Below are positions 1 through 64,000 of a stretch of DNA of 64,000 nt, in pieces. The DNA comes from Actinomyces lilanjuaniae (GTDB lineage Bacteria; Actinomycetota; Actinomycetes; Actinomycetales; Actinomycetaceae): assembly GCF_003606385.1 (NCBI RefSeq), contig NZ_CP032514.1:1054001-1118000 (forward strand), in the 5' to 3' direction. Below the pieces are notes generated by a model. That model did no database searches. It was not told where the DNA came from and was given only the letters and a program-made list of their open reading frames with translations. The first letter of the stretch is position 1; each line of letters opens with the position of its first letter. Both the position numbers and the translations under genes were made by a program.

Positions 1-1
1 G

Positions 2-628
2 GACGAGCGGGAGCGGATGCTGCTGGACGAGGAGATGCCCACCGTCCTCATCGGCACCTCCCGGCAGGAGGGCGGGGCCCCGAGCGTGGACGCTGACTTT
101 GAGCAGATGGCTGAGCTGACCGTGAGCCACCTGGCGGGCCTGGGGCACCGACGCCTGGTGTTCCTCATGCGCGGTGACAAGACGCAGAAGGCTAACGCCT
201 ACCAGGCCCAGCGCCGTGCCCTGCGCCAGGCGGCGCGACGCCGGGGCCTGTTCCACCTGGAGGTTCCTGTGCCTGAGAACGTGGCGCAGGGGCTGCGGGT
301 CCTGGACAATGACACGCTGGTGGAGGGGTGCACCGCAGTGGTGTCGAATAACCCGGAGGCGATGGGTGGCCTTGTTGCCGCGGCGCTGGCGCGCGGGCTG
401 AGCATCCCTGAGGGCTTCTCCCTCATCAGCCTGGGGGCGACGGGGTTCCGGGACGTCCAGGAGAGACTGGTTAGCGAGGTCAGCGTGGACCGCGCGGCCA
501 TGGGCTGTGCTGCCGGGGACCTCATGGTGCGCGTCAGCGCCGAACCGACCTTCTGCGAGCACACCCTCATGGACGGGATTCTCTATGACCACGGCTCGAC
601 GGCGCCCCCGTGGCCCCGGCGGGGCTGA
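2..628 (+). CDS. LacI-family transcriptional regulator, 3' part
   Basis: The frame is open from the left edge, so the DNA-binding helix-turn-helix and the start of the sensor domain lie outside the window. The visible 208 residues match the periplasmic-binding-protein-like sensor half of LacI/GalR regulators: a hydrophobic strand reading PTVLIG, an acidic DADFEQM stretch where family members have the conserved D of the effector pocket, the LGHRRLVFL motif typical of this family, and the later GFSLISLG strand. Such proteins repress carbohydrate genes and release DNA on binding a sugar or sugar phosphate. The ligand cannot be inferred, because the genes it might control are upstream of the window. 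No terminator-like hairpin with a T tract is visible after the stop codon. Confidence 0.8.
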   Translation, partial: DERERMLLDEEMPTVLIGTSRQEGGAPSVDADFEQMAELTVSHLAGLGHRRLVFLMRGDKTQKANAYQAQRRALRQAARRRGLFHLEVPVPENVAQGLRVLDNDTLVEGCTAVVSNNPEAMGGLVAAALARGLSIPEGFSLISLGATGFRDVQERLVSEVSVDRAAMGCAAGDLMVRVSAEPTFCEHTLMDGILYDHGSTAPPWPRRG

Positions 629-695
629 GGTGTGGTGGACCCTCTCGAGGATGGTGGGGCTGGGGCATCTCATCGGGTGAGGTCGGGGTCGGGTC

Positions 696-2054
696 TTAGC
701 GGCCCAGGCCTCGGTTGCGTCGGTGTTTTCTGGTGGGGGTCTGGCGTGGGGTGGGGGGCTCCTGGGTTATTCGGGCGGCTCGGGCCTTGATGTCGGCCAG
801 GACCTCCTCGGGGGTGATCTTGTGGCCCGGCCTGCCCGCCCGGGACGGCCTGGGGCCTGCCTGGGGCTGTGGCTGTGCTGGTGGCGTTCGTACGGCGGTG
901 GTGGGCGGGTGGGGGAAGGAGGCCTCGCGCAGGCTGGCGGTGCGGGCGAGGTCGGTCCCGGTGGGTGCCTCGCGCCGGTCCTGGGCCACGTGGGACGCGA
1001 TCTTGGCCAAGACGTCCTCGCGGGTCAGCGGCCGCGACGGCTGACCTGGGGCGGCACCCGTCTGGGGCGGCTGGCCTGCACGGGGCTGGGCCGTCTGGGG
1101 CGGCCGGGTCGTGGCCGAGGGCGCGGGCTCTTGCGCGGGTGGTGGGTGCCAGGGTGGGTGGCCTGCGGCGATGGTGGCGGCGACGTGGCTGGGGGTCCAC
1201 GGCGGCCCCGGGGGCTGGTGGCAGCCCTCTGGGCCTGGGTGCGCGGCTCCAGGTGGGTGCGCCCGTGTCGCAGGTCCTGAGCCAGGTCGGGGGAGCCGGT
1301 GAGGACGGCGCGCACCAGCAGGCGCACCCGGGAACGCTGCTGCGGGGGACCTGGAGGGCGGCCTGCTCCAGGACCGCCACCATGGGCTTGTTCTGGCCGC
1401 CGATGGAGGAGTTGACCGCCCCGTGGCCCAGGGAGGGCCAGCCCCCGGCGGTGGTGGCGGGCTGGGAGGGGCCGAAGGTGACCTGGTCGGACTCGTGGAG
1501 CACCACCAGCGCCCGGTCCACCTCCCGCGTCGCGGCCCGCGCGTCCTCCCGGGAGAACCGGTGCACACGCCGCAGGTCGCCCACGACCTCCTTCATGAAG
1601 TTCTTGCGGGAGTCCCTGGTGGCCTTGGAGGTGGGCTGGCGGCCCTGGGCGCGGTAGGTGCGGATGCCCTCCAGCAGGCGCTCCGCCGACAGCAGGGACA
1701 GGGCCGAGAGCTGGCGGTCCAGCTGGCGGGTGAACTCGGAGGCCAGCTCCTGGGTGGCGGGCTGGTAGCCGGTGTGGAAGAACACCTCCACAGGCACCGC
1801 CGAGTGCCATGCCAGCGGACTGTCAGGCGCCGCCACCGACCCCTCCCACACCAGCACCGCCTGCCCACCAGCCCGCCCTGGGGTGAACATGTCAGAGGCC
1901 ACCAGGGCCGCGCCATCGCCGCCGCTGCTGTGGCCGGGGGCGGGGCCGGGCCGCCACCGGCCCCGCCGCCAGGGGTGGCGGGACCAGCAGCGGCGGTGGT
2001 GGGGGCGGTGGGGCGCCCGCGCCTGCGGAGCCGGTCCCGCCAGCGCCCGGCCAT
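696..2054 (-). pseudogene. Ntox15-like (Tde-type) nuclease toxin, reading frame interrupted three times
   Basis: The start ATG overlaps the stop of the upstream immunity gene (ATGA at 2054), suggesting translational coupling. Three single-base losses split the frame, near G runs at 1936-1940, 1344-1348 and 1210-1214 (plus-strand numbering). Adding one base at each gives a continuous 453-residue protein. It has a Gly/Pro-rich start, then a helical region with LHESDQVTFG followed by HGAVNSSIGGQ. The HxxD motif followed by an NSSIG block is the hallmark I associate with the Ntox15/Tde DNase toxin family. The C-terminal third is Pro-rich and carries two similar short motifs, LTREDVLAKI and ITPEEVLADI. 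Family knowledge: Tde toxins degrade DNA and are neutralised by Tdi proteins with GAD-like and DUF1851 domains, which is the neighbour here. No secretion domain is visible in this gene. The frame breaks may be sequencing artefacts rather than decay, as the same kind of error occurs in ileS and smc. Confidence 0.6.
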
Positions 2055-2905
2055 CAGGAGTCCGTCCCCGGGGCGGGACCGGTGCCACCAGGGCCGCCGG
2101 GACCGCCGGGGCCACCGGCACTGCCCGGGCCGCCGCCTGTCTCGTCGCTGCCACCGGTGCCCGGGCCGCCCGCGGCGATGCTGGCGGCGACCTCGGCCGC
2201 TGCGGCGGAGAAGTCCTCCACCAGGGTGTGCTCCTGGGCCTGGGCCAGAAAAGTAAGGTGCGCGACCGCGTCCTCAATACCCACCTGGTCCAGGCTGACC
2301 CTCCCGGTGAAGCAGTAGGCCGGGGTCAGCCCGTAGACCTGCCCCGCCCCCAGGACCCCCAGGTGCTCGATCGCCCAGTCCACCACCAGAACACCCGTGT
2401 CGTCGTCCTCGTCCAGGTCCTCCGACGGGGAGGTCAGCGCAATACAGCCCATGCGCTCACGCATCACCGGGTCGGCCATGTCCCGGGCACTGCCCGCGTG
2501 GGGACGCACCCACCCCAGGGCGGGATTGACGTCCAGCGCGGGGCCGGAGACCTCCCCCCACAGCTGCATCTCGCCCGTGGCGTTGCGGGCCAGGCACCAC
2601 CACCGCTGGCTGGGGAACGGCACCTCCGTGCCCTCCAGCCACGCCTGGACCACCGGGGCCCACCGGAAGGGATCAGTGAACCACCACCGCCCCTGCCCGA
2701 ACCCGTCGAAGCCGAACCGCTCCCACAGGTGCAGCACCGAGGCGGGCAGCACACCGCCGAAGTAGCCCACGTGCTCGGCGGTGACGGGGGCACCCACACC
2801 CATCGGCGCGTACCCCTCCTCCACCAGGTCGTCCATGTTGGCGTCCACCCACTCAGGCGTGGCGTGCAGCCACGCCTCGTCCCACTCAGCCCTGCTCATC
2901 CGCAT
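2054..2905 (-). CDS. GAD-like/DUF1851 protein, probable immunity partner of the adjacent toxin
   Basis: This 283-residue protein begins MRMSRAEWDEAW (a second ATG lies two codons later at 2899). The first half carries the GAD-like signature, including HLWERFGFDGFGQGRWWF and DPFRWAPVVQAWLEGT. The second half contains GCIALTSPSEDLDEDDDTG and an acidic region like the DUF1851 fold. GAD-like plus DUF1851 is the architecture of Tdi1, the immunity protein for the Tde1 DNase, and the next gene carries the matching HxxD-type toxin motif. The C-terminus is a collagen-like Gly-Pro linker (repeated GGPG) that ends inside the start codon of the toxin gene. Immunity upstream of toxin is the reverse of the usual effector-then-immunity order. 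An upstream reading to 3100 is open, but its sequence is low-complexity and unlikely to be translated. Confidence 0.65.
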   Translation of the reverse strand: MRMSRAEWDEAWLHATPEWVDANMDDLVEEGYAPMGVGAPVTAEHVGYFGGVLPASVLHLWERFGFDGFGQGRWWFTDPFRWAPVVQAWLEGTEVPFPSQRWWCLARNATGEMQLWGEVSGPALDVNPALGWVRPHAGSARDMADPVMRERMGCIALTSPSEDLDEDDDTGVLVVDWAIEHLGVLGAGQVYGLTPAYCFTGRVSLDQVGIEDAVAHLTFLAQAQEHTLVEDFSAAAAEVAASIAAGGPGTGGSDETGGGPGSAGGPGGPGGPGGTGPAPGTDS

Positions 2906-3068
2906 GACCAGACCGTAACCCCCACCACACCACCACCACAACCCCCAGGCACAAGACCCACCCCAGGCACCCCAGACAGGGGCACCCCCACGCGACCCGC
3001 ACCTGCGCGACCAGCGCCACCGCCCCGGCGTCACGACCCCACCCCGGCTCGTCGGGGCCACCATCCCC

Positions 3069-3191
3069 GCCCGGGCCGCCGCCTGTCCCGTCGCTGCCAC
3101 CGGTGCCCGGGCCGCTTGCGGCGATGCTGGCGGCGACCTGGGCGGCGGCGGCGGAGAAGTCGGGGCCCAGGACGTGGTCCTGGGCCTGGGC
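3069..3191 (-). pseudogene. 3'-terminal remnant of a second GAD-like/DUF1851 immunity paralogue
   Basis: This segment repeats the 3' end of the neighbouring immunity gene. Positions 3069-3161 match 2123-2215 with only a handful of mismatches, and similarity continues weakly to about 3191. Read on the minus strand it encodes DFSAAAAQVAASIAASGPG, versus DFSAAAAEVAASIAAGGPG in the intact gene. Nothing resembling the N-terminal GAD-like part precedes it, because valS coding sequence begins at 3196. It is therefore the tail of a duplicated immunity gene, probably left by recombination or deletion between tandem copies. After the linker the frame runs into sequence with no similarity to the toxin. 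Confidence 0.65.
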
Positions 3192-3195
3192 CGGC

Positions 3196-6096
3196 CTAGG
3201 ACCGGGCTGGCCGGGCCGGTGCCTCACCCAGCTCGACGGAGCGGACCCGCACCGGTACCTCCCCGTGACTGTTACCAGCCTCAGCGCCCTGGCTCGTGGC
3301 ACCGGTGTCCGGGCTGTCGGCAGCCGCAGTACCGCTGTCAACAGGCTCAGTGGCTACGTCCGCGCCCTGGACCGCCCCGGCGACCTTGACGCTGAAGGAG
3401 CCGGTGACCTTGGCGGCCTCCACCAGGTCGGAGCGCACCGCCTCCACGGCTGGCTCGTAGTCGGCAGCGACCTCCAGCACGGCGCTGAGGATCGGGGTCC
3501 TCTGGCTGGTCCTGGCCTCCGACTTCACCCGCCGCAGCGCGGCCAGGACGGTGCCCGCCTGGGACACCAGGGTGGAGTCCGCACCCTGAGCGGCCTGGCG
3601 CAGTGGTGCCGCCTCAGGCCAGGCGGAACGGTGCACCGAGCCCGTGCGGTACCAGCTCCACACCTCCTCGGTGGCGTAGGGCAGGAACGGGGCGAGCAGC
3701 CGCACGAAGGTGTCCACCGCCAGCGCCAGGGTGGTCCGGGCGCTGCGCACGGCACCAGCCGTGTGGGTGCCCTCGGCGTCGTTGGCACGGTCCTTGACCA
3801 GCTCGATGTAGTCGTCGCAGAAGGTCCAGAAGAACGACTCGGTGACCTCCAGGGCGCGGGCGTGCCCGTAGCTGTCGAAGGCGGTGGTCGCCGCCTCCAC
3901 CACATCTGCCAGCGCCGCCAGCACGGCCCGGTCAAGGGGCTCGGTCACCTGGGAGGCGTCCAGGCTGGGCGCGGGTGCGGCGGCACGGGCCTCCTCGTCG
4001 GCGTCCCAGGGGATCCCCATGGACAGGGCGAACTTGGAGGCGTTGAGGATCTTGATGGCCAGGCGTCGGCCGATCTTGATCTGGGACTCCTCGAAGGCCG
4101 CGTCCAGGCCCAGGCGGGCCGAGGCCGCCCAGTAGCGCACGGCGTCGGCGCCGAACTGCTCCAGCAGGCCCATGGGGGTGACCACGTTACCCTTGGACTT
4201 CGACATCTTCTTGTGGTCGGAGTCCAGGATCCACCCTGACAGCCCGGTGCTGGCCCACGGCAGGGCGCCGAACTCTAGGTTGGCGCGCACCACCGAGGAG
4301 AACAGCCAGGTGCGGATGATGTCCTGTCCCTGGGGGCGCAGGTCCATGGGGTAGACCCGGGCGAACAGGTCCTCGTCGGTCAGCCACCCCGAGGCGAGCT
4401 GGGGCGTCAGGGAGGAGGTGGCCCAGGTGTCCATGATGTCCACCTCGCCGACGAACCCGCCGGGTACCCCCCGCTGGTCCTCGGTGTAGCCGGGGGCCGG
4501 GTCAGAGGAGGGGTCCACCGGCAGGGCGGACTCCTCCGGGGTGATGACGGCGTCGTAGTCCACCTGGCCGTCGGCGCCCACCCGGTACCACACCGGGAAG
4601 GGGACGCCGAAGAAGCGCTGGCGGGAGATAAGCCAGTCGTTGTTGAGGCCTGTGACCCAGTTCTCGTACCGCACCCGCATGAAGTCGGGGTGGAAGGCCA
4701 GCTCACGGCCGCGCTCCAGAAGCTCGGCGTTCAGGTCCCTGCCCGAGGCCGGGTTGGTCCAGGCCCTGCCGCCGTTGCGGATGTACCACTGCCGGGAGGT
4801 GACGATCTCCAGGGGCTTGTCGCCCTTCTCGAAGAAGTTGGTCTGGCGCACGGTGCGGACCGGCTCCCCGCGCATCTCCCCGGAGGCCGCCAGCGCCTCC
4901 ACCACCACCTGCCGGGCGGAGAATGCCGTCTTGCCCGCCATGGCCGCGTAGGCCTGGCGGCCCGCCTCCTGAGTGATCCACTGCGGCACCTCGGTCTCGA
5001 TCCGACCGTCCTTGCGCAGGATCGCCCGCAGCGGCAGGTCCAGGTCCCGCCACCAGTCGATGTCGGTGGTGTCACCGAAGGTGCAGCACATGGCGATGCC
5101 CGCACCCTTGTCCATCTCCGCCGCCGGGTGTGCCAGGACCGGGACCTCCACGCCGAACACGGGTGAGGTGACGGTGGCGCCGAACAGGGGCTGGTAGCGC
5201 TCGTCGTCGGGGTGGGCCACCAGCGCCACGCAGGCGGCCAGGAGCTCGGGCCGGGTGGTCTCGATGCACACGTCCCTGGTACCCCCCGGGCCGTCCTCGA
5301 CCGGCGCCCCGGCTGCGGCCGCCTGCGCGGCGACCTGGGCGTCAGTGACATGGAAGGCCAGGCGGTGGTAGAAGCCGGGGTACTCCCGTGACTCCAGCTC
5401 GGCCTGGGCTACCGCAGTCTGGAAGGTGACGTCCCACAGGCCAGGGGCAGCGGCCTGGTAGGCCTCACCACGGGCCAGGTTGCGCAGGAACGCGGCCTGG
5501 GCCACCGTGCGGGCGCGCGGGCCGATGGTCTGGTAGGTCTGTGACCAGTCCACGCTCAGGCCCAGGCGGCGCCACAGGGCCTCGAACTGGGCCTCGTCCT
5601 CCACGGTGAGGCGCTCGCACAGCTCGACAAAGTTCCGGCGCGAGACCGGCACCTGGTCCCGGGCCTTGACCGACTTCCCCTCCCCGCCGGTGTGGGGCGG
5701 GGTGAAGTCCGGGTCGTAGGGCAGGGAGGGGTCGCAGCGCACCCCGAAGTAGTTCTGGACGCGGCGCTCGGTAGGCAGGCCGTTGTCGTCCCAGCCCATG
5801 GGGTAGAAGACGGCTTTTCCACGCATGCGCTGGTAGCGGGCGATCGTGTCGGTGTGGGTGTAGGAGAAGACGTGGCCCACGTGCAGGGAGCCGGAGACCG
5901 TGGGCGGCGGGGTGTCGATGGAGAAGACCTCGTGGCGCTGCGCGTCCCGGTCGAAGGCGTAGGCGCCCTCCTCCTCCCAGCGCTGCCCCCAGGTCTCCTC
6001 CAGGCCGTCGGTGCTGACCTTGCCGGGCACGCGCGGGCTGTGGAGCTCGGAGGGGAGGTGGCGGGAGCCCTCGGCGGGCGTGGAGGTCTCAGACAT
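3196..6096 (-). CDS. valS: Valine--tRNA ligase
   Basis: This class I aminoacyl-tRNA synthetase of 966 residues charges tRNA-Val and edits mischarged threonine in its CP1 domain. The HIGH-type motif is HVGH at residues 72-75, and KMSKSKG lies near residue 628. Other family landmarks are GWDDNGLPTERRVQNYFG after the first motif and the WATSSLTPQ region before the second. The WDDNGLPTE form and the lack of a long C-terminal coiled-coil arm place it with the archaeal-like (type 2) ValS found in several actinobacteria. The last ~40 residues are low-complexity. The start ATG at 6096 fits the N-terminus of relatives. The upstream intergenic region holds a perfect 15-bp inverted repeat that could control it. 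Confidence 0.95.
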   Translation of the reverse strand: MSETSTPAEGSRHLPSELHSPRVPGKVSTDGLEETWGQRWEEEGAYAFDRDAQRHEVFSIDTPPPTVSGSLHVGHVFSYTHTDTIARYQRMRGKAVFYPMGWDDNGLPTERRVQNYFGVRCDPSLPYDPDFTPPHTGGEGKSVKARDQVPVSRRNFVELCERLTVEDEAQFEALWRRLGLSVDWSQTYQTIGPRARTVAQAAFLRNLARGEAYQAAAPGLWDVTFQTAVAQAELESREYPGFYHRLAFHVTDAQVAAQAAAAGAPVEDGPGGTRDVCIETTRPELLAACVALVAHPDDERYQPLFGATVTSPVFGVEVPVLAHPAAEMDKGAGIAMCCTFGDTTDIDWWRDLDLPLRAILRKDGRIETEVPQWITQEAGRQAYAAMAGKTAFSARQVVVEALAASGEMRGEPVRTVRQTNFFEKGDKPLEIVTSRQWYIRNGGRAWTNPASGRDLNAELLERGRELAFHPDFMRVRYENWVTGLNNDWLISRQRFFGVPFPVWYRVGADGQVDYDAVITPEESALPVDPSSDPAPGYTEDQRGVPGGFVGEVDIMDTWATSSLTPQLASGWLTDEDLFARVYPMDLRPQGQDIIRTWLFSSVVRANLEFGALPWASTGLSGWILDSDHKKMSKSKGNVVTPMGLLEQFGADAVRYWAASARLGLDAAFEESQIKIGRRLAIKILNASKFALSMGIPWDADEEARAAAPAPSLDASQVTEPLDRAVLAALADVVEAATTAFDSYGHARALEVTESFFWTFCDDYIELVKDRANDAEGTHTAGAVRSARTTLALAVDTFVRLLAPFLPYATEEVWSWYRTGSVHRSAWPEAAPLRQAAQGADSTLVSQAGTVLAALRRVKSEARTSQRTPILSAVLEVAADYEPAVEAVRSDLVEAAKVTGSFSVKVAGAVQGADVATEPVDSGTAAADSPDTGATSQGAEAGNSHGEVPVRVRSVELGEAPARPARS

Positions 6097-6179
6097 GGGG
6101 CAGATTCTGGCACGTGAGGCGGCTCGGCCACGACTCCGGCCTCTGTGAGGTGAGGAGAGAGAGGAGGCTGGGCCACGCC

Positions 6180-6218
6180 CCGTTGTTCCAGGTTGTGGGT
6201 GCTAACCTGGAACAACGG
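6180..6218. promoter_or_regulatory. Perfect 15-bp inverted repeat upstream of valS
   Basis: CCGTTGTTCCAGGTT (6180-6194) and its exact complement (6204-6218) flank a 9-nt centre. A partial third copy of the CCAGGTT half-site follows at about 6227-6234. The arms contain more A/T than the surroundings, lie 84 bp before the valS start codon, and have no T tract. This looks more like an operator for a dimeric regulator than a terminator. It could serve valS (minus strand), the Fic remnant (plus strand) or both. The regulator is unknown. Confidence 0.5.
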
Positions 6219-6276
6219 AGCGGTGCTCCAGGTTTGTAGGTTCGTGACGGCGTCGGGACCGGTAGGGGCAGATACT

Positions 6277-6666
6277 GTGTCAGGAGGAGGTCGGCACGGT
6301 GACGCCGACCAGATCGTCCTGCTGCTGGCCGACGCCGTGCAGCGCGCGGTCCTCGCCTCCGAGCGTGCGGCTGACAGGCTGGAGGCTCTTCCCCGGCAGT
6401 GGCGCCAGGTGCGCGCTCCGCGCGCTAGATCCGCGGAGGCGGCTCTCCTGGGGGCGCTCCTGGACCACCCGGTCCTGGATGCCGAGGACGCCCGGGAGGT
6501 GAGCGGGGCCTCGGTCTCCGCGACCTACGCCGCCCTGGACTCCCTGACCTCGGCGGGTGTCCTGCGGCTGGCGGTTCAGCGCAGGCGCGACCGCGTCTGG
6601 GTGGCGGCGGCCGTCATGGACGAGGTCGAGACGCTGCTGGACGAGCTCGCCGCTCCTGAGCGGTGA
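6277..6666 (+). pseudogene. C-terminal fragment of a Fic-family protein (winged-helix tail)
   Basis: The predicted product (about 129 residues from a GTG at 6277) corresponds to the end of actinobacterial Fic/DOC proteins. A helix reads GDADQIVLLLADAV, followed by a linker (RQWRQVRAPR) and a winged-helix segment with HPVLDAEDAREVSG and AALDSLTSAGVL. The catalytic Fic core (HPFxxGNGR) is absent, and the upstream DNA to valS has no room for it. The sequence is therefore a 5'-truncated remnant, or possibly a stand-alone small DNA-binding protein. A strong GGAGGAGG sequence at about 6282 is not well placed for an in-frame start. The frame itself is intact with normal codon usage. Confidence 0.45.
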
Positions 6667-6944
6667 GCGGGACGGCACTGACGGCGCCGTAGCCACAGTG
6701 TCATCTGACGACGTGATCGTGACAGTGTAGGTCGGGAGTAGGTCGGGACAGTGCCCGTCCCGGCGCTCTGGGAGCAGGGAAACACGGACGGAAGGGACGG
6801 AAGGGACACTGTCTGGGTGAGTCCGGGGACGTCCAGGTGAACCCGGATGAACGTGGCCCGGGCGAACTTGGTACTCTTGTACCAGGTGCGAGGTCGAGGA
6901 GGACCGCCCGCACGCAGGCAGGGACAGGAGGCAGCAGAGGACCC

Positions 6945-8627
6945 ATGGCCGCCACCTCTCGTACGCCACGGGCGTCTCAGGCGACGTCCGTTTCACCCGC
7001 TCCGGAGGGCCCTGAGAGCACAGGGAGCCCGGGGCCTGCGGAGACCGCTGTCCCATCTGCGGTCGGGGAGGCTGAGGGTGCCGACTCCCGTCTGCGCGAG
7101 TTGACCGAGCAGGTGGGTGCCCTCACCCGCAAGAACAACCACCTGGCCAGCGCCTTGCGGGCGGCACGCACCGAGCTGGCCACCCTCCACGACGACGTCA
7201 AGGCCCTCCAGGCCCCGCCCCTGGCCCACGCCACCGTGCTCGCCGTTGACGCCACCGAGCGCACCGCGGACGTCTCCCTGGCGGGTAGGCGCCACCGGGT
7301 GGGGGTGGGGCCGGGCGTCATCGCCTCCACCCTGGCCCCCGGCACCGACGTGGTCCTCAACGAGCACCTGGTCATCACCGCCGTGGCCCCGGCGCCACGC
7401 TTCGGTGACGTAGTCACCGTCAAGGAGACCTACGCGGACTCCACCGTGCTGGTGCTGGCCCGTCACGACGAGGAACAGGTCCTGGCCCTGTCCGAGGAGC
7501 TGGAGCGTGCACGGCCCCGGGTGGGTGACGCCCTGGTGGCGGACCTGACCGCGCGCATGGCCATGCGCGCAGTGGTGCGTGCCGAGGTCGAGGACCTGCT
7601 CCTGGAGGAGGTGCCTGATGTCTCCTACACCGATATCGGTGGCCTGGGTGGCCAGATCGACCTCATCCGCGACGCCGTCGAGCTGCCGTTTCTCCACCCC
7701 GACCTCTACCGGGAGCACCGCCTGGCCCCGCCGCGCGGCGTGCTCCTCTACGGCCCGCCCGGATGCGGCAAGACCCTCATTGCCAAGGCCGTGGCCGCCT
7801 CCCTGGGGCAGGGCAGCGGCCAGGACTCCTACTTCCTCAACATCAAGGGCCCCCAGCTGCTGGACAAGTACGTGGGCGAGACCGAGCGGCGCATCCGCGT
7901 CATCTTCGCCCGCGCCCGGGAGAAGGCCGCCGAGGGGATCCCCGTGGTCGTCTTCTTTGACGAGATGGACTCCCTGTTCCGTACCCGCGGCTCGGGGCGG
8001 TCCTCGGACGTGGAGACCACCGTGGTGCCCCAGATGCTGGCCGAGATCGACGGCGTGGACGAGCTGGACAACGTCGTGGTCATCGGCGCCACCAACCGGG
8101 AGGACATGATCGACCCGGCGATCCTGCGGCCGGGCCGCCTGGACGTCAAGATCCACGTCGCCCGCCCTGACGCTGACGGTGCCCGGGAGATCCTGGCCAC
8201 CTACCTCACCGAGGACCTGCCCCTGCGCGAGGACCTGGTGGCTGCCCACGGCTCGCCGGCGGCGGCGGTGGCCGCCCTGGCCGACGACGTCGTGGCGCGG
8301 CTCTACACGCGCACCACCGCCACCGAGATGGTCGAGCTGAGCCGTGCCGACGGCGAGGTGGAGATCCTCCACGTTGCCGACCTCGTCTCCGGGGCGATGC
8401 TGGCCAACATTGTGGACCGCGCCAAGAAGGCGGCTGTCAAGGAGCTGGTGACTACCGGTGCGCGCGGCCTGGGGGCCGGGCACCTGGAGCGCGCCGTCGT
8501 GGAGGAGATCGTGGAGAACGAGGGACTGCCCGCCACCGTCCACCCCGACGACTGGGCGCGCGTGGCAGGACGGCGCGGTGCCGCGGTAGTGTCCATGCGG
8601 GTGCTCCAGCGGGAGCGTGCGCTGTGA
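6945..8627 (+). CDS. mpa: Proteasome-associated/ARC AAA ATPase (Mpa)
   Basis: This hexameric AAA unfoldase recognises pupylated proteins. In the 560-residue product, a disordered Ala/Ser/Pro-rich N-terminus is followed by the Pup-binding coiled coil (about residues 47-85, LRELTEQVGALTRKNNHL), two OB-type subdomains, and one AAA module. The AAA module has Walker A GPPGCGKT (near 270), Walker B VVFFDEMDS (near 335), and the sensor region IGATNREDMIDPAILRPGRLD. The protein stops at RVLQRERAL and lacks the C-terminal GQYL-type docking tail that mycobacterial Mpa uses to bind the 20S core, matching the absence of prcBA nearby. An AGGAGG lies 14-19 nt before the ATG. A small palindrome (TGGTAC-TCTT-GTACCA, 6869-6884) containing a TANNNT hexamer sits in the probable promoter. 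Confidence 0.93.
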   Translation: MAATSRTPRASQATSVSPAPEGPESTGSPGPAETAVPSAVGEAEGADSRLRELTEQVGALTRKNNHLASALRAARTELATLHDDVKALQAPPLAHATVLAVDATERTADVSLAGRRHRVGVGPGVIASTLAPGTDVVLNEHLVITAVAPAPRFGDVVTVKETYADSTVLVLARHDEEQVLALSEELERARPRVGDALVADLTARMAMRAVVRAEVEDLLLEEVPDVSYTDIGGLGGQIDLIRDAVELPFLHPDLYREHRLAPPRGVLLYGPPGCGKTLIAKAVAASLGQGSGQDSYFLNIKGPQLLDKYVGETERRIRVIFARAREKAAEGIPVVVFFDEMDSLFRTRGSGRSSDVETTVVPQMLAEIDGVDELDNVVVIGATNREDMIDPAILRPGRLDVKIHVARPDADGAREILATYLTEDLPLREDLVAAHGSPAAAVAALADDVVARLYTRTTATEMVELSRADGEVEILHVADLVSGAMLANIVDRAKKAAVKELVTTGARGLGAGHLERAVVEEIVENEGLPATVHPDDWARVAGRRGAAVVSMRVLQRERAL

Positions 8628-8801
8628 GCCGGGGCGCGCTGTGGCACGGTGTGAGTGTGCCGCGTGCCTGGAGCCGTGCCCGGGACCCGTGAGCCGCCCG
8701 GCTGCACGCAGGTAGTGAGACAGGCAGCCCAGCCCAGCCCAGCACGCAGACAGACAGCACAGCAGAGTCGACCTGACAGCCTGACCCGCCAGGAGGCACC
8801 C

Positions 8802-8987
8802 ATGAGTGAGTTCGCCCAGCCCTCGCGCTCCCACCACGACGACCCCGCGCCCGACGACACCCCGCCCCCGCCCCGCGGGCCCGCCCGCGGCCAGGACCTT
8901 GACTCTGTGCTTGACGTCATCGACGAGGTCCTGGCGGTGGATGCCCAGGAGTTTGTTCGCGGGTTCGTCCAGAAGGGTGGCCAGTGA
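8802..8987 (+). CDS. pup: Prokaryotic ubiquitin-like protein Pup
   Basis: Pup is a 61-residue, intrinsically disordered protein tag attached by PafA to substrate lysines. The product has the diagnostic layout: a polar, Asp/Pro-rich N-terminus, the Mpa-binding helix (DLDSVLDVIDEVLAVDAQEF), and the C-terminus VRGFVQKGGQ. Because it ends in GGQ rather than GGE, the terminal Gln must be deamidated (normally by Dop) before conjugation. The start ATG is set by a perfect AGGAGG five nucleotides upstream. Its stop overlaps the pafA start codon by 4 nt (GTGA). The 174-nt gap to mpa holds no gene. Confidence 0.95.
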   Translation: MSEFAQPSRSHHDDPAPDDTPPPPRGPARGQDLDSVLDVIDEVLAVDAQEFVRGFVQKGGQ

Positions 8988-10621
8988 GCCGCCCGGAGAG
9001 CCTCCCAGGCACAGGGATGGCCAGCCGCCCCGGGCGCGCCACAGGTCTGGAGACCGAGCTGGCTGTGGTCTGCGCCCCGCTGCGCGGGGCGGTCGGGGCC
9101 AGGGCAGACGCGCCCACCGGGCGCACGGGTCCTGCTGAGTCGGCGGACTCCACTGGCTCCACAGGGCCAGCGGACCTTATGGGGGCGCAGGAGGCCGCCG
9201 CCTTCCTGCTGCGCCACCGCCCTGAGGGCTACCGCTCGGACAACCTCTTCCTGCCCAACGGGGGGCGGCTCTACCTCGACGTCGGCTCCCATCCGGAGTA
9301 CGCCACCGCGGAGTGCGCCACCGTGCGCGACCTGGTGGCCCAGGACCAGGCCGGGCGCGCGCTCCTGGCCGCCATGGCGCGGCGGGCCACCACCACCTTG
9401 TCGCGCCGCGGCACGCCCGCACGCATCCACGTCCTGGCCAACAACACGGACTCCGCCGGGCACACCTACGGCTGCCACGAGAACTACTCCGTGCCCCGCA
9501 GCCTGGACATTGAGGCTGTGATGCCGGTGCTCGCCTCCTTCCTGGCTACCCGGCCCGTCCTGGTGGGTACCGGGGTACCGCTGCCCGGGGGCGCGCCCGG
9601 CCAGGAGGGCCACGAGCTGCCGGGCCGGGACACCCGGGGGGACCAGGTGGACCTGCCGGAGGACGCCTGCTGGGGGCTGTCTCCGCGCGCCCCTCATCTG
9701 CGCGCCCTGGCCTCGGCGGACACCACCGGGCAGCGGGCCCTGGTCAACACCCGTGACCAGCCCCACGCCGACCGTAAGCGCCTGCGCCGCCTGCACGTGA
9801 CCTGCGCGGACACCACCATGGCCGAGCCCACGGCGGGCCTGCGCAGCGTGCTGACCCTCCTGCTCCTGGACGCCCTGGAGGCGGGGGAGGACTTCTCTGA
9901 CCTGGTCCTGGCCGATCCTCTGGCGGTGCTGGGCCGCCTGGGCACCAGTGCCTGGGGCGAGGCCGAGGCGCGCACCTGCCAGGGCCGCGAGCTCAGTGCC
10001 GTCGACGTCCAGGAGGCCTTCGCCGAGCGGCTGGCACGCCGTCTGGAGACCGAGGGCACTCCGCCCGCCCTGGAAGGGGCCGACCACCTGCTGCGTGACC
10101 TCGCCCCCAGGGTGGTTACCGCCCTGCGCACCCGTGACGCCAGCGGCATCGACACCGAGATCGACTGGGCGGTCAAGAGGCGGGTCATGCGGGCACATCG
10201 TGCGCGCCACCCTGATCTGGGCGGCAGGACCCTGGAGGTACTGCGCACCCGGGTGGACCTGGCCTACCACGACCTGGACGCCGACACCGGCCTGACCGCG
10301 CGGCTGCGCCAACAGGGTGGTCTGGCCAGTCTGTGCGACCCGGAGGAGACGGCCCGGGCCCGCACCCAGCCCCCGCCCACACGGGCCGCGCTGCGTGGGG
10401 AGTTTGTCCGGGCCTGCCTGGCCCGGGGGGCGGACTTCTCGGTGACCTGGGAGAGCCTGCGCCTGGACTCCCCGCCCACCACGCCAGTGGACCTGCCCGA
10501 CCCCCTGGCCAGCCAGGACGACGCCGCCCAGGCGCTGACCGAACGGGTGCGCAGCCTGAGCCGCCGCGAGATGCGCCTTATCGACCTGCCTGGCCGCTCA
10601 GGCCTGGGGGTGCCGGGCTGA
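8984..10621 (+). CDS. pafA: Pup--protein ligase PafA
   Basis: PafA, a carboxylate-amine ligase related to glutamine synthetase, phosphorylates the Pup C-terminal Glu with ATP and transfers it to a substrate lysine. Family motifs in the 545-residue product are GLETEL at the N-terminus, FLPNGGRLYLDVGSHPEYAT (containing the catalytic Asp/Glu site), NNTDSAGHTYGCHENY, NTRDQPHAD, RRLHV, and the late DTEIDWAVKRR and DLAYHD blocks. LYLDVGSHPEYAT and GLETE distinguish PafA from its paralogue Dop. The region between GLETE and the first conserved block carries an unusually long Ala/Gly/Ser/Thr-rich insert (about residues 35-65). It starts with GTG inside the pup stop codon, and its 3' end overlaps the convergent cbiX-like gene by 24 bp. 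Confidence 0.93.
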   Translation: MSRPESLPGTGMASRPGRATGLETELAVVCAPLRGAVGARADAPTGRTGPAESADSTGSTGPADLMGAQEAAAFLLRHRPEGYRSDNLFLPNGGRLYLDVGSHPEYATAECATVRDLVAQDQAGRALLAAMARRATTTLSRRGTPARIHVLANNTDSAGHTYGCHENYSVPRSLDIEAVMPVLASFLATRPVLVGTGVPLPGGAPGQEGHELPGRDTRGDQVDLPEDACWGLSPRAPHLRALASADTTGQRALVNTRDQPHADRKRLRRLHVTCADTTMAEPTAGLRSVLTLLLLDALEAGEDFSDLVLADPLAVLGRLGTSAWGEAEARTCQGRELSAVDVQEAFAERLARRLETEGTPPALEGADHLLRDLAPRVVTALRTRDASGIDTEIDWAVKRRVMRAHRARHPDLGGRTLEVLRTRVDLAYHDLDADTGLTARLRQQGGLASLCDPEETARARTQPPPTRAALRGEFVRACLARGADFSVTWESLRLDSPPTTPVDLPDPLASQDDAAQALTERVRSLSRREMRLIDLPGRSGLGVPG

Positions 10622-11401
10622 CAGACCTGCCAGAGCTGGCAGGACGGACGGGTAGAGCGGGAGAGATGGCGTTGTGCCTGGCTGCTGGCGGTCCACGGCC
10701 TGGAGGTAGCGGCGCGCCACCAGTTCCGCCAGGCCCGGGTGCCCTCCCACAGGATCAGCCACGATGTCGGCCCCTGTGGTGCCCAGCGCCTGGTGGAAGC
10801 GCCCCTGGGCCAGCAGGTAGGTGGCGACGCCCACCCGGGCGGCCCCGCGCCGTCGGGCGGAGCGGACCGCCTGGGCCACGCTGGGTCCCGACGCGGACAG
10901 GTAGGCCGTTGTCACCGGCAGGCCCAGGAGCTGAGACAACCTGGCTGAGACGGCCTCAACCTCAGCCAGTGCCGCGCGGTTGCGCGACCCTGCGGCGCCC
11001 AGGACGACGTGGTCCAGCGCCTCGGTCCCGCCCAGGTGCCGTGCCGCCTGGTCCAGCCTCTGGGCGACCACCGTGACCACCTGGCTGTCACTCCCCAGGT
11101 GGGCGGTCACCGTCCCCGAGCCGTGTCGGTGGACGGCAGCGGGGACGTCGTGGAGGACGTGGTAGCCCCGGGCCAGGAAGAACGGAAGAACCACAGGGCC
11201 GGTGAGCCCCTCCAGAGCCGCCTCGGGCCCGGGCTCCTGCAGGTCGACGTAGCCGGAGCGCACCTCGACCCGGGGCAGCGCCGTGCGGACCTGCTGCACG
11301 GTGCGGGCCAGCGGTGGGTAGCGTGCGGGGCGCCTCGACCCGTGGGCCAGCAGGACCAGGGGCGGCTGGCTTCCACGCGCCGCGCGGCTGGTGCTGCTCA
11401 T
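10598..11401 (-). CDS. CbiX/SirB-type sirohydrochlorin chelatase-like protein
   Basis: This 267-residue protein has two CbiX repeats. The first begins LVLLAHGSRRPAR, with the metal-site His in AHGSR, and contains VVLPFFLARGYHVLHDVP with the second conserved His. The second begins DHVVLGAAGSRNRAA. Relatives insert Fe2+ or Co2+ into sirohydrochlorin. As the last gene of the sulfate assimilation operon, next to cobA, its likely role is ferrochelation to make the sirohaem needed by the sulfite reductase at the operon's front. Its start overlaps the stop of the tauE-like gene (ATGA), so translation is probably coupled. It is convergent with pafA. Confidence 0.85.
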   Translation of the reverse strand: MSSTSRAARGSQPPLVLLAHGSRRPARYPPLARTVQQVRTALPRVEVRSGYVDLQEPGPEAALEGLTGPVVLPFFLARGYHVLHDVPAAVHRHGSGTVTAHLGSDSQVVTVVAQRLDQAARHLGGTEALDHVVLGAAGSRNRAALAEVEAVSARLSQLLGLPVTTAYLSASGPSVAQAVRSARRRGAARVGVATYLLAQGRFHQALGTTGADIVADPVGGHPGLAELVARRYLQAVDRQQPGTTPSLPLYPSVLPALAGLSARHPQA

Positions 11402-12318
11402 ACGCCGGCCTCCTGTCGCTGGGGGCGGCGGGACAGGCTCGTGGTCGCCCGGCCTGTCTGCCTGGTGTGGGAGCGGCTGACAGCCACAGACAGCAGGACC
11501 AGCCAGGTGGGTACCAGCAGCGTGTAGGTGATGGCGTAGGCCTGTGCTGAGGCCTCAGCCCAGGCCAGCAGGGTACGCAGGTTCGTGGCCACAATGAGGC
11601 CGCCCACCGCGGCGCCCAGGACGCCCGTGGGCAGCCTGGCCACCAGCCAGGCCGCCACCGGCGCGGCCACCAGCCCGCCTGCCAGCAGTGCCGCCACCAC
11701 GCCAGGACGGATACCGGTGCCGCCCAGCCCGGCGAGGAAGCCGAGGGAGGCCGCTACGGTGACGAGGAACTCCGAGGCGCTGACCGAGCCCACCACCGTG
11801 CGGGGGGCCGTCCTGCCCGAGGACATGAGAGCGGTGGTGACTACCGGTCCCCAGCCGCCGCCCCCGGTGGCGTCCAAGAACCCGCCTACGACTCCTAGCG
11901 GCGCCAGGAAGCGGGTTCGGTGCGGGCACGTGCGTGTCCCGCCCTGCCGCGCAGGACGCAGTGTGAAGCGTGCCAGCACGTAGACCCCCAGGACGGCCAG
12001 GAGGGTGGCCGTGACCGGGGTGGCCGCCCGGACCGGCAGGCGGGACAGGATGCTCGCTCCCAGGAAGGCCCCCAGCGCCCCGGGCAGGCCCAGGCGGGCC
12101 ACCAGACGCATGTCGGTGTTGCCCAGGCCCCAGTGGGAGGCGCCGCCAGCCAGCGTGGTACCGATCTCAGCGAGGTGGACGCTGGCGGAGGCCGTGGCCG
12201 GGCTCAGCCCGGCCAGCAGGAGCAGGGAGGAGGATGTGAGCCCGTACCCCATTCCCAGGGTGCCGTCCACCAGCTGTGCGACCAGGCCGAAGACGGCCAG
12301 GAGGACAAGTGCGCGCAT
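11398..12318 (-). CDS. TauE/SafE-family sulfur-compound membrane transporter
   Basis: The 306-residue integral membrane protein has about eight hydrophobic segments. The first TM contains the family motif VAQLVDGTLGMGYGLTSS, and the second half repeats the fold with GGFLDATGGGGWGPVVT. TauE/SafE proteins move sulfite, sulfoacetate, taurine products or similar anions. Lying inside the assimilation operon, it may import sulfate/thiosulfate or export excess sulfite; the direction cannot be read from sequence. AAGGAG lies 8 nt before the ATG. The gene begins 13 nt after cobA and overlaps the next gene by 4 nt. No classical ABC or SulP sulfate transporter is present in this window. Confidence 0.85.
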   Translation of the reverse strand: MRALVLLAVFGLVAQLVDGTLGMGYGLTSSSLLLLAGLSPATASASVHLAEIGTTLAGGASHWGLGNTDMRLVARLGLPGALGAFLGASILSRLPVRAATPVTATLLAVLGVYVLARFTLRPARQGGTRTCPHRTRFLAPLGVVGGFLDATGGGGWGPVVTTALMSSGRTAPRTVVGSVSASEFLVTVAASLGFLAGLGGTGIRPGVVAALLAGGLVAAPVAAWLVARLPTGVLGAAVGGLIVATNLRTLLAWAEASAQAYAITYTLLVPTWLVLLSVAVSRSHTRQTGRATTSLSRRPQRQEAGV

Positions 12319-12331
12319 GGTGAGAGCTCCT

Positions 12332-13159
12332 TCAGTCAGCCGTGGGCCCAGCTGTGACCCGGTCCGCCCAGGCCGGGCTGACCGTGACGACGTCGCCGAT
12401 GACGATGACGGCCGGGGCGCTCACGCCAACCCTGGCTGCGACGTCGGGCAGGCACCGCAGCACCGTGGTGGTCACCCGCTGGTCAGGGTGGTAGCCGCGC
12501 TCGATGACGGCCACGGGTGTCGCCGGGTCGTGCCCGGTCTCAAGCAGCACCCCCACCGAGGCCTCCAGGTGGGTGACCCCCATGAGCAGGATGAGGGTGT
12601 GGTCCCGCCTGCGGGGCACCTCCCCGAGGTCGGCGTGGGCGGTGACCACGGTGAACCCGCGGGACAGGCCCCGGTGGGTGACCGGGATGCCCGCGGCTGC
12701 GGGCACGGCCACGGCGCTGGTCACCCCGGGTACGACCTCCACCGGCACACCTGAGCTGCGGCAGGCAGCCGCCTCCTCGCCCCCGCGTCCCAGGACGTAG
12801 GGGTCGCCACCCTTGAGCCGGACCACACGCTGGCCCCTCAGGGCGCGCTCCACCAGGACGGCGTCAATGTCGCGCTGGTCCATGGTGTGGCTGCCCCGTC
12901 GCTTGGAGGCGTCAATGATCTCTGCGCCGACCCCTGAGGCGCCGCCTGCCGGTCCCGGGAGGCCCTTGTCGAGCAGGGCACGGGGGGCCAGGGCGTCGGT
13001 GACCACGACGTCAGCCTGGGCGAGCAGCCGCTGGCCGCGGACCGTGATGAGGTCGGCGGCACCGGGCCCTCCGCCGATCAGTGCCACCCAGCCCTGGGAG
13101 CCAGGCCCGGTAGCCCGGTGGTGGGCAGGGAGTCTGGAGGTGTCCCGTACGGCGCTCAC
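12332..13159 (-). CDS. cobA: Uroporphyrinogen-III C-methyltransferase
   Basis: The enzyme transfers two methyl groups from SAM to uroporphyrinogen III, giving precorrin-2, the first committed step to sirohaem. The 275-residue protein shows the SUMT pattern: WVALIGGGPGAADLITVRG (SAM site), DALAPRALL, the VRLKGGDPYVLGRGGEE motif, GVPVEVVPGVTSA, and PVTHRGLSRGFTVVTAH. It has no N-terminal CysG dehydrogenase/ferrochelatase domain, so the oxidation step must be provided elsewhere, while the chelatase is probably the CbiX-like protein two genes downstream. The GTG start overlaps the cysN stop (GTGA), indicating coupled translation within the sulfur operon. Confidence 0.92.
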   Translation of the reverse strand: MSAVRDTSRLPAHHRATGPGSQGWVALIGGGPGAADLITVRGQRLLAQADVVVTDALAPRALLDKGLPGPAGGASGVGAEIIDASKRRGSHTMDQRDIDAVLVERALRGQRVVRLKGGDPYVLGRGGEEAAACRSSGVPVEVVPGVTSAVAVPAAAGIPVTHRGLSRGFTVVTAHADLGEVPRRRDHTLILLMGVTHLEASVGVLLETGHDPATPVAVIERGYHPDQRVTTTVLRCLPDVAARVGVSAPAVIVIGDVVTVSPAWADRVTAGPTAD

Positions 13160-14541
13160 GGCAGGACCATCCCAGCTTCCGGGGGCGCTGGGTCGGGCTG
13201 CGCGCCGTGGGGCAGACGGGCCATGCCCGCCGCCAGGGTCACCCCGTCCTGAGGGTCGATGAGGAGGAAGGCCCCGTCGCGGCGGGAGACGGAGTAGTCC
13301 TCCACCGGGACGGGGGAGGCCAGGCGCAGCCGGACGCGGCCAATGTCGTTGAGTACCAGGGAGGTGGTCGGTGTGGTGGTCAGGTCGTCGAGGTCGAGGC
13401 GTCCCTCGACCTCCTCCACGAGGGCCTGGACGGTCTGAGTACCGTGCCTGAGCAGCACCCGGGTGCGTGGCCGCAGCGGGTCCTCGCTCAGCCAGGCGAG
13501 GTCGGCCTGAAGCCTGCGTACAGGCTGGGGCGGCATGCTGGCGCAGGCCAGGGTGTCCCCGCGGGCGAGGTCGATGTCGTCGGCCAGGCGTATCGTCACC
13601 GACTGCCCGGCTGAGGCCTCGCCCAGTCGGGTGTCGGCCAGGTCGATGCTGGCAACGGTGGAGCGCCTGCCACTGGGCAGCGCTACCACCTCCTCGCCCA
13701 CCCGCACACGGCCGGAGGAGACCTGGCCCGCGTAGCCGCGGTAGTCACGCAGCTCCTCGCTGGGGGCCGCGGTCTGCGGGCGGATGACCATCTGGACCGG
13801 CATGCGGAAGGGCAGTCCTGCCTCCTCGCCCTGAGCGGGCAGGGTCTCCAGCAGGCCCAGGAGGGTGGGGCCTGTGTAGAAGGGGGTGCGCTGGGAGGCC
13901 TCCACCACGTTGTCCCCCAGCAGCGCGGAGGTGGGTAGTGTGCGTACCTGCCTGACTCCCAGCCCGGAGGCGACCTCGTGAACCTGGGTGTCGACCTCCT
14001 GGTAGGCCTGGGCGGAGAACCCCACTAGGTCGATCTTGTTGACCGCGACCACCACGTTGGGCACGCGCAGCAGCGCGGCCACCGCCAGGTGCCTGCGGGT
14101 CTGCTCCACCACGCCGTGGCGGGCGTCCACCAGCAGCACCACGACGTCGGCGGTGGAGGAGCCGGTGACCGTGTTGCGGGTGTACTGCACGTGACCGGGG
14201 CAGTCAGCCAGGATGAAGGAGCGCCGCGTGGTGGCGAAGTAGCGGTAGGCGACGTCAATGGTGATGCCCTGCTCGCGCTCGGCCCGCAAGCCGTCGGTGA
14301 GCAGAGCGAGGTCCGCGCTGGTCAGCCCCCTGTCGAGGCTGACCTGCTCGACGGCGGCCATCTGGTCGCGCAGCACCGACCTGGAGTCCAGGAGCAGGCG
14401 GCCCACGAGCGTGGACTTGCCGTCGTCGACGCTGCCGGCGGTGGCCAGGCGCAGCAGCCCGCCGACGGGTGAGTGCTGGGTCGGCTGGTCGGCTGGCGCC
14501 TGCGGCGGGGCCGACTGGGCTGGTTGGGCCAGGGTGTCCAT
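13156..14541 (-). CDS. cysN: Sulfate adenylyltransferase subunit 1 (GTPase)
   Basis: CysN hydrolyses GTP to drive the CysD reaction, sulfate + ATP to APS + PPi. The 461-residue EF-Tu-like protein has G1 AGSVDDGKST (near residue 36), switch elements around REQGITIDVAYRYF, G3 DCPGHVQYTRN, G4 NKID and G5 TSALLGDN, then two beta-barrel domains. There is no fused CysC (APS kinase) domain, in line with direct reduction of APS by the downstream-acting CysH. Its start codon shares one base with the cysD stop (TGATG), and its 3' end overlaps cobA by 4 nt. Confidence 0.94.
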   Translation of the reverse strand: MDTLAQPAQSAPPQAPADQPTQHSPVGGLLRLATAGSVDDGKSTLVGRLLLDSRSVLRDQMAAVEQVSLDRGLTSADLALLTDGLRAEREQGITIDVAYRYFATTRRSFILADCPGHVQYTRNTVTGSSTADVVVLLVDARHGVVEQTRRHLAVAALLRVPNVVVAVNKIDLVGFSAQAYQEVDTQVHEVASGLGVRQVRTLPTSALLGDNVVEASQRTPFYTGPTLLGLLETLPAQGEEAGLPFRMPVQMVIRPQTAAPSEELRDYRGYAGQVSSGRVRVGEEVVALPSGRRSTVASIDLADTRLGEASAGQSVTIRLADDIDLARGDTLACASMPPQPVRRLQADLAWLSEDPLRPRTRVLLRHGTQTVQALVEEVEGRLDLDDLTTTPTTSLVLNDIGRVRLRLASPVPVEDYSVSRRDGAFLLIDPQDGVTLAAGMARLPHGAQPDPAPPEAGMVLP

Positions 14542-15506
14542 CAGAAGTAGCCCTCCTTCTTGCGGTCCTCCATCGCGGCCTCGCTGAGGCGGTCGTCAGC
14601 ACGGGTGGCGCCCCGCTCGGTCACAGTGGAGGCGGCGACCTCGACGGCGACCTCGTGGTTGGTGGCGGCGCGGGACAGAACCGCGCCGGTGCAGGACATG
14701 TCGCCCACAGTGCGGTAGCGCACGGTGCGGGTGACCACCTCCTCCCCGTCCCGCGGCACGGTCACGGGAGACACAGCCACCCACATGCCGTCGCGGGAGA
14801 CGACCTCGCGCTCGTGGGCGTAGTAGAGGCTGGGCAGCCTGATGTCCTCACGCTCGATGTAGCGCCACACGTCCAGCTCGGTCCAGTTGCTCAGCGGGAA
14901 GACCCGCACGTGCTCACCCGGGCGGTGGCGGGTGTTGAACAGGTTCCACAGCTCGGGGCGCTGGTTACGCGGGTCCCACTGGCCGAACTCGTCACGCAGG
15001 GACACCACGCGCTCCTTGGCCCGCGCCCGGTCCTCGTCGCGTCTGCCGCCACCGAAGACCCCGTCGAACCCTCCGTCGGCGATGGCGTCCAGCAGGGGAA
15101 GGGTCTGGAGGGGGTTGCGGGTGCCGTCAGCCCGCTCGCGCAGGCGGCCGTCGTCGATGTAGTCCTGCACCCTGGCGACCACCAGCCGCAGCCCCAGCTC
15201 ACGGACAACAGCGTCACGATAGTCCAGGACCTCGGGAAAGTTGTGACCGGTGTCCACGTGCAGCACGGGGAAGGGGACGGGCGCTGGCCACAGGGCCTTG
15301 CGGGCCAGGTGGAGCAAGACCACGGAGTCCTTGCCGCCAGAGAACAGCAGCACGGGACGACGGCACTCGGCGACCACCTCCCGGATGACCAGGATCGCCT
15401 CGGCCTCCAGGGCCTCCAGGTGGTCCAGGTGCCCGCGTCCCGTGGGAGGGCCGCTCGGCTGCCTGACCGGGGCTGCTGTCTCACTCGATGTCGTGGTCGT
15501 ACTCAT
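14541..15506 (-). CDS. cysD: Sulfate adenylyltransferase subunit 2
   Basis: CysD is the catalytic ATP-pyrophosphatase subunit that adenylates sulfate. The PP-loop reads LLFSGGKDSVVLLHLA. Downstream are LHVDTGHNFPEVLDYRD, the GGRRDEDRARAKER motif, and FPLSNWTELDVWRYI, all diagnostic for the family, and the protein ends in EGYF as relatives do. I chose the ATG at 15506 because GGAG lies 4 nt upstream. An earlier in-frame ATG at 15566, preceded by AGGA, would add 20 Ser/Thr-rich residues and cannot be excluded. The gene lies about 40-100 nt after cysH and is directly followed by cysN. Confidence 0.93.
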   Translation of the reverse strand: MSTTTTSSETAAPVRQPSGPPTGRGHLDHLEALEAEAILVIREVVAECRRPVLLFSGGKDSVVLLHLARKALWPAPVPFPVLHVDTGHNFPEVLDYRDAVVRELGLRLVVARVQDYIDDGRLRERADGTRNPLQTLPLLDAIADGGFDGVFGGGRRDEDRARAKERVVSLRDEFGQWDPRNQRPELWNLFNTRHRPGEHVRVFPLSNWTELDVWRYIEREDIRLPSLYYAHEREVVSRDGMWVAVSPVTVPRDGEEVVTRTVRYRTVGDMSCTGAVLSRAATNHEVAVEVAASTVTERGATRADDRLSEAAMEDRKKEGYF

Positions 15507-15605
15507 CGTTCTCCGGCTCTCGTGGCTTGTGGATGCTGTGCTGGTCGCTGCGGCTGGTCCTGACATGGTTCCTGAGGTGCTGGTGCCATGCGCTGGGCTG
15601 CCTGC

Positions 15606-16421
15606 TCACAGGTGGATGCCGCACTCGGTCTTGCTGAAGCCGGCCCACCGCCCTGAGCGCGGGTCCTCACCGGGGGCGACCCGCCTGGTGCAGGTGGCGC
15701 ACCCGATGGAGGGGTAGCCGTCGTAGACCAGCGGGTTGACCAGGACCCCGTGCTCGGTTGCGTAGGACATCAGCTCCTCAAGGCTCCAGGGGGCCAGGGG
15801 GTTGATCTTGACCATCTGGTGGGTCTCGTCCCAGCCGACCAGGGGGGTCGCAGTACGGGTGGGCGCCTCCTCACGGCGCACGCCGGTGGCCCAGGCCTCG
15901 TACCCGCCCAGCGCCAGGTTCAGGGGCTCGACCTTGCGCAGCCGGCAGCAGGTGGCCGGGTCGCGCGCCCACAGGTCGGCACCCAGGCGCTCCTCCTGCT
16001 CGGCCACGCTCTCCTGGGGCACGACGTCCACCACGTTGACGTCCATGGTGGCCGCCACCGCGTCGCGGGTGCCGAGGGTCTCGGGGAAGTGGTAGCCGGT
16101 GTCCAGGAAGAGGACGTCGACGCCGGGCGCCTCCTGGGAGATGACGTGGGGGAGGACGGCGTCGGCCATGGAACAGGCCACGGCGAGGGTCCCGGGGAAG
16201 TTCTCCACCGCCCAGCGGGCCACGGCCTGCGCGGGGGCGTCGTGACCGAGCTCGCGGGCGCCGCGCTCGGCCAGCTCGCGCAGCTCGGTGACGGGGCGGC
16301 GTGGGCGGGTGGGCGGGGCCGAGGACTGAGGACCACGGGCGCCAGGTGCTGCTGCCGCCGGTCCGAGCTGTGCCCCCGGCGTCCCCGGTGACGTGGTGGA
16401 TGGTGTCGTTGCTGGTGTCAC
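15606..16421 (-). CDS. cysH: Adenylyl-sulfate reductase (4Fe-4S type CysH)
   Basis: This enzyme reduces APS to sulfite and AMP. The protein (about 271 residues) shows the substrate motif LFLDTGYHFPETLGTRD, the cysteine pair ATCCRLRKVEPL, a second pair IGCATCTRR, and the catalytic C-terminal ECGIH. The CC and CxxC pairs bind a [4Fe-4S] cluster and mark an APS rather than PAPS reductase, consistent with no APS kinase gene in the operon. The first ~45 residues are Ala/Pro/Thr-rich. The start is taken as the GTG at 16421, which overlaps the stop of the upstream reductase gene (GTGA); an ATG at 16454 is the alternative. Confidence 0.92.
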   Translation of the reverse strand: MTPATTPSTTSPGTPGAQLGPAAAAPGARGPQSSAPPTRPRRPVTELRELAERGARELGHDAPAQAVARWAVENFPGTLAVACSMADAVLPHVISQEAPGVDVLFLDTGYHFPETLGTRDAVAATMDVNVVDVVPQESVAEQEERLGADLWARDPATCCRLRKVEPLNLALGGYEAWATGVRREEAPTRTATPLVGWDETHQMVKINPLAPWSLEELMSYATEHGVLVNPLVYDGYPSIGCATCTRRVAPGEDPRSGRWAGFSKTECGIHL

Positions 16422-18160
16422 TGGAGCTCCTCCTGGTCTGCCCGGTGCGCCCACTGGGAGAAGGACTCCTCGTCCTCGCGCTGGGCGAGGTAGCGGCGCA
16501 CCAGACGCTCGATGTAGTCGGTCAGGTCGCTGGCGGGCACCTTGAGGCCCCGCACCGTGCGTCCCAGCCCCGCCTCGGGGCGCCCAGCCGTGGCCAGGCC
16601 ACCTCCCAGGTGCACCTGGAAGCCGGGGACCTGCTCGCCGTCGACAGTGATGATCTGCCCCTTGAGCCCGATGTCGGCGGTCTGGATGCGTACGCAGGAG
16701 TTGGGGCAGCCGTTGACGGTCAGCGTGATCCTGCGGTCCGGGCCGGCCTCGCCCAGGTCGGCCAGGCGCTGGTCGAGCTCGGCGGTGACGCGTTCGGCCA
16801 GCCTCTTGGTCTCCACGATGGCGAACTTGCAGAACTCCAGGCCGGTGCAGGCCATGGTGTGGCGCTGGAAGACACCCGGCTGCGCCTCCAGGCCCAGCTC
16901 GCGCAGTCCGCTGACGGCCTCAGGGACCCGCTCGGAGGGGACGTCGAGCAGGAGCAGGTTCTGGGAGGGCGTGGTGCGCACCCGGTCGCTGCCCAGCCGC
17001 CCGGCCAGGTCGGCCAGGCCCAGCAGGACGTCTCCGGACAGCCGTCCCACAGGTGGCTTGGCTCCCACCCAGAACAGGCCGTCCTTCTGCTCGTGGACAC
17101 CGATGTGGTCGCTGTCGCCTCGGGGTGGCTCGGGCGGTGGCCCGTCGGGCAGCGTCCGCCCCAGGTACTCCTCCTGGAGGACCTGACGGAAGCGCTGCGG
17201 CCCCCACTCGGCCATGAGGAACTTGAGCCGGGCCTTGTTGCGCAGTCGGCGGTAGCCGTAGTCGCGGAAGATCCTGATGACCCCGTGCCACACGTCCAGG
17301 GCGTCCTCCTGGCTGACGAAGGCTCCCAGGCGCTGGCCCAGGCGCGGGGCGGTGGACAGGGCGCCACCGACCCACAGGTCGTAGCCGGGGCCCAGCTCGG
17401 GGTGCCTGACTCCCACCAGGGCGATGTCGTTGATCTCGTGGAGCACGTCCAGGGTGGGGGAGCCGGTCAAGGCAGTCTTGAACTTGCGGGGCAGGTTGGC
17501 CAGCTCGGGGTCGCCCAGATAGGTGTCCCTGATGGCCTGGGCCACGGGGGTGGGGTCGATGACCTCGTCCTTGGCGATACCGGCCACGGGGGAGACGAGG
17601 AAGCCGCGCGGCGTGTCCCCACAGCCCTCGATAGTGGTCAGGCCCACGGACTCCAGCCTCCGCCACATCTCGGGCACGCTGGCGATCTCGACCCAGTGGA
17701 GCTGGATGTTCTGCCGGTCGGTGAGGTCGGCGGTGCCGCGTGCGAAGTCGTTGGAGATCCCGCCTATGGTGCGCAGCTGCTCGCGGTTGAGGCTGCCTCC
17801 GTCCAGGCGGATGCGCTGAAGAAAGTAGTGGTCCTCCAGCTCGGAGATGTCGAGCTGGGCGGTGCGCCCGCCGTCGATCCCCTGTCGGCGCTGGGTGTAC
17901 AGGCCCCACCAGCGGAAGCGGCTATGGAGGTCGTCAGGGTCGATCGACTCGAAGCCGCCAGTGGCGTAGGTGGAGAGGATGCGCTCACGCACCTCCAGCG
18001 GGGGACCCTGCTGCTTGACGGCCTCGTTCTCGTTGAGCGGGGTGGTGCCGTCGACGGCCCACTGGCCGTTGGGACGGGCCTTGCGCGGAGGGCGTACCCT
18101 CTCCGCTGGCTGCGGGCGGGTGCCGGTACCGGTGGTACCGGGCCTGTCTGCGGTGCTCAT
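16418..18160 (-). CDS. sir: Ferredoxin-dependent sulfite (nitrite/sulfite) reductase
   Basis: This sirohaem/[4Fe-4S] enzyme performs the six-electron reduction of sulfite to sulfide. The 580-residue product has two ferredoxin-like repeats (first near RFRWWGLYTQRRQG). Cluster ligands lie in MACTGLEFCKFA and NGCPNSCVR, and the sirohaem region includes LTDRQNIQLHWVEI and GDTPRGF. The sequence alone does not separate sulfite from nitrite specificity, but gene order with cysH-cysD-cysN and sirohaem genes indicates sulfite. It is the first structural gene of the operon, preceded by a GGAG (GGAGAAGCC before the ATG) and, further upstream, by a cysteine-containing leader peptide that probably attenuates expression. 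Confidence 0.92.
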   Translation of the reverse strand: MSTADRPGTTGTGTRPQPAERVRPPRKARPNGQWAVDGTTPLNENEAVKQQGPPLEVRERILSTYATGGFESIDPDDLHSRFRWWGLYTQRRQGIDGGRTAQLDISELEDHYFLQRIRLDGGSLNREQLRTIGGISNDFARGTADLTDRQNIQLHWVEIASVPEMWRRLESVGLTTIEGCGDTPRGFLVSPVAGIAKDEVIDPTPVAQAIRDTYLGDPELANLPRKFKTALTGSPTLDVLHEINDIALVGVRHPELGPGYDLWVGGALSTAPRLGQRLGAFVSQEDALDVWHGVIRIFRDYGYRRLRNKARLKFLMAEWGPQRFRQVLQEEYLGRTLPDGPPPEPPRGDSDHIGVHEQKDGLFWVGAKPPVGRLSGDVLLGLADLAGRLGSDRVRTTPSQNLLLLDVPSERVPEAVSGLRELGLEAQPGVFQRHTMACTGLEFCKFAIVETKRLAERVTAELDQRLADLGEAGPDRRITLTVNGCPNSCVRIQTADIGLKGQIITVDGEQVPGFQVHLGGGLATAGRPEAGLGRTVRGLKVPASDLTDYIERLVRRYLAQREDEESFSQWAHRADQEELQ

Positions 18161-18349
18161 GGCTTCTCCAGGCTTCTCCGTGTGTGGGTGGGGAGCGTCC
18201 GGAGCAGTCGTCTGGGCACAGCTGGCAGTGCCGTCGAGAGCTGTCTGGGTGCTGGGGCCTCGTGAGAGCAGCAGGCCGCCCGGACGCGTCGTCGCGCCCG
18301 AGTCGTTGCTCAGCGTGGCAGGTGCCTCCCGCTGGGTCTCAGGCGCTGG

Positions 18350-18439
18350 TCAGGCCTGACAACACATGACCCAAGCATGGGCACGCCGGTCCACCGCGAG
18401 GCGGTGCCCGACGGTGCGCAGCGCGTGCTGGGAGGTCAT
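18350..18439 (-). CDS. Leader peptide ending in tandem cysteines, probable Cys-responsive attenuator of the sulfur operon
   Basis: A 29-codon reading frame runs MTSQHALRTVG... and ends VMCCQA-stop, with tandem TGT TGT codons three to four codons before the stop. It lies 189 nt upstream of sir on the same strand. The ATG is 7 nt downstream of a -10 hexamer TAGGAT, so the mRNA probably begins at or next to the start codon (leaderless). Family knowledge: sulfur-assimilation operons in actinobacteria (for example mycobacteria) carry short, often leaderless upstream frames with cysteine codons; ribosome stalling on them when charged tRNA-Cys is scarce switches on the downstream genes. I could not define alternative RNA hairpins by eye in the 189-nt spacer. 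Confidence 0.65.
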   Translation of the reverse strand: MTSQHALRTVGHRLAVDRRAHAWVMCCQA

Positions 18440-18446
18440 GACAGGG

Positions 18447-18476
18447 ATCCTAGGCACAGCGTCTTGCTGACGGCAA
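18447..18476 (-). promoter_or_regulatory. Promoter of the sulfate assimilation operon
   Basis: On the minus strand, TTGCCG (18476-18471) and TAGGAT (18452-18447) are separated by 18 bp, fitting the actinobacterial sigma-70-type consensus (TTGNNN and TANNNT). Seven nucleotides separate the -10 box from the ATG of the cysteine leader peptide. It is the only convincing promoter between the permease gene and sir. Confidence 0.6.
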
Positions 18477-18582
18477 GTGTGGTTAGCCTCATACGTGCGG
18501 TGGTACGGGCGCGCTCGCGGCTGCTAGCCAGCGCCGGGCGCGTGGCCGGGGGCGGGGCGCGGCCGGACCTGCTCCCTGTGGC

Positions 18583-20964
18583 CTACTCCCTGTCCTTGAG
18601 GATCTCCGTGGCCTCCACCCTGCTCAGGTGGCGCCCGGCGGCGAGGCGTGCGGCGGCACAGGTGGTGATGACCAGCGCCGCGATGACGGCCACAGAGCCC
18701 CAGGGCAGGACGAACTCGATGGAGAAGGACACGCTTGCGATGAGGACCTGCCACACAGGGCGCATGACCGCCACCGACAGGGGCACCCCTACCAGGAGGG
18801 CCACGACCGCGAGCAGCAGGTAGCTGTCCAGGTAGAACGAGCCGACCTCGCGCTCGGAGTAGCCCAGGGTCCTCATCAAGGAGATGGAGTAGGTCTCCTT
18901 GTCGATGGCCATCCTCATCAGCAGCAGCATGACGAGGACCAGCAGGGCCACCGAGGCTGCCAGCACGGTGTAGACCGTGGTCGCCATGAGGCTGGCCATC
19001 GTGTCGACCCCCTTGATGATGCCGCTGCGGCTGACGGTGGTGACGGCCTGCCGGGCCAGGGCGTCGTCCTCGGCGCTGGTCAGGACGGCGTTGGCGGAGT
19101 CGGGCTGCTCGCCGAGCAGCTCGTTGGCGCTGGCCCGGGGCGAGAAGACCATGGGCTCGGGGTAGGAGACGGTCCCCTCGACGACGACGTCATGGCCCTG
19201 GCCGTCTGCCGTGGTGAGGGTGAGCTGGTCGCCGGCAGACAGCGAGTGGCGCAGTGCCATGGGCTCGGACACGTAGACGTGGTCCGCCGCGGGAACCTGG
19301 AGGTCCTGGGTGAAGTAGCGGCTGCCCTCACTGACCCCGATGAGGCTCACGTTGTCAGGCCCCGCGCCTGAGGAGCGCGACAGGGGCCGTGACAGGGACA
19401 CCGAGCGGACCGAGGCCAGCTCGGCGTCGTCGGGGAGGTCATCGAGGAGGTCGTCGGGGTGCTGCGAGGACGGGAGGTCGCCAGCCAGCACGTACATGTA
19501 GCCGAAGGGGATACCTGACCTGACGTCATCGGCATAGGCGGCGATGCTGGCCCTCATGCCAAGGCTGAGGACGAGCAGCAGGACGGACAGGAGCATCGCG
19601 CACAGCATGAGCAGGTAGGTCCGGTACTCCCGCAGCGCGTGACGGACCCGGAACCGGGCGGCGAAGGACAGCCTGGAGAGCCTGATCCTAGGCGGGCGGG
19701 TCCTGCCGAGGTCGCGCCGCAGGAGCTGGAGGGGCTCCTTGGACAGCCTCCGCCTGAGCACCACGTAGCCCACCACCGTGACCGACACCAGCGGGGCCGC
19801 CAGGCCGTAGACCACCGTCAGCGGTGTGACACTGGCGTGGACGGCGGGGAGCGAGTAGTAGTTCGTCTGGTTCTGCATGTAGGGGCGGCCAGGGCACCCG
19901 CGCCCGTGGCGACCACGGCGGAGGCGGTCGTCAGGGCCAGGGCAGAGTCATGTAGTGCCGGATCAGCTCGCCACGAGTCAGCCCCAGCGCGTAGAAGGTG
20001 CCGATCACCGGAGAGTCCCTGCGGATGCTCTCCGCGACCAGGGTGGCCAGCACGTAGGCGATGAGGAGCATGGCTATACCCCCGCCAGGCGGGCGGTCTG
20101 CGTGGTGAGCCGCAGGTCGTCCGCGGCTGCGACGATCCTCGGGTTGTCCTCCTGCTTGAGGAAGGAGGTGACTGACACCGCTGAGACGGCCGCGTCAGCC
20201 AGGCTAGCCGGGTCGGATGCGTCTCCTGCGTCCGGCTGCTGGCGGGACCGGGCCGCGACCTTGACCGACGTCTCAGCGACCTCGGTGGCCAGGTCCTCGG
20301 CACTTAGGCCGGAGTCTCCCAGCAGGAAGGAGTAGGCGCTCACGGGTGTGCGGGAGCCGTCTGCCAGGCGCTGCCATCCCCGCGGCGAGACGAAGGCGGT
20401 GCCGAAGGTCTCGGCGTCAGCGATGACGCCGGAGGCCCGGGACACGACGGTGGAGTAGTCGGGGGTGGATCCCAGGCCGCTGACGGTGTAGGAGGCGCCG
20501 TCCAGCTCGATGCTGGAGCCGACGTCCAGGCGGTGGGCTGCGGCGTAGAGCTTCTCGACGACGACCTCGTCGGAGGACTGCGGCAGGCTCCCGGAGTCCA
20601 GGGTGACGGTGTTGATCTCTAAGCGGTCCTGGAAGACGCGCACAGTGCTGTCAGGACTGCCAGTGCTGGTGCTGTCACCTGGCCCGGACACGTCCAGGTA
20701 GTCCGACCGCTCGACCTGCACGCCCCTGTGCTCCAGCGCCTCGAGGACCTGGGCGTCAAGGGGGCCGGAGGTCGTCATGGAGACGTCCTCGACGTGGGCG
20801 GCCTCCTGGTTGTCCAGGACGGTGCCCAGGGCCGTCTCGTTTCCCGCGGACATGCCGGTGGCGACGAACACACCCAGGAGGACCAGCAGCGCCGAGCCTG
20901 CGTACCTAACTGCGTGGTCGCGCAGGTCCCTCATGCTGCGCCGACGTAGCACGCGCGTGCTCAT
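18583..20964 (-). pseudogene. FtsX-like ABC transporter permease, split by three frameshifts
   Basis: The N-terminal part (20964-20074) has one TM near residues 20-40 (AGSALLVLLGVFVATGMSAG) and a large extracytoplasmic domain. The C-terminal part (19878-18583) has a second set of TMs and another external domain. The DNA between them encodes AMLLIAYVLATLVAESIRRD, a TM segment, and then ALTTASAVVATGAGALAA, but in other frames. Adding one base at each of three C/G runs (20079-20083, 19940-19942, 19882-19885, plus-strand) joins everything into a 794-residue FtsX-type permease. With the ATPase gene directly upstream it would form a MacB/LolCDE-like exporter. Given similar single-base losses in ileS and smc, artefact is as likely as decay. 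Confidence 0.7.
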
Positions 20965-20986
20965 GGCTCAGACTCCCTCAGCTCTC

Positions 20987-21685
20987 TCACCAGGACAGGC
21001 TGGACGCGGGCACGGGGCTCGGTGTGAGGGAGACGTCCTCGACGCGTCCGTCCCTGACCGTGACCGTGCGGTGGGCCATCGCGGATATCGCCTGGTTGTG
21101 GGTCACGATGACCACCGTGGTCCCGTGGTCCTGGTTGACCTGCTCCAGCAGCCGGAGCATCTCCCTGGACATCTCGTAGTCCAGCGCGCCGGTGGGCTCG
21201 TCGCACAGGAGGACGGCGGGTCGCTTGACCAGGGCGCGCGCGATCGCGCACCGCTGCTGCTGGCCGCCGGAGAGCTGGGAGGGGAACTTGTGCTGGTGCT
21301 CGCCCAGGCCCAGCTCGTCAATGAGCTCGTCCAGCGGCATGGGGGTCCTGCTCAGGTACTCGCAGACCTCGATGTTCTCCCTGGCCGTGAGGTTGGGGAC
21401 GAGGTTGTAGAACTGGAAGACGAACCCGACGTGGTGGCGGCGGAACCGGGTCAGCGCCTTGTGCCCCAGCGAGGTGATCTCCTGGTCGGTCACGGTGATC
21501 GTGCCCGAGTCGGGCCGCTCCAGGCCTCCGGTGCAGTTCAGCAGGGTCGACTTCCCCGACCCGCTGGCCCCCACGACGCAGCAGATCTCCGAGGTGTCCA
21601 CCGTGAGGGAGACGTCCTTGAGTACCTGGACCGCCCCCTCGCCGTGGCCGAACGACTTGCTTATCGAGTTGACTGTGATGCCCAT
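20987..21685 (-). CDS. ABC transporter ATP-binding protein (MacB/LolD type)
   Basis: The 232-residue ATPase begins [13 protein letters not shown] with GGAG about 8 nt upstream; the longer open frame before it is Arg/Pro-rich and non-coding in character. Walker A is GASGSGKST, the signature LSGGQQQR, and Walker [14 protein letters not shown], with the H-loop in VIVTHN. GALD and the preceding [16 protein letters not shown] are typical of the MacB/LolD/FtsE-like class that pairs with FtsX permeases. The permease follows after 22 nt. Substrate unknown; such pairs often export peptides or lipids, or act in stress sensing. Confidence 0.9.
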
Positions 21686-21725
21686 GCACGTCTCCACTGT
21701 CCGGTTGCCTGCTGGAGTGGGGAGC

Positions 21726-22606
21726 TCAGCCCTCGCCCAGCTCGCGGTCGCGCTGCGCGGCCGCCTGGGCACCCCGGATGACGGCGTCGGAGAAGCCCGC
21801 CCGCTCCATGGCCACCAGCCCGGCCACAGTTGTCCCGCCGGGGGAGGACACGGCGTCCACGAGGTCCGCTGGCGTGCGGGCAGCCTGGCCGGCCTGGGCC
21901 TGCTGTGCCTCAGCCTGGACGGTGCGGGCCGTGCCCAGGAGGACCTGGGTGACGATCTCCACCGCCTGGCCCTTGGGGATCCCGCCCAGCACACCCGCCC
22001 GTGCCAGGGCCTCGACGAAGGTGAGGACGAAGGCGGGTGAGGAACCCGAGATAGCGGTGAACGTGCTGAAGAGGTGCTCGTCGAGCTCGGTGACGGCGCC
22101 CACCGAGCCCATGAGCCGCCTGGCGGTGGCCAGGTCCTCAGGGGTGGCCGAGCGACCCGGTGCCAGGGCGGTCATGGCCTCGCCCACCAGGGCGGCCATG
22201 TTCGGCATAGTGCGCACCACCCGGGCACCGGCGGGCAGCAGGGACTCTAGACGCGTGGTGCTCAGCCCGGCCGCCACCGAGACCACCAGCGGGGTGTGGC
22301 TGGCCGCGACGTCGTGGACCTCAGCGAGGACGATGGGTACCACGTGCGGCTTGACCGCCAGGACGACGACGTCGCTGGCGGACACCAGGGCTGGGGCGCT
22401 GTCCGCGACCCGGGCTCCCGTGGCGGCGGCCAGCCGCTCGGCGCTGGGGTCCGGGCTGGGGGCCAGCAGCACCTCCTTGGGGTTCAGGACCCCTGAGGCT
22501 GTGCCGCCACGGAGGACAGCCCCCGCCATGTTGCCCGCGCCGATGAAGCCGACGGTCGTAGCAGCAGTCGGTGGGGGTGGTGCTGGGGGGTTGCGGAGGA
22601 GGCCAT
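21726..22606 (-). CDS. proC: Pyrroline-5-carboxylate reductase, frame interrupted near the N-terminus
   Basis: ProC reduces 1-pyrroline-5-carboxylate to proline with NAD(P)H. The main open frame starts only at MAGAVLRGG (22529), which would miss the Rossmann nucleotide loop. The missing piece TTVGFIGAGN is encoded immediately upstream in another frame. Adding one C to the run at 22573-22577 (plus-strand G5) connects it to an ATG at 22606 and gives a 293-residue protein of normal size. Other family marks are VVLAVKPHVVP, RTMPNMAALVGEAMTAL, SGSSPAFVLTFVEALA, and the C-terminal DAVSSPGGTTVAGL. The NAD loop itself is normal once the frame is restored, so a sequence error is likely. Confidence 0.88.
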
Positions 22607-22674
22607 GGCCTCAGCGTAGCGGCCGCAGCCTCGTGCCGGGGCTCACGGTGGGCTAACCACTGGGCCCGGGAGTC

Positions 22675-24024
22675 TTACAGCACCATGGCCGCCAGCCACC
22701 CGGCGATGATGAGAGGGATGTTGAGGTGGATGAAGGTGGGGATGACCGAGTCGCGCATGTGATCGTGCTGTCCGTCAGCATTGAGGCCGGCGGTGGGTCC
22801 CAGCGTGGAGTCCGAGGCGGGCGAGCCCGCGTCGCCCAGGGCCCCGGAGGTGCCGATGAGGGCGACGGTGGCGGCGGGGGAGAAGCCCAGCGTGGCGCAC
22901 AGGGGCACGTAGATCGCGGAGATGATCGGCAGGGTGGAGAAGGAGGAGCCGATACCCATGGTGATGACCAGACCCACCAGCAGCATGACTAGTGCTGCGG
23001 CGGCGCGGCTGCCGGAGAACAGGCCTGTCGCGGACTCCACCAGGGAGTCGATCTGGCCGCTGTCCTGGAGCACCTGGGCGAAGCCCTGGGCAGTGATCAT
23101 GATGAGGCCGATGAGCGCCATCATGCGCATTCCGCTGGTGAAGACGTCGTCGGCCTCCTTCCAGCCGACCACCCTGGTGGCCATGAACAGCAGCAGTCCC
23201 ACCAGGGTGCCGATGAGCAGGGGGTCGGCCTCGGAGTCCAGGAGCGTCAGGGCCGTCTGCACGGCGAAGCAGGCCACGACGGCCACCAGGGCGACGACCA
23301 CGCGGCGGCGGTCGATGGTCTGCGGGGTGGTGGCGTCGACCTGGGCGTTGAGGTCGTAGGCGCGCGGCCTGCGGTAGGTGACCAGCAGGGCGGTGAGCAC
23401 ACCGACGAGCATCCCCAGGGCGGGCAGGGCCATGGCGTGGGTGACCGGGACGTCGGAGACGTCCAGGCCCGCCCTGGCGATGTTGCCGTAGAGGATGTCG
23501 TTGAGATAGACCCGGCCGAATCCCAGGGGCAGGAACATGTAGGTGGTCACCAGGCCGAAGGTGATGGCGCAGGCCACCGCACGCCGGTCCAGTCCCAGCC
23601 GGCTCATGACGACCAGCAGGGGCGGGACCACCAGCGGGATGAAGGCGATGTGCACCGGGATGAGGTTCTGGCTCATGACGGCCATGGCAATGACCCCGGC
23701 CAGCAGCGCCCACCGGCTGGTGCTCACGATCTTCTGCGAGGTGCTCGCGTCACTGGTGTCCAGGCGGGCGATGAGCCAGTTGGCCAGCAGCTGGGGCAGC
23801 CCCGAGTGGGCCACGGACATGGCGAAGGCGCCTAGCAGCGCGTAGGACAGGGCAATCTGGGCGCCGCCAGCAAGCCCTTCCTGGAAGGAGACCATGGTCC
23901 CCTCGATCCCCATGCCACTGGTCAGCCCGCCCACCAGGGCGCCTACGAACAGGGACAGGACCACGTGCACGCGCAACGTGGCCAGGACGAGCATGACCAG
24001 GACGGCAAGAAGGACGGCGTTCAT
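22675..24024 (-). CDS. Na+/H+ antiporter-family permease (YuiF-like)
   Basis: The 449-residue membrane protein has about 11-12 hydrophobic segments. It resembles the Na+/H+ antiporter-family permeases that include YuiF, a proposed histidine/amino-acid permease. Conserved features include HSGLPQLLANWL, SQNLIPVHIAFIPLVVPPLL, PLGFGRVYLNDILYGNI, and the C-terminal discontinuous-helix motif SGALGDAGSPASDSTLGPTAGLNADGQ shortened here to its key residues G-D-A-G-S-P-A-S-D. It is transcribed on its own strand upstream of proC, with a 68-nt gap to the repaired proC start. Substrate assignment (Na+/H+ versus amino acid) is uncertain. Confidence 0.8.
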   Translation of the reverse strand: MNAVLLAVLVMLVLATLRVHVVLSLFVGALVGGLTSGMGIEGTMVSFQEGLAGGAQIALSYALLGAFAMSVAHSGLPQLLANWLIARLDTSDASTSQKIVSTSRWALLAGVIAMAVMSQNLIPVHIAFIPLVVPPLLVVMSRLGLDRRAVACAITFGLVTTYMFLPLGFGRVYLNDILYGNIARAGLDVSDVPVTHAMALPALGMLVGVLTALLVTYRRPRAYDLNAQVDATTPQTIDRRRVVVALVAVVACFAVQTALTLLDSEADPLLIGTLVGLLLFMATRVVGWKEADDVFTSGMRMMALIGLIMITAQGFAQVLQDSGQIDSLVESATGLFSGSRAAAALVMLLVGLVITMGIGSSFSTLPIISAIYVPLCATLGFSPAATVALIGTSGALGDAGSPASDSTLGPTAGLNADGQHDHMRDSVIPTFIHLNIPLIIAGWLAAMVL

Positions 24025-24247
24025 CGTGGAGCCTTCCGACTCGAGGGAGGGAGCGGGCAGAGCCTACCGTGCCTGCTGCGTCTGCTGTGACCGCCGTGTC
24101 CTGGCGTCTGGTCCGGCGTGCTGCCTGCCGTGCTGCCTGCCGTGCTCCCGACCGTGGTGGCGCACTGGCGTCCCGGTTGTGCTGCCGGGGCTCTCTGCGG
24201 GCCGTGAGCGGTCGGCGCCAGGGCGTCCCGGGGTGCATCATGGGACC

Positions 24248-25045
24248 ATGAGCGTGACTCCGACCAGTAGTGACATCACCAGCGGCACCACTAGCGACAA
24301 CGGTGCACGCAGGGCCGTGGTGACAGGCGCCTCCACCGGTATCGGTGCTGCCACCGTCAGGCGTCTGCGCTCCCACGGCTGGCAGGTGGTGGCCACAGCC
24401 CGTCGGCAGCAGCGGCTGGAGGCCCTGGCGGGAGAGACCGGCTGCACCTGGGTGGTAGCCGACCTCCAGGTGGGCGACGACGTCGACCGCCTTGCCCGCG
24501 AGGTCCTGGCGGACGGACCGGTAGACGCCGTGGTCAACAACGCCGGCGGGGCACTGGGGGTCGACCCTGTGGCGCAGGGCGACCCGCAGGAGTGGATGAC
24601 CATGTATGAGCGCAACGTGCTGGCGGCGCTGCGGGTGAGCCAGGCCTTCCTCCCCGGTCTGCGCGAGCGCGGCGGGGACCTGGTCTTCCTCACCTCCACC
24701 GCGGCCCACGACACCTACCCGGGTGGGGCAGGGTACGTCGCGGCCAAGCACGCTGAGCGGGTCATCGCGGGCACGCTGCGCCTGGAGCTGGTGGGAGAGC
24801 CGGTGCGCGTCATCGAGATCGCCCCCGGGATGGTGGCCACCGAGGAGTTCTCCCTCAACCGGTTCCGTGGTGACGCCCAGGCGGCCCAGAAGGTCTACGC
24901 CGGGGTCGCGCAGCCCCTGACCGCCCAGGACGTGGCCGAGTGCGTCACGTGGGCGCTGGAGCGCCCCTCCCACGTCAACATCGACTCGATGATCGTGCGG
25001 CCGCGCGCACAGGCCTCCAACACGGTGGTGGCCCGCGAGGGCTGA
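24248..25045 (+). CDS. Short-chain dehydrogenase/reductase
   Basis: This classical SDR of 265 residues has the cofactor motif VVTGASTGIGAA, the adenine-site VVADLQ, NNAGG, the active-site Ser in LTSTAAH and the YVAAK catalytic pair (Y and K four apart), followed by EIAPGMVATEEF. Asp/Arg at the end of beta-2 (ATARRQQRL) suggests NADP preference. The substrate is unknown. It is most like the YdfG/serine dehydrogenase branch (NVLAALRVSQAFLP, RPRAQ at the C-terminus). The start ATG at 24248 lacks a clear Shine-Dalgarno sequence. It is divergent from the antiporter gene. Confidence 0.88.
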   Translation: MSVTPTSSDITSGTTSDNGARRAVVTGASTGIGAATVRRLRSHGWQVVATARRQQRLEALAGETGCTWVVADLQVGDDVDRLAREVLADGPVDAVVNNAGGALGVDPVAQGDPQEWMTMYERNVLAALRVSQAFLPGLRERGGDLVFLTSTAAHDTYPGGAGYVAAKHAERVIAGTLRLELVGEPVRVIEIAPGMVATEEFSLNRFRGDAQAAQKVYAGVAQPLTAQDVAECVTWALERPSHVNIDSMIVRPRAQASNTVVAREG

Positions 25046-25222
25046 GGGGCTCGGCCAGGACCGGCTGGCACAGCCAGCACACCAGCCCGGCCAGTCCTGC
25101 CAGCACGGTCGGTTGGGTGGCCGGTGGCGGCTCCGGCTGCTGCCACCGGTGCCCGCTGGGTCACAGAGTGCGCACAGGAGGGGCCTGAGCCAGGCACAGG
25201 GCCTGTCCGTAGTGTCAGGGAT

Positions 25223-25240
25223 GTTCCGGGAGCCCGGAAC
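25223..25240. promoter_or_regulatory. Palindrome between promoter and start of the 25.3 kb gene
   Basis: GTTCCGGG-AG-CCCGGAAC is a perfect 8-bp inverted repeat with a 2-nt centre, 30 nt upstream of the next start codon and just after a TAGTGT hexamer (25209-25214). It is too tight for an RNA hairpin loop, so a protein-binding operator is the better guess. Confidence 0.35.
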
Positions 25241-25270
25241 CATGCCGTTAAGACGCGAAAGGACATATGC

Positions 25271-25978
25271 ATGGCCAACACCACGTCGCCAGCGCCGGAC
25301 GGCTCCGAGCGGGGTCTGTCTGAGCAGGCTCCAGCCGCTCAGGGACCGGCTGAGCAGGGGTCGGCTGAGCAGCCCCCTGCTGGCGAGCCAGCTGCCGCCT
25401 CCTCGTCTCCCCGGTCCGGGCCTCAGGCCGGGACCCCCGCCCCTACGGCGGCGCCCACCCCTGCGGCTGGCCCGCAGGCGGCGGCGAGTGGGGCACCCGC
25501 CCCCGGGTTGACGACGGTGGCCGGTGCCGCGTACGCCCAGCCGCAGGCGGGCACAGACGGCAAGAGCGGCAGCGGCAAGCGGCCCTGGTACCGTAGGCGA
25601 GTCGTGGGTGCCGCTGCTGCCGTGGCCCTCCTGGCGGGCTCCTTCGGCCTGGGATGGGGTGCCCACGCTATGGCTGGAGGCGGGTGGCACGACGAGCACA
25701 GGGGTAGCGGCTCGCACGAGGAGCAGATGCCGGGTGGGCACGGTGGTCCCGGTCCCATGGACGGCGCGGACGGGTTGGAGGGGCAAGACTGGTCGGGCGG
25801 GGACGGGCGGACGGTCCCTGACGGAAGCGGCCCGTGGCCCGAGGAGAGTAGTAACCCCGGCGCCTCTGAGGGCTCCGACGGGTCTGGTGGCTCCGAGGAC
25901 TCAGGCTCTGGTGCCACGGAGCCCTCCAGGTTCTCGGAGGAGTCGGCACAGCCCTCGGTGTCGCCAGCCTCAGCCTGA
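25271..25978 (+). CDS. Hypothetical single-pass membrane protein, low-complexity
   Basis: The 235-residue product has a Pro/Ala/Gln-rich disordered N-terminal half, a basic patch (KRPWYRRR), one TM helix (about residues 112-133, [20 protein letters not shown]), and an acidic Gly/Ser-rich C-terminal tail. The topology is cytoplasmic N-terminus and secreted tail. The tail's HDEHRGSGSHEEQMPGGHGG patch is His-rich and might bind metal. The start ATG follows GAAAGGA at good spacing. I recognise no family; the composition resembles actinobacterial membrane-anchored linkers. The stop is followed by about 190 nt without a gene before the T-box promoter. Confidence 0.7.
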   Translation: MANTTSPAPDGSERGLSEQAPAAQGPAEQGSAEQPPAGEPAAASSSPRSGPQAGTPAPTAAPTPAAGPQAAASGAPAPGLTTVAGAAYAQPQAGTDGKSGSGKRPWYRRRVVGAAAAVALLAGSFGLGWGAHAMAGGGWHDEHRGSGSHEEQMPGGHGGPGPMDGADGLEGQDWSGGDGRTVPDGSGPWPEESSNPGASEGSDGSGGSEDSGSGATEPSRFSEESAQPSVSPASA

Positions 25979-26175
25979 TCGACCTCGGTGACGCCCTCAG
26001 GCGCTGTCGGCCGGCCAGGGGACCGGCTCGACGGCCTGACCGCCGCAGCCACGGCGGTCACCGGGACGCAGGTGAAGCTGGCCGGGGTATGTCGGGTTGT
26101 GGTGTGTGGCCGGGATGACGCTGCCTGGCCCCGGGCCGTGCTGGCCCGTGCGGTGCCGGTGTCCTAGACTTCCCG

Positions 26176-26486
26176 GCACAAGGCGTGGACCCGGCTATCA
26201 CCGGCGAGCCTCCGGAGGAACAGGGCGTGACCGGCGCGTGCGTGGGCTGCCCCTAGTAGAACCGGACGGGACAGCCCGTCACAGCTGGTCACGAGGCGGT
26301 CGCGCAGGCCTGGCCTCCCGGTCCCCGGGGGCGGGCGTAGCGCGGCAAGCGAGGTGGTACCGCGGCACGCGGCGCCCACCGGGCTGCGCCAGGCAGCACG
26401 CCCCGGCCGGGCGGTGGTGTCGTCCTCGCAGTTCCCGGGCACCCGCCCGGGGCGGCAGGCACGAGCGAGAGCGAGGCGCACCACTG
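26176..26486 (+). promoter_or_regulatory. T-box riboswitch controlling ileS
   Basis: The ileS leader contains the invariant T-box sequence TGGTACCGCGG at 26355-26365. About 160 nt earlier, a specifier-loop region reads GGCTATCACCGG with the isoleucine codon ATC at 26197-26199, followed by GAGCCTCCGGAGGAACAG. A -10-like TAGACT at 26165-26170 places the transcript start near 26177. Uncharged tRNA-Ile pairing with the ATC codon and the T-box bulge should open expression of ileS. A GC-rich pairing (about 26398-26411 with 26439-26453) follows without a T tract, so control may be at translation, as known for actinobacterial ileS T-boxes. The exact end of the element is approximate. Confidence 0.85.
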
Positions 26487-29400
26487 ATGGCAGGCACGAG
26501 CACGGGGAGGACCACCGCCACCCAGCACACGGGGCTGCCTTCTACCCCCTCCACCGCAGCGGCGAGGATGTCCCCGCCTCCCCGTCCTTCCCGACCCTGG
26601 AGCAGGAGGTCCTGGCCTACTGGAAGGAGGACGCCACCTTCCAGGCGTCTGTCGACAACCGTGCCGGCAGCCGCGTTGACAGCAGCGGCGAGCCCTGCGA
26701 GGAGTTCGTCTTCTACGACGGCCCGCCCTTCGCCAACGGCCTGCCCCACTACGGGCACCTGCTGACCGGCTACGTCAAGGACGCGGTGGGGCGCTACCAG
26801 ACCCAGCGCGGGCGGCGGGTGGAGCGCCGCTTCGGCTGGGACACCCACGGCCTGCCCGCCGAGCTGGAGGCCCAGCGCGAGCTGGGCATCGACGACGTCA
26901 CCGAGATCACCCGGCCCGGGGGCCTGGGCATCGAGGAGTTCAACGCGGCCTGCCGCACCTCCGTGCTGCGCTACACCAGTCAGTGGGAGGACTACGTCAC
27001 CCGCCAGGCCCGGTGGGTTGACTTCGACAACGACTACAAGACCCTGGACCCCACCTACATGGAGTCGGTCATCTGGGCCTTCAAGAGCCTCTACGACAAG
27101 GGCCTGGCCTACCAGGGCCACCGGGTCCTGCCCTACTGCTGGCACGACCGCACCCCCCTGAGCAACCACGAGCTGCGCATGGACGACGACGTCTACTCCG
27201 ACCGCCAGGACACCACCGTCACCGTCGGCCTGCGCCTGGAGCAGCGGCTGGACACCACCCACCCCGACGCCGCCCCCGAGCTGGCCCTGATCTGGACCAC
27301 CACACCGTGGACCCTTCCGTCCAACTCCGCCGTCGCCGTGGGGCCCGACATCGAGTACGTGACCGTGCGCGTGGACGCCAGCCTGGACTCCCCGGTGGCC
27401 GGGCAGGACGTGCTGCTGGCCCGTGACCTGCTGGGCGCCTACGCCCGCGAGCTGGGGGAGGACCCGCAGGTGCTGGCCACCTACAGGGGCGCCGACCTGG
27501 TCGGGACGCGCTACGTGCCCGCTTACGACTACTTTGACGACGAGACCCACCGCGCCGAGGGCGCCGCCCCCGGTCCCGCCGCGTGGCAGGTCGTCGCGGC
27601 CGACTACGTGACCACCACCGACGGGACGGGGCTGGTGCACCTGGCGCCGGCCTTCGGTGAGGACGACATGTACACCTGCCAGGCCCACGGCATCGGCACG
27701 GTCATTCCCGTCGACGACGGCGGCTGCTTCACCACTGAGGTGGGCGACTACGCGGGCACGCACATCTTTGACGCCAACAGGCCGATCGTGGCTGACCTGC
27801 GCGACGCCGCCGGGCCCCTGGCCCGGCGCCCCCAGGACCAGCGGGCGGTACTGGTGCGCCAGTCCAGCTACGTCCACTCCTACCCGCACTGCTGGCGCTG
27901 CCGCAAGCCGCTCATCTACAAGGCGGTGTCCTCCTGGTTCGTGAGGGTCACGGCCATCCGCGACCGGATGGTCGAGCTCAACCAGGAGATCGACTGGTTC
28001 CCCGCTCACGTCAAGGACGGGATCTTCGGCAACTGGCTGGCGGGTGCGCGGGACTGGTCGATCTCGCGCAACCGCTTCTGGGGAGCCCCCATCCCCGTGT
28101 GGGTCTCTGACGACCCGCACTACCCGCGCACCGACGTCTACGGCTCCTTCGCCGAGCTGGAGCGCGACTTCGGGGTGGAGGTCACCGACCTGCACCGGCC
28201 CTTCATCGACACCCTGACCCGCCCCAACCCGGACGACCCCACGGGGCGCTCCACCATGCGCCGTATCCCCGACGTCCTGGACTGCTGGTTCGAGTCCGGC
28301 GCCATGCCGTTCGCCCAGGTCCACTACCCGTTCGAGAACGTGGAGTGGTTCGAGTCCCACAACCCGGGGGACTTCATCGTGGAGTACATCGGCCAGACCC
28401 GCGGCTGGTTCTATACCCTCCACGTGCTAGCCACCGCGCTGTTCGACCGGCCCGCCTTCACCACCTGCGTCTCCCACGGCATCCTCCTGGGCGACGACGG
28501 GGCGAAGATGAGCAAGTCCCTGCGCAACTACCCCGACGTCTCCATGGTCTTCGACCGCGACGGCGCCGACGCCATGCGCTGGTTCCTGCTGTCCTCGCCG
28601 GTGGTGCGTGGTGGCAACCTCGTGGTCACTGACAAGGCCATCCGTGACACGGTGCGCCAGGTGCTGCTGCCCCTGTGGAACACCTGGTACTTCTTCGCCC
28701 TCTACGCCGCCCAGGCGGGCGGTGAGGGCAGGGAGGACAGCCAGGACCCAGGAGGGCAGCCGGGGGGCAAGGGAGGCTACCTCACCCAGGGCGTGGACCT
28801 CCACGACGCCTCCTTGTTCGTCTCCCGGGGCGGGCTGCACGTCATGGACCGCTACATCCTGGCCCGAACCCGGGACCTGGTGTCCACCGTGGGCGCCCAG
28901 ATGGACTCCTACGACATCACCGGGGCCTGTGCCACGATCCGTGACTTCATGGACGTGCTGACCAACTGGTACCTGCGTACTTCCCGGCAGCGCTTCACCG
29001 ACGGTGACACCACCGCCTTCGACACCCTCCACACCGTGCTGCGCCTGCTCACCGAGGTCATGGCGCCGCTGGCCCCGCTGACCGCCGAGGAGGTGTGGCG
29101 GGGCCTGACCGGAGGCCGCTCGGTGCACCTGACAGACTGGCCGGTGATCCCCGACCACGTGGGCAGCCCGGCGCTGGTGGCCGCCATGGACGAGGCGCGG
29201 GCGGCGGTCTCCGCGGCGCTGGGTCTGCGCAAGACGGAGGGCCTGCGCGTGCGCCAGCCGCTGCGCACGCTGACCATCGCCACCGCGGACCCCGGTGCCC
29301 TGGCGCCCTTCAAGGACCTGGTGGCCGGGGAGGTCAACGTCAAGGAGGTGCGTGTCCTGGATGCTGAGTCTGCCGGGTACCGGGTCACCAGGGAGGTCGC

Positions 29401-29932
29401 CCTCAACCCCCGGGCGCTGAGCCCGCAGGTGCGCAGGCTCACCTCCCGGCTGTTCGCCGCTGTCAAGGCGGGGGAGTGGGAGCTGACCGAGGACGGCGAC
29501 CTACGTTTCAGCCAGGTGCTGCTGGACGGCGTGCCCGTGGTGCTGGAGGCCGAGGACTCCGCCTTCACGGTGACCAGCCGTATCGAGGTTGACGACGACT
29601 CCCTGGCCGCTGCCATGCTGGACTCGGGCGCCTTCGTGCTCCTGGACACCGCCCTGGACGACGCCCTGGAGGCTGAGGGGTGGGCGCGCGACCTGGTGCG
29701 TCTGGTCCAGGACGAGCGCAAGGCCGCCGGGCTGCACGTGGGTGACCGTATCCGCCTGGAGCTGAGCGTCCCGCAGGACAAGGGGGCCTGGACCCACACC
29801 CACATCGACCTGGTCAAGAGCGAGGTGGGCTGCGTAGACGCCTCGGTGGTTGCCGTCCCTGGGGCCACGGCGCCCACTGCCAGGGTGGAGAAGGTCGAGG
29901 GCTGGTCTCACAGAGCAGCCGAGACCGGCTGA
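26487..29932 (+). CDS. ileS: Isoleucine--tRNA ligase, one apparent frameshift near the start
   Basis: This class I synthetase charges tRNA-Ile and carries a CP1 editing domain that removes valine. Signature elements are [14 protein letters not shown] (HIGH motif HYGH), [19 protein letters not shown] in the editing domain, [15 protein letters not shown], and KMSKS in [14 protein letters not shown]. The C-terminal anticodon and junction domains are complete (repaired length 1148). The ATG at 26487 starts [16 protein letters not shown] and is out of frame with [13 protein letters not shown] that follows. Adding one G to the run at 26531-26534 joins them. Since this enzyme is essential, a base-call error is probable. 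Expression is under a T-box leader. Confidence 0.93.
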
Positions 29933-29991
29933 GGCTCCTGTGGGGACCCAGGGCTGAGGGCTGGGCCTGCGGGGGAGCGTAGCCTGGTCCT

Positions 29992-31053
29992 GTGCTTCAT
30001 GTATCGGATCTCAGCCGCCCGGTCATCGTCGCCCCCATGGCTGGAGGCCCCTCCACCCCGGGGCTCGTCACCACTGCTGCCGAGGCTGGTGGTATGGGCT
30101 TCCTCGCCGCTGGCTACAGGAGCGTCGAGGAGGTCGTCGAGCAGGTCGAGATGGTCCAGCGCGCGGGTACCACCGTCTTTGGCGTCAACCTCTTCGTTCC
30201 CGGCACCCGACCTACCAGCCCCAGCGACCTGGCTGCCGTGCGCACCTACCGCGACCGTCTGGTACCGCTGGCACGCCACTACGGTGTCGAGATGCCCCGG
30301 CTGGACCCGGATGACGACAGGGCGGGTACCAGCGGGGCTGACGACGACGGGTGGCACGGTAAGATCCCGGCCCTGCTCGACCTGAGGGTGCCGATGGTGT
30401 CCTTCACCTTCGGTTGCCCGCCCGCCGATGTCGTCTCCCGCTTCCACCAGGTCGGAACCGCCTGCCTGGCCACCGTCACCTCGGCCGGGGAGGCACGGCG
30501 GGCCACTGCTGCGGGGGTGGACGCCCTCGTGGTCCAGGGACCGGGCGCCGGGGGCCACCGCGCGGTCTTCGACGCCCGCGCCAACCCGCCCGAGCAGAGC
30601 CTCGACGACCTGTTCGGCGCCGTGCGCAGCGTCGTGGACCTGCCGCTGGTGGTCACCGGCGGTCTGACGGCGCCCGAGGAGGTCCGTCCCTGGCTGGGCC
30701 GGGCCGACGCCGTGGCGCTGGGCACCGCGTTCCTTGACGCCGAGGAGGCGGGGACCCACCCCCTCTACCGGGCCGCGCTGCACGACTCCCGGTTCACCCA
30801 GACCGTGGTCACCCGGGCCTTCTCCGGGCGGTGGGCGCGCGGACTGCGCAACGGGTTCACCGACGCCTACTCGGACAGAGCCCCCGCCGCCTACCCTGCC
30901 GTCAACAGGCTGACCGGAGTGCTGCGTGCCGCGGCTGCACGCTCGGGCGACCTCGACAACCTGTCCCTGTGGGCTGGCACCAGCTGGCAGCACACACCCA
31001 CAGGAACCGTGGCTCAGATCATGAGGGGGCTGACGGACGGGCTGGTGGCATGA
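29992..31053 (+). CDS. Nitronate monooxygenase-like flavoprotein
   Basis: This FMN-dependent TIM-barrel protein of 353 residues is in the 2-nitropropane dioxygenase/nitronate monooxygenase family, whose members detoxify nitronates such as propionate-3-nitronate. It shows RPVIVAPMAGGPSTP at the N-terminus, AGGMGFLAAGY, the FTFGCPP strand, VQGPGAGGHR with the catalytic-type His, and the phosphate-binding VTGGL and GTAFLDAEEAG. The start GTG has no Shine-Dalgarno; TAGCCT ends 6 nt upstream, so the message may be leaderless. It stands alone between ileS and the MBL gene. Confidence 0.86.
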   Translation: MLHVSDLSRPVIVAPMAGGPSTPGLVTTAAEAGGMGFLAAGYRSVEEVVEQVEMVQRAGTTVFGVNLFVPGTRPTSPSDLAAVRTYRDRLVPLARHYGVEMPRLDPDDDRAGTSGADDDGWHGKIPALLDLRVPMVSFTFGCPPADVVSRFHQVGTACLATVTSAGEARRATAAGVDALVVQGPGAGGHRAVFDARANPPEQSLDDLFGAVRSVVDLPLVVTGGLTAPEEVRPWLGRADAVALGTAFLDAEEAGTHPLYRAALHDSRFTQTVVTRAFSGRWARGLRNGFTDAYSDRAPAAYPAVNRLTGVLRAAAARSGDLDNLSLWAGTSWQHTPTGTVAQIMRGLTDGLVA

Positions 31054-31254
31054 TGTACCTGGTGCTCCAGCCACTGGGCCACCCCTACGGATCGACCCGC
31101 CTCCTGACCGCGCCGCCCGAGCCCTGCTGCCTGGTCCCGTAGGTCCGCCCACCACTCCTGTCGCGCGGTCCCACTGACCGTTGTCAGCTCTCCGACAGGT
31201 CTCCTGCCCTGCACCTTCCCCGTCACACGCCCTGCGACCGTCTCAAGGAGACTC

Positions 31255-32040
31255 ATGACGTCCCTGCTTCCCCGCCACGACACAGGCTTCCTCGTGGTTG
31301 GCGGTCCCACTGTGGTCATCGACGTCGCAGGCCTGCGGATCGTGTCCGACCCCACCTTCGACCCGCCCACCGACTACGGCCTCCTGCGTAAGACCCGCGG
31401 ACCCGCAGTGCCCGCCCAGGCGCTCGCCGACGCTGACGTGGTGCTTGTCAGCCACGCTGACCACGCCGACAACCTTGATGCTGCCGGGCGCGACTTCGCC
31501 CTGGCCGCCCCGCGCCTGCTCACCTGCCCGGGCTCGGCCCGGCTGCTGGGGGAGGGCGCTCAGGGCCTGGCACCTTGGGAGGCCGCCGAGGTGGCCGACG
31601 GGGTGGGCGTGAGGGCCGTCCCGGCCCAGCACGGGCCGGCCGACGGCCAGACCGATGCCGCAGGCTTCGTCAACTGCGAGGTGACCGGGTTCCTCCTCCA
31701 GGCTCGGGGCACCACGGTCTACCTCAGTGGTGACAACGCCTCCCTGGAGCTGGTGGCCCAGGTCAGGCAGCGCTTCGGGGTCCCCGACCACGCCGTCCTG
31801 CACGCGGGGCGGGCCACCGTGCCAGCCAAGCTCGGGGGCAGGCCGCTGAGCCTGTCAGCCGAGCGGGCCAGCGCGGCCGCGCAGGTACTCGGCTCCCCGC
31901 ACGTGGTAGTTGCCCACCACACCGGCTGGGAGCACTTTGCCGACGGGCCCGGTGCCACGCTGCGGGCCTTCCGCGACGCCGGCATCCTGGACCGTCTGGA
32001 CCGCACGCCTGAGGGTCAGTGGAGCGCCGAGAGCGAGTGA
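31255..32040 (+). CDS. MBL-fold metallo-hydrolase (UlaG-like)
   Basis: The 261-residue metallo-beta-lactamase-fold protein has the metal motif in the form SHADHADN (His-Asp-His-x-Asp), an AQHGPAD segment, the YLSGDNAS metal-bridging Asp, and a distal VVVAHHTGWEHF. The DPTFDPPTDY start and GDN motif resemble the UlaG-like L-ascorbate-6-phosphate lactonase/ZnuD-type group, but no operon partner supports a specific substrate. AAGGAG is 5 nt before the ATG. No gene follows for 869 nt. Confidence 0.8.
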   Translation: MTSLLPRHDTGFLVVGGPTVVIDVAGLRIVSDPTFDPPTDYGLLRKTRGPAVPAQALADADVVLVSHADHADNLDAAGRDFALAAPRLLTCPGSARLLGEGAQGLAPWEAAEVADGVGVRAVPAQHGPADGQTDAAGFVNCEVTGFLLQARGTTVYLSGDNASLELVAQVRQRFGVPDHAVLHAGRATVPAKLGGRPLSLSAERASAAAQVLGSPHVVVAHHTGWEHFADGPGATLRAFRDAGILDRLDRTPEGQWSAESE

Positions 32041-32236
32041 GTAGTGAGCGGAGCCAGGCCGACTAGGTGCACTTCCCTGGGGGTTGTGGACAGGGTGGGT
32101 GGTGAGGGTCTCCAGCATGCTGTGGGTCACGATGTTCGCATTGCCTGGCCGGGGCCTGATCCACGCCGCGTGTGAAGGGTCCTGTGCCGGGGCCGGCCAC
32201 GCCCGGCTGGCTCGGTGCCGCTCGAAGCCGCTCGAA

Positions 32237-32324
32237 GCCGCCTCGCGTCGTCAGAGCCACTCGGGGCTCTTGCAGCCGCCTCGCGTCGCCAGAGCCACTC
32301 GGGGCTCTTGCAGCCGCCTCGCGT
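32237..32324. repeat. 38-bp tandem repeat, 2.3 copies, each with a hairpin
   Basis: Units at 32237-32274 and 32275-32312 differ at one position, and a third partial copy runs to 32324. Each unit contains AGAGCC-ACTCGG-GGCTCT, a 6-bp stem-loop. The unit is preceded by two copies of the 10-mer CTCGAAGCCG (32221-32240). There are no unique spacers between units, so it is not a CRISPR array. Confidence 0.75.
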
Positions 32325-32510
32325 GGCCGGGAGTCTGGGACTACTTGTTGGGCGGGAGGCTGGATGGGGTGGGCCGTGTGCTTGTTTGGGCTGTTCCAGG
32401 TGGGGTGCAGTGATGTGAGCCTGCCTGTCACCGCTCCCGCGTGGGTGAAGGGTGTCGTTGTGGGGTGCAGCAGCGCGAGCCAGTCTCACACCCCCGGGCA
32501 CTGCCGGTGT

Positions 32511-32611
32511 CCCAGCGTGTCCTGGTGTGCTGGCGCCGATCCACCCCGGGCTGGAGGGCGGGGACCGCCTGGCCCCCAGCGTGTCCTGGTGTGCTGGCGC
32601 CGATCCACCCC
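32511..32611. repeat. 37-bp direct repeat pair
   Basis: The 37-bp sequence starting CCCAGCGTGTCCTGGTGTGC is present at 32511-32547 and again, identical, at 32575-32611, with 27 bp of unrelated sequence between. Only two copies are seen in the window. Confidence 0.75.
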
Positions 32612-32909
32612 CTGGTGACACCTTCTAGCCAGGGCTGATTCGTGCCAGCTCACCTCGCACGAGTCCCGTAGGAGTGGATCCGCTCAAACGGACAACCCCA
32701 CCCCTCCCAGGAGGTGTGGCAGCAGACACTCGGCGCCAGGCCCTCAGCGCGCCAGGCACCCACTGACCCACACCACCACCAGCCCCGGCCCCAGCGGCCA
32801 GACCTCCGCACAAGCACGCACACAACCTCACAGGGACGTACAGCCAGGGCCTGTCGTCTAGGCTGCTTCCTCAGGTACGAGCACCCACCAGGAAGCAGGA
32901 CTCAGGGAC

Positions 32910-34985
32910 ATGAGCAGCAGGCACCAGCGTGACGCCGTCGGCCGCCAGGGTCGAGGTCCTCGGCCAGGCCATCACCCAGGTGCAGCCTTTGGCCTCCCCG
33001 GCCGGGCTGGTCGGCAGGACGGTGAGCAAAACGGTGAGGGGGGCGCCGCTGGTGTCGCGGCTGACGGCGCCGCCCTGGGTCCTACCCGGCGGGCTGGTAG
33101 CCGGGGAGCTCCTGAGGGTGGTGAGGGCCCCGGCGGCGTGAGGGGTGCCGGAGAGACCGGTGGCGTGGACCCCGAGCTCTTGCCCTACCTGGAGGCTGCC
33201 GACGCCCCTGACCCCGAGGATCCTGCCGGTGCCGCTGGTCTAGCGGAGACAGTGGACGGTGCCGGTCCCGGTGGCGGCTCCGCCGACGGCTGGTCCCTGG
33301 CGGACGCCGCTGAGGCTCAGGACACCTCCTGGCAGCGCCAGGCCCAGGCTGAGGAGGAGGACCTGGCTGCTCTGCGCGAGCTGGTGGCGGCCAGCATGCT
33401 GCCCGGCGGGGACCTGGAGCGTCTTGACGAGCTCCTCGCCGAGGTTGACGCGGAGGACGCTGATGATCCTGACGGGTGGGGCTCCTGGGAGCCGCAGCCG
33501 GATGAGGACCCCTCTGACACCTCGGGCATGCAGGACCCGGCTGCTGACCCGGCTGCTGACCTGGCCGAGGAGGAGACCCGTCGCCGCGACCTGGAGGCGG
33601 CGGCCCGTCAGGTGGAGGTGTCCGCACGCATGCGCCAGGTCGAGACCGAGATCCTCTCCCGGGCGCCCGAGCACCAGGTCCAGCCCTCCCTGGAGCGGGT
33701 CGAGGCAGTCCTGGACATCCTGGGCCACCCGGAGCGCAGCTACCGCACCGTCCACGTCGCCGGCACCAACGGCAAGACCTCGACAGCCCGCATAACCGAG
33801 CGGCTGCTTGCCGCCACCGGGATGCGTACCGGCAGGTTCACCTCCCCGCACCTGGCCACGATCCGCGAGCGCATCACGCTTGACGGCGAGCCGATCAGCG
33901 AGGAGGGCTTTATCGCGGCCTGGGAGGACGTCGCCCCCTACATCCAGATGGTGGACGAGCGCTCCCAGGTGCAGGGCGGTCCCCGGCTGTCCTTCTTCGA
34001 GGTGCTCACCGTCATGGCCCTGGCCGCCTTCGCTGACGCTCCGGTGGACGTGGCGGTCATCGAGGTCGGGCTGGGTGGTCGATGGGACGCCACCAACGTC
34101 ATCGGCCCCGATGTCGCTGTCATCACCCCCGTCGCCCGGGACCACGAGCGCTGGCTAGGTTCGGACCTGGCCGACATCGCTCGTGAGAAGGCTGGGATCA
34201 TCAAGGACGGCGCCGTCGTGGTCACCGCCCACCAGCTTCCCGAGGTCCGTGCCCAGGTGGAGGAGGCTGTGGCTGCCCACCGGGCGGTGGAACGCCGTGA
34301 GCACGACACCCTGGAGGACCCGGAGGAGCCGGGTGCGGGCGTGCTGGAGGTGAGCGGGCGCCAGGTGGCCGTCGGCGGCCAGCTAGTCACCCTGCGCACG
34401 GCTGCGGCCGTCTACGAGGACGTCTTCGTGCCCCTGCACGGCCGCTACCAGGCCCACAACGCCCTGCTGGCCCTGGCTGCGACCGAGGCGGTCATGGGTG
34501 GGCGGGCACTGCCTCCCCGGGTAGTGGAGGAGGGGCTGGCCTCGGTGACCTCCCCGGGGCGGCTGGAGGTGCTGCGCTCCTCGCCGACCGTCCTGGTGGA
34601 CGCCGCCCACAACCCCCACGGCGTCGAGGCACTCGTCGAGGCGGTCGAGGAGGTCTTCGGCTTCCGTCACCTGGTGGCCGTCGTGGGTGTCATGGCGGAC
34701 AAGGACGTCGAGGGGATCCTGGGCGGGCTGGAGCCGGCCACCGACGCGGTGGTCTGTGTGCCGATCGCCTCTGAGCGGGCCATGGACGTGGAGGACCTGG
34801 CGGAGGTCGCCCGGGAGGTCTACGGGCAGGACCGGGTCAGCCTCGCCCATGACCTGGCTGAGGGCGTGGACCTGGCCGCGACCCTCGCGGAGGGCACTGA
34901 CGCTCCTGCGACGTCGTCCGGGGTGGTCATTGTCGGCTCGGTCCTCCTTGCCGCCCAGGCCCGGGCGCTGTTCGGAGCACGCTAG
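32910..34985 (+). CDS. folC: Bifunctional folylpolyglutamate/dihydrofolate synthase with long N-terminal extension
   Basis: FolC adds glutamate to dihydropteroate and to reduced folates. The Mur-ligase-like core begins near residue 245: HVAGTNGKTSTARI (P-loop), GRFTSPHLATIRERI, EVGLGGRWDATNV, REKAGIIK, and the C-terminal VLVDAAHNPHG and VVGVMADKDV. The family is about 430-500 residues, whereas this frame gives 691 because of an acidic, low-complexity extension rich in Gly, Ala, Glu and Asp. The coding bias of the extension from about residue 85 (VDPELLPYLEAADAPDPEDP) looks real. The first 80 residues are less convincing, so the true start may be later than the ATG at 32910. It follows the repeat-rich region. 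Confidence 0.88.
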   Translation: MSSRHQRDAVGRQGRGPRPGHHPGAAFGLPGRAGRQDGEQNGEGGAAGVAADGAALGPTRRAGSRGAPEGGEGPGGVRGAGETGGVDPELLPYLEAADAPDPEDPAGAAGLAETVDGAGPGGGSADGWSLADAAEAQDTSWQRQAQAEEEDLAALRELVAASMLPGGDLERLDELLAEVDAEDADDPDGWGSWEPQPDEDPSDTSGMQDPAADPAADLAEEETRRRDLEAAARQVEVSARMRQVETEILSRAPEHQVQPSLERVEAVLDILGHPERSYRTVHVAGTNGKTSTARITERLLAATGMRTGRFTSPHLATIRERITLDGEPISEEGFIAAWEDVAPYIQMVDERSQVQGGPRLSFFEVLTVMALAAFADAPVDVAVIEVGLGGRWDATNVIGPDVAVITPVARDHERWLGSDLADIAREKAGIIKDGAVVVTAHQLPEVRAQVEEAVAAHRAVERREHDTLEDPEEPGAGVLEVSGRQVAVGGQLVTLRTAAAVYEDVFVPLHGRYQAHNALLALAATEAVMGGRALPPRVVEEGLASVTSPGRLEVLRSSPTVLVDAAHNPHGVEALVEAVEEVFGFRHLVAVVGVMADKDVEGILGGLEPATDAVVCVPIASERAMDVEDLAEVAREVYGQDRVSLAHDLAEGVDLAATLAEGTDAPATSSGVVIVGSVLLAAQARALFGAR

Positions 34986-35179
34986 GAGCACGCTAGGAGC
35001 ACGGTAGACCGGGCCTCGTGCCCCTGGCGCTCTCGCGGTGCCGCCCGGGTGCTGCCCGGGAGCCTGTGGGCGCACGCTGCCCGCCAGCCCCGGGACCTGC
35101 CGGGGTACTGGCTCGCAGCAGCACCGGGAATCGAGGCAGCACAAAGTATGGGGGAGGTCACGCTCCCGTCACGTTCCCG

Positions 35180-35215
35180 CTTGTGTACACAGATGTAATC
35201 TTGTGTGCACAAGCG
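35180..35215 (+). promoter_or_regulatory. Paired GntR-type (TreR) operators over the treA promoter
   Basis: Two similar palindromic sites are spaced 20 bp (two helical turns): CTTGTGTACACAGATG at 35180-35195, with the perfect core TGTGTACACA, and CTTGTGTGCACAAGCG at 35200-35215, with TTGTG-TG-CACAA. A TAATCT -10 hexamer (35196-35201) sits between and overlaps the second site. Binding there would block RNA polymerase. The GntR-family gene at 39.3-40.0 kb is the obvious regulator. Confidence 0.65.
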
Positions 35216-35264
35216 GCCCGGCTTGCGCCCCGGGCCGGTCCCGGTTCCCGAGGAGACACCCCTC

Positions 35265-36957
35265 ATGTCCTTCCATGACAGCGTCGTCTACCAGGTCTAC
35301 CCCCGGTCCTTCCGTGACTCCACCGGCAACGGCGTCGGTGACCTGCGGGGTGTCATCGAGAAGGTCCCCTACATCGCCTCCCTGGGTGTGGACCACGTCT
35401 GGCTCAACCCCTTCTTCCCCTCGCCCGGCCGGGACAACGGCTACGACGTGTCCGACTACCGGGCCGTCGACCCGGCCATGGGAACCATGGAGGACTTCGA
35501 GGAGCTTGTCGAGGCCCTGGGCGGGCACGGTATCGGCGTCATGGTGGACATGGTGCTCAACCACACCTCCACCGAGCACGAGTGGTTCCGCCGGGCACTG
35601 GAGGGGGACAAGCACTACCAGGACTACTACATCTTGCGGCCCGCCCGCGCCGACGGTGCCCTGCCCACGAACTGGGTCTCCAAGTTCGGCGGCCCGGCCT
35701 GGGCGCCCTTTGGGGACACCGGACTGTACTACCTGCACCTGTATGACCTCACGCAGGCGGACCTCAACTGGCGCAACCCCGCGGTGCGCGCCGAGGTGGC
35801 TGACATCGTCAACTTCTGGAGGGGCAAGGGGGTCAGGGGCTTCCGGTTCGACGTCATCAACGTCATCGGCAAGAGCGAGGTGCTTCTGGACGCCCCGCCC
35901 GGTACGGACGACCGGGCCATGTACACCGACGGCCCCGACGTCCACACCTACCTGCGCGAGCTCGCCGCCGCCAGCTTCGGGCGTGACCCGGGTACCGTGA
36001 CGGTGGGGGAGATGTCCTCCACCAGCATCGAGGCCTGCGTGGGCTACTCCGACCCCGCCAATCACGAGCTGGACATGGTCTTCAGCTTCCACCACCTCAA
36101 GGTTGACTACGCCGAGGGCCAGAAGTGGACCACCATGGACTTCGACCTGCCCGCCCTCAAGCGGGTCCTCAACGACTGGGCGGTGGGCATGCAGGCCGGA
36201 GGCGGGTGGAACGCCCTGTTCTGGAACAACCACGACCAGCCCCGCGCGCTCAACCGCTTCGCCGACCCCGGGCGCTACCGCGCCGAGTCCGCCACCATGC
36301 TGGCCACCGTCATCCACCTCATGCGCGGCACCCCCTACGTCTACATGGGCGAGGAGATCGGCATGACCGACCCCGCCTACACCAGCATCGCCGACTACGT
36401 GGACGTCGAGGCGCTCAACGCCTACCAGGACCTCCTCGCCCAGGGGCTGACGCAGGAGGAGGCCTTCGACGTGGTGCGGGCCAAGGCCCGCGACAACGCC
36501 CGCACACCCATGCAGTGGGAGCCTGGGCCGGGGCAGGGTTCACCCGCGGCACCCCTGGCTGCGCCCCACCAACCAGGACCAGGTCAGTGTGGAGGCCGAG
36601 GAGCACCAGGGCGTGGTCCTGCCCTACTACCGGCGTCTTATCTCCCTGCGCAAGCAGTACCCGGTCGTCTCCGAGGGCAGCTACGAGCCCTACGCCCTGG
36701 ACCACCCCGACGTCCTGGCCTACCAGCGCCACCACGAGGGGCAGCACCTGCTCGTGCTGTGCAGCTTCCGCGCCTACGAGACCACGATCGAGGTCCCGGC
36801 CGACTTCCAGGACAGCCGGGTGCTCGTCTCCAACTACGATGACGAGCCGACCTGGCTGGCCAGTGACGGCGCAGACGTGGCGGTCAGATTGAGGCCCTAC
36901 CAGGCGCTGGCGCTGCTGGTCTCCTGCCCTGTCAGGTCCTCCCTCCAGACGGACTGA
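35265..36957 (+). CDS. treA: Trehalose-6-phosphate hydrolase, two apparent frameshifts near the C-terminus
   Basis: This GH13 enzyme splits trehalose-6-phosphate, delivered by the PTS gene downstream, into glucose and glucose-6-phosphate. The family-specific FHHLKVDYAEGQKW is the clearest mark of TreC/TreA. GH13 motifs are DMVLNH, GFRFDVIN (catalytic Asp), TVGEMSST (acid/base Glu) and WNNHDQPRA. The frame breaks after RTPMQWEPGPG. Adding one G at 36530-36533 and one C at 36552-36555 restores AGFTRGTPWLRPTNQDQVSV and the C-terminal beta domain, giving about 564 residues, normal for the family. GAGGAG precedes the ATG. It lies downstream of two TreR-like operators. Confidence 0.9.
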
Positions 36958-37072
36958 GACGGTGGCGCCACCGCGACTGCCGCCGCCCGCCCCGCCGTCG
37001 CCCATGACCCGTTTCTTTAACTGTTTTTATCCCTATCTGCCTCTCATGACGCTTCCGGTCCGAGCTGACCCG

Positions 37073-37087
37073 CTGCCCTGAGGGCAG
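37073..37087. repeat. Short perfect inverted repeat between treA and treB
   Basis: CTGCCCT-G-AGGGCAG lies 35 nt before the treB start, after an AT-rich stretch (about 37010-37042, containing TTTCTTTAACTG and TTTTTATCCCTATC) that is unusual here and may hold a treB promoter. It has no T tract, so I do not call it a terminator. Confidence 0.3.
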
Positions 37088-37122
37088 AGCCTCACGCAGG
37101 AAACAACACAGAAAGGTGCCTC

Positions 37123-39221
37123 GTGTCCAACGACGAGAATGAGCCAGGGGCCAAGATCGTCTCACCCGTAGCTGGTGAGGTGATTGACCTGGCCGACGTC
37201 CCCGATCCCGTCTTCTCCGCCCGCACCGTCGGCGACGGTTTCGGCGTCCGGCCGCCGTCTGCTTGCGACCCCTCCCTGATGATGGTGGCTGCTCCCGTGA
37301 GCGGGACGGTGACCATGGTGGCTACCACCAGTCATGCTATCGGCCTGATAACCCCCCAGGGGCTTGAGGTGCTCCTCCACCTGGGGTTGACACGGTAGAG
37401 CTGGAGGGCAGGCCTTTTGACCTCAGTGTCGAGGTGGGTGAGAAGGTTGAGGCCGGCCAGCCTCTGGGGACGATGGACCTGGAGGTCATCCAGGCGGCTG
37501 GTAAGGACGCCACAGCGATCCTGGTGGTCACCAACACCGCCCAGAGGCTGGAGTCCCTAAGCGTCAGCCTGGGAAGCGCCCCGGTGGGCCAGGAGGTCGC
37601 CACGGCCGTCCTTACCCGGGACACGCAGGAGCAGGGCCGGGCTGGCGGCGCTGCCGCCCCTTCCGCCGTGGCCCCGCGCGAGGGTGGCGCGGCACCTGGT
37701 GGCCAGGAACTCAGCGGCTACGACGCCACGGCCCACGGCATCATCGCCGGTGTCGGCGGGGCGGACAACATCCGCTCCGTCATCCACTGCATCACCCGGG
37801 TGCGCTTCTACCTCAAGGACCAGTCCCTGGCCGACGACGCGGCCGTAACCGGTACCGAGGGCGTCATCGACGTCGTCAAGGCGGGTGGTCAGTACCAGGT
37901 CGTCATCGGGCCTGCCGTCGGGGAGGTCTACGAGGCGGTTGTCAGACAGCTGCCCCAGGGGGCTGGCGGGGGTGAGACCTCCGCCGAGGAGCAGGAGGAG
38001 GTGGAGCGGCCCACCACCCTGGTCGGCTGGGTCCGCTTCGGCTTCAGCTCGCTCATCGGCGTCATCACCGGCTCCATGATTCCCGTCATTGGCCTGCTGG
38101 CTGCCTCCGGCATCCTCAAGGGGATCCTGGCCCTGCTCACGCAGTTCGACCTGGTGGAGGACGGAAGCCCCACCTACACCATCATCAACGCGATGTCGGA
38201 CTCGATGTTCTACTTCCTGCCCATCATCGTCGGCTTTACCGCTGCCCGGCGACTGGGATCGGACCCGATCGTGGTGGCCATCATCGGAGGCGTCCTGTGC
38301 TACCCCTCCATCGTGGAGATGGCCAGTCCTGACGCCGAGGGCTACGAGGTGACCGCCAGCATCGGCCGCACGGTGTTCAACGCCGACTTCTTCGGGATCC
38401 CAGTGGCCCTGCCTGAGGGCAACGCCTACAGCTACTCGATCTTCCCCGTCATCGTCGCCGCCTGGCTGGCCGCCCGGATCGAGCCTCTGCTCAAGAAGTA
38501 CATCCCGGTGGTGCTGCGCTCGATCTTCGCCCCGCTCATTGAGGTCTTCGTGGTCTCAGCCCTCATCCTGGTGGTCTTCGGCCCGGTGGTCATGTTTGTC
38601 TCCGGCGGTATCGCCTCCGCGATCAACGCGGTCCTGGACCTGAGCTTCCCGTTGGCGGGCCTGGTCATCGGCGGCTTCTACCAGTGCCTGGTCATCTTCG
38701 GGCTGCACTGGGCCGTCATCCCGCTCATCTCCTCTGAGATCGCTGCCACCGGCAGCTCTGCGCTCAACGCCATCGTGTCAGCCACCATGATCGCCCAGGG
38801 CGGCGGCGCGCTGGCCATCTGGGTGAGGAGCCGCAACGCGCGTATCCGGACCCTGGCCGGGCCCGCGACCATCTCCGCCTTCTGCGGCATCACCGAGCCC
38901 GCGATGTACGGCCTCAACCTCAAGTACGGCCGGGTGTTCCTCACCGCCTCGCTGGGCGGGGCGGTCGGCGGGCTGCTGACAGGGCTGCTCGACGTCAACA
39001 TGTACGGGTTCACCGGGGCCTTCGTCGGCTTCCCGTCCTTCGTCAACCCCGAGGGCATGGACTCCGGTTTCACCGGCTACTGGATCGCCTCCCTGGCGGC
39101 TCTGGTGGTGTCCTTCACCTGCACCTACTTCCTCGGCTACACCGACGCCGACGCCGACAAGGGCCGTGAGGTTAGGAAGGTCCGGCTGGGCAGGCGCGAG
39201 CCAGTGGCCTCCTCGTCGTAG
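37123..39221 (+). CDS. treB: Trehalose-type PTS transporter EIIABC, one apparent frameshift in the EIIA domain
   Basis: This membrane enzyme II imports and phosphorylates trehalose. Domain order is A-B-C. The N-terminal EIIA-Glc domain has its phosphorylated His in LLHLGVDTVELEG, but only after adding one G at 37383-37386, which fuses the first 91 codons to the rest. The EIIB domain has the phospho-Cys in VIHCITRVRFYLKD. The EIIC domain (about residues 300-680) has around ten TM helices with MIPVIGLLAASGILKG and GITEPAMYG. Repaired length is 699 residues. Most TreB proteins lack EIIA, so the N-terminal fusion makes this permease self-contained. GAAAGG precedes the GTG start. Placement after treA supports trehalose over other beta-glucosides. 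Confidence 0.85.
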
Positions 39222-39314
39222 CTTCCTCTGCCGTAGCGCGCCGCCTCCTTGTCACCGCGTCACCGTACGCGCCTGCGCCTGCCCTGGGCCGTCCCGGTCC
39301 CCGGACCATTCGTC

Positions 39315-40037
39315 TCAGGGCAGGCGCAGCGCGCTGCCGTGGAACTCGAAGCCTGCCGGGGCGTGGCGTGAGCAGGAGTACTCGAACATGAGCCCGGAGG
39401 AGTCAAAGGTGGCGCTGGAGACCACGGCTACGCACCCCATGTCCTCCAGGTCCAGGCGGGCGCGGTCCTCCTGCGTGGCCCTCTCCACAGTGACCGTGCG
39501 TGAGGCGCTGACGACCCGCACGCCCAGGACGTCCTCCAGGTAGGAGTAGATCGAGGTCTCCACGACCTCACGGGTTAGCACCGGTACCACCGAGGTCAGC
39601 AGCCAGGAGGTGTCCAGGATGAGCGGGCGGCCGTCCAGCAGGCGCAGACGGTGGACCCGCAGGACCGGGGTGCCCGCCTTCAGCCCGGAGCGCTCGGACA
39701 AGGGCTGGTCCACAGTGGTGGGCTCCAGGCTGAGCATGACCGTGCGCAGGTCCACCTCGTTGCGCGCAGCAGCCTCCGGCAGGGACTCGATACCGCCCAG
39801 CAGGAAGGTGGAGGCTGGCCTGCGCTGGTAGATCACCTGGCTGCCACTGCCCTGTACGGCCTGTACGTAGCCGCGTGAGGCCAGCAGGGCCAGGGCCTTG
39901 CGCACGGTGTTGCGTGAGCAGCCGAACTCGGCCGCCAGGGTGTGCTCCGAGGGGAGCCGGTCGCGGAAGGCGTAGCGGCCCTCCTCGATCTGGGAGCGCA
40001 GGACCTGGACGATCTGGTCGTACTTGGCCTGGGCCAC
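39315..40037 (-). CDS. treR: GntR-family repressor with UTRA domain (TreR-like)
   Basis: The N-terminal winged helix reads AKYDQIVQVLRSQIEEGRYAF shortened to its start here, followed by RLPSEHTLAAEFGCSRNTVRKAL. The C-terminal UTRA ligand domain includes LRVHRLRLLDGRPLILDTSW and IYSYLEDVLGVRV. In TreR relatives the ligand is trehalose-6-phosphate. It is convergent with treB and probably binds the paired palindromes in front of treA. I chose the GTG at 40037 (240 residues, the usual size), preceded by GGAAGGA; an ATG at 40142 would add a Gly/Ser/Pro-rich tail unlike the family. Confidence 0.86.
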   Translation of the reverse strand: MAQAKYDQIVQVLRSQIEEGRYAFRDRLPSEHTLAAEFGCSRNTVRKALALLASRGYVQAVQGSGSQVIYQRRPASTFLLGGIESLPEAAARNEVDLRTVMLSLEPTTVDQPLSERSGLKAGTPVLRVHRLRLLDGRPLILDTSWLLTSVVPVLTREVVETSIYSYLEDVLGVRVVSASRTVTVERATQEDRARLDLEDMGCVAVVSSATFDSSGLMFEYSCSRHAPAGFEFHGSALRLP

Positions 40038-40329
40038 GGCGAGTGTGTTCCTTCCTGTGCCTGGCTGCGGCACGTGGGTGCTGCGGCCCTGGCTACGGGC
40101 CTGCGGACCAGCCGTGCCGAGGGCCTCGGCTGAGGGCCTCAATCTAGCAAGCCGACGGGCAGCTCAGCGCGTGTGGTCTGTCCGGTGCGTGTACTGCGCT
40201 ACGTTCCTGCAGCCTGGCCCGCAGGGCGGGCTTGCCCCGACGGCGACCTCCTGTGAGAATCGCACCGATCCCGTCCACGGTCCTGTCCGCGCGCCGCGTG
40301 AGGACCACGCTGCACAGGAAGGCCTGCCC

Positions 40330-40809
40330 TTGCCCACCACACCCCACTCGCAGACCCAGCCCCAGGACCGGCCGCAGGCCCGCTCCACCGGGGAGCGCGT
40401 CCTTGTCCTCATCAAGCCTGACGCTGTTCAGCGCCGTCTCACCGGTGAGATCCTGCGGCGCATTGAGGCCAAGGGCTACGAGCTGGTGGCCCTGCGGGTC
40501 CTGACCCCCGACGCGGCCACGCTGGCCGCACACTACGCCGAGCACGTGACCAAGCCCTTCTACCCCGGGGTGGTGGACTACATGACCTCCGGCCCGGTCG
40601 TGGCCGCAGTCGTGGCGGGGCAGCGCGTGGTGGAGGGGGTGCGCTCCCTCATGGGTGCTACCGACCCCACGACGGCCGCTCCCGGCACCATCCGGGGGGA
40701 CCTGGGACGTGACTGGGGGACCTCAGCCATCCAGAACCTGGTGCACGGCTCGGACAGCGCCGAGTCGGCCGCCCGCGAGATCGCCATCTGGTTCCCTGAG
40801 CTGACGTGA
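40330..40809 (+). CDS. ndk: Nucleoside diphosphate kinase
   Basis: Ndk transfers the gamma-phosphate from ATP to other NDPs through a phosphohistidine. The product (about 159 residues) contains LVLIKPDAVQRRLTGEIL, KPFYPGVVDYMTSGPVVA, the GTIRGDLG loop, and the active-site motif NLVHGSDSAESA with the catalytic His. The family is about 140 residues; the extra N-terminal 20 are Thr/Gln/Pro-rich. The best start is the TTG at 40330, placed 7 nt after AGGAAGG; no ATG or GTG is suitably placed in this frame. Confidence 0.92.
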   Translation: MPTTPHSQTQPQDRPQARSTGERVLVLIKPDAVQRRLTGEILRRIEAKGYELVALRVLTPDAATLAAHYAEHVTKPFYPGVVDYMTSGPVVAAVVAGQRVVEGVRSLMGATDPTTAAPGTIRGDLGRDWGTSAIQNLVHGSDSAESAAREIAIWFPELT

Positions 40810-40927
40810 CCAGGCCTGCTGGCCAGGTGCTGGTGAGGGTGTGGACAAGGTAGACAGAAGGTAGTCGCCAGTCACTGCTGTTCCGTCCGGGAGCGGCGAC
40901 GTTCCTGAAGCTGCAGGGCGGTCGGAG

Positions 40928-42172
40928 GTGCTGATGCCAGCGTCACGTCGTGTCGTCGTGTCCAGCCTGTGGCTGGTATTCCTTGTCAATGGGGCCGTGC
41001 TTGCCAGCTGGGCCCCGCGTATCCCCGACGTCAGGCAGCGCCTAGGGCTGTCCGACGCCGACCTCGGTGTCGCGCTGCTGGGCGTGGCCCTGGGCGCCGT
41101 GCCAGCCATGCTCGTCACCGCGCGCCTGGTGGGGCGTGTCAGCGACGTGGCCGTGTGCGCGGTGGCCGCGCTGGTGTTCCCCGCTGCCCTCCCGCTCATC
41201 GACGTGGTCACGGGCCTGCCCGGCCTCATGGCGGTGCTCATGCTCCTGGGCGCGGCCAGCGGCTGCCTCGACATCGCGATGAACACCCTGGCGGTGCGCC
41301 TGCAGGTGCTGTGGCGCACGCGGGTCCTGGGGCGCCTCCACGGCGCCTACAGCCTGGGTGTCCTGGCGGCTACGGCCGCCGCTGCCGTAGCGACCTACCT
41401 GGGCCTCAGCGTCGGCCGCCACTTCGTGGCCGTGAGCGCCACCCTGCTCCTGGCCGCCGCCAGCGCCTCAGTGGTCCTCCTCACCCGGGCACCCCGCACG
41501 GCGCCGACGCGCTCGTCCTCGGAGGAGCGGGCGGGCTCGGTCGGCTCAGGGGACGCGAAGCCCGGCCCGCCCAGGCGGGGGCGGCTGGCCGTCCCCGGGC
41601 TGACCTTGGGCGTCGGTGTCATCGCCGTAGGAGGCTTCCTGCTGGAGGGGCTCCTCACCGACTGGTCAGCCCTCCTGCTGCGCCGCGACCTAGGTGCGCA
41701 GCCCGCGCTGGCGGCCTCCGTGCTGTCAATGTTCAGCGTGGCGATGTTCGTCTCCCGGTCACTCAGCGACGCCCTCCTGCGACGGGTGGAGGAGGCCACA
41801 CTGCTGCGTGCCGCTGCGGTGCTCCTCGCCCTGGCGGTCCCGACCGGTCTCGCCACGGGCTCGGTGCCTGCCACCGTGGTCGGCGTGGTGGTCACCGGAG
41901 CGTGCGTCGGCCCCCTGTTCCCGCTGGCGCTAGCGCACGCGGGCCGGGTGGCAGCGCACAACGCCGCTGGGGTCGCTGGGGTCGCCGGAGTCACTGCCCG
42001 CCTGAGCGTGGTGGGCTACGCGGCCCACCTGGGTGGTCCCGTACTCATCGGCTTCGCTGCCGAGGGGGTTGGCCTGCCCACCACCGTCACGGCGGTGGTG
42101 GTGGCGACCGCCGTCCTGCTGGCCCTGACCACCCTGCCCCGCCTCAGGACCTCCGACTCAGGACCTCCCTGA
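40928..42172 (+). CDS. MFS transporter (YbjJ-like)
   Basis: The 414-residue membrane protein has 12 predicted helices in two halves separated by a polar loop (about residues 190-220, RAPRTAPTRSSSEER). The first helix contains NGAVLASWAPRIPDVRQRLGLS, a pattern typical of the YbjJ-like MFS group with the WAPRIP motif, followed by GRVSDVAVC (motif A position) and GCLDIAMNTLAV. Substrate unknown; some relatives are sugar or drug exporters. It is convergent with the ABC permease gene and overlaps its 3' end by 29 bp. The start is GTG (40928) or the ATG two codons on. Confidence 0.85.
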   Translation: MLMPASRRVVVSSLWLVFLVNGAVLASWAPRIPDVRQRLGLSDADLGVALLGVALGAVPAMLVTARLVGRVSDVAVCAVAALVFPAALPLIDVVTGLPGLMAVLMLLGAASGCLDIAMNTLAVRLQVLWRTRVLGRLHGAYSLGVLAATAAAAVATYLGLSVGRHFVAVSATLLLAAASASVVLLTRAPRTAPTRSSSEERAGSVGSGDAKPGPPRRGRLAVPGLTLGVGVIAVGGFLLEGLLTDWSALLLRRDLGAQPALAASVLSMFSVAMFVSRSLSDALLRRVEEATLLRAAAVLLALAVPTGLATGSVPATVVGVVVTGACVGPLFPLALAHAGRVAAHNAAGVAGVAGVTARLSVVGYAAHLGGPVLIGFAAEGVGLPTTVTAVVVATAVLLALTTLPRLRTSDSGPP

Positions 42173-43421
42173 GGGGGACACGTGCGCCTGTCCGCGTCAC
42201 CGCACGGGTGTAGACCCTGCCTGAGAGTGCGACGAGCAGCGGCAGGGCTACCAGGGACAGGGCCAGGGCGACACTCTGCTCCACCGTGCTGGACACGCCC
42301 AGGACCAGCCGTGCGGGCATGAGGAAGGGGGACAGGACCGGCAGGTAGGACAGCACCCGGTACACCACCATCTGGGGGTCGCCGATCGCCATGAGGATGG
42401 ACACGCCGTAGGGCACTGCGAGGAGCATGGCCAGCGGTGCCGTCACGGTTCCCGCGTCCTCCTGCCGGCTCACGAGGGAGGCCGCCGCGCCGAAGAGCAC
42501 GGAGACGGTGGCGTAACCGACCAGCATCCACCCGAGCATGGCCAGGAAGGTGGTGTCCAGGTCGAGGTCGGCCTCCGGCATGATCCCGGTGGCGTTGGCA
42601 GTGAGCACCGCCGCGCCCCCCAGGAGCGCGCTGGACAGCAGCAGCCACGTCCCAGTGCCCAGGACCTTGCCTGCCAGCAGGGAGGAGGGGCGCACGCAGG
42701 CCAGGAGGATCTCCACGATACGGCTGGACTTCTCCTCCACCACGCTCATGGCGATGACCTGGCCGCCTCCCATGATGACGAGGAACAGCAGGACGTCCAT
42801 GGCCAGGAGGACGGTGTACCTGGTGAAGAAGTCCTCCGCGTCGCTCTGCGGGGGGTCCAGGGCGACCACCTCTGGGGAGGCCTGCTCCAGGACCTGGCCC
42901 AGGGAGGAGGGGTCGCCCCCTAGCGAGGTGACCTGGCTGGCCAGGGCCTGCTGCTGGAGCAGGGACGTCAGCGCCGCCGAGACGGCCTCGTCGGCCTCCT
43001 CGGCCACGAGCAGACGTGGTGAGGTCCCGGTGGTATCGACCACCATGTCGACCCGCACGTCCTGCGGGGCGTCGGAGTCCAGGGCAGTGGTCGGCTCAGC
43101 GCCCTGGAGGTTGACGATGCTGACTGGCTGCCCTGCGGAGTCCACTACCTGGTCCAGGCCGGTGAGCTCCTGGGGGCCGGCGACCGCGACCCGGTAGGGC
43201 TGGGTCTCGCCCCCGCTGAGGTGGGCGTAGGCCAGGATGCCGCCCACGACAAGGACCAGCATGACCAGGGTGGAGATGATGGTCGCCCGGTTCACTGCCT
43301 GGGTACGCAGCTCACGAGCGGCTACCAGCCGGATCTCCTCCCACCGGCTCAGGTGCGGGGACTCCTGAGAGCCCTGGGATCCCCGAGGCGTGGGGCGTGT
43401 GGGGCCAGCCGGGCTGCTCAT
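42144..43421 (-). CDS. ABC-2 type transporter permease (NatB-like)
   Basis: The 425-residue permease has an N-terminal TM (ATIISTLVMLVLVVGGILAY), a large extracytoplasmic domain of about 150 residues, and a cluster of five or six C-terminal TMs. This is the layout of ABC2_membrane_3/NatB proteins. The cytoplasmic loop VEEKSSRIVEILLACVRPSSLLAGK is shared with NatB, represented here by its SSRIVEILL core. Together with the ATPase whose stop codon overlaps its start by 4 nt (ATGA), it would form a Na+ or drug/peptide exporter; the substrate is not deducible. Confidence 0.87.
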   Translation of the reverse strand: MSSPAGPTRPTPRGSQGSQESPHLSRWEEIRLVAARELRTQAVNRATIISTLVMLVLVVGGILAYAHLSGGETQPYRVAVAGPQELTGLDQVVDSAGQPVSIVNLQGAEPTTALDSDAPQDVRVDMVVDTTGTSPRLLVAEEADEAVSAALTSLLQQQALASQVTSLGGDPSSLGQVLEQASPEVVALDPPQSDAEDFFTRYTVLLAMDVLLFLVIMGGGQVIAMSVVEEKSSRIVEILLACVRPSSLLAGKVLGTGTWLLLSSALLGGAAVLTANATGIMPEADLDLDTTFLAMLGWMLVGYATVSVLFGAAASLVSRQEDAGTVTAPLAMLLAVPYGVSILMAIGDPQMVVYRVLSYLPVLSPFLMPARLVLGVSSTVEQSVALALSLVALPLLVALSGRVYTRAVTRTGARVPLREVLSRRS

Positions 43422-44500
43422 GCGCGCGCCTCCTTGGCACGTGGGGTCCTGTTGTGCACGGGGTCGTCCGTGTCGTCATCGGTGCCGTCGTCGGCTGTCA
43501 GGGAGTCCTGGAAGACCTCAGTCAGGGATCGTCGCACCGCCCCCAGCTCGTGCACGGTGCCGATCCGCTGGGCGGCGGCCAGCAGCGGCTGCTCGTCCGC
43601 ACCGCCTGCGGTGATGACGAGGCGGCCACTCGCCTCAGCCGGTGTGTGGGGCTGAGTAGTGGGAACCGCGGGAGAGCCCGTGGCGGCAGCAGCCGTGCTG
43701 TCTGCGCTGCCTGTGCCGACGGCGCCGTCGGCAGCGCTGACGCAGACCTCGGGCAGGCCCGCCAGCGCCTGGTCGAGCGCCGTCTGGGCCTCCTCGCTGT
43801 CGGGGCGGTCCGGCGTGACCACGACCCGCCAGCGTCGCCCGGAGCCGACCTGGAGCTGGGGCACGGTCCCCTCGGCGAGGACCCGGCCCGAGCGGATGAC
43901 GACGACACGGTCGCACAGGCGCTCGACGACGTCGAGCTGGTGGGAGGAGAAGAGCGTGGGTACGCCCTCCTGGGCGCGCTGGCGCAGCACCTCGCTCATG
44001 ACGGTGACCGCCACCGGGTCCAGCCCGGAGAAGGGCTCGTCCAGGATGAGCAGCTGCGGGTCGGAGACCAGGGCGGCAGCCAGCTGGACACGCTGCTGGT
44101 TACCCAGGGAGAGCCTCTGGACCTCCTCGCCCCGGCGCTCAGCCAGCCCCAGGCGGTCGGTCCAGTGGTGCACTGCCGTCCTCGCCTGTGCGGCACCCAG
44201 CCCGTGGAGGCGAGCCAGGTAGGACAGCTGGTGGGTGACCCTCATCCGGGGGTAGAGGCCGCGCTCCTCGGGCATGTAGCCGATGCAGCGGCGCACGGCC
44301 GCGTCCACGGGAGCCCCCTTCCAGGTCAGGGTTCCCGAGTCGGCGGTGAGCACGCCCATGATGATGCGCATGGTGGTGGACTTGCCCGCGCCGTTGGCGC
44401 CGACAAACCCGACGATCTCCCCTTGGGCCAGGTGCAGGGAGAGGTCGTCGAGGGCCTGGAGCCGTCCGAATCGCTTGGACAGGCGGGACACTGAGAGCAC
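43418..44500 (-). CDS. ABC transporter ATP-binding protein (NatA-like)
   Basis: The 360-residue ATPase has Walker A GANGAGKST, the Q-loop region YMPEERGLYP, signature LSLGNQQRVQLA, Walker B LLILDEPFSGLDP and the H-loop FSSHQ. YMPEERGLYP and the SLGNQQR variant are typical of the NatA subfamily. A C-terminal ~110-residue extension with an Ala/Thr/Ser-rich insert resembles the DUF4162-type regulatory tail. The GTG start follows GAGGAG. The gene diverges from smc; a TAGGAT hexamer on the minus strand near 44575 may be its -10 box. Confidence 0.9.
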   Translation of the reverse strand: MLSVSRLSKRFGRLQALDDLSLHLAQGEIVGFVGANGAGKSTTMRIIMGVLTADSGTLTWKGAPVDAAVRRCIGYMPEERGLYPRMRVTHQLSYLARLHGLGAAQARTAVHHWTDRLGLAERRGEEVQRLSLGNQQRVQLAAALVSDPQLLILDEPFSGLDPVAVTVMSEVLRQRAQEGVPTLFSSHQLDVVERLCDRVVVIRSGRVLAEGTVPQLQVGSGRRWRVVVTPDRPDSEEAQTALDQALAGLPEVCVSAADGAVGTGSADSTAAAATGSPAVPTTQPHTPAEASGRLVITAGGADEQPLLAAAQRIGTVHELGAVRRSLTEVFQDSLTADDGTDDDTDDPVHNRTPRAKEARA

Positions 44501-44709
44501 GGGTCTCCTCAGGGCAGGGGCAGGGCTCGCTCAGGGCAGGTGAGGCAGCCGCTGGCGGGAGCGGTAACGGCGGCATATCCTAGCGTATCGGGGGACGGGG
44601 CGGGACACCGGGCCTGCCGCACCGTCAGGCTCGTTCAGGCTCGTGCTGCCGGGCCGACTTGGCCGCGGCGTGGAGCGGTACCGTGGCTGCTGGCCGCTAT
44701 CGTGGGGCC

Positions 44710-47700
44710 GTGCACCTGAAGACGTTGACGATCAAGGGTTTCAAGTCCTTTGCCTCGTCGACGACCCTGCGTCTGGAGCCTGGTATCACCGCGGTCGTCG
44801 GCCCCAACGGCTCGGGAAAGTCCAATGTCGTCGACGCCCTGACCTGGGTCATGGGAGAGCAGGGGGCCAAGAACCTGCGCGGGGGCTCCATGGCCGACGT
44901 CATCTTTGCCGGCGCCGGCTCGCGCCCGGCCCTGGGCCGGGCCGAGGTGTCGCTGACCATCGACAACACCGACGGCGCCCTGCCCATCGACTACACCGAG
45001 GTGACGATCAGCCGTACCCTGTTTCGCGGAGGGGGCTCGGAGTACCGGATCAACGGCACTTCCTGCCGGCTGCTCGACGTTACCGAGCTGCTCTCCGACA
45101 CCGGTCTGGGCCGCCAGATGCACTCCGTGGTGGGGCAGGGCCAGCTCGACGCCGTCCTGACCGCCACGCCTGAGGACCGTCGTGGATTCATCGAGGAGGC
45201 TGCCGGGGTCCTCAAGCACCGACGGCGCAAGGAGCGTGCCCTGCGCAAGCTGGAGGCCATGCAGGCCGACATGGCCCGTGTCTCCGACCTGGCCCAGGAG
45301 CTGCGCCGCCAGCTCGCGCCCCTGGCGAGGCAGGCTGCTGTCGCCCGCAGGGCACAGGTCATCCAGGCGGAGGTCCGTGACGCCACGGCACGGCTCCTGG
45401 CTGATGACGTCGTCCAGGTCCAGGCGCTCCTGGGCTCGGGGGAGGAGGATTCCGCCGCCCTGGCGCGGCGCAGCCGCGAGGTGGACGAGGCGGAGACGAC
45501 GGCCCGCTCCCGCCTGGAGGAGCTCGCCCGGCTGGAGGTCACCTCCGTGGAGAGGCTGTCTCAGGCCACGGACCTGTGGGAGGAGCTCACCCGGGTGGGG
45601 CAGTCGCTCACGGCGCTGGCTGAGGTCGCTGCCGAGCGGGTACGGCTGCTGGCCTCGGTCCCGGCACCGGTGCGCGGGACCGACCCCGACGAGCTCGACC
45701 GCCGTGCCCAGGCCGCGGCGAGGCAGGAGGAGGCGCTGGCCGAGTCCGTCGAGGCCGCCCGCTGCGTCCTGGACGAGGCCGTCCAGGAGCGGACCGAGGC
45801 GGAGAAGGCGCAGGAGGAGGCGGACAGGACGCTGGCCGCCCTGCAGCACGAGCAGGCTGAGCGCCGGGAGCGAGTGGCTCGTGCCGGGGGTCGGGTGGCC
45901 TCAGCCCGCAGCAGGTACGAGGCCTCCCTGGCTGCGGTGGAGCAGGCTCGAACCGCCCTGTCCGAGGCCCAGGAGAGGCAGGACCAGGCGCGGGCAGGGC
46001 TTGACGGCCTGGCTGAGGCGGGCGGCCACCCCGGGCAGGCTGGCCGGTCAGCCGAGGACGGTGCAGCCGAGGCGGAGGAGACGGGCTCCGCCCAGGCGGC
46101 TGCCGCGCACGAGCGGGCCACCCAGGTGCTGTCTCAGGCCCGTGACGCGGTCCTGGCCGCCGCTGACGCCCGTCGTGAGGCGGCGTCGAAGCACGCTACC
46201 TGGGTCTCGCGGCGAGACACCCTGGCCCTGTCCCTGCGTAGCCAGGACGGTACCGCGGCCCTGCTGGAGGACCAGCCTGGCGGTGTGCTGGGAGCCCTGA
46301 GGCAGTACATGAGCGTGCGCCGCGGCTGGGAGAACGCCGTGACCGGCCTGCTGCGCGGGCTGGCTGAGGCTGGGCTCGCTGCCGACGCCGACGCTGCGCT
46401 GCGAGCCCTGGAGCACGCCCGGGACCGGGACGCAGGACCGGTACGGCTGGTCGTGGCCCGGGCTCCCCAGGTCGGGTCGGCAGGGCCTGACGACGCGCCG
46501 TCGCCAGGAGGCAGCGCCCCAGACGCTGGTGCCCGCGACGGCGGTCCTCCCGACCCAGGGCCGGGGGCTCCTGGTGGCCCTGACGCCCTGGACGCCGACA
46601 GCCGTGAGGCGGCGCCTGTGGCGGGGCGGTCCGGGCCTCGAGCCTGGTGACAGCAAGGCTGCCAGGGCTCCATGGCGTGATGGACAGGCTCCTGGGCGAG
46701 GCCTGGGTGGTGGAGGACCTGGGGGCTGCCCGCCGCCTGCGCCAGGCGCGGCCGGACACTGTCGTCGCGACCCGGGCGGGTGAGGTCCTGGCACCCGGAT
46801 GGGTGGCCGGACCGGGGCGCGCCTCCTCCTCCGTCCTAGAGCTGGCTGCGGCCTACGAGGAGGCCAGGGACGCGGCCCAGGCCGCCCAGGAGGAGGAGTC
46901 CCGGGCTGACACCGGTCTTGAGGACGCCCGTCATCAGGAGGAGGTCGCCCGCCGTGCAGTCTCCAAGGCCCTGGACACCCTGCGCCGCGCCGACGCCGAG
47001 GCGGCGCGGCAGGCGCAGGCCGTTGCTCGCCTGACCTCGGCGGTCCAGGCCGCGACACAGGAGACCCAGCGTGCTCGGCGACTCCTGGAGCGCGCGGAGG
47101 AGGAGGCGGCTCGACACGCTGCCGAGCTGGCCGCGGCCACGACAGCACTGGCTGAGTTCGAGGAGGCCCAGGACAGCCGGGCCACCGGGGCAGACAGGCA
47201 AGGGGGGCGACATACCGGAGAGGAGGCTGAGCTGGGGCAGGGCGCTCACGACGTCCTTGAGCAGGCCCGGACCCGCTGCGACCAGGCCCGGGCACAGGCC
47301 CGCCAGGCCCGCCAGGACGAGACGGAGGCCAGGCTGGCTCTGCGCACGGCCGAGGAGCGTGACCGCTCCGTGCGGGGACGGGCCGACTCCCTGCGTGCCG
47401 CCGCCCGGCGCGAGCGTGAGCAGCGGGAGGAAGCCCGCCGGGCGGCAAAGGCCCGGGCCGCTCGCCTGGAGGTGGCGACCGTGGTGCGGGACCGGGCGCG
47501 GGAGGCTGCCCGGGTGGCCCAGGTCGGTACCGAGGAGGCCTCCGCACGTCGTGCCGCTGTCGAGGCCGAGCGGGAGCAGGCCCGCAGCGCTGCCGACGCG
47601 GTGCGTGAGGAGATCGACTCCCTGGTCCGGGAGCGGACCCGGCTCAGCGACGCCACCCACCGTGAGGAGGTCGCCCGTGCTGAACGGCGCACGCGCCTGG

Positions 47701-48668
47701 AGGCGCTGGCGGACAAGGCCATGAAGGACCTTGGCCTCGAGCTCGAGACGCTGGTGGAGGGCTACGGTCCCCACGTGCTGGTGCCCGACCTGTCCGACAC
47801 GGCAGACCCCGGTGCTGACGCGGGTCCTGACGGCGCTGAGGACGGTGAGGACCTCGACGACAGGCGGCGTGCACACCTGGTCGGCCAGGAGCGGTCGGAC
47901 GGGGCGGGCAGACCCTACGTGCGCGCCGAGCAGGAGAGACGTCTGGCCCAGGCATCCCGGGACCTGGCACGGCTGGGCAAGGTCAACCCCCTGGCGCTGG
48001 AGGAGCACGCCGCCCTGGAGCAGCGCCACCAGTTCATCGCGGAGCAGCTGGCGGACCTCAAGCGCTCCCGGGACGACCTGCTCAGCATCGTGGAGGAGAT
48101 CGACGCCCGTGTCCGGGAGGTGTTCACCAGCGCCTTCAGGGACACCGCCCGGGAGTTCGCCACGGTCTTTGACCGGCTGTTTCCCGGCGGGGAGGGGCGG
48201 CTGGTGCTCACTGATCCCGACGACATGCTCGCCACGGGTGTCGAGATCGAGGCCCGGCCTGCGGGCAAGAAGGTCAGGCGCCTGTCCCTGCTGTCCGGTG
48301 GCGAGCGCTCCCTGGCGGCGGTAGCGCTGCTGATCGCGATCTTCAGGGCACGGCCCTCACCGTTCTACGTCCTGGACGAGGTGGAGGCCGCCCTGGACGA
48401 CACCAACCTGGGCAGGCTTCTGGAGATCATCACCGAGCTGCGGGCCTCCAGCCAGCTGATCATTATCACCCACCAGAAGCGCACTATGGAGGTGGCCGAC
48501 GCCCTGTACGGAATCACCATGCGCGAGGGGATCACCAAGGCCGTCTCCCAGCGCCTGGCCAAAGGTGGTGAGCGCGGCGGGAGCCGTAGCAAGGAGCACG
48601 GGGAGGTAGGCGGGCGCAGCGGCGACCTGGGAGGTGACCGCCGTGGTCCCCACGACGGCGGCGGCTGA
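44710..48668 (+). CDS. smc: Chromosome segregation protein SMC, one apparent frameshift near the hinge
   Basis: SMC is the core ATPase of the bacterial condensin. The N-terminal head has Walker A GPNGSGKS (residues 31-38) and the Q-loop WVMGEQGAKNLRGG. Long Ala/Glu/Arg-rich coiled coils follow, with a hinge near the middle (DRLLGEAWVVEDLGAA) and the C-terminal head LLSGGERSLAAVALL and YVLDEVEAALDD. A stop at 46648-46650 interrupts the frame just before the hinge half. Adding one G at 46623-46626 gives VAGAVRASSLVTARLPG and a 1319-residue protein. An unusual Gly/Pro/Asp-rich insert (about residues 597-640) precedes this point. The GTG start is 6 nt after TATCGT with no Shine-Dalgarno, suggesting a leaderless mRNA. 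Confidence 0.92.
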
Positions 48669-48897
48669 GGAGCCTCGACGGCGCTCGCCCTTGGCCAGGT
48701 CTCCGGTCAGCCCTCTTTGTCACGGCGTATGGATGGGCGGCTTGACGGACCCCGGGCGACAATGCCCGTCAGGGCGGCGAGGACTGCCGGATTCCCTCAA
48801 CATCGATATCAGAGATTGATCAGGATCCACTGTATGATTGATGACATCGCCACGATAGGGCTTGGGTTTTTCGTCCCGCCGGTGCAGAATCAGGTCC

Positions 48898-49281
48898 ATG
48901 GGTGTCATGATTGTTCCACTGGCCGTCGTCCTGGTTGCCGCGCTGCTCGTCCTGGGCGTGGTGATCGCTGACCGCTACCCTGTGCGCTCCTGGCCGCAGC
49001 GGGTACGCGGACTTGTGCAGGATGCTCGTGAGGAGGAGCCTGGCGTGGAGGTCGTCGCGCAGGAGGCCCACCTCTCTGAGCTGATGACCCGTGAGGGCCC
49101 TGCCGTCTATACCGGGACCGACTCCTTTCAGGGGCTCGTGGACGTCGTGGAGAAGGCCATGGACTCTGCGGAAAGGGCCAGGGAGAGCGCCGGGAGCAGG
49201 GCGCAGGAGCTGGAGGCCAGGCGTCGCCAGACTCGTGCGGCCAAGACCCAGGTCCAGCACAGCGGTCCTATCAACGGCTGA
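48898..49281 (+). CDS. Hypothetical small membrane-anchored protein
   Basis: The 127-residue protein has an N-terminal TM (VMIVPLAVVLVAALLVLGVV) followed by a soluble part containing VYTGTDSFQGLVDVVEKAMDS and an Arg/Gln/Lys-rich helical tail (ARESAGSRAQELEARRRQTR). I recognise no family. It lies between smc and ftsY, in an AT-richer stretch than its neighbours. CAGAAT ends 7 nt before the ATG and TTGGGT lies 17 nt further upstream, a plausible promoter giving a leaderless message; no Shine-Dalgarno is visible. Confidence 0.7.
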   Translation: MGVMIVPLAVVLVAALLVLGVVIADRYPVRSWPQRVRGLVQDAREEEPGVEVVAQEAHLSELMTREGPAVYTGTDSFQGLVDVVEKAMDSAERARESAGSRAQELEARRRQTRAAKTQVQHSGPING

Positions 49282-49531
49282 GCAGCACGCGACTAGCGCC
49301 GCGGCTGCTGCGCCACGCGCCCGCGCATCCTCAGGTGGACGGCCTGGTCCGTCCGTCGGCACCCTTGTCTTGTCACACCTTCCTGAGCGCCCGCCTGGGA
49401 GGCTGTTCCCGTCTTCCCTAGCGGGCGTTCAGGCGTGCCGTGCCCGGTCGTGCTGTCCCCGCTTACGACGTCAGGCCTAGCAGACGCAGGCAGGCTGAAG
49501 CCGGTGCTGGTTGATCAGGCATGATGTGACT

Positions 49532-50731
49532 ATGGACCCTATCTATGTCGTACTTGCCGTCCTCGCCGTCTTCCTGCTTCTTGGCGGCCTGTGGCTCTAC
49601 ACTCGCCGGCGAAGGGGGCGGCTGTCCCAGGACCGGGGCACTCCCTCGCCTCCCGACAGGGATACCGCCCCCACTGAGCGGGGGCAGGAGCCGTCGGGCA
49701 CGTCGTCGGGCCAGGCTGGGGTGGCACCCCCTGTGGAGGCGCCGGGCGGACCGGGCGGGGTCGCTACGGTGGAGGCCCCGGAGTCCATCCCCGGCCGCAT
49801 GCAGCGCCTGCGGGCGCGCCTGGCCGGCTCCGGAGGTTTCGGGCGGGCCGTCCTGGCTGTCCTGTCCCGCGGCGACCTCAGTGAGGAGGACTGGGAGGAG
49901 ATTGAGGACACGCTCCTGACGGCCGACCTGGGCCTCGACGTCACGACCGCCCTCATGGAGGAGCTGCGCACTCAGGCCAGGGTCCTTGACACCACTGACC
50001 CGCAGGCCGTCCGGGCAGTCCTTCGGGACCAGCTGCTCACCCTGGTGGACCCCACCCTGGACCGGTCCCTCAGTCTGGACCGTCCGATCCCGGCTGAGGG
50101 CTTTGACACCTCCTCAGGCTCTCCGGCCGCAGCCATCCTCATGGTCGGTGTCAACGGCACCGGCAAGACCACCACCTGTGGCAAGCTCGCCCGCGTCCTG
50201 GTCGCCCAGGACAAGACCGTCGTCATGGGCGCGGCCGACACCTTCCGGGCTGCCGCTGCCGAGCAGCTGGCGACCTGGGGCGAGCGCGTGGGGGTCGAGG
50301 TGGTGCGCTCCCAGCGTGAGGGTGCCGATCCGGCCTCGGTCGCCTTTGACGCCGTGCGGCGCGCGGCCGAGCAGGGCAGCGACGTCGTCGTGGTGGACAC
50401 GGCGGGACGTCTGCAGAACAAGGCTGGCCTCATGGACGAGCTGGGCAAGATCAAGCGGGTCATGGACCGGGCGGCCCCGGTAGGCGAGGTTCTCCTGGTC
50501 CTGGACGCCACGACTGGGCAGAACGGGATGCGCCAGGCCCAGGTCTTCTCCGAGGCCGTGGGTATTACCGGTATCGTGCTGACCAAGCTCGACGGTACCG
50601 CCAAGGGTGGGATCGTGGTCACCGTGCAGAAGGAGCTGGGCGTGCCTGTCAAGCTGGTGGGCCTGGGGGAGGGGGCTGACGACCTGGCCCCCTTCGACCC
50701 GGAGGGGTTCGTCGACGCCCTGCTGGCCTGA
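49532..50731 (+). CDS. ftsY: Signal recognition particle receptor FtsY
   Basis: FtsY docks the SRP-ribosome complex at the membrane. The 399-residue product has an N-terminal TM (YVVLAVLAVFLLLGGLWLY), a Pro/Gly/Thr-rich linker, then the NG domain: N-helices (LSRGDLSEEDWEEIEDTLL), P-loop GVNGTGKTTT, GAADTFRAAAAEQL, DTAGRLQNKAGLMDEL, TKLDGTAKGG and the closing GLGEGADDLAPFDP. The membrane-anchored form is characteristic of high-GC Gram-positives. The ATG at 49532 follows a CATGAT hexamer by 6 nt and has no Shine-Dalgarno. It is followed by a long perfect palindrome and then ffh, its SRP partner. Confidence 0.95.
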   Translation: MDPIYVVLAVLAVFLLLGGLWLYTRRRRGRLSQDRGTPSPPDRDTAPTERGQEPSGTSSGQAGVAPPVEAPGGPGGVATVEAPESIPGRMQRLRARLAGSGGFGRAVLAVLSRGDLSEEDWEEIEDTLLTADLGLDVTTALMEELRTQARVLDTTDPQAVRAVLRDQLLTLVDPTLDRSLSLDRPIPAEGFDTSSGSPAAAILMVGVNGTGKTTTCGKLARVLVAQDKTVVMGAADTFRAAAAEQLATWGERVGVEVVRSQREGADPASVAFDAVRRAAEQGSDVVVVDTAGRLQNKAGLMDELGKIKRVMDRAAPVGEVLLVLDATTGQNGMRQAQVFSEAVGITGIVLTKLDGTAKGGIVVTVQKELGVPVKLVGLGEGADDLAPFDPEGFVDALLA

Positions 50732-50755
50732 GGCCGGGCTTTCCGGCTGCCCGGA

Positions 50756-50811
50756 CAACAGAAACGTCGTAGGACAACGTGGCACCATGGTGTCCTACGA
50801 CGTTTCTGTTG
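50756..50811. repeat. Perfect 21-bp inverted repeat between ftsY and ffh
   Basis: Arms at 50756-50776 (beginning CAACAGAAACG) and 50791-50811 are exact complements, around a 14-nt centre that itself contains CCATGG. It begins 25 nt after the ftsY stop. As RNA it would make a very stable hairpin, but no T tract follows on either strand. Its GC content (about 48% in the arms) is well below the surroundings. It could be a rho-independent terminator of the T-tract-less type, an mRNA-stabilising hairpin, or a mobile palindromic repeat. Confidence 0.7.
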
Positions 50812-50983
50812 CCTAGGCTGCGGCGGGTTCGTGGTCTGCCCGCTATCCTGGTGCGCAGCCAGTCCCGGTCGGCTCCGCGCCCTGGGTGACGTACCTGTGC
50901 CTGTGCCTACCTTGTCTTACCTCGGCGGGTGTGCGACCGACAAGCAACGACCCCGGCGCCCGGTGCGCCAGGAAGGACCCCAC

Positions 50984-52660
50984 GTGTTCGGCAATCTCTC
51001 CGACCGGCTCACTGCCTCCTTCAGCTCGCTGCGAGGCAAGGGTCGTCTGTCCGAGGCGGACGTCAATGAGACCGTCTCAGAGATCCGACGTGCCCTGCTG
51101 GAGGCTGACGTCGCTCTGCCGGTGGTGCGATCCTTCACGGCAGCTGTGCGCCAGAAGGCGACGGACGCGGCTCGGTCCCAGGCGCTCAACCCTGCCCAGC
51201 AGGTCGTCAAGATCGTCAACGAGGAGCTGGTCGAGGTCCTGGGTGGCCAGAGCCGGGAGATCCACTGGGCACCCACCGGTCCCACGATCATCATGCTGGC
51301 GGGCCTTCAGGGCGCAGGTAAGACCACCCTGGCCGGGAAACTGGGGCGCTGGCTGCGCGACCAGGGCAAACGGGTGCTCCTGGTGGCCTCCGACCTGCAG
51401 CGTCCCAACGCCGTCACCCAGCTGAGCGTCGTGGCCCAGCGGGCGGGCGTCCACGTGTGGGCACCTGAGCCGGGCAACGGGGTGGGTGACCCGGTGGCCG
51501 TGGCCCGCTCCGGGGTGCAGCGGGCGCGTGAGCAGGGCTACGACGTCGTGGTGGTGGACACCGCTGGGCGCCTGGGCGTGGACGCGGAGATGATGGACCA
51601 GGCGGTCCGCATCCGTGACGCCGTGGACCCTCACGAGATCCTCTTCGTCCTGGACGCCATGGTGGGCCAGGACGCGGTCAACACCTCGGTCGCCTTCCGT
51701 GACGGCGTGGGCTTCACCGGCGTGGTCCTGTCCAAGCTCGACGGCGACGCCCGCGGCGGTGCCGCCCTGTCGGTGCGGGGGGTGACTGGGGCTCCTGTGC
51801 TCTTCTCCTCCACCGGTGAGGGGCTGGGGGACTTCGAGCGCTTCCACGCCGACCGGATGGCCTCACGCATCCTGGACATGGGGGACCTCCTGACCCTCAT
51901 CGAGCAGGCGGAGCGCACCCTTGACCAGAAGGAGGCCGAGGACGCCGCCGCCAAGCTGGCCTCGGGGACCTTCACCCTGGAGGACTTCCTCTCCCAGCTG
52001 CGCCAGATCCGCAGGATGGGATCGATGAAGAAGCTGCTGGGCATGATGCCTGGCATGGGCCAGATGCGCGAGGCCCTGGAGAGCTTTGACGAGCGGGAGG
52101 TGGACCGCATCGAGGCGATCGTGTGCTCCATGACCCCCGCGGAGCGCAGGGACCTGTCGATCCTCAACGGCTCACGCCGCTCACGTATCGCCAAGGGCTC
52201 AGGTACCACCGTCCAGGCCGTCAACGAGCTGGTGGACCGGTTCGAGGCCGCCAAGAGGATGATGGAGTCCATGGCCGCCAGTGGCGGCGGGGCAGGGGCG
52301 CTCGGTCCTGGTGGCCTGCCGGGAGCGGGCGCCATGCCCTCCAGCGGCAAGCACTCCAAGGGCCGCCAGGCCCCCCGTTCCCGTAAGAAGGGCAAGGGCG
52401 GGAAGAAGGGGCGCTCCGGCAACCCGGCCAAGGCGGCCCGCCAGGCCAGGGAGGTAGCGGCCAGCAGGTCCCAGGCGGCTCAGGCCGCCCCGGCCGCGGA
52501 CTCAGCAGGTTCTGCCTTCGGCCTGGGTGGAGGCGCGGCGGGCTCCTACGGGATCATGCCTGAATCTGGCACGCAGGAGGCGGCCAGCGAGCCTGCTGAC
52601 CCGGCTCAGGCGCTCGCCGCGCTCCCGGAGGACCTGCGCCGCCACATGGGGCTGGGCTGA
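50984..52660 (+). CDS. ffh: Signal recognition particle protein Ffh
   Basis: Ffh binds 4.5S RNA and the signal sequences of nascent membrane proteins. The product (558 residues) has an N domain (LSDRLTASFSSLRGKGRLSE), the G domain with P-loop GLQGAGKTT, DLQRPNA, DTAGRLGVDAEMM, SKLDGDARGG, and the methionine-rich M domain (MKKLLGMMPGMGQM, MMESM). The Lys/Gly-rich SRSKKGKGGKKGR-type tail adds about 100 residues to the family length. The start is the GTG at 50984, with AGGAAGGA 6 nt before it. A TATCCT near 50843 may be the -10 of its promoter, which would leave a 5' leader of about 130 nt. Confidence 0.95.
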   Translation: MFGNLSDRLTASFSSLRGKGRLSEADVNETVSEIRRALLEADVALPVVRSFTAAVRQKATDAARSQALNPAQQVVKIVNEELVEVLGGQSREIHWAPTGPTIIMLAGLQGAGKTTLAGKLGRWLRDQGKRVLLVASDLQRPNAVTQLSVVAQRAGVHVWAPEPGNGVGDPVAVARSGVQRAREQGYDVVVVDTAGRLGVDAEMMDQAVRIRDAVDPHEILFVLDAMVGQDAVNTSVAFRDGVGFTGVVLSKLDGDARGGAALSVRGVTGAPVLFSSTGEGLGDFERFHADRMASRILDMGDLLTLIEQAERTLDQKEAEDAAAKLASGTFTLEDFLSQLRQIRRMGSMKKLLGMMPGMGQMREALESFDEREVDRIEAIVCSMTPAERRDLSILNGSRRSRIAKGSGTTVQAVNELVDRFEAAKRMMESMAASGGGAGALGPGGLPGAGAMPSSGKHSKGRQAPRSRKKGKGGKKGRSGNPAKAARQAREVAASRSQAAQAAPAADSAGSAFGLGGGAAGSYGIMPESGTQEAASEPADPAQALAALPEDLRRHMGLG

Positions 52661-52690
52661 GTGGAGGCGGGAGTCATATAACCTGGGCAC

Positions 52691-53878
52691 ATGACCGGCT
52701 CCACGTTCTCCAGGTTCAGGCTGAGTCGCCTGAGGTTAAGGAACTACCGCAGTATCCGCTCGTGCAACCTTGAGCTGGGACAAGTCACCATGCTGGTGGG
52801 CCCCAACGGGTCTGGCAAGTCGAACGTGCTGGACTCGCTGAGGCTCGTCCGGCAGGCCCTCGGCGAGACCCTTGACAACGCTCTCAGGGACCGTGGCGGA
52901 GTCAAGGAGGTCCGGAGACGCTCGACCGGCCGCCCCACCAGCTTCACGGTCACGATCGACTTCCTGGAGTCCGCAGGTGGTGCGGAGGGGACCTACGAAC
53001 TTCAGGTCGGGGCGGTATCCGGTGGCGGGTTCCGTGTGGCAAAGGAGTCCTGCACCATCACCTCGACGGAGCCCGGCGGTGGGAGGCACTACTATGAGAT
53101 CCGGGGTGGAGAGGTGGTCTCGACCTCGGAGGACCGCCTCCCGCGCCTGTCTGCCGACAGGCTGGCTCTGGTCTCCCTGTCGGGCATTGAGGTCTTCCGG
53201 CCTGTGTACGACGGGCTGTCCGCCATGGAGGTGTTCAGCCCGTCCCCTGAGGCCATGCGGCGACCTGTCGCACCTGATCCAGGTGATCTGCTGCGACGTG
53301 ACGGCTCGAACATCGCCTCCGTCATTGAGCGCCTTGATCGTGCAAGACCGGAGGTCAAGCGCAGGATCGAGGACTACCTGCACTCGATCGTCCCGGGTGT
53401 CGAGTCGGTGCGACGCCTCGCGGTCGCGCGCTGGGAGACCCTGGAGTTCCAGCAGAGGGTACAGGGTGCGTCGGCCCCATGGTCCTTCCAGGCGACGTCG
53501 GTGAGCGACGGGACGCTGCGCGCACTGGGTGTGCTGGTGGCCCTCTTCGCCGGAACCGGCACCACCCTGTCCGCCGTGGGGGTGGAGGAGCCCGAGACAG
53601 CGCTGCACCCTGCCGCAGCCGGGGTGCTTCTTGACGCGATCCGTGACGCCTCTGAGCGGCGGCAGGTCCTGCTCACTACTCACAGCCCGGACCTTCTTGA
53701 CTCCGCGTCGATCCGCCCTGACGAGCTCCTTGCGGTCAGGTCGGTCGAGGGTACCACCGAGGTCAGCCGACCCGACGAGGCCTCTCGTATGGCTCTCAAG
53801 GAGTCGCTGTTCACTGCCGGTGAGCTTCTGCGTGCTGACCAGCTCCATCCCGAGGTGCGTGAGGTGGTCGCCTCATGA
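52691..53878 (+). CDS. RecF/OLD-like AAA ATPase (AAA_21) of a two-gene defence-like cassette
   Basis: The 395-residue ABC-type ATPase has LRLRNYRSIRSCNLELGQVT followed by the P-loop GPNGSGKSN (about residues 36-44), an insert domain, the signature-like SDGTLRALGVLVALF, Walker B VGVEEPETALHPAA and the switch LLTTHSPDLLDS. This is the AAA_21/OLD-like layout, but the TOPRIM nuclease that OLD proteins carry is absent here and is instead encoded by the next gene, whose start overlaps this stop (ATGA). ATPase plus separate TOPRIM partner recalls PARIS, Septu-like and OLD class 2/Gabija-type systems. A TAACCT ends 6 nt before the ATG and there is no Shine-Dalgarno, so the mRNA may be leaderless. Function in phage defence is inference. 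Confidence 0.75.
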   Translation: MTGSTFSRFRLSRLRLRNYRSIRSCNLELGQVTMLVGPNGSGKSNVLDSLRLVRQALGETLDNALRDRGGVKEVRRRSTGRPTSFTVTIDFLESAGGAEGTYELQVGAVSGGGFRVAKESCTITSTEPGGGRHYYEIRGGEVVSTSEDRLPRLSADRLALVSLSGIEVFRPVYDGLSAMEVFSPSPEAMRRPVAPDPGDLLRRDGSNIASVIERLDRARPEVKRRIEDYLHSIVPGVESVRRLAVARWETLEFQQRVQGASAPWSFQATSVSDGTLRALGVLVALFAGTGTTLSAVGVEEPETALHPAAAGVLLDAIRDASERRQVLLTTHSPDLLDSASIRPDELLAVRSVEGTTEVSRPDEASRMALKESLFTAGELLRADQLHPEVREVVAS

Positions 53879-54462
53879 CTCCCTGTGTGGGAGCCGTGGT
53901 TGAGGGGCATGGTGAGGTCAGTGCCCTCCCTGTGCTCATCCGCCGTATCGCCGAGGAGCATGGTCATTACGGTGTGAGGACCACCCAGCCACACCGGCTG
54001 CCTCGAGCCGAGATGACGGGCAGCAAGGTGGCGAAAGCGGTGCGCATGCAGCGGCTGAGAGCCGGTCAGGGTGGTGTCGTCGTCTTGTGCGACGCCGATG
54101 ACGACGATCCGCAGAAAGTTCGGCGCCTGACCTTAGAGGCCTTGGGCGGGATTCAGACGGTTGTCGCTGTGGCGGTGCGGGAGTACGAGGCGTGGTTCCT
54201 GGCTGCCGCCGAGTCGCTTCGTTCTCATACCGCCGTTCGTGACGACGCCAGCTTCGACGGCGACCCGGAGCGTCCTCGTGACGCGAAGGGACGCCTTGAG
54301 CAGATCATGACCGAGTCCTACAAGGAGACGCTCCACCAGGTCCGCTTCACAGGAGTGATGAGTCTGGAGGCCGCGCGGGGCCGCAGCCCGTCCTTCGCGG
54401 CGTTCGAACACGACCTGCTGGTGGCTTTGGGTGGCAGGGACGGCAGTGCGGATAGGGCATGA
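53875..54462 (+). CDS. DUF4276-like protein with TOPRIM-type motifs
   Basis: The 195-residue protein starts CVGAVVEGHGEVSALPVLIR, with a Glu in VEGHGE, and has an acidic motif VVLCDADDDD. Together these match the E...DxD metal site of TOPRIM nucleases. The centre reads VAVREYEAWFLAAAESLR and RPRDAKGRLEQIM, which I recognise from the DUF4276 family. DUF4276 genes are commonly next to AAA_21 ATPases, as here (4-nt overlap). The likely role is nuclease or effector activated by the ATPase on phage infection, by analogy with PARIS (AriA/AriB); I have not verified the family by search. Downstream is an unrelated two-component system on the opposite strand. Confidence 0.7.
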   Translation: MTPCVGAVVEGHGEVSALPVLIRRIAEEHGHYGVRTTQPHRLPRAEMTGSKVAKAVRMQRLRAGQGGVVVLCDADDDDPQKVRRLTLEALGGIQTVVAVAVREYEAWFLAAAESLRSHTAVRDDASFDGDPERPRDAKGRLEQIMTESYKETLHQVRFTGVMSLEAARGRSPSFAAFEHDLLVALGGRDGSADRA

Positions 54463-54609
54463 CGGCGGGCACACGGTGATCCTGGATACTCCTAGGTGTA
54501 GGAACCTCTGCGGCGCCTGAGGAGACCGGTTGCAGCGGTGCTGTTGGTGGAGGTTTGTAGGTGGAGGTTTGACGGTCTCGGCTCATTCGGCCGCCCACAG
54601 CCACCCGTG

Positions 54610-55266
54610 TCACAGCCAGCCGTTGGTCTCGGCGGCGCGGGCTGCCTCGGTGCGGTTGCGGGCGTGCGTCTTGGCGATGGCGCTGGAGAGGTAGTTGCGC
54701 ACGGTGCCTTGGCCAAGGTGGAGCGCCACGGCTATCTCCCGGGCGTCGGCGCCCCTCGCGGCCAGACGCAGCACCGCCCGCTCCCTGTCAGTCAGCGGGT
54801 TGGGACCCAGCAGTACCGACTCCTGGGCCAGGGCCGGGTCAATGACCCGCAGGCCCGCGTGGACCCGGCGCACCGCCTCAGCCAGATCCCCGGGAGGAGT
54901 GTCCTTGACCAGGAAGCCGCTGGCCCCGGCCTCCAGCGCGCGGGAGAGGTAGCCCGGTCGTCCGAAGGTGGTGACGATGAGGCTGCGGCAGGCCAGTCCC
55001 GAGGCGGTCAGTGCCGCGGTGGCTGCCAGGCCGTCCATGTCCGGCATGTCGATGTCAATGAGGGCGACATTGGCACGCTGGTCCCGGACGGCACCGACGA
55101 CCTCCCTGCCCGTGCCCACCTGGGCCACCACGGCGATGTCCTTCTCCAGGCCCAGCAGTGTGGCCAGGGCGCCGCGCACCAGCGCCTGGTCGTCGGCGAC
55201 AAGAAGGCGGATGGTATGGGCGCAGGGCGGGGTGGGGGAGGGCACGGAGCCTACGACGACGCTCAT
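54610..55266 (-). CDS. LuxR-family (NarL-type) response regulator
   Basis: The receiver domain has the acidic pair in VADDQALVR, the phospho-acceptor Asp in LIDIDMPDMDG, the switch Thr in VTTFG and the Lys in FLVKD. The C-terminal HTH reads LTDRERAVLRLAARGADAREI and TVRNYLSSAIAKTHARNR in the usual NarL/DesR form. The 218-residue protein's ATG overlaps the stop of the upstream histidine kinase gene (ATGA). It is the last gene of a four-gene operon (ATPase, permease, kinase, regulator) and probably controls the operon through the palindrome upstream of the ATPase gene. The family name DesR/LiaR-like is as far as sequence goes. Confidence 0.9.
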   Translation of the reverse strand: MSVVVGSVPSPTPPCAHTIRLLVADDQALVRGALATLLGLEKDIAVVAQVGTGREVVGAVRDQRANVALIDIDMPDMDGLAATAALTASGLACRSLIVTTFGRPGYLSRALEAGASGFLVKDTPPGDLAEAVRRVHAGLRVIDPALAQESVLLGPNPLTDRERAVLRLAARGADAREIAVALHLGQGTVRNYLSSAIAKTHARNRTEAARAAETNGWL

Positions 55267-56564
55267 AGTCGCACCTCCAGGCAGGTGCCTGGGCGCCCGC
55301 CCGCGGCCACGGCTGTCCCGCGGTCCGGGGTGGCGACGCTGGCTGGGGCCGGGCTGGTCAGCACCAGACGGCCACCGGCGGCTTCGACGCGCCGGTGCAG
55401 TCCCAGCAGGCCGTTGCCCATGGGTGCCCCTCCTAGGCCCTGGCCGTCGTCGGTTACCCGGACCAGTCCTGGTGCCAGCTGGATGCTCACACGTGTTGCC
55501 CGTGCGTGGCGCAGGATGTTGGTCGTGGCCTCACGCAGGGTCCAGGCCACCAGCTCGCGCTGGGGCAGGGGCACTGACGAGGCACTGCCTGACACCGCGA
55601 CGGTAAGATCTGCCGCGGCAAAAGCGGACCGGGATGACGCCAGCTGGCTGGCTAGGTCGGGCGTGCGCAGGCGCGACACAGTCGTGCGCACGTCGGCCAG
55701 TGCCGCGCGTGAGAGCTCAATGACCTGGGCCAGCTCGCGCTCGGCCGCCTGCGGGTCGTGGGCCAGCAGGCGGTGGGCGACCTCCGCCTTGAGGGTCAGA
55801 AGGGTCAGGGAGTGGCCGAGGATGTCATGGACGTCACGACTGATCTCCTCGCGCTCCGTGGCGGCAGCCAGGTGGCGATCGGCCTGCGCCTGGCGCCTTG
55901 AGGACTCCATGGACAGGCGTGACAGGATGATGATGACTCCCCCCGCGCAGCAGCCGAGGGCCATCCAGCGGGCGTAGGGAGAGGGTGCCCAGGTCAGAAT
56001 GGCAGCGTCAAGGACACCTATGGCCACCATTACCAGACATATCCCGGGCAGCACTGGCACCAGCGGCGAGATATACAGCAGGAAGGCGCAGAAGAAGGGG
56101 AAGAGGTAGGCGGCTAGCCATCCCGTGGCCGCCGTGGTCAGGCCTGTGAACACCATCAGGAGCACCAGCCGGGACAGGGCAGGACCCCGCAGGGCCGACC
56201 AGCCGGGGCTGGCCAAGTCGGGCTGATCGGCACTTCTGGTGTCGACCATGAGGAAGGTGGCCCAGGTGTAGGTGAGGGTGAAGCCGATGATCCCGGCTGA
56301 GCCCGCCACGCGCCGCCAGGGCTCGACGTGCCCGGTGTGCAGCAGGATGAGGGGAAGGGCCAGGAAGCCGACCCAGACCACCGCCATCCAGTTGACCTTA
56401 CGGAGGCTACTGACCCATCGGTGCCGTAAGGGCTGTGGCAAGGCTGGCACGGGAGGCCGCGGCACAGGCCGTTCGGTCGCCTCTGCGGTGCTCAGCCACT
56501 CTGATGCGGTGTTGATGGCAGTGTCACGCCCCTCGTTGCCGTGACCTGTAGTGGACCCTGTCAC
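55263..56564 (-). CDS. Sensor histidine kinase (HisKA_3, DesK-like)
   Basis: After a disordered, Thr/Pro-rich N-terminus come 5-6 TM segments (for example VNWMAVVWVGFLALPLILL and ILSRL region) with no large external sensor domain, a feature of DesK-type intramembrane kinases. The dimerisation/phosphotransfer box is REEISRDVHDILGHSLTLLT with the phospho-His, followed by an HATPase domain (REATTNILRHARATRVSI, DDGQGLGG, GNGLLGLHRRV). The GTG start at 56564 overlaps the permease stop (GTGA). An ATG at 56624 inside the permease gene is the alternative. The signal may be membrane state or the exporter's own cargo. Confidence 0.9.
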   Translation of the reverse strand: MTGSTTGHGNEGRDTAINTASEWLSTAEATERPVPRPPVPALPQPLRHRWVSSLRKVNWMAVVWVGFLALPLILLHTGHVEPWRRVAGSAGIIGFTLTYTWATFLMVDTRSADQPDLASPGWSALRGPALSRLVLLMVFTGLTTAATGWLAAYLFPFFCAFLLYISPLVPVLPGICLVMVAIGVLDAAILTWAPSPYARWMALGCCAGGVIIILSRLSMESSRRQAQADRHLAAATEREEISRDVHDILGHSLTLLTLKAEVAHRLLAHDPQAAERELAQVIELSRAALADVRTTVSRLRTPDLASQLASSRSAFAAADLTVAVSGSASSVPLPQRELVAWTLREATTNILRHARATRVSIQLAPGLVRVTDDGQGLGGAPMGNGLLGLHRRVEAAGGRLVLTSPAPASVATPDRGTAVAAGGRPGTCLEVRL

Positions 56565-57430
56565 CGGCGCACCGTCATCCGGTGCCGGGCCAGGGCCACC
56601 AGCGCGGCGAAGATCAGTGTCCACCCCACCAGGTTAACGACCGGGATCCACAGGGGGTCCTGGAAGGACGGGGCGTCGGTGGCATAGACCCACCCGTGGG
56701 TCAGGGGCCAGCGGGCAAGTGCCGTGGGTCCGTACATCGGGGTGAGGCGCCCGATGCTCAGCAGCGTCTCACTGAGCGGCATGAACGTGTTGCCGAGAAA
56801 GCCGAAGAGGCTGACCAACGAGGTGGCGATCCCCACTGAGGCCTGGGGCGGCAGCCAGAGCCCGACGGCCAGGCCCCACAGGACGAAGGGGAGCGCACTG
56901 ACCAGGCACAGGAGCGGCCCCAGCACCCAGACCCGGGCCGGCGCCTGCGCGGTGGTCAGGGCACCGGCTGCCACCACCACTCCCACCGGGACGGCTGCCG
57001 ATGCCGCCGTCGCGAGAACCTTGACCTGGGCGTAGCCCACTAGGCCTCGGGGGGTGAGAGCCATCTGCCGTCCCCAGCCCTCGTTGAGCTCGACGGCGGC
57101 CGCGGAGGCGGTGCTGGCGGCGCTCAGACAGGAGCTGAAGCCCGCCATGGCCAGCATGATCGTGGCTGAGATGTAGTCCCCGTCCGCGCCGCTGGTGGCC
57201 TGGCCGGACACGATACCGCTGAAGACAAGGAACATGACCAGGGGAAAGGCGATGACGAAGAACAGGTTGGCCGGGTGGCGCAGGGTACGCAGTGTCTCCA
57301 GCAGTATGTAGGTGAGCAGGGGACGTACCCTGCCTATCCGGGGGGCGGCCGTGCCTGCCCCAGCGGGAGCGGTCCGCGCAGTGGTGTTGGAGGTAGTGCT
57401 GGAGGTGGTGCTGGAGGTGGGGGAGGGCAT
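56561..57430 (-). CDS. ABC-2 type transporter permease
   Basis: The 289-residue permease has a Thr/Ser-rich cytoplasmic N-terminus followed by six TM helices. The first TM pair is FFVIAFPLVMFLVFSGIVSG, and the late TM contains LFGFLGNTFMPLSETLL, a motif common in ABC2 drug/lantibiotic exporters. Its ATG shares one base with the stop of the ATPase gene. With the following kinase and regulator it forms a self-regulated exporter unit of the kind used for antimicrobial-peptide or drug resistance. Confidence 0.88.
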   Translation of the reverse strand: MPSPTSSTTSSTTSNTTARTAPAGAGTAAPRIGRVRPLLTYILLETLRTLRHPANLFFVIAFPLVMFLVFSGIVSGQATSGADGDYISATIMLAMAGFSSCLSAASTASAAAVELNEGWGRQMALTPRGLVGYAQVKVLATAASAAVPVGVVVAAGALTTAQAPARVWVLGPLLCLVSALPFVLWGLAVGLWLPPQASVGIATSLVSLFGFLGNTFMPLSETLLSIGRLTPMYGPTALARWPLTHGWVYATDAPSFQDPLWIPVVNLVGWTLIFAALVALARHRMTVRR

Positions 57431-58422
57431 CAGCTGTCCTTTGCTGCTGAGGGCGCCGGGCTTGTGCCTGAGGAAGTCAGTGAGGTGAAGACCTCGTCGA
57501 GGCTGGTGGCGGTGACGCCCAGGTTCCGGGCCGGAGTGTCCGTCAGGAGCCAGCGGGCGAGGCCGTCGGGGTCAGTGGTGCGGATCTCCACGTGCGTACC
57601 GCGTACCACGGTGCGCAGAACCGTGGAGGACACGGGGCACCAGGCCAGGGCGGTGCTCAGGACGTGCTCGCTGGCGCCGGGCCAGGAGGCGGTGACGGTG
57701 GCCCCTGTGCCCAAGCCACGTACGTCGTCGACGCTTCCGTCGGCCACCACCCTGCCCTGGGCGATGATGACCACGCGGTCGGCGAAGGAGGAGGCCTCCT
57801 CCAGGTAGTGAGTGGCAAAGAGGACGGTGCGCCCCCGCCTGGTCTGGGAGCGCATGGTCTCCCAGAAGGTGATACGTGCCGCGACGTCCATCCCGGCCGT
57901 CGGCTCGTCCATGACGAGCACCTCCGGGTCGGGCATGAGGGCCAGGGCCAGGCGCAGCCGCTGACGCTCGCCGCCCGAGCAGCGGCTGACCCGCCTGCGC
58001 AGCACCTCAGACAACCCGGTGAGGGCCGCAAGGTCGTCCAGGTCCACCCGCCCGCTGCCCATGGAGGCCACCGCCCGCAGGGTCTCGGCCACGGTGAGGT
58101 CGCCGAGAAGACCCCCGTCCTGGAGGACGGCCCCGACGGCGCCGTCACGCACCGCCGCAGCCGGTGACCTGCCCAGGACGCGAGCCCTCCCCTCGTCGGG
58201 ACTCGACAGCCCCAGGATCATGTCCAAGGTGGTGGACTTTCCTGCCCCGTTGGGTCCCAGGAAGGCAACGACCTCACCGGGGGTGACCGTGAGGTCCAGG
58301 CCGCTGACGGCGGTCAGTCGCCCAAAGCTCTTGCGCAGGCCCGTGGCCTCGACGGCAGGGGTCCGGGCAGGTCGCGGGACGGTCGGGGCCGGGCTGTGCG
58401 TGCCAGGCTGCGAGATGCTCAT
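57430..58422 (-). CDS. ABC transporter ATP-binding protein
   Basis: The 330-residue DrrA-like ATPase has Walker [10 protein letters not shown], the Q-loop [15 protein letters not shown], signature [12 protein letters not shown], Walker [13 protein letters not shown] and the H-loop FATHYLEEA. The [18 protein letters not shown] stretch is typical of multidrug/antibiotic exporter ATPases. A ~110-residue C-terminal domain follows. It is the first gene of the exporter/two-component operon. A clear palindromic operator lies about 56-75 bp upstream of its ATG. Confidence 0.9.
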
Positions 58423-58477
58423 GGTGCCAGCATGTGCTCGTGGCCGACCTGCCGGTGCTGAGCCCTGTCACCGCCTG

Positions 58478-58497
58478 GGCATGACAGGTGTCATGCC
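58478..58497. promoter_or_regulatory. Response-regulator operator upstream of the exporter operon
   Basis: On the minus strand GGCATGACACCTGTCATGCC (20 bp) is a perfect inverted repeat: GGCATGAC/GTCATGCC with a 4-nt centre. The core ATGACAnnTGTCAT matches the form of sites bound by NarL/DesR/LiaR-type regulators, and a regulator of that class is encoded at the end of the same operon. It lies 56 bp before the ATPase start codon, in the promoter region. Confidence 0.6.
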
Positions 58498-58502
58498 TGC
58501 CG

Positions 58503-58539
58503 TGCGGCACGCGTGGCACCACGACGGTGTCGTGCCGCA
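58503..58539. repeat. Nested inverted repeats upstream of rpsP
   Basis: TGCGGCAC (58503-58510) pairs with GTGCCGCA (58532-58539), and within this span CACGAC-GGT-GTCGTG (58520-58534) is a second perfect inverted repeat that would compete with the first. It is in the 337-nt gap between the divergent exporter and rpsP, and may be a second operator or a leader structure. Apart from this and the operator at 58478, I see nothing else notable in the gap. Confidence 0.35.
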
Positions 58540-58759
58540 GCCACGAGTGTGTGGGCGATCTCGCACGAGGAGAGAGTGGCTCGTGGTCCCGCACGGTGGC
58601 GTCTGTCGGCGCCGCTCTGGCAGAATTTCCGGCTGTACTCGGCTTCAGGTCGGCCCTCTCCCGCCTCCAGCCGCGTCATCGGCCCGTACCGGAGCCTGTT
58701 GCCAGCCCCCACCGGGAGCCGGCACGGACCACCTCATCCAGGACCAGGAGTTCAACCAA

Positions 58760-59218
58760 GTGGCAGTCAAGATTCGCCTCAAGCGCATGGGCAAGAAGTT
58801 CGCTCCCTTCTACCGGGTCGTCGTCCTCGACGCCCGCAAGAAGCGCGACGGCCGCGTCATTGAGGAGGTCGGTCTCTACGACCCGACGCAGGAGCCCTCG
58901 CTGATTCGTATCGACTCCGAGCGTGTGCAGTACTGGCTCGGCGTGGGCGCCCAGCCGACAGACGCTGTCTTCAAGCTGCTCAAGATCACCGGTGACTACC
59001 AGAAGTTCAAGGGTCTGCCCGGGGCGGAGGGCCGTCTCAAGGTCAAGGACGCTGACGCTGCCGCCACAGCCAGGGCTGCCGCCGTCAAGGCCGCGGCTGA
59101 CGACGCGGAGAAGCGCAAGGCTGACGCGGCTCAGGCCAAGGCGCAGCAGGAGGTGGCCGGGGACGACTCGGCGGCCGACCAGCCTGCCGAGGGCGCAGCA
59201 CCTGCTGAGGAGTCCTGA
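58760..59218 (+). CDS. rpsP: Ribosomal protein bS16
   Basis: The 152-residue protein is a 30S assembly protein. [20 protein letters not shown] and [19 protein letters not shown] are the hallmark N-terminus. The Ala/Lys/Asp-rich tail (residues 95-152) is an actinobacterial-type extension not part of the bS16 fold. The GTG start at 58760 is preceded by AGGAG with 9-nt spacing; the long upstream open frame is not coding. It opens the rpsP-khpA-rimM-trmD cluster. Confidence 0.95.
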
Positions 59219-59219
59219 G

Positions 59220-59456
59220 ATGCTAGCCGAGGCGCTTGAGCACCTCGTGCGCGGCATCGTCGACAACCCTGACGACGTGACCGTCACCTCCAGGTCCCTG
59301 CGCCGCGGGGACCTGCTGGAGGTGCGGGTCAACCCTGAGGACCTCGGCCGGGTCATCGGCCGTTCCGGCCGTACTGCCCGGGCGCTACGCACGGTCGTGG
59401 GAGCGCTGGCCGATGCCCCGGTACGCGTTGACGTGGTCGACACCGATCGGCGCTGA
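59220..59456 (+). CDS. khpA: KH-domain RNA-binding protein KhpA
   Basis: This 78-residue single-KH protein starts MLAEALEHLVRGIVDNPDDV and has the GxxG loop VIGRSGRTARALRTVV. KhpA (YlqC) acts with KhpB in RNA-related control of cell elongation/division in Gram-positives. It begins one base after the rpsP stop codon, a conserved spot in actinobacteria. The 148-nt gap to rimM contains GGTGCCCGGCCCC-type GC-rich hairpin sequence (59512-59540, TGGTGCCCGGC/GCCGGGCACCA). Confidence 0.92.
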   Translation: MLAEALEHLVRGIVDNPDDVTVTSRSLRRGDLLEVRVNPEDLGRVIGRSGRTARALRTVVGALADAPVRVDVVDTDRR

Positions 59457-59604
59457 GCAGACCTGTGCGACGCGGCGCACGAGGCGCCTCCTCGTTCCAC
59501 CGTTGTTACTGTGGTGCCCGGCCCCACCAGGGCCGGGCACCACTGCGTCCGTAGACCACGGTAGGTTTAGCACCGACCGTTACCACGACCAGGCAGGAGA
59601 CCAG

Positions 59605-60153
59605 GTGCTGCTTACCGTCGCCGTCATCGGGGCCGCTCACGCCCTCAGGGGCGAGGTCCGCCTTGACATCCGCACTGACGACCCCCAGGGGCGCCTGGCC
59701 CCGGGGACTGTGCTGCCCACGGATCCCGTGCGGGTGGGGCCGCTGACGGTCACCCGGCTGCGCCGTGACGGCAGGAGGTGGCTGGCGGCCTTCGAGCAGG
59801 CCCCCGACCGCACGTCGGCACAGGCGCTGCGCGGCGTCCGCCTGCTGGTGGACACCGATCAGGAGCCGGACCGCGGGCAGGGTGGTTCCGGGCACAGCGA
59901 GGAGGGCTGGTACCGTCACCAGCTGGTAGGGCTGAGGGCGCGCCGTGTCGACGGGACCCACCTTGGCGAGGTTGTCGACCTGGAGCGCGGTGTCGCCCAG
60001 GACCGCCTGGTGGTGCGCACCCCGGAGGGCTCCCAGGTCTCCGTTCCGTTCGTCGAGGCTCTTGTCCCGGTGGTGGATACCGCCTCCGCCGTGGTCGTCC
60101 TGGACCCGCCAGGAGGTCTGTTCCCCGAGGAGGGCGGGACGGAGGCGCAGTGA
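59605..60153 (+). CDS. rimM: Ribosome maturation factor RimM
   Basis: RimM binds uS19 during 30S maturation. The 182-residue protein has the N-terminal barrel (VAVIGAAHALRGEVRLDIRTDD) and the PRC-barrel (YRHQLVGLRARRVDG, LGEVVDLERG, VPFVEALVPVVD). The GTG start follows AGGCAGGAG at good spacing; the earlier frame from 59413 is not family sequence. An insert rich in Asp, Gln and Gly separates the two barrels. Its stop shares a base with the trmD ATG. Confidence 0.93.
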   Translation: MLLTVAVIGAAHALRGEVRLDIRTDDPQGRLAPGTVLPTDPVRVGPLTVTRLRRDGRRWLAAFEQAPDRTSAQALRGVRLLVDTDQEPDRGQGGSGHSEEGWYRHQLVGLRARRVDGTHLGEVVDLERGVAQDRLVVRTPEGSQVSVPFVEALVPVVDTASAVVVLDPPGGLFPEEGGTEAQ

Positions 60154-61622
60154 TGAGGTTCGACGTGGTGACAATATTTCCCGACTACCTGCGGGCGCTG
60201 GACCTCTCGCTGGTCGGCAGGGCCGTCGCCACAGGCACCCTGGAGGTGCACGTGCACGACCTGCGCCGCTGGGCCCACGACCGGCACCGCACGGTGGACG
60301 GTACCCCGGCTGGTGGCGGAGCGGGTATGGTCATGCGCCCTGACGTCTGGGGCAAGGCGCTCGACGAGGTCATGGGCCTGGACGGTACGGGCTCGTCCAC
60401 GGACGGTGCCGACCCGGCCCCGGGACGTCGGGTGCTGGTGGTCCCCACCCCGTCGGGGGAGCTCTTCACCCAGCGCACCGCCGAGGACCTGGCCTCGGCG
60501 GCCACCATCACCTTCGCCTGCGGGCGCTACGAGGGCATTGACGCCCGGGTGGCGCAGCACTACCGGGCGCGTGGCGTCGAGGTCCGTGAGCTGAGCATCG
60601 GGGACTACGTCCTGAGCGGCGGAGAGGTTGCGGCACTGGTGGTTATCGAGGCTGTGGCCCGGCTCGTTCCCGGTGTCCTGGGCAACCCGGACTCGGTGGT
60701 GGAGGAGTCCCACGGGGCTGACGGGCTCCTGGAGCACCCCGCCTACACCCGTCCCCTCTCCTGGCGGGGCCTGGAGGTTGACCCGGTACTCGTCTCGGGG
60801 GACCACGCCCGTGTGCGTCGTCTCCGCAGGGACCAGTCGATTGCCCGCACGGCGCAGCGGCGCCCGGACCTGGTCGCGGTGCTAGGGGCCTCCGCCCTCG
60901 ACGGCGCCGACCGTGCGGCCCTGGCCGCCCACGGGTGGGTGGTGCCGCAGGGGGCTGACCACCCGGTGCGGGCGCGGGTACGGCACGTCTGCCACGAGGA
61001 CGTCGGGGCCGTGGCTGACCTGGCGGCACGGACCTTCCCGGACGCCTGCCCTCGGGAGATCACCTCGGACCAGGTTGCGGAGCATATCGCCACGAATCTG
61101 ACACGCAGCCACTTTGCCTCCTGGGTGGAGGACCCCCGTGCCGAGCTGGTCCTGGCCGAGCTGGAGGACCAGCCGCAGGAGTGCCACCGTGTCGTCGGCT
61201 ACGCCCTGCTCGTCGAGGAGCAGGCTGACCGGGACGGGAACGTGCCCGCAGGGCTGGATCCCCGGCCGGAGTGCGTCACGGCAGGTGAGGGCCGCAGGGT
61301 GGCCGAGCTGTCCAAGATCTATGTCGACTCCTCCATGCGGGGGTCTGGCCTGGCCCGGGCGCTGCTGGACCAGGTGCTGCACTGTGCCACCCAGCGGGGC
61401 GTGGACCTGGTGTGGCTGGGGACCAGCACCTCCAACAGACGGGCGCAGAGGGCCTACAGGCATGTCGGTTTCGCCCGGGTCGGCACCCGGACCTACGACG
61501 TCGGGGGACGCCTGTGCCGCGACGTCGTCATGGTCCGTGAGGCACGAGCCAGGACGGGCTCGGGGCCTCAGCCCGGGACAGGGCCGGGCGTGACGTCGGC
61601 AGGGACGGGAGCACGGTCATGA
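60153..61622 (+). CDS. trmD: tRNA (guanine-N1)-methyltransferase TrmD fused to a GNAT acetyltransferase domain
   Basis: Residues 1 to about 265 are TrmD, the SAM-dependent enzyme that makes m1G37 in tRNA. They start MRFDVVTIFPDYL and show the trefoil-knot motifs DGTPAGGGAGMVM, FACGRYEGID, ELSIGDYVLSGGE, and EESHGADGLLEHPAYTRP. The remaining ~225 residues are a GNAT domain: RARVRHVCHEDVGAVADLAA, motif A ELSKIYVDSSMRGSGLARALL (acetyl-CoA loop RGSGLA), and LGTSTSNRRAQRAYRHVGFARVG. Ordinary TrmD is about 240-270 residues, so this 489-residue fusion is unusual. The acetylation target is unknown; ribosomal or tRNA-related substrates are speculation. The gene overlaps rimM (TGATG) and lepB (ATGA). 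Confidence 0.9.
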   Translation: MRFDVVTIFPDYLRALDLSLVGRAVATGTLEVHVHDLRRWAHDRHRTVDGTPAGGGAGMVMRPDVWGKALDEVMGLDGTGSSTDGADPAPGRRVLVVPTPSGELFTQRTAEDLASAATITFACGRYEGIDARVAQHYRARGVEVRELSIGDYVLSGGEVAALVVIEAVARLVPGVLGNPDSVVEESHGADGLLEHPAYTRPLSWRGLEVDPVLVSGDHARVRRLRRDQSIARTAQRRPDLVAVLGASALDGADRAALAAHGWVVPQGADHPVRARVRHVCHEDVGAVADLAARTFPDACPREITSDQVAEHIATNLTRSHFASWVEDPRAELVLAELEDQPQECHRVVGYALLVEEQADRDGNVPAGLDPRPECVTAGEGRRVAELSKIYVDSSMRGSGLARALLDQVLHCATQRGVDLVWLGTSTSNRRAQRAYRHVGFARVGTRTYDVGGRLCRDVVMVREARARTGSGPQPGTGPGVTSAGTGARS

Positions 61623-62767
61623 GCGAGGCCATGTCGGCCAGTCGCGGCCGAGAGTACCCCAGCATCTCCGGGGGCAGGCAGGAGCAGGATGCGGGCACGA
61701 CGCCGGGCGCTGTAGCGCAGGCGACGAGGGACACGATGAAGAACGTCACTGAGACCACGGAGGAGATAGGAGAAGACGCGGTGGAGGACGGCGTGGATGA
61801 TGACGTGGACGGTAGCGTGGACGGTGCCGTGACGGACGCTGTGAGGCGCGTGGAGGCCACCAGCCGACGCCGCGACGGTGTGTCAGGTGCTCGCAGAGGG
61901 CGTGCAGGCGCAGGCGCCGACGAACCCACGCGTTCCGTCAGCGGCCTCGCCCTGGCGCTGCGGTGGGGCTCGACGCTGCTCTATGTCGGTGTCGCGGTGC
62001 TTCTGGTGGCGCTGTTCCGGACCTTCGTGCTCCAGTCCTTCATCATCCCCTCCGGCTCTATGGAGAACACCCTCTCCGAGGGGGACCGGGTGGTTGTCAC
62101 CATGTATGACTCCCAGGACATTGAGCGCGGTGACATCGTGGTCTTCACCGACCCCGACGGCTGGCTGGAGGTCACCGAGCCCTCTGGGCTGCAGGGCGTC
62201 GTCCAGGACGTGCTGGTGGCGATCCGTATCCTTCCCCAGGACGCGGGGCACCACCTCATCAAGCGGGTGATCGGCATGCCTGGGGACCGGGTCGTCGCGG
62301 ACGGTCAGGGGAGCCTGAGCGTCAACGGCGTCGAGGTCGACGAGCCCTACATCAAGCCCGGGCGCTCCGCCTCAGAGATCGCTTTCGACGTGACCGTGCC
62401 GCAGGGGTACGTCTGGGTCATGGGGGACAACCGCTCCAACTCGGCTGACTCCCGCCTCCACCGTGATGACACCCATGGGGGATTCGTCCCCCTGAGCAAC
62501 GTCGTGGGTGTCGCCAAGGCGGTGGAGTGGCCGGTCACTCACTGGACAGGCCTGGGTGGGGGCAGGGAGGTGTTCCGCTCCGTCCCGGCTCCCCAGGCCT
62601 CGCCCCTGCCCGGGGGCCAGGCGCAGGGCCACCCTGTGCTGGCCGGGCCTGGGGCGGCGGTCGCAAGGAACGGCCTGTGGTACGACGAGCTGTGCTACTC
62701 GGGCGTGAACTCTGGCACGTCCCTACGGTCTTCCCGCCTGGCGGTCTCTAGCGTGTGGCACACTTAG
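61619..62767 (+). CDS. lepB: Signal peptidase I (first copy)
   Basis: This membrane serine protease removes Sec/Tat signal peptides. The 382-residue product has a long disordered acidic N-terminus (about 110 residues), one TM (STLLYVGVAVLLVALFRTFV), the catalytic Ser in IPSGSMENT, the general-base Lys in HHLIKRVIGMPGD, and GDNRSNSADSR. A Gly/Pro/Ala-rich C-terminal tail of ~110 residues follows. The start overlaps the trmD stop (ATGA). A second signal peptidase gene follows rplS. Confidence 0.93.
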   Translation: MSEAMSASRGREYPSISGGRQEQDAGTTPGAVAQATRDTMKNVTETTEEIGEDAVEDGVDDDVDGSVDGAVTDAVRRVEATSRRRDGVSGARRGRAGAGADEPTRSVSGLALALRWGSTLLYVGVAVLLVALFRTFVLQSFIIPSGSMENTLSEGDRVVVTMYDSQDIERGDIVVFTDPDGWLEVTEPSGLQGVVQDVLVAIRILPQDAGHHLIKRVIGMPGDRVVADGQGSLSVNGVEVDEPYIKPGRSASEIAFDVTVPQGYVWVMGDNRSNSADSRLHRDDTHGGFVPLSNVVGVAKAVEWPVTHWTGLGGGREVFRSVPAPQASPLPGGQAQGHPVLAGPGAAVARNGLWYDELCYSGVNSGTSLRSSRLAVSSVWHT

Positions 62768-62912
62768 GCACGCTCTCGTGCGCCGTAGCGCCTCTGCCGC
62801 TGGGGAGGCCTGCGCTCAGGCGGCTCGGGGCGTCGCAGACCGGTCGGCCTCGTGGGGGGTCGCACCGCTGAGGTAATCACTCGTGACCAGCGGCATGGGT
62901 GTGGAGGAAGCA

Positions 62913-63260
62913 ATGAACCTGATCGACGAGATCGACGCCGCGTCCCTGCGCCGGGACATTCCCGACTTCCGTCCGGGTGACACCCTGAAGGTGCACGTCA
63001 AGGTGGTTGAGGGCACGCGGACACGTGTCCAGGTCTTCCAGGGCGTCGTCATCGCCCGGCAGGGAGGGGGAGTCTCCGAGACTTTCACCATCCGCAAGAT
63101 CTCCTTCGGTGTGGGGGTGGAGCGCACCTTCCCCCTCCACACTCCCTCGATCGACAAGATCGAGGTCGTCACCCGTGGTCGCGTCCGTCGTGCCAAGCTC
63201 TACTACCTGCGCAACCTGCGCGGCAAGGCGGCCAAGATCAAGGAGCGTCGCGAGTCGTGA
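62913..63260 (+). CDS. rplS: Ribosomal protein bL19
   Basis: bL19 (115 residues) sits at the 30S-50S interface. It begins [19 protein letters not shown] and contains [51 protein letters not shown] and the basic tail [20 protein letters not shown] shortened from 23 residues. The start is set by GGAGG five nucleotides before the ATG at 62913; earlier GTG/ATG codons (62883, 62895) lack a Shine-Dalgarno and give a non-family N-terminus. It lies between two lepB genes. Confidence 0.95.
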
Positions 63261-63343
63261 CCTTCCTGGTGCCTTGGTAGGTGCCCCGGGACGTCTCCTG
63301 GGGCACCCACCACCAGGACCATGAGGTCAGCGGGGAGGGAGAC

Positions 63344-64000
63344 GTGAGCCTGTCGCAGGACGCCGATCATGAGAGCCGGGACCAGCAGGCCAGCGAGGGA
63401 GGTGTCCAGCAACCGGGGGACGAGCCGCCCCTGCCGCCCTCTATCCCTCCGCGTCGCAGTCCCGCTCCTGTCATCGTCCCGGTGCGGCGGCGCTCCTCAC
63501 GCGCGGTGGCCTGCCTGGGGCTCATCGTCACCGTCCTCCTGGTGACGGCCCTGTTCAAGACCTTTGTCCTCCAGACGTACACGATCCCCTCGGCGTCCAT
63601 GGAGGACACCCTCAGTGTCGGGGACCAGGTGGCGGTGACCATGTATGACTCGGGACAGGTCGAGCGTGGTGACGTCATTGTCTTTACCGATCCGGGCGGG
63701 TGGCTCGACGTCACTGAGCCCACGGGCCTGCACAGGGTCCTCCAGGAGGCGCTTGTCGCCCTGCGTCTGCTACCCCAGGACACGGGTCACCACCTCATCA
63801 AGCGTGTCATCGGCGTGGGCGGGGACCACGTCGTCTCCGACGGGCAAGGGGTACTGTCCGTTAACGGGACCGTCGTGGAGGAGACCTACCTCAGGGACGG
63901 CGAGCTGGCCTCACTGACCGCCTTCGACGTGACCGTGCCGGAGGGGTACGTCTGGGTCATGGGGGACAACCGCTCCAACTCGGCGGACTCCCGCTACCAC
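63344..64000 (+). CDS. lepB: Signal peptidase I (second copy), truncated by the window end
   Basis: The frame is open through the right edge (219 codons seen). It has a Pro/Gln/Asp-rich N-terminus, one TM (ACLGLIVTVLLVTALFKTFV), the catalytic Ser in IPSASMEDT, the Lys in HHLIKRVIGVGGD, and GDNRSNSADSR at the edge. It is clearly homologous to the first copy along the catalytic domain (for example TMYDSGQVERGDVIVFTDP versus TMYDSQDIERGDIVVFTDP), but its N-terminus is unrelated and shorter. The GTG start has GGAGGGA 4-5 nt upstream. Two signal peptidases around rplS suggest a local duplication with possible division of substrates. Confidence 0.92.
   Translation, partial: MSLSQDADHESRDQQASEGGVQQPGDEPPLPPSIPPRRSPAPVIVPVRRRSSRAVACLGLIVTVLLVTALFKTFVLQTYTIPSASMEDTLSVGDQVAVTMYDSGQVERGDVIVFTDPGGWLDVTEPTGLHRVLQEALVALRLLPQDTGHHLIKRVIGVGGDHVVSDGQGVLSVNGTVVEETYLRDGELASLTAFDVTVPEGYVWVMGDNRSNSADSRYH

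Follow-up and report, generated by a model that had tools for sequence, protein, structure and literature searches.

What is the role of a short reading frame with two adjacent cysteine codons near its end, placed ahead of a sulfate assimilation operon in Actinomyces lilanjuaniae? The original prediction for this locus, which lies in a 64,000-nt stretch of DNA analyzed as a whole (the window), described a 29-codon leaderless cysteine leader peptide with a TAGGAT box 7 nt before its start, a TTGCCG hexamer 18 nt further upstream, and a gap of 189 nt between its stop and the ATG of sir (18160). All of these elements are located as claimed. The features of the upstream open reading frame (uORF) and of the operon are as follows.

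18471..18476, minus strand: −35-like hexamer TTGCCG (4/6 matches), with an 18-nt spacer to the −10
18447..18452, minus strand: −10 hexamer TAGGAT, 7 nt upstream of the uORF start codon
18350..18439, minus strand: uORF with leaderless-type start, 29 codons, MTSQHALRTVGHRLAVDRRAHAWVMCCQA and stop (ending VMCCQA), from the ATG at 18439 to the TGA that ends at 18350
18359..18364, minus strand: two Cys codons, TGT TGT, uORF codons 26–27
18163..18169, minus strand: sir Shine–Dalgarno (SD) sequence, GGAGAAG
16418..18160, minus strand: sir, nirA-type ferredoxin sulfite/nitrite reductase, under the cut-offs of all NCBIfam models matched
15606..16454, minus strand: cysH, above cut-off for one or more fitting NCBIfam models
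14541..15566, minus strand: cysD, above cut-off for one or more fitting NCBIfam models
13156..14541, minus strand: cysN, above cut-off for one or more fitting NCBIfam models
12332..13159, minus strand: probable uroporphyrinogen III methyltransferase (siroheme), from open frame and spacing, named by judging the sequence
11398..12318, minus strand: probable TauE/SafE-type permease, on the same basis
10598..11401, minus strand: probable CbiX-type chelatase, on the same basis

The genes sir, cysH, cysD, and cysN and the three further frames are closely spaced on one strand (minus). The top-scoring NCBIfam models for sir are those of nitrite/sulfite reductase, all at scores below cut-off, and its best named matches are from Actinomyces, e.g., A. 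johnsonii, A. oris, and A. naeslundii (80–84% identity). A promoter consensus scan returned no promoter at threshold; by hand count, TTGCCG/TAGGAT has 8 of 12 matches, where 9 were required.

The uORF was followed through 49 Actinomyces genomes, 28 of which carry a full sir. A frame ending MCC[QR]A stands before this sulfur gene in 28/28, and a search for ATG or GTG followed by AC, with TANNNT 4–9 nt upstream, gives exactly one start per genome. The frame is present as well in 11 named Actinomyces loci (L031–L041), mostly repeats of the same species. Alignment gaps within the uORF are all multiples of three, unlike those in the leader downstream of it. TGT encodes the second Cys in all 28 leaders and the first in 23; in the host, this codon is scarce (3/41 Cys codons in 12 genes of the window). 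The second TGT is the only one of the two that falls in an RNA helix, the first lying outside any helix. Frame, Cys-Cys pair, start position, and −10 spacing are thus conserved in 28/28 genomes, and the uORF is more than a chance frame. This conservation, which had been put forward as a check on the leader, supports it well, with no loss of the Cys codons or of the frame in any of these relatives.

Within three clades the pN/pS of the uORF is 0.32, 0.31, and 0.51 (N-terminal part: 0.46, 0.53, and 1.11), and between clades it is 1.20 (the shifted-frame control gave 0 usable pairs). By this pattern, the start, frame, and C-terminal codons are kept, but not the body of the peptide. It is very improbable that the frame arose by chance or encodes a small functional protein instead of a leader: its shortness and the freedom of its N-terminal half to diverge between clades would suit such an origin, yet the conservation in 28/28, with Cys codons and −10 spacing held, speaks against it, and a working protein is disfavored because what persists between clades is mainly the start together with the C-terminal codons.

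Because of the promoter-to-AUG spacing, the uORF would be translated in leaderless fashion, and its start fits that reading. The distance from TANNNT to the start is 7 nt in 26 of the 28 leaders and 6 nt in the other two, both of which have GTG starts; in these loci TANNNT occupies 0.25% of the positions upstream (26/10,335), and the hexamer at the conserved −10 place takes 14 distinct forms. The −35 is less conserved, with at least 4/6 matches (best of four spacings) in 12/28 leaders versus 11% at control positions. An SD-like 4-mer precedes the uORF in one leader, that of the window itself, where it overlaps TAGGAT. A strict leaderless Cys-Cys pattern searched in the host genome had no copy besides the sir leader. 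Inside the uORF (codons 7–19, 18383–18421), a hairpin is possible in most of 13 folded sequences, with shifting registers and a mean z of −1.6 (positive in one of the 13).

Beyond what the original prediction had described, five conserved RNA segments run from the Cys codons down to the start of sir, with alternative pairings possible among them. In the window they are as follows.

18354..18361, minus strand: segment 1, UGUCAGGC, spanning the second Cys codon, Gln, and the start of Ala; pairs with segment 2
18339..18346, minus strand: segment 2, GCGCCUGA; partner of segment 1, or of segment 3 via GCGCC:GGCGC
18294..18301, minus strand: segment 3, UCGGGCGC; forms a hairpin with segment 4
18279..18287, minus strand: segment 4, GCGUCCGGG; partner of segment 3 or segment 5
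18193..18202, minus strand: segment 5, CCGGACGCUC; complementary to segment 4 and, through its terminal GCUC, to GAGC at the sir SD/start

Across the genus, segment 1 has the form UGUC[A/G]GGC over the second Cys codon, and its start lies 15 nt from that of segment 2 in 28/28. Segment 3 reads UCCGGCGC in the other 27 leaders and UCGGGCGC in that of the window; the recurrent form of segment 4 is GCGUCCGG, and segment 5 is CCGGACGCUC or a close variant, upstream of the sir SD. Segments 4 and 5 can form at least nine pairs in 28/28, and the GCUC:GAGC match at the sir SD/start occurs in 25/28 as judged from duplex strings (it is absent in L023, L024, and L026), using one of two GAGC sites, GGAGGAGC in L002–L013 and AUGAGC in most others. 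The pairings 1:2, 2:3, 3:4, 4:5, and 5:SD form a chain in which they are mutually exclusive. Conservation thus covers the segments and their complementarity as well as the frame, Cys codons, and promoter spacing.

The consensus fold (RNAalifold) contains helices 1:2 and 3:4 plus short three-pair helices, with its both-sided changes located in the variable hairpin between segments 2 and 3. In a model-fitted alignment of 25 distinct rows that includes one further copy (G018, described below), hairpins 1:2 and 3:4 are paired in 99.1% of 350 cells versus 22–52% in slid controls. Covariation is thin because the segments vary so little: the covariation score was attained by 8/500 shuffles and the number of further pair types by 180/500, and both double changes in helix 1:2 come from G018 alone, which also has one broken pair there. 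Clade-swap tests were not significant (0.09 for 4:5 and 0.22 for 5:SD). The hairpin of segments 3 and 4 was rejected as a stand-alone signature, with 107 matches in 49 genomes versus 151 for a reversed control.

It is fairly probable that the uORF and the RNA together form a ribosome-operated, cysteine-responsive attenuator of sir translation and of the operon. In the scheme that we infer, with respect to transcript start site, stalling, folding order, and control at sir translation, transcription would start at or next to the uORF AUG, leading to leaderless translation. With ample Cys-tRNA, the ribosome would read both Cys codons, reach the stop, and cover segment 2; hairpin 3:4 would then form, and the free segment 5 would pair with GAGC at the sir SD/start codon, keeping sir translation low. 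When Cys-tRNA is short, the ribosome would stall on a Cys codon, covering segment 1 and leaving segment 2 uncovered; segment 2 would take segment 3, and the freed segment 4 would take segment 5, so that the sir start would open.

An intrinsic terminator scan of 18130–18520 found none 3′ of the uORF, its sole candidate being a weak 5-pair stem inside the uORF. Because no intrinsic terminator lies between the uORF and sir in the window, the leader departs from a classical amino-acid transcription attenuator. Control could still be transcriptional if the stalled or terminating ribosome used the hairpins to set termination by Rho (or at a terminator lacking a U-tract) in the 189-nt leader. The length of this untranslated, GC-rich leader, the stability of hairpin 3:4, and the weak response of predicted SD accessibility (see below) are in keeping with such termination, but the only terminator-like site in the region is the weak stem within the uORF, and termination has no need of segment 5 and its match at the sir SD/start, yet both are conserved. 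We regard transcriptional control as unlikely.

The switch was modeled by equilibrium folding under masks that place a ribosome at the first Cys codon (Cys1), the second (Cys2), or the stop, with cover assumed to reach 14 nt from the A-site codon and a change counted if it exceeded two pairs. Because the spacing is 15 nt and the assumed cover 14 nt, a stall on either Cys codon would free segment 2, and a ribosome at the stop would cover it. Going from the stop mask to the Cys1 mask, 3:4 goes down in 11/28 leaders and up in none, 4:5 goes up in 8/28 and down in none, and 5:SD goes down in 7/28 and up in none; if segment 2 is kept from pairing, the gain in 4:5 in those eight leaders is lost again, back to its level under the stop mask. 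Against the relay, 4:5 does not rise by more than two pairs in 20/28 and 3:4 does not fall in 17/28. In the leader of the window itself, 4:5 pairing remains close to 0, and under the Cys2 mask there is partial formation of 2:3 alone. Mean openness of the SD and AUG is nearly flat (0.33 at Cys1, 0.32 at the stop, 0.31 unmasked), with Cys1 above stop in 9/28. Equilibrium folding thus supports the switch only partly. The five-segment relay is graded as likely and no higher, because most leaders, the window's included, do not complete the switch in these folds, openness of the SD/AUG is flat, and the clade-swap tests are non-significant.

A different use of the same elements would have the uORF deliver or withhold ribosomes, through re-initiation or occupancy of the leader, with the segments serving stability, a protein, or a ligand instead of a stall relay. 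The scarcity of compensating changes and the weak switch in most equilibrium folds agree with this, but segment 2 lies at an unvarying 15 nt from the Cys codon, and the distances from uORF to sir are 164–207 nt; re-initiation across such distances is unlikely. Also against it, Rfam gave no match at gathering score in the window; for 18140–18500, with E up to 10, the sole match was to a lncRNA, at 11 bits and on the opposite strand. Ribosome delivery of this kind seems improbable, more so than transcriptional control.

To follow the RNA beyond these leaders, a covariance model of segments 1–4 was built from 24 distinct sequences of the 28 leaders, whose own matches are therefore built in. Searched against 213 genomes of the family, the model found one further copy, in G018, a genome without sir; the other 184 gave no match under stricter filters, with which weak copies may be lost. 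The G018 copy (L133:2440–2620) lies upstream of an amino-acid-type ABC ATPase gene, includes segment 5 and AUGAGC, and has two both-sided changes in helix 1:2; no clear leaderless start accompanies it. The solute-binding frame after this ABC ATPase looks cut short. In 396 genomes of the order, eight match: seven Actinomyces and G386. The G386 match was rejected, with helix 1:2 mostly missing and the site being an intergenic palindrome next to frames judged by eye to be transporter-like and LacI-like.

The peptide-coding part of the leader reaches further. A set of 158 further sir loci, taken without deduplication from named matches (nearly all titled actinobacteria, one Acidobacteria) and from relatives in the class, includes four loci with a short upstream stretch. 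Leaderless-type multi-Cys uORFs occur in 20 of the 158 loci versus 0.6 expected, and the same rule applied to nine less common amino acids finds 0 or 1 of 158; leaders of the RHVDL type occur in 59/158, counted by a loose motif without shuffle control. The sir leaders of Oerskovia, Cellulosimicrobium, Antribacter, Isoptericola, and others have an ATG 7 nt downstream of TANNNT, and their ends are rich in Cys. In the consensus fold of 13 leaders of the Oerskovia/Cellulosimicrobium type, the Cys tract pairs with a downstream GACUCAGC, and a long-range helix closes before the SD. These leaders differ from those of Actinomyces in having more Cys codons and other segment sequences. Alternating CUCAG/CUGAG and GGCGCGCG/CGCGCGUCC complements were read by eye in the sir leaders of L046–L108 (13 loci). 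One leader peptide (L050), from a record titled Sphaerisporangium cinnabarinum, is nearly identical to those of Cellulosimicrobium, and the title may be wrong. The suggestion that the Actinomyces leader is an independent version in another order was not borne out, as Cys-ending leaders precede sir in many other genomes (the 20/158, and the 59/158 by loose motif). Common descent is for this reason as likely as independent origin, a choice that peptides this short cannot decide.

Cysteine-rich uORFs before cysA2, nirA, and another gene, with attenuation as a speculation, were reported by Shell et al. 2015 (PMC4633059). Contiguous Cys codons attenuate translation (Canestrari et al. 2020, Mol Microbiol 114:93, as cited in excerpts of PMC9031893 and PMC13236596), and the polycysteine leaderless uORF attenuators of Mycobacterium smegmatis depend on cysteine supply and act on translation, according to excerpts of PMC9031893, PMC13236596, and PMC9094748. 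As excerpted there, these M. smegmatis uORFs share with the Actinomyces uORF Cys codons, a place upstream of cysteine genes, and probably their leaderless start, and the excerpted nirA/Msmeg_4527 case (PMC4633059) shares a Cys-rich uORF before a nirA/sir gene. The Cys tract near the end of the Actinomyces uORF differs from the M. smegmatis class in having only two adjacent codons, short for "poly," and the conserved five-segment RNA relay is an Actinomyces feature that goes unmentioned in the excerpted descriptions of that class.

Among NCBIfam leader models, NF042936 (leader_Ms4527A) reaches 33 bits (E 3e-8), short of its cut-off (45), for a RRHIDLGRVSSMSC-type leader from another genome, and NF042934 (cis_reg_atten, putative leader peptide) scores 32.9 (cut-off 27), and 24.4 and 24.1, just below, on three RHVDL-type sir leaders of other families. 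Leaders of the NF042934 type resemble those of Actinomyces in being short, Cys-ending, and placed before sir, and carry an RxHVDL motif that is absent from the Actinomyces peptides. The window peptide matched none of NF042936, NF042934, and NF042933 (E up to 1), four other Actinomyces peptides matched no leader model (E up to 10), and neither did the two Cellulosimicrobium/Oerskovia leaders tested. A search of open-licence literature gave, among the matches listed, no description of a cysteine leader from Actinomyces. The claim that the group had no earlier description therefore holds for the genus, within those matches; for the class of leader it does not, since the class has been described and NCBIfam models of related leaders exist. 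The sensor class is known from mycobacteria; the Actinomyces version and its RNA switch look new.

A second candidate sensor lies before cysK (1025756–1026646, outside the window), where, about 300 nt upstream, an SD-led 17-codon Cys-rich frame, MTLTVMCVMSLSCCQCL, is found (L234, G000:C1). A short Cys-rich frame precedes cysK in 29 of 30 loci examined (48 genus genomes have cysK; the count has no shuffle control), and in 26 aligned leaders of the 30 loci a conserved two-tier GC-rich hairpin begins at the uORF stop. Within this hairpin is GCGCC...GGCGC, the 5-bp match by which segments 2 and 3 can pair in the sir leader.

Tentatively, and with rather less confidence than in the attenuator itself, Actinomyces may be viewed as possessing a cysteine "ribulon" (a term said to come from Canestrari et al.) with two sensors: one, upstream of sir, would be a leaderless Cys-Cys uORF whose five-segment relay signals the state of the ribosome to the sir start, about 190 nt away; the other, upstream of cysK, would be a Cys-rich uORF led by an SD and accompanied by a conserved hairpin of its own. 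In this view the relay would be a portable module, a property suggested by the copy that precedes a transporter gene in G018, and similar wiring made of other sequences would have been reached in a second lineage of actinobacteria.

These results would extend the range of leaderless-type uORFs that sense cysteine beyond mycobacteria, to Actinomyces and lineages of the Oerskovia/Cellulosimicrobium type, and they provide RNA wiring that is concrete and conserved and for which the ribosome geometry is defined. If uORFs of the leaderless and the SD-led kind do serve one amino acid in one genus, the question becomes why both are kept; leaderless starts may, for instance, work under stresses that block SD-led initiation.
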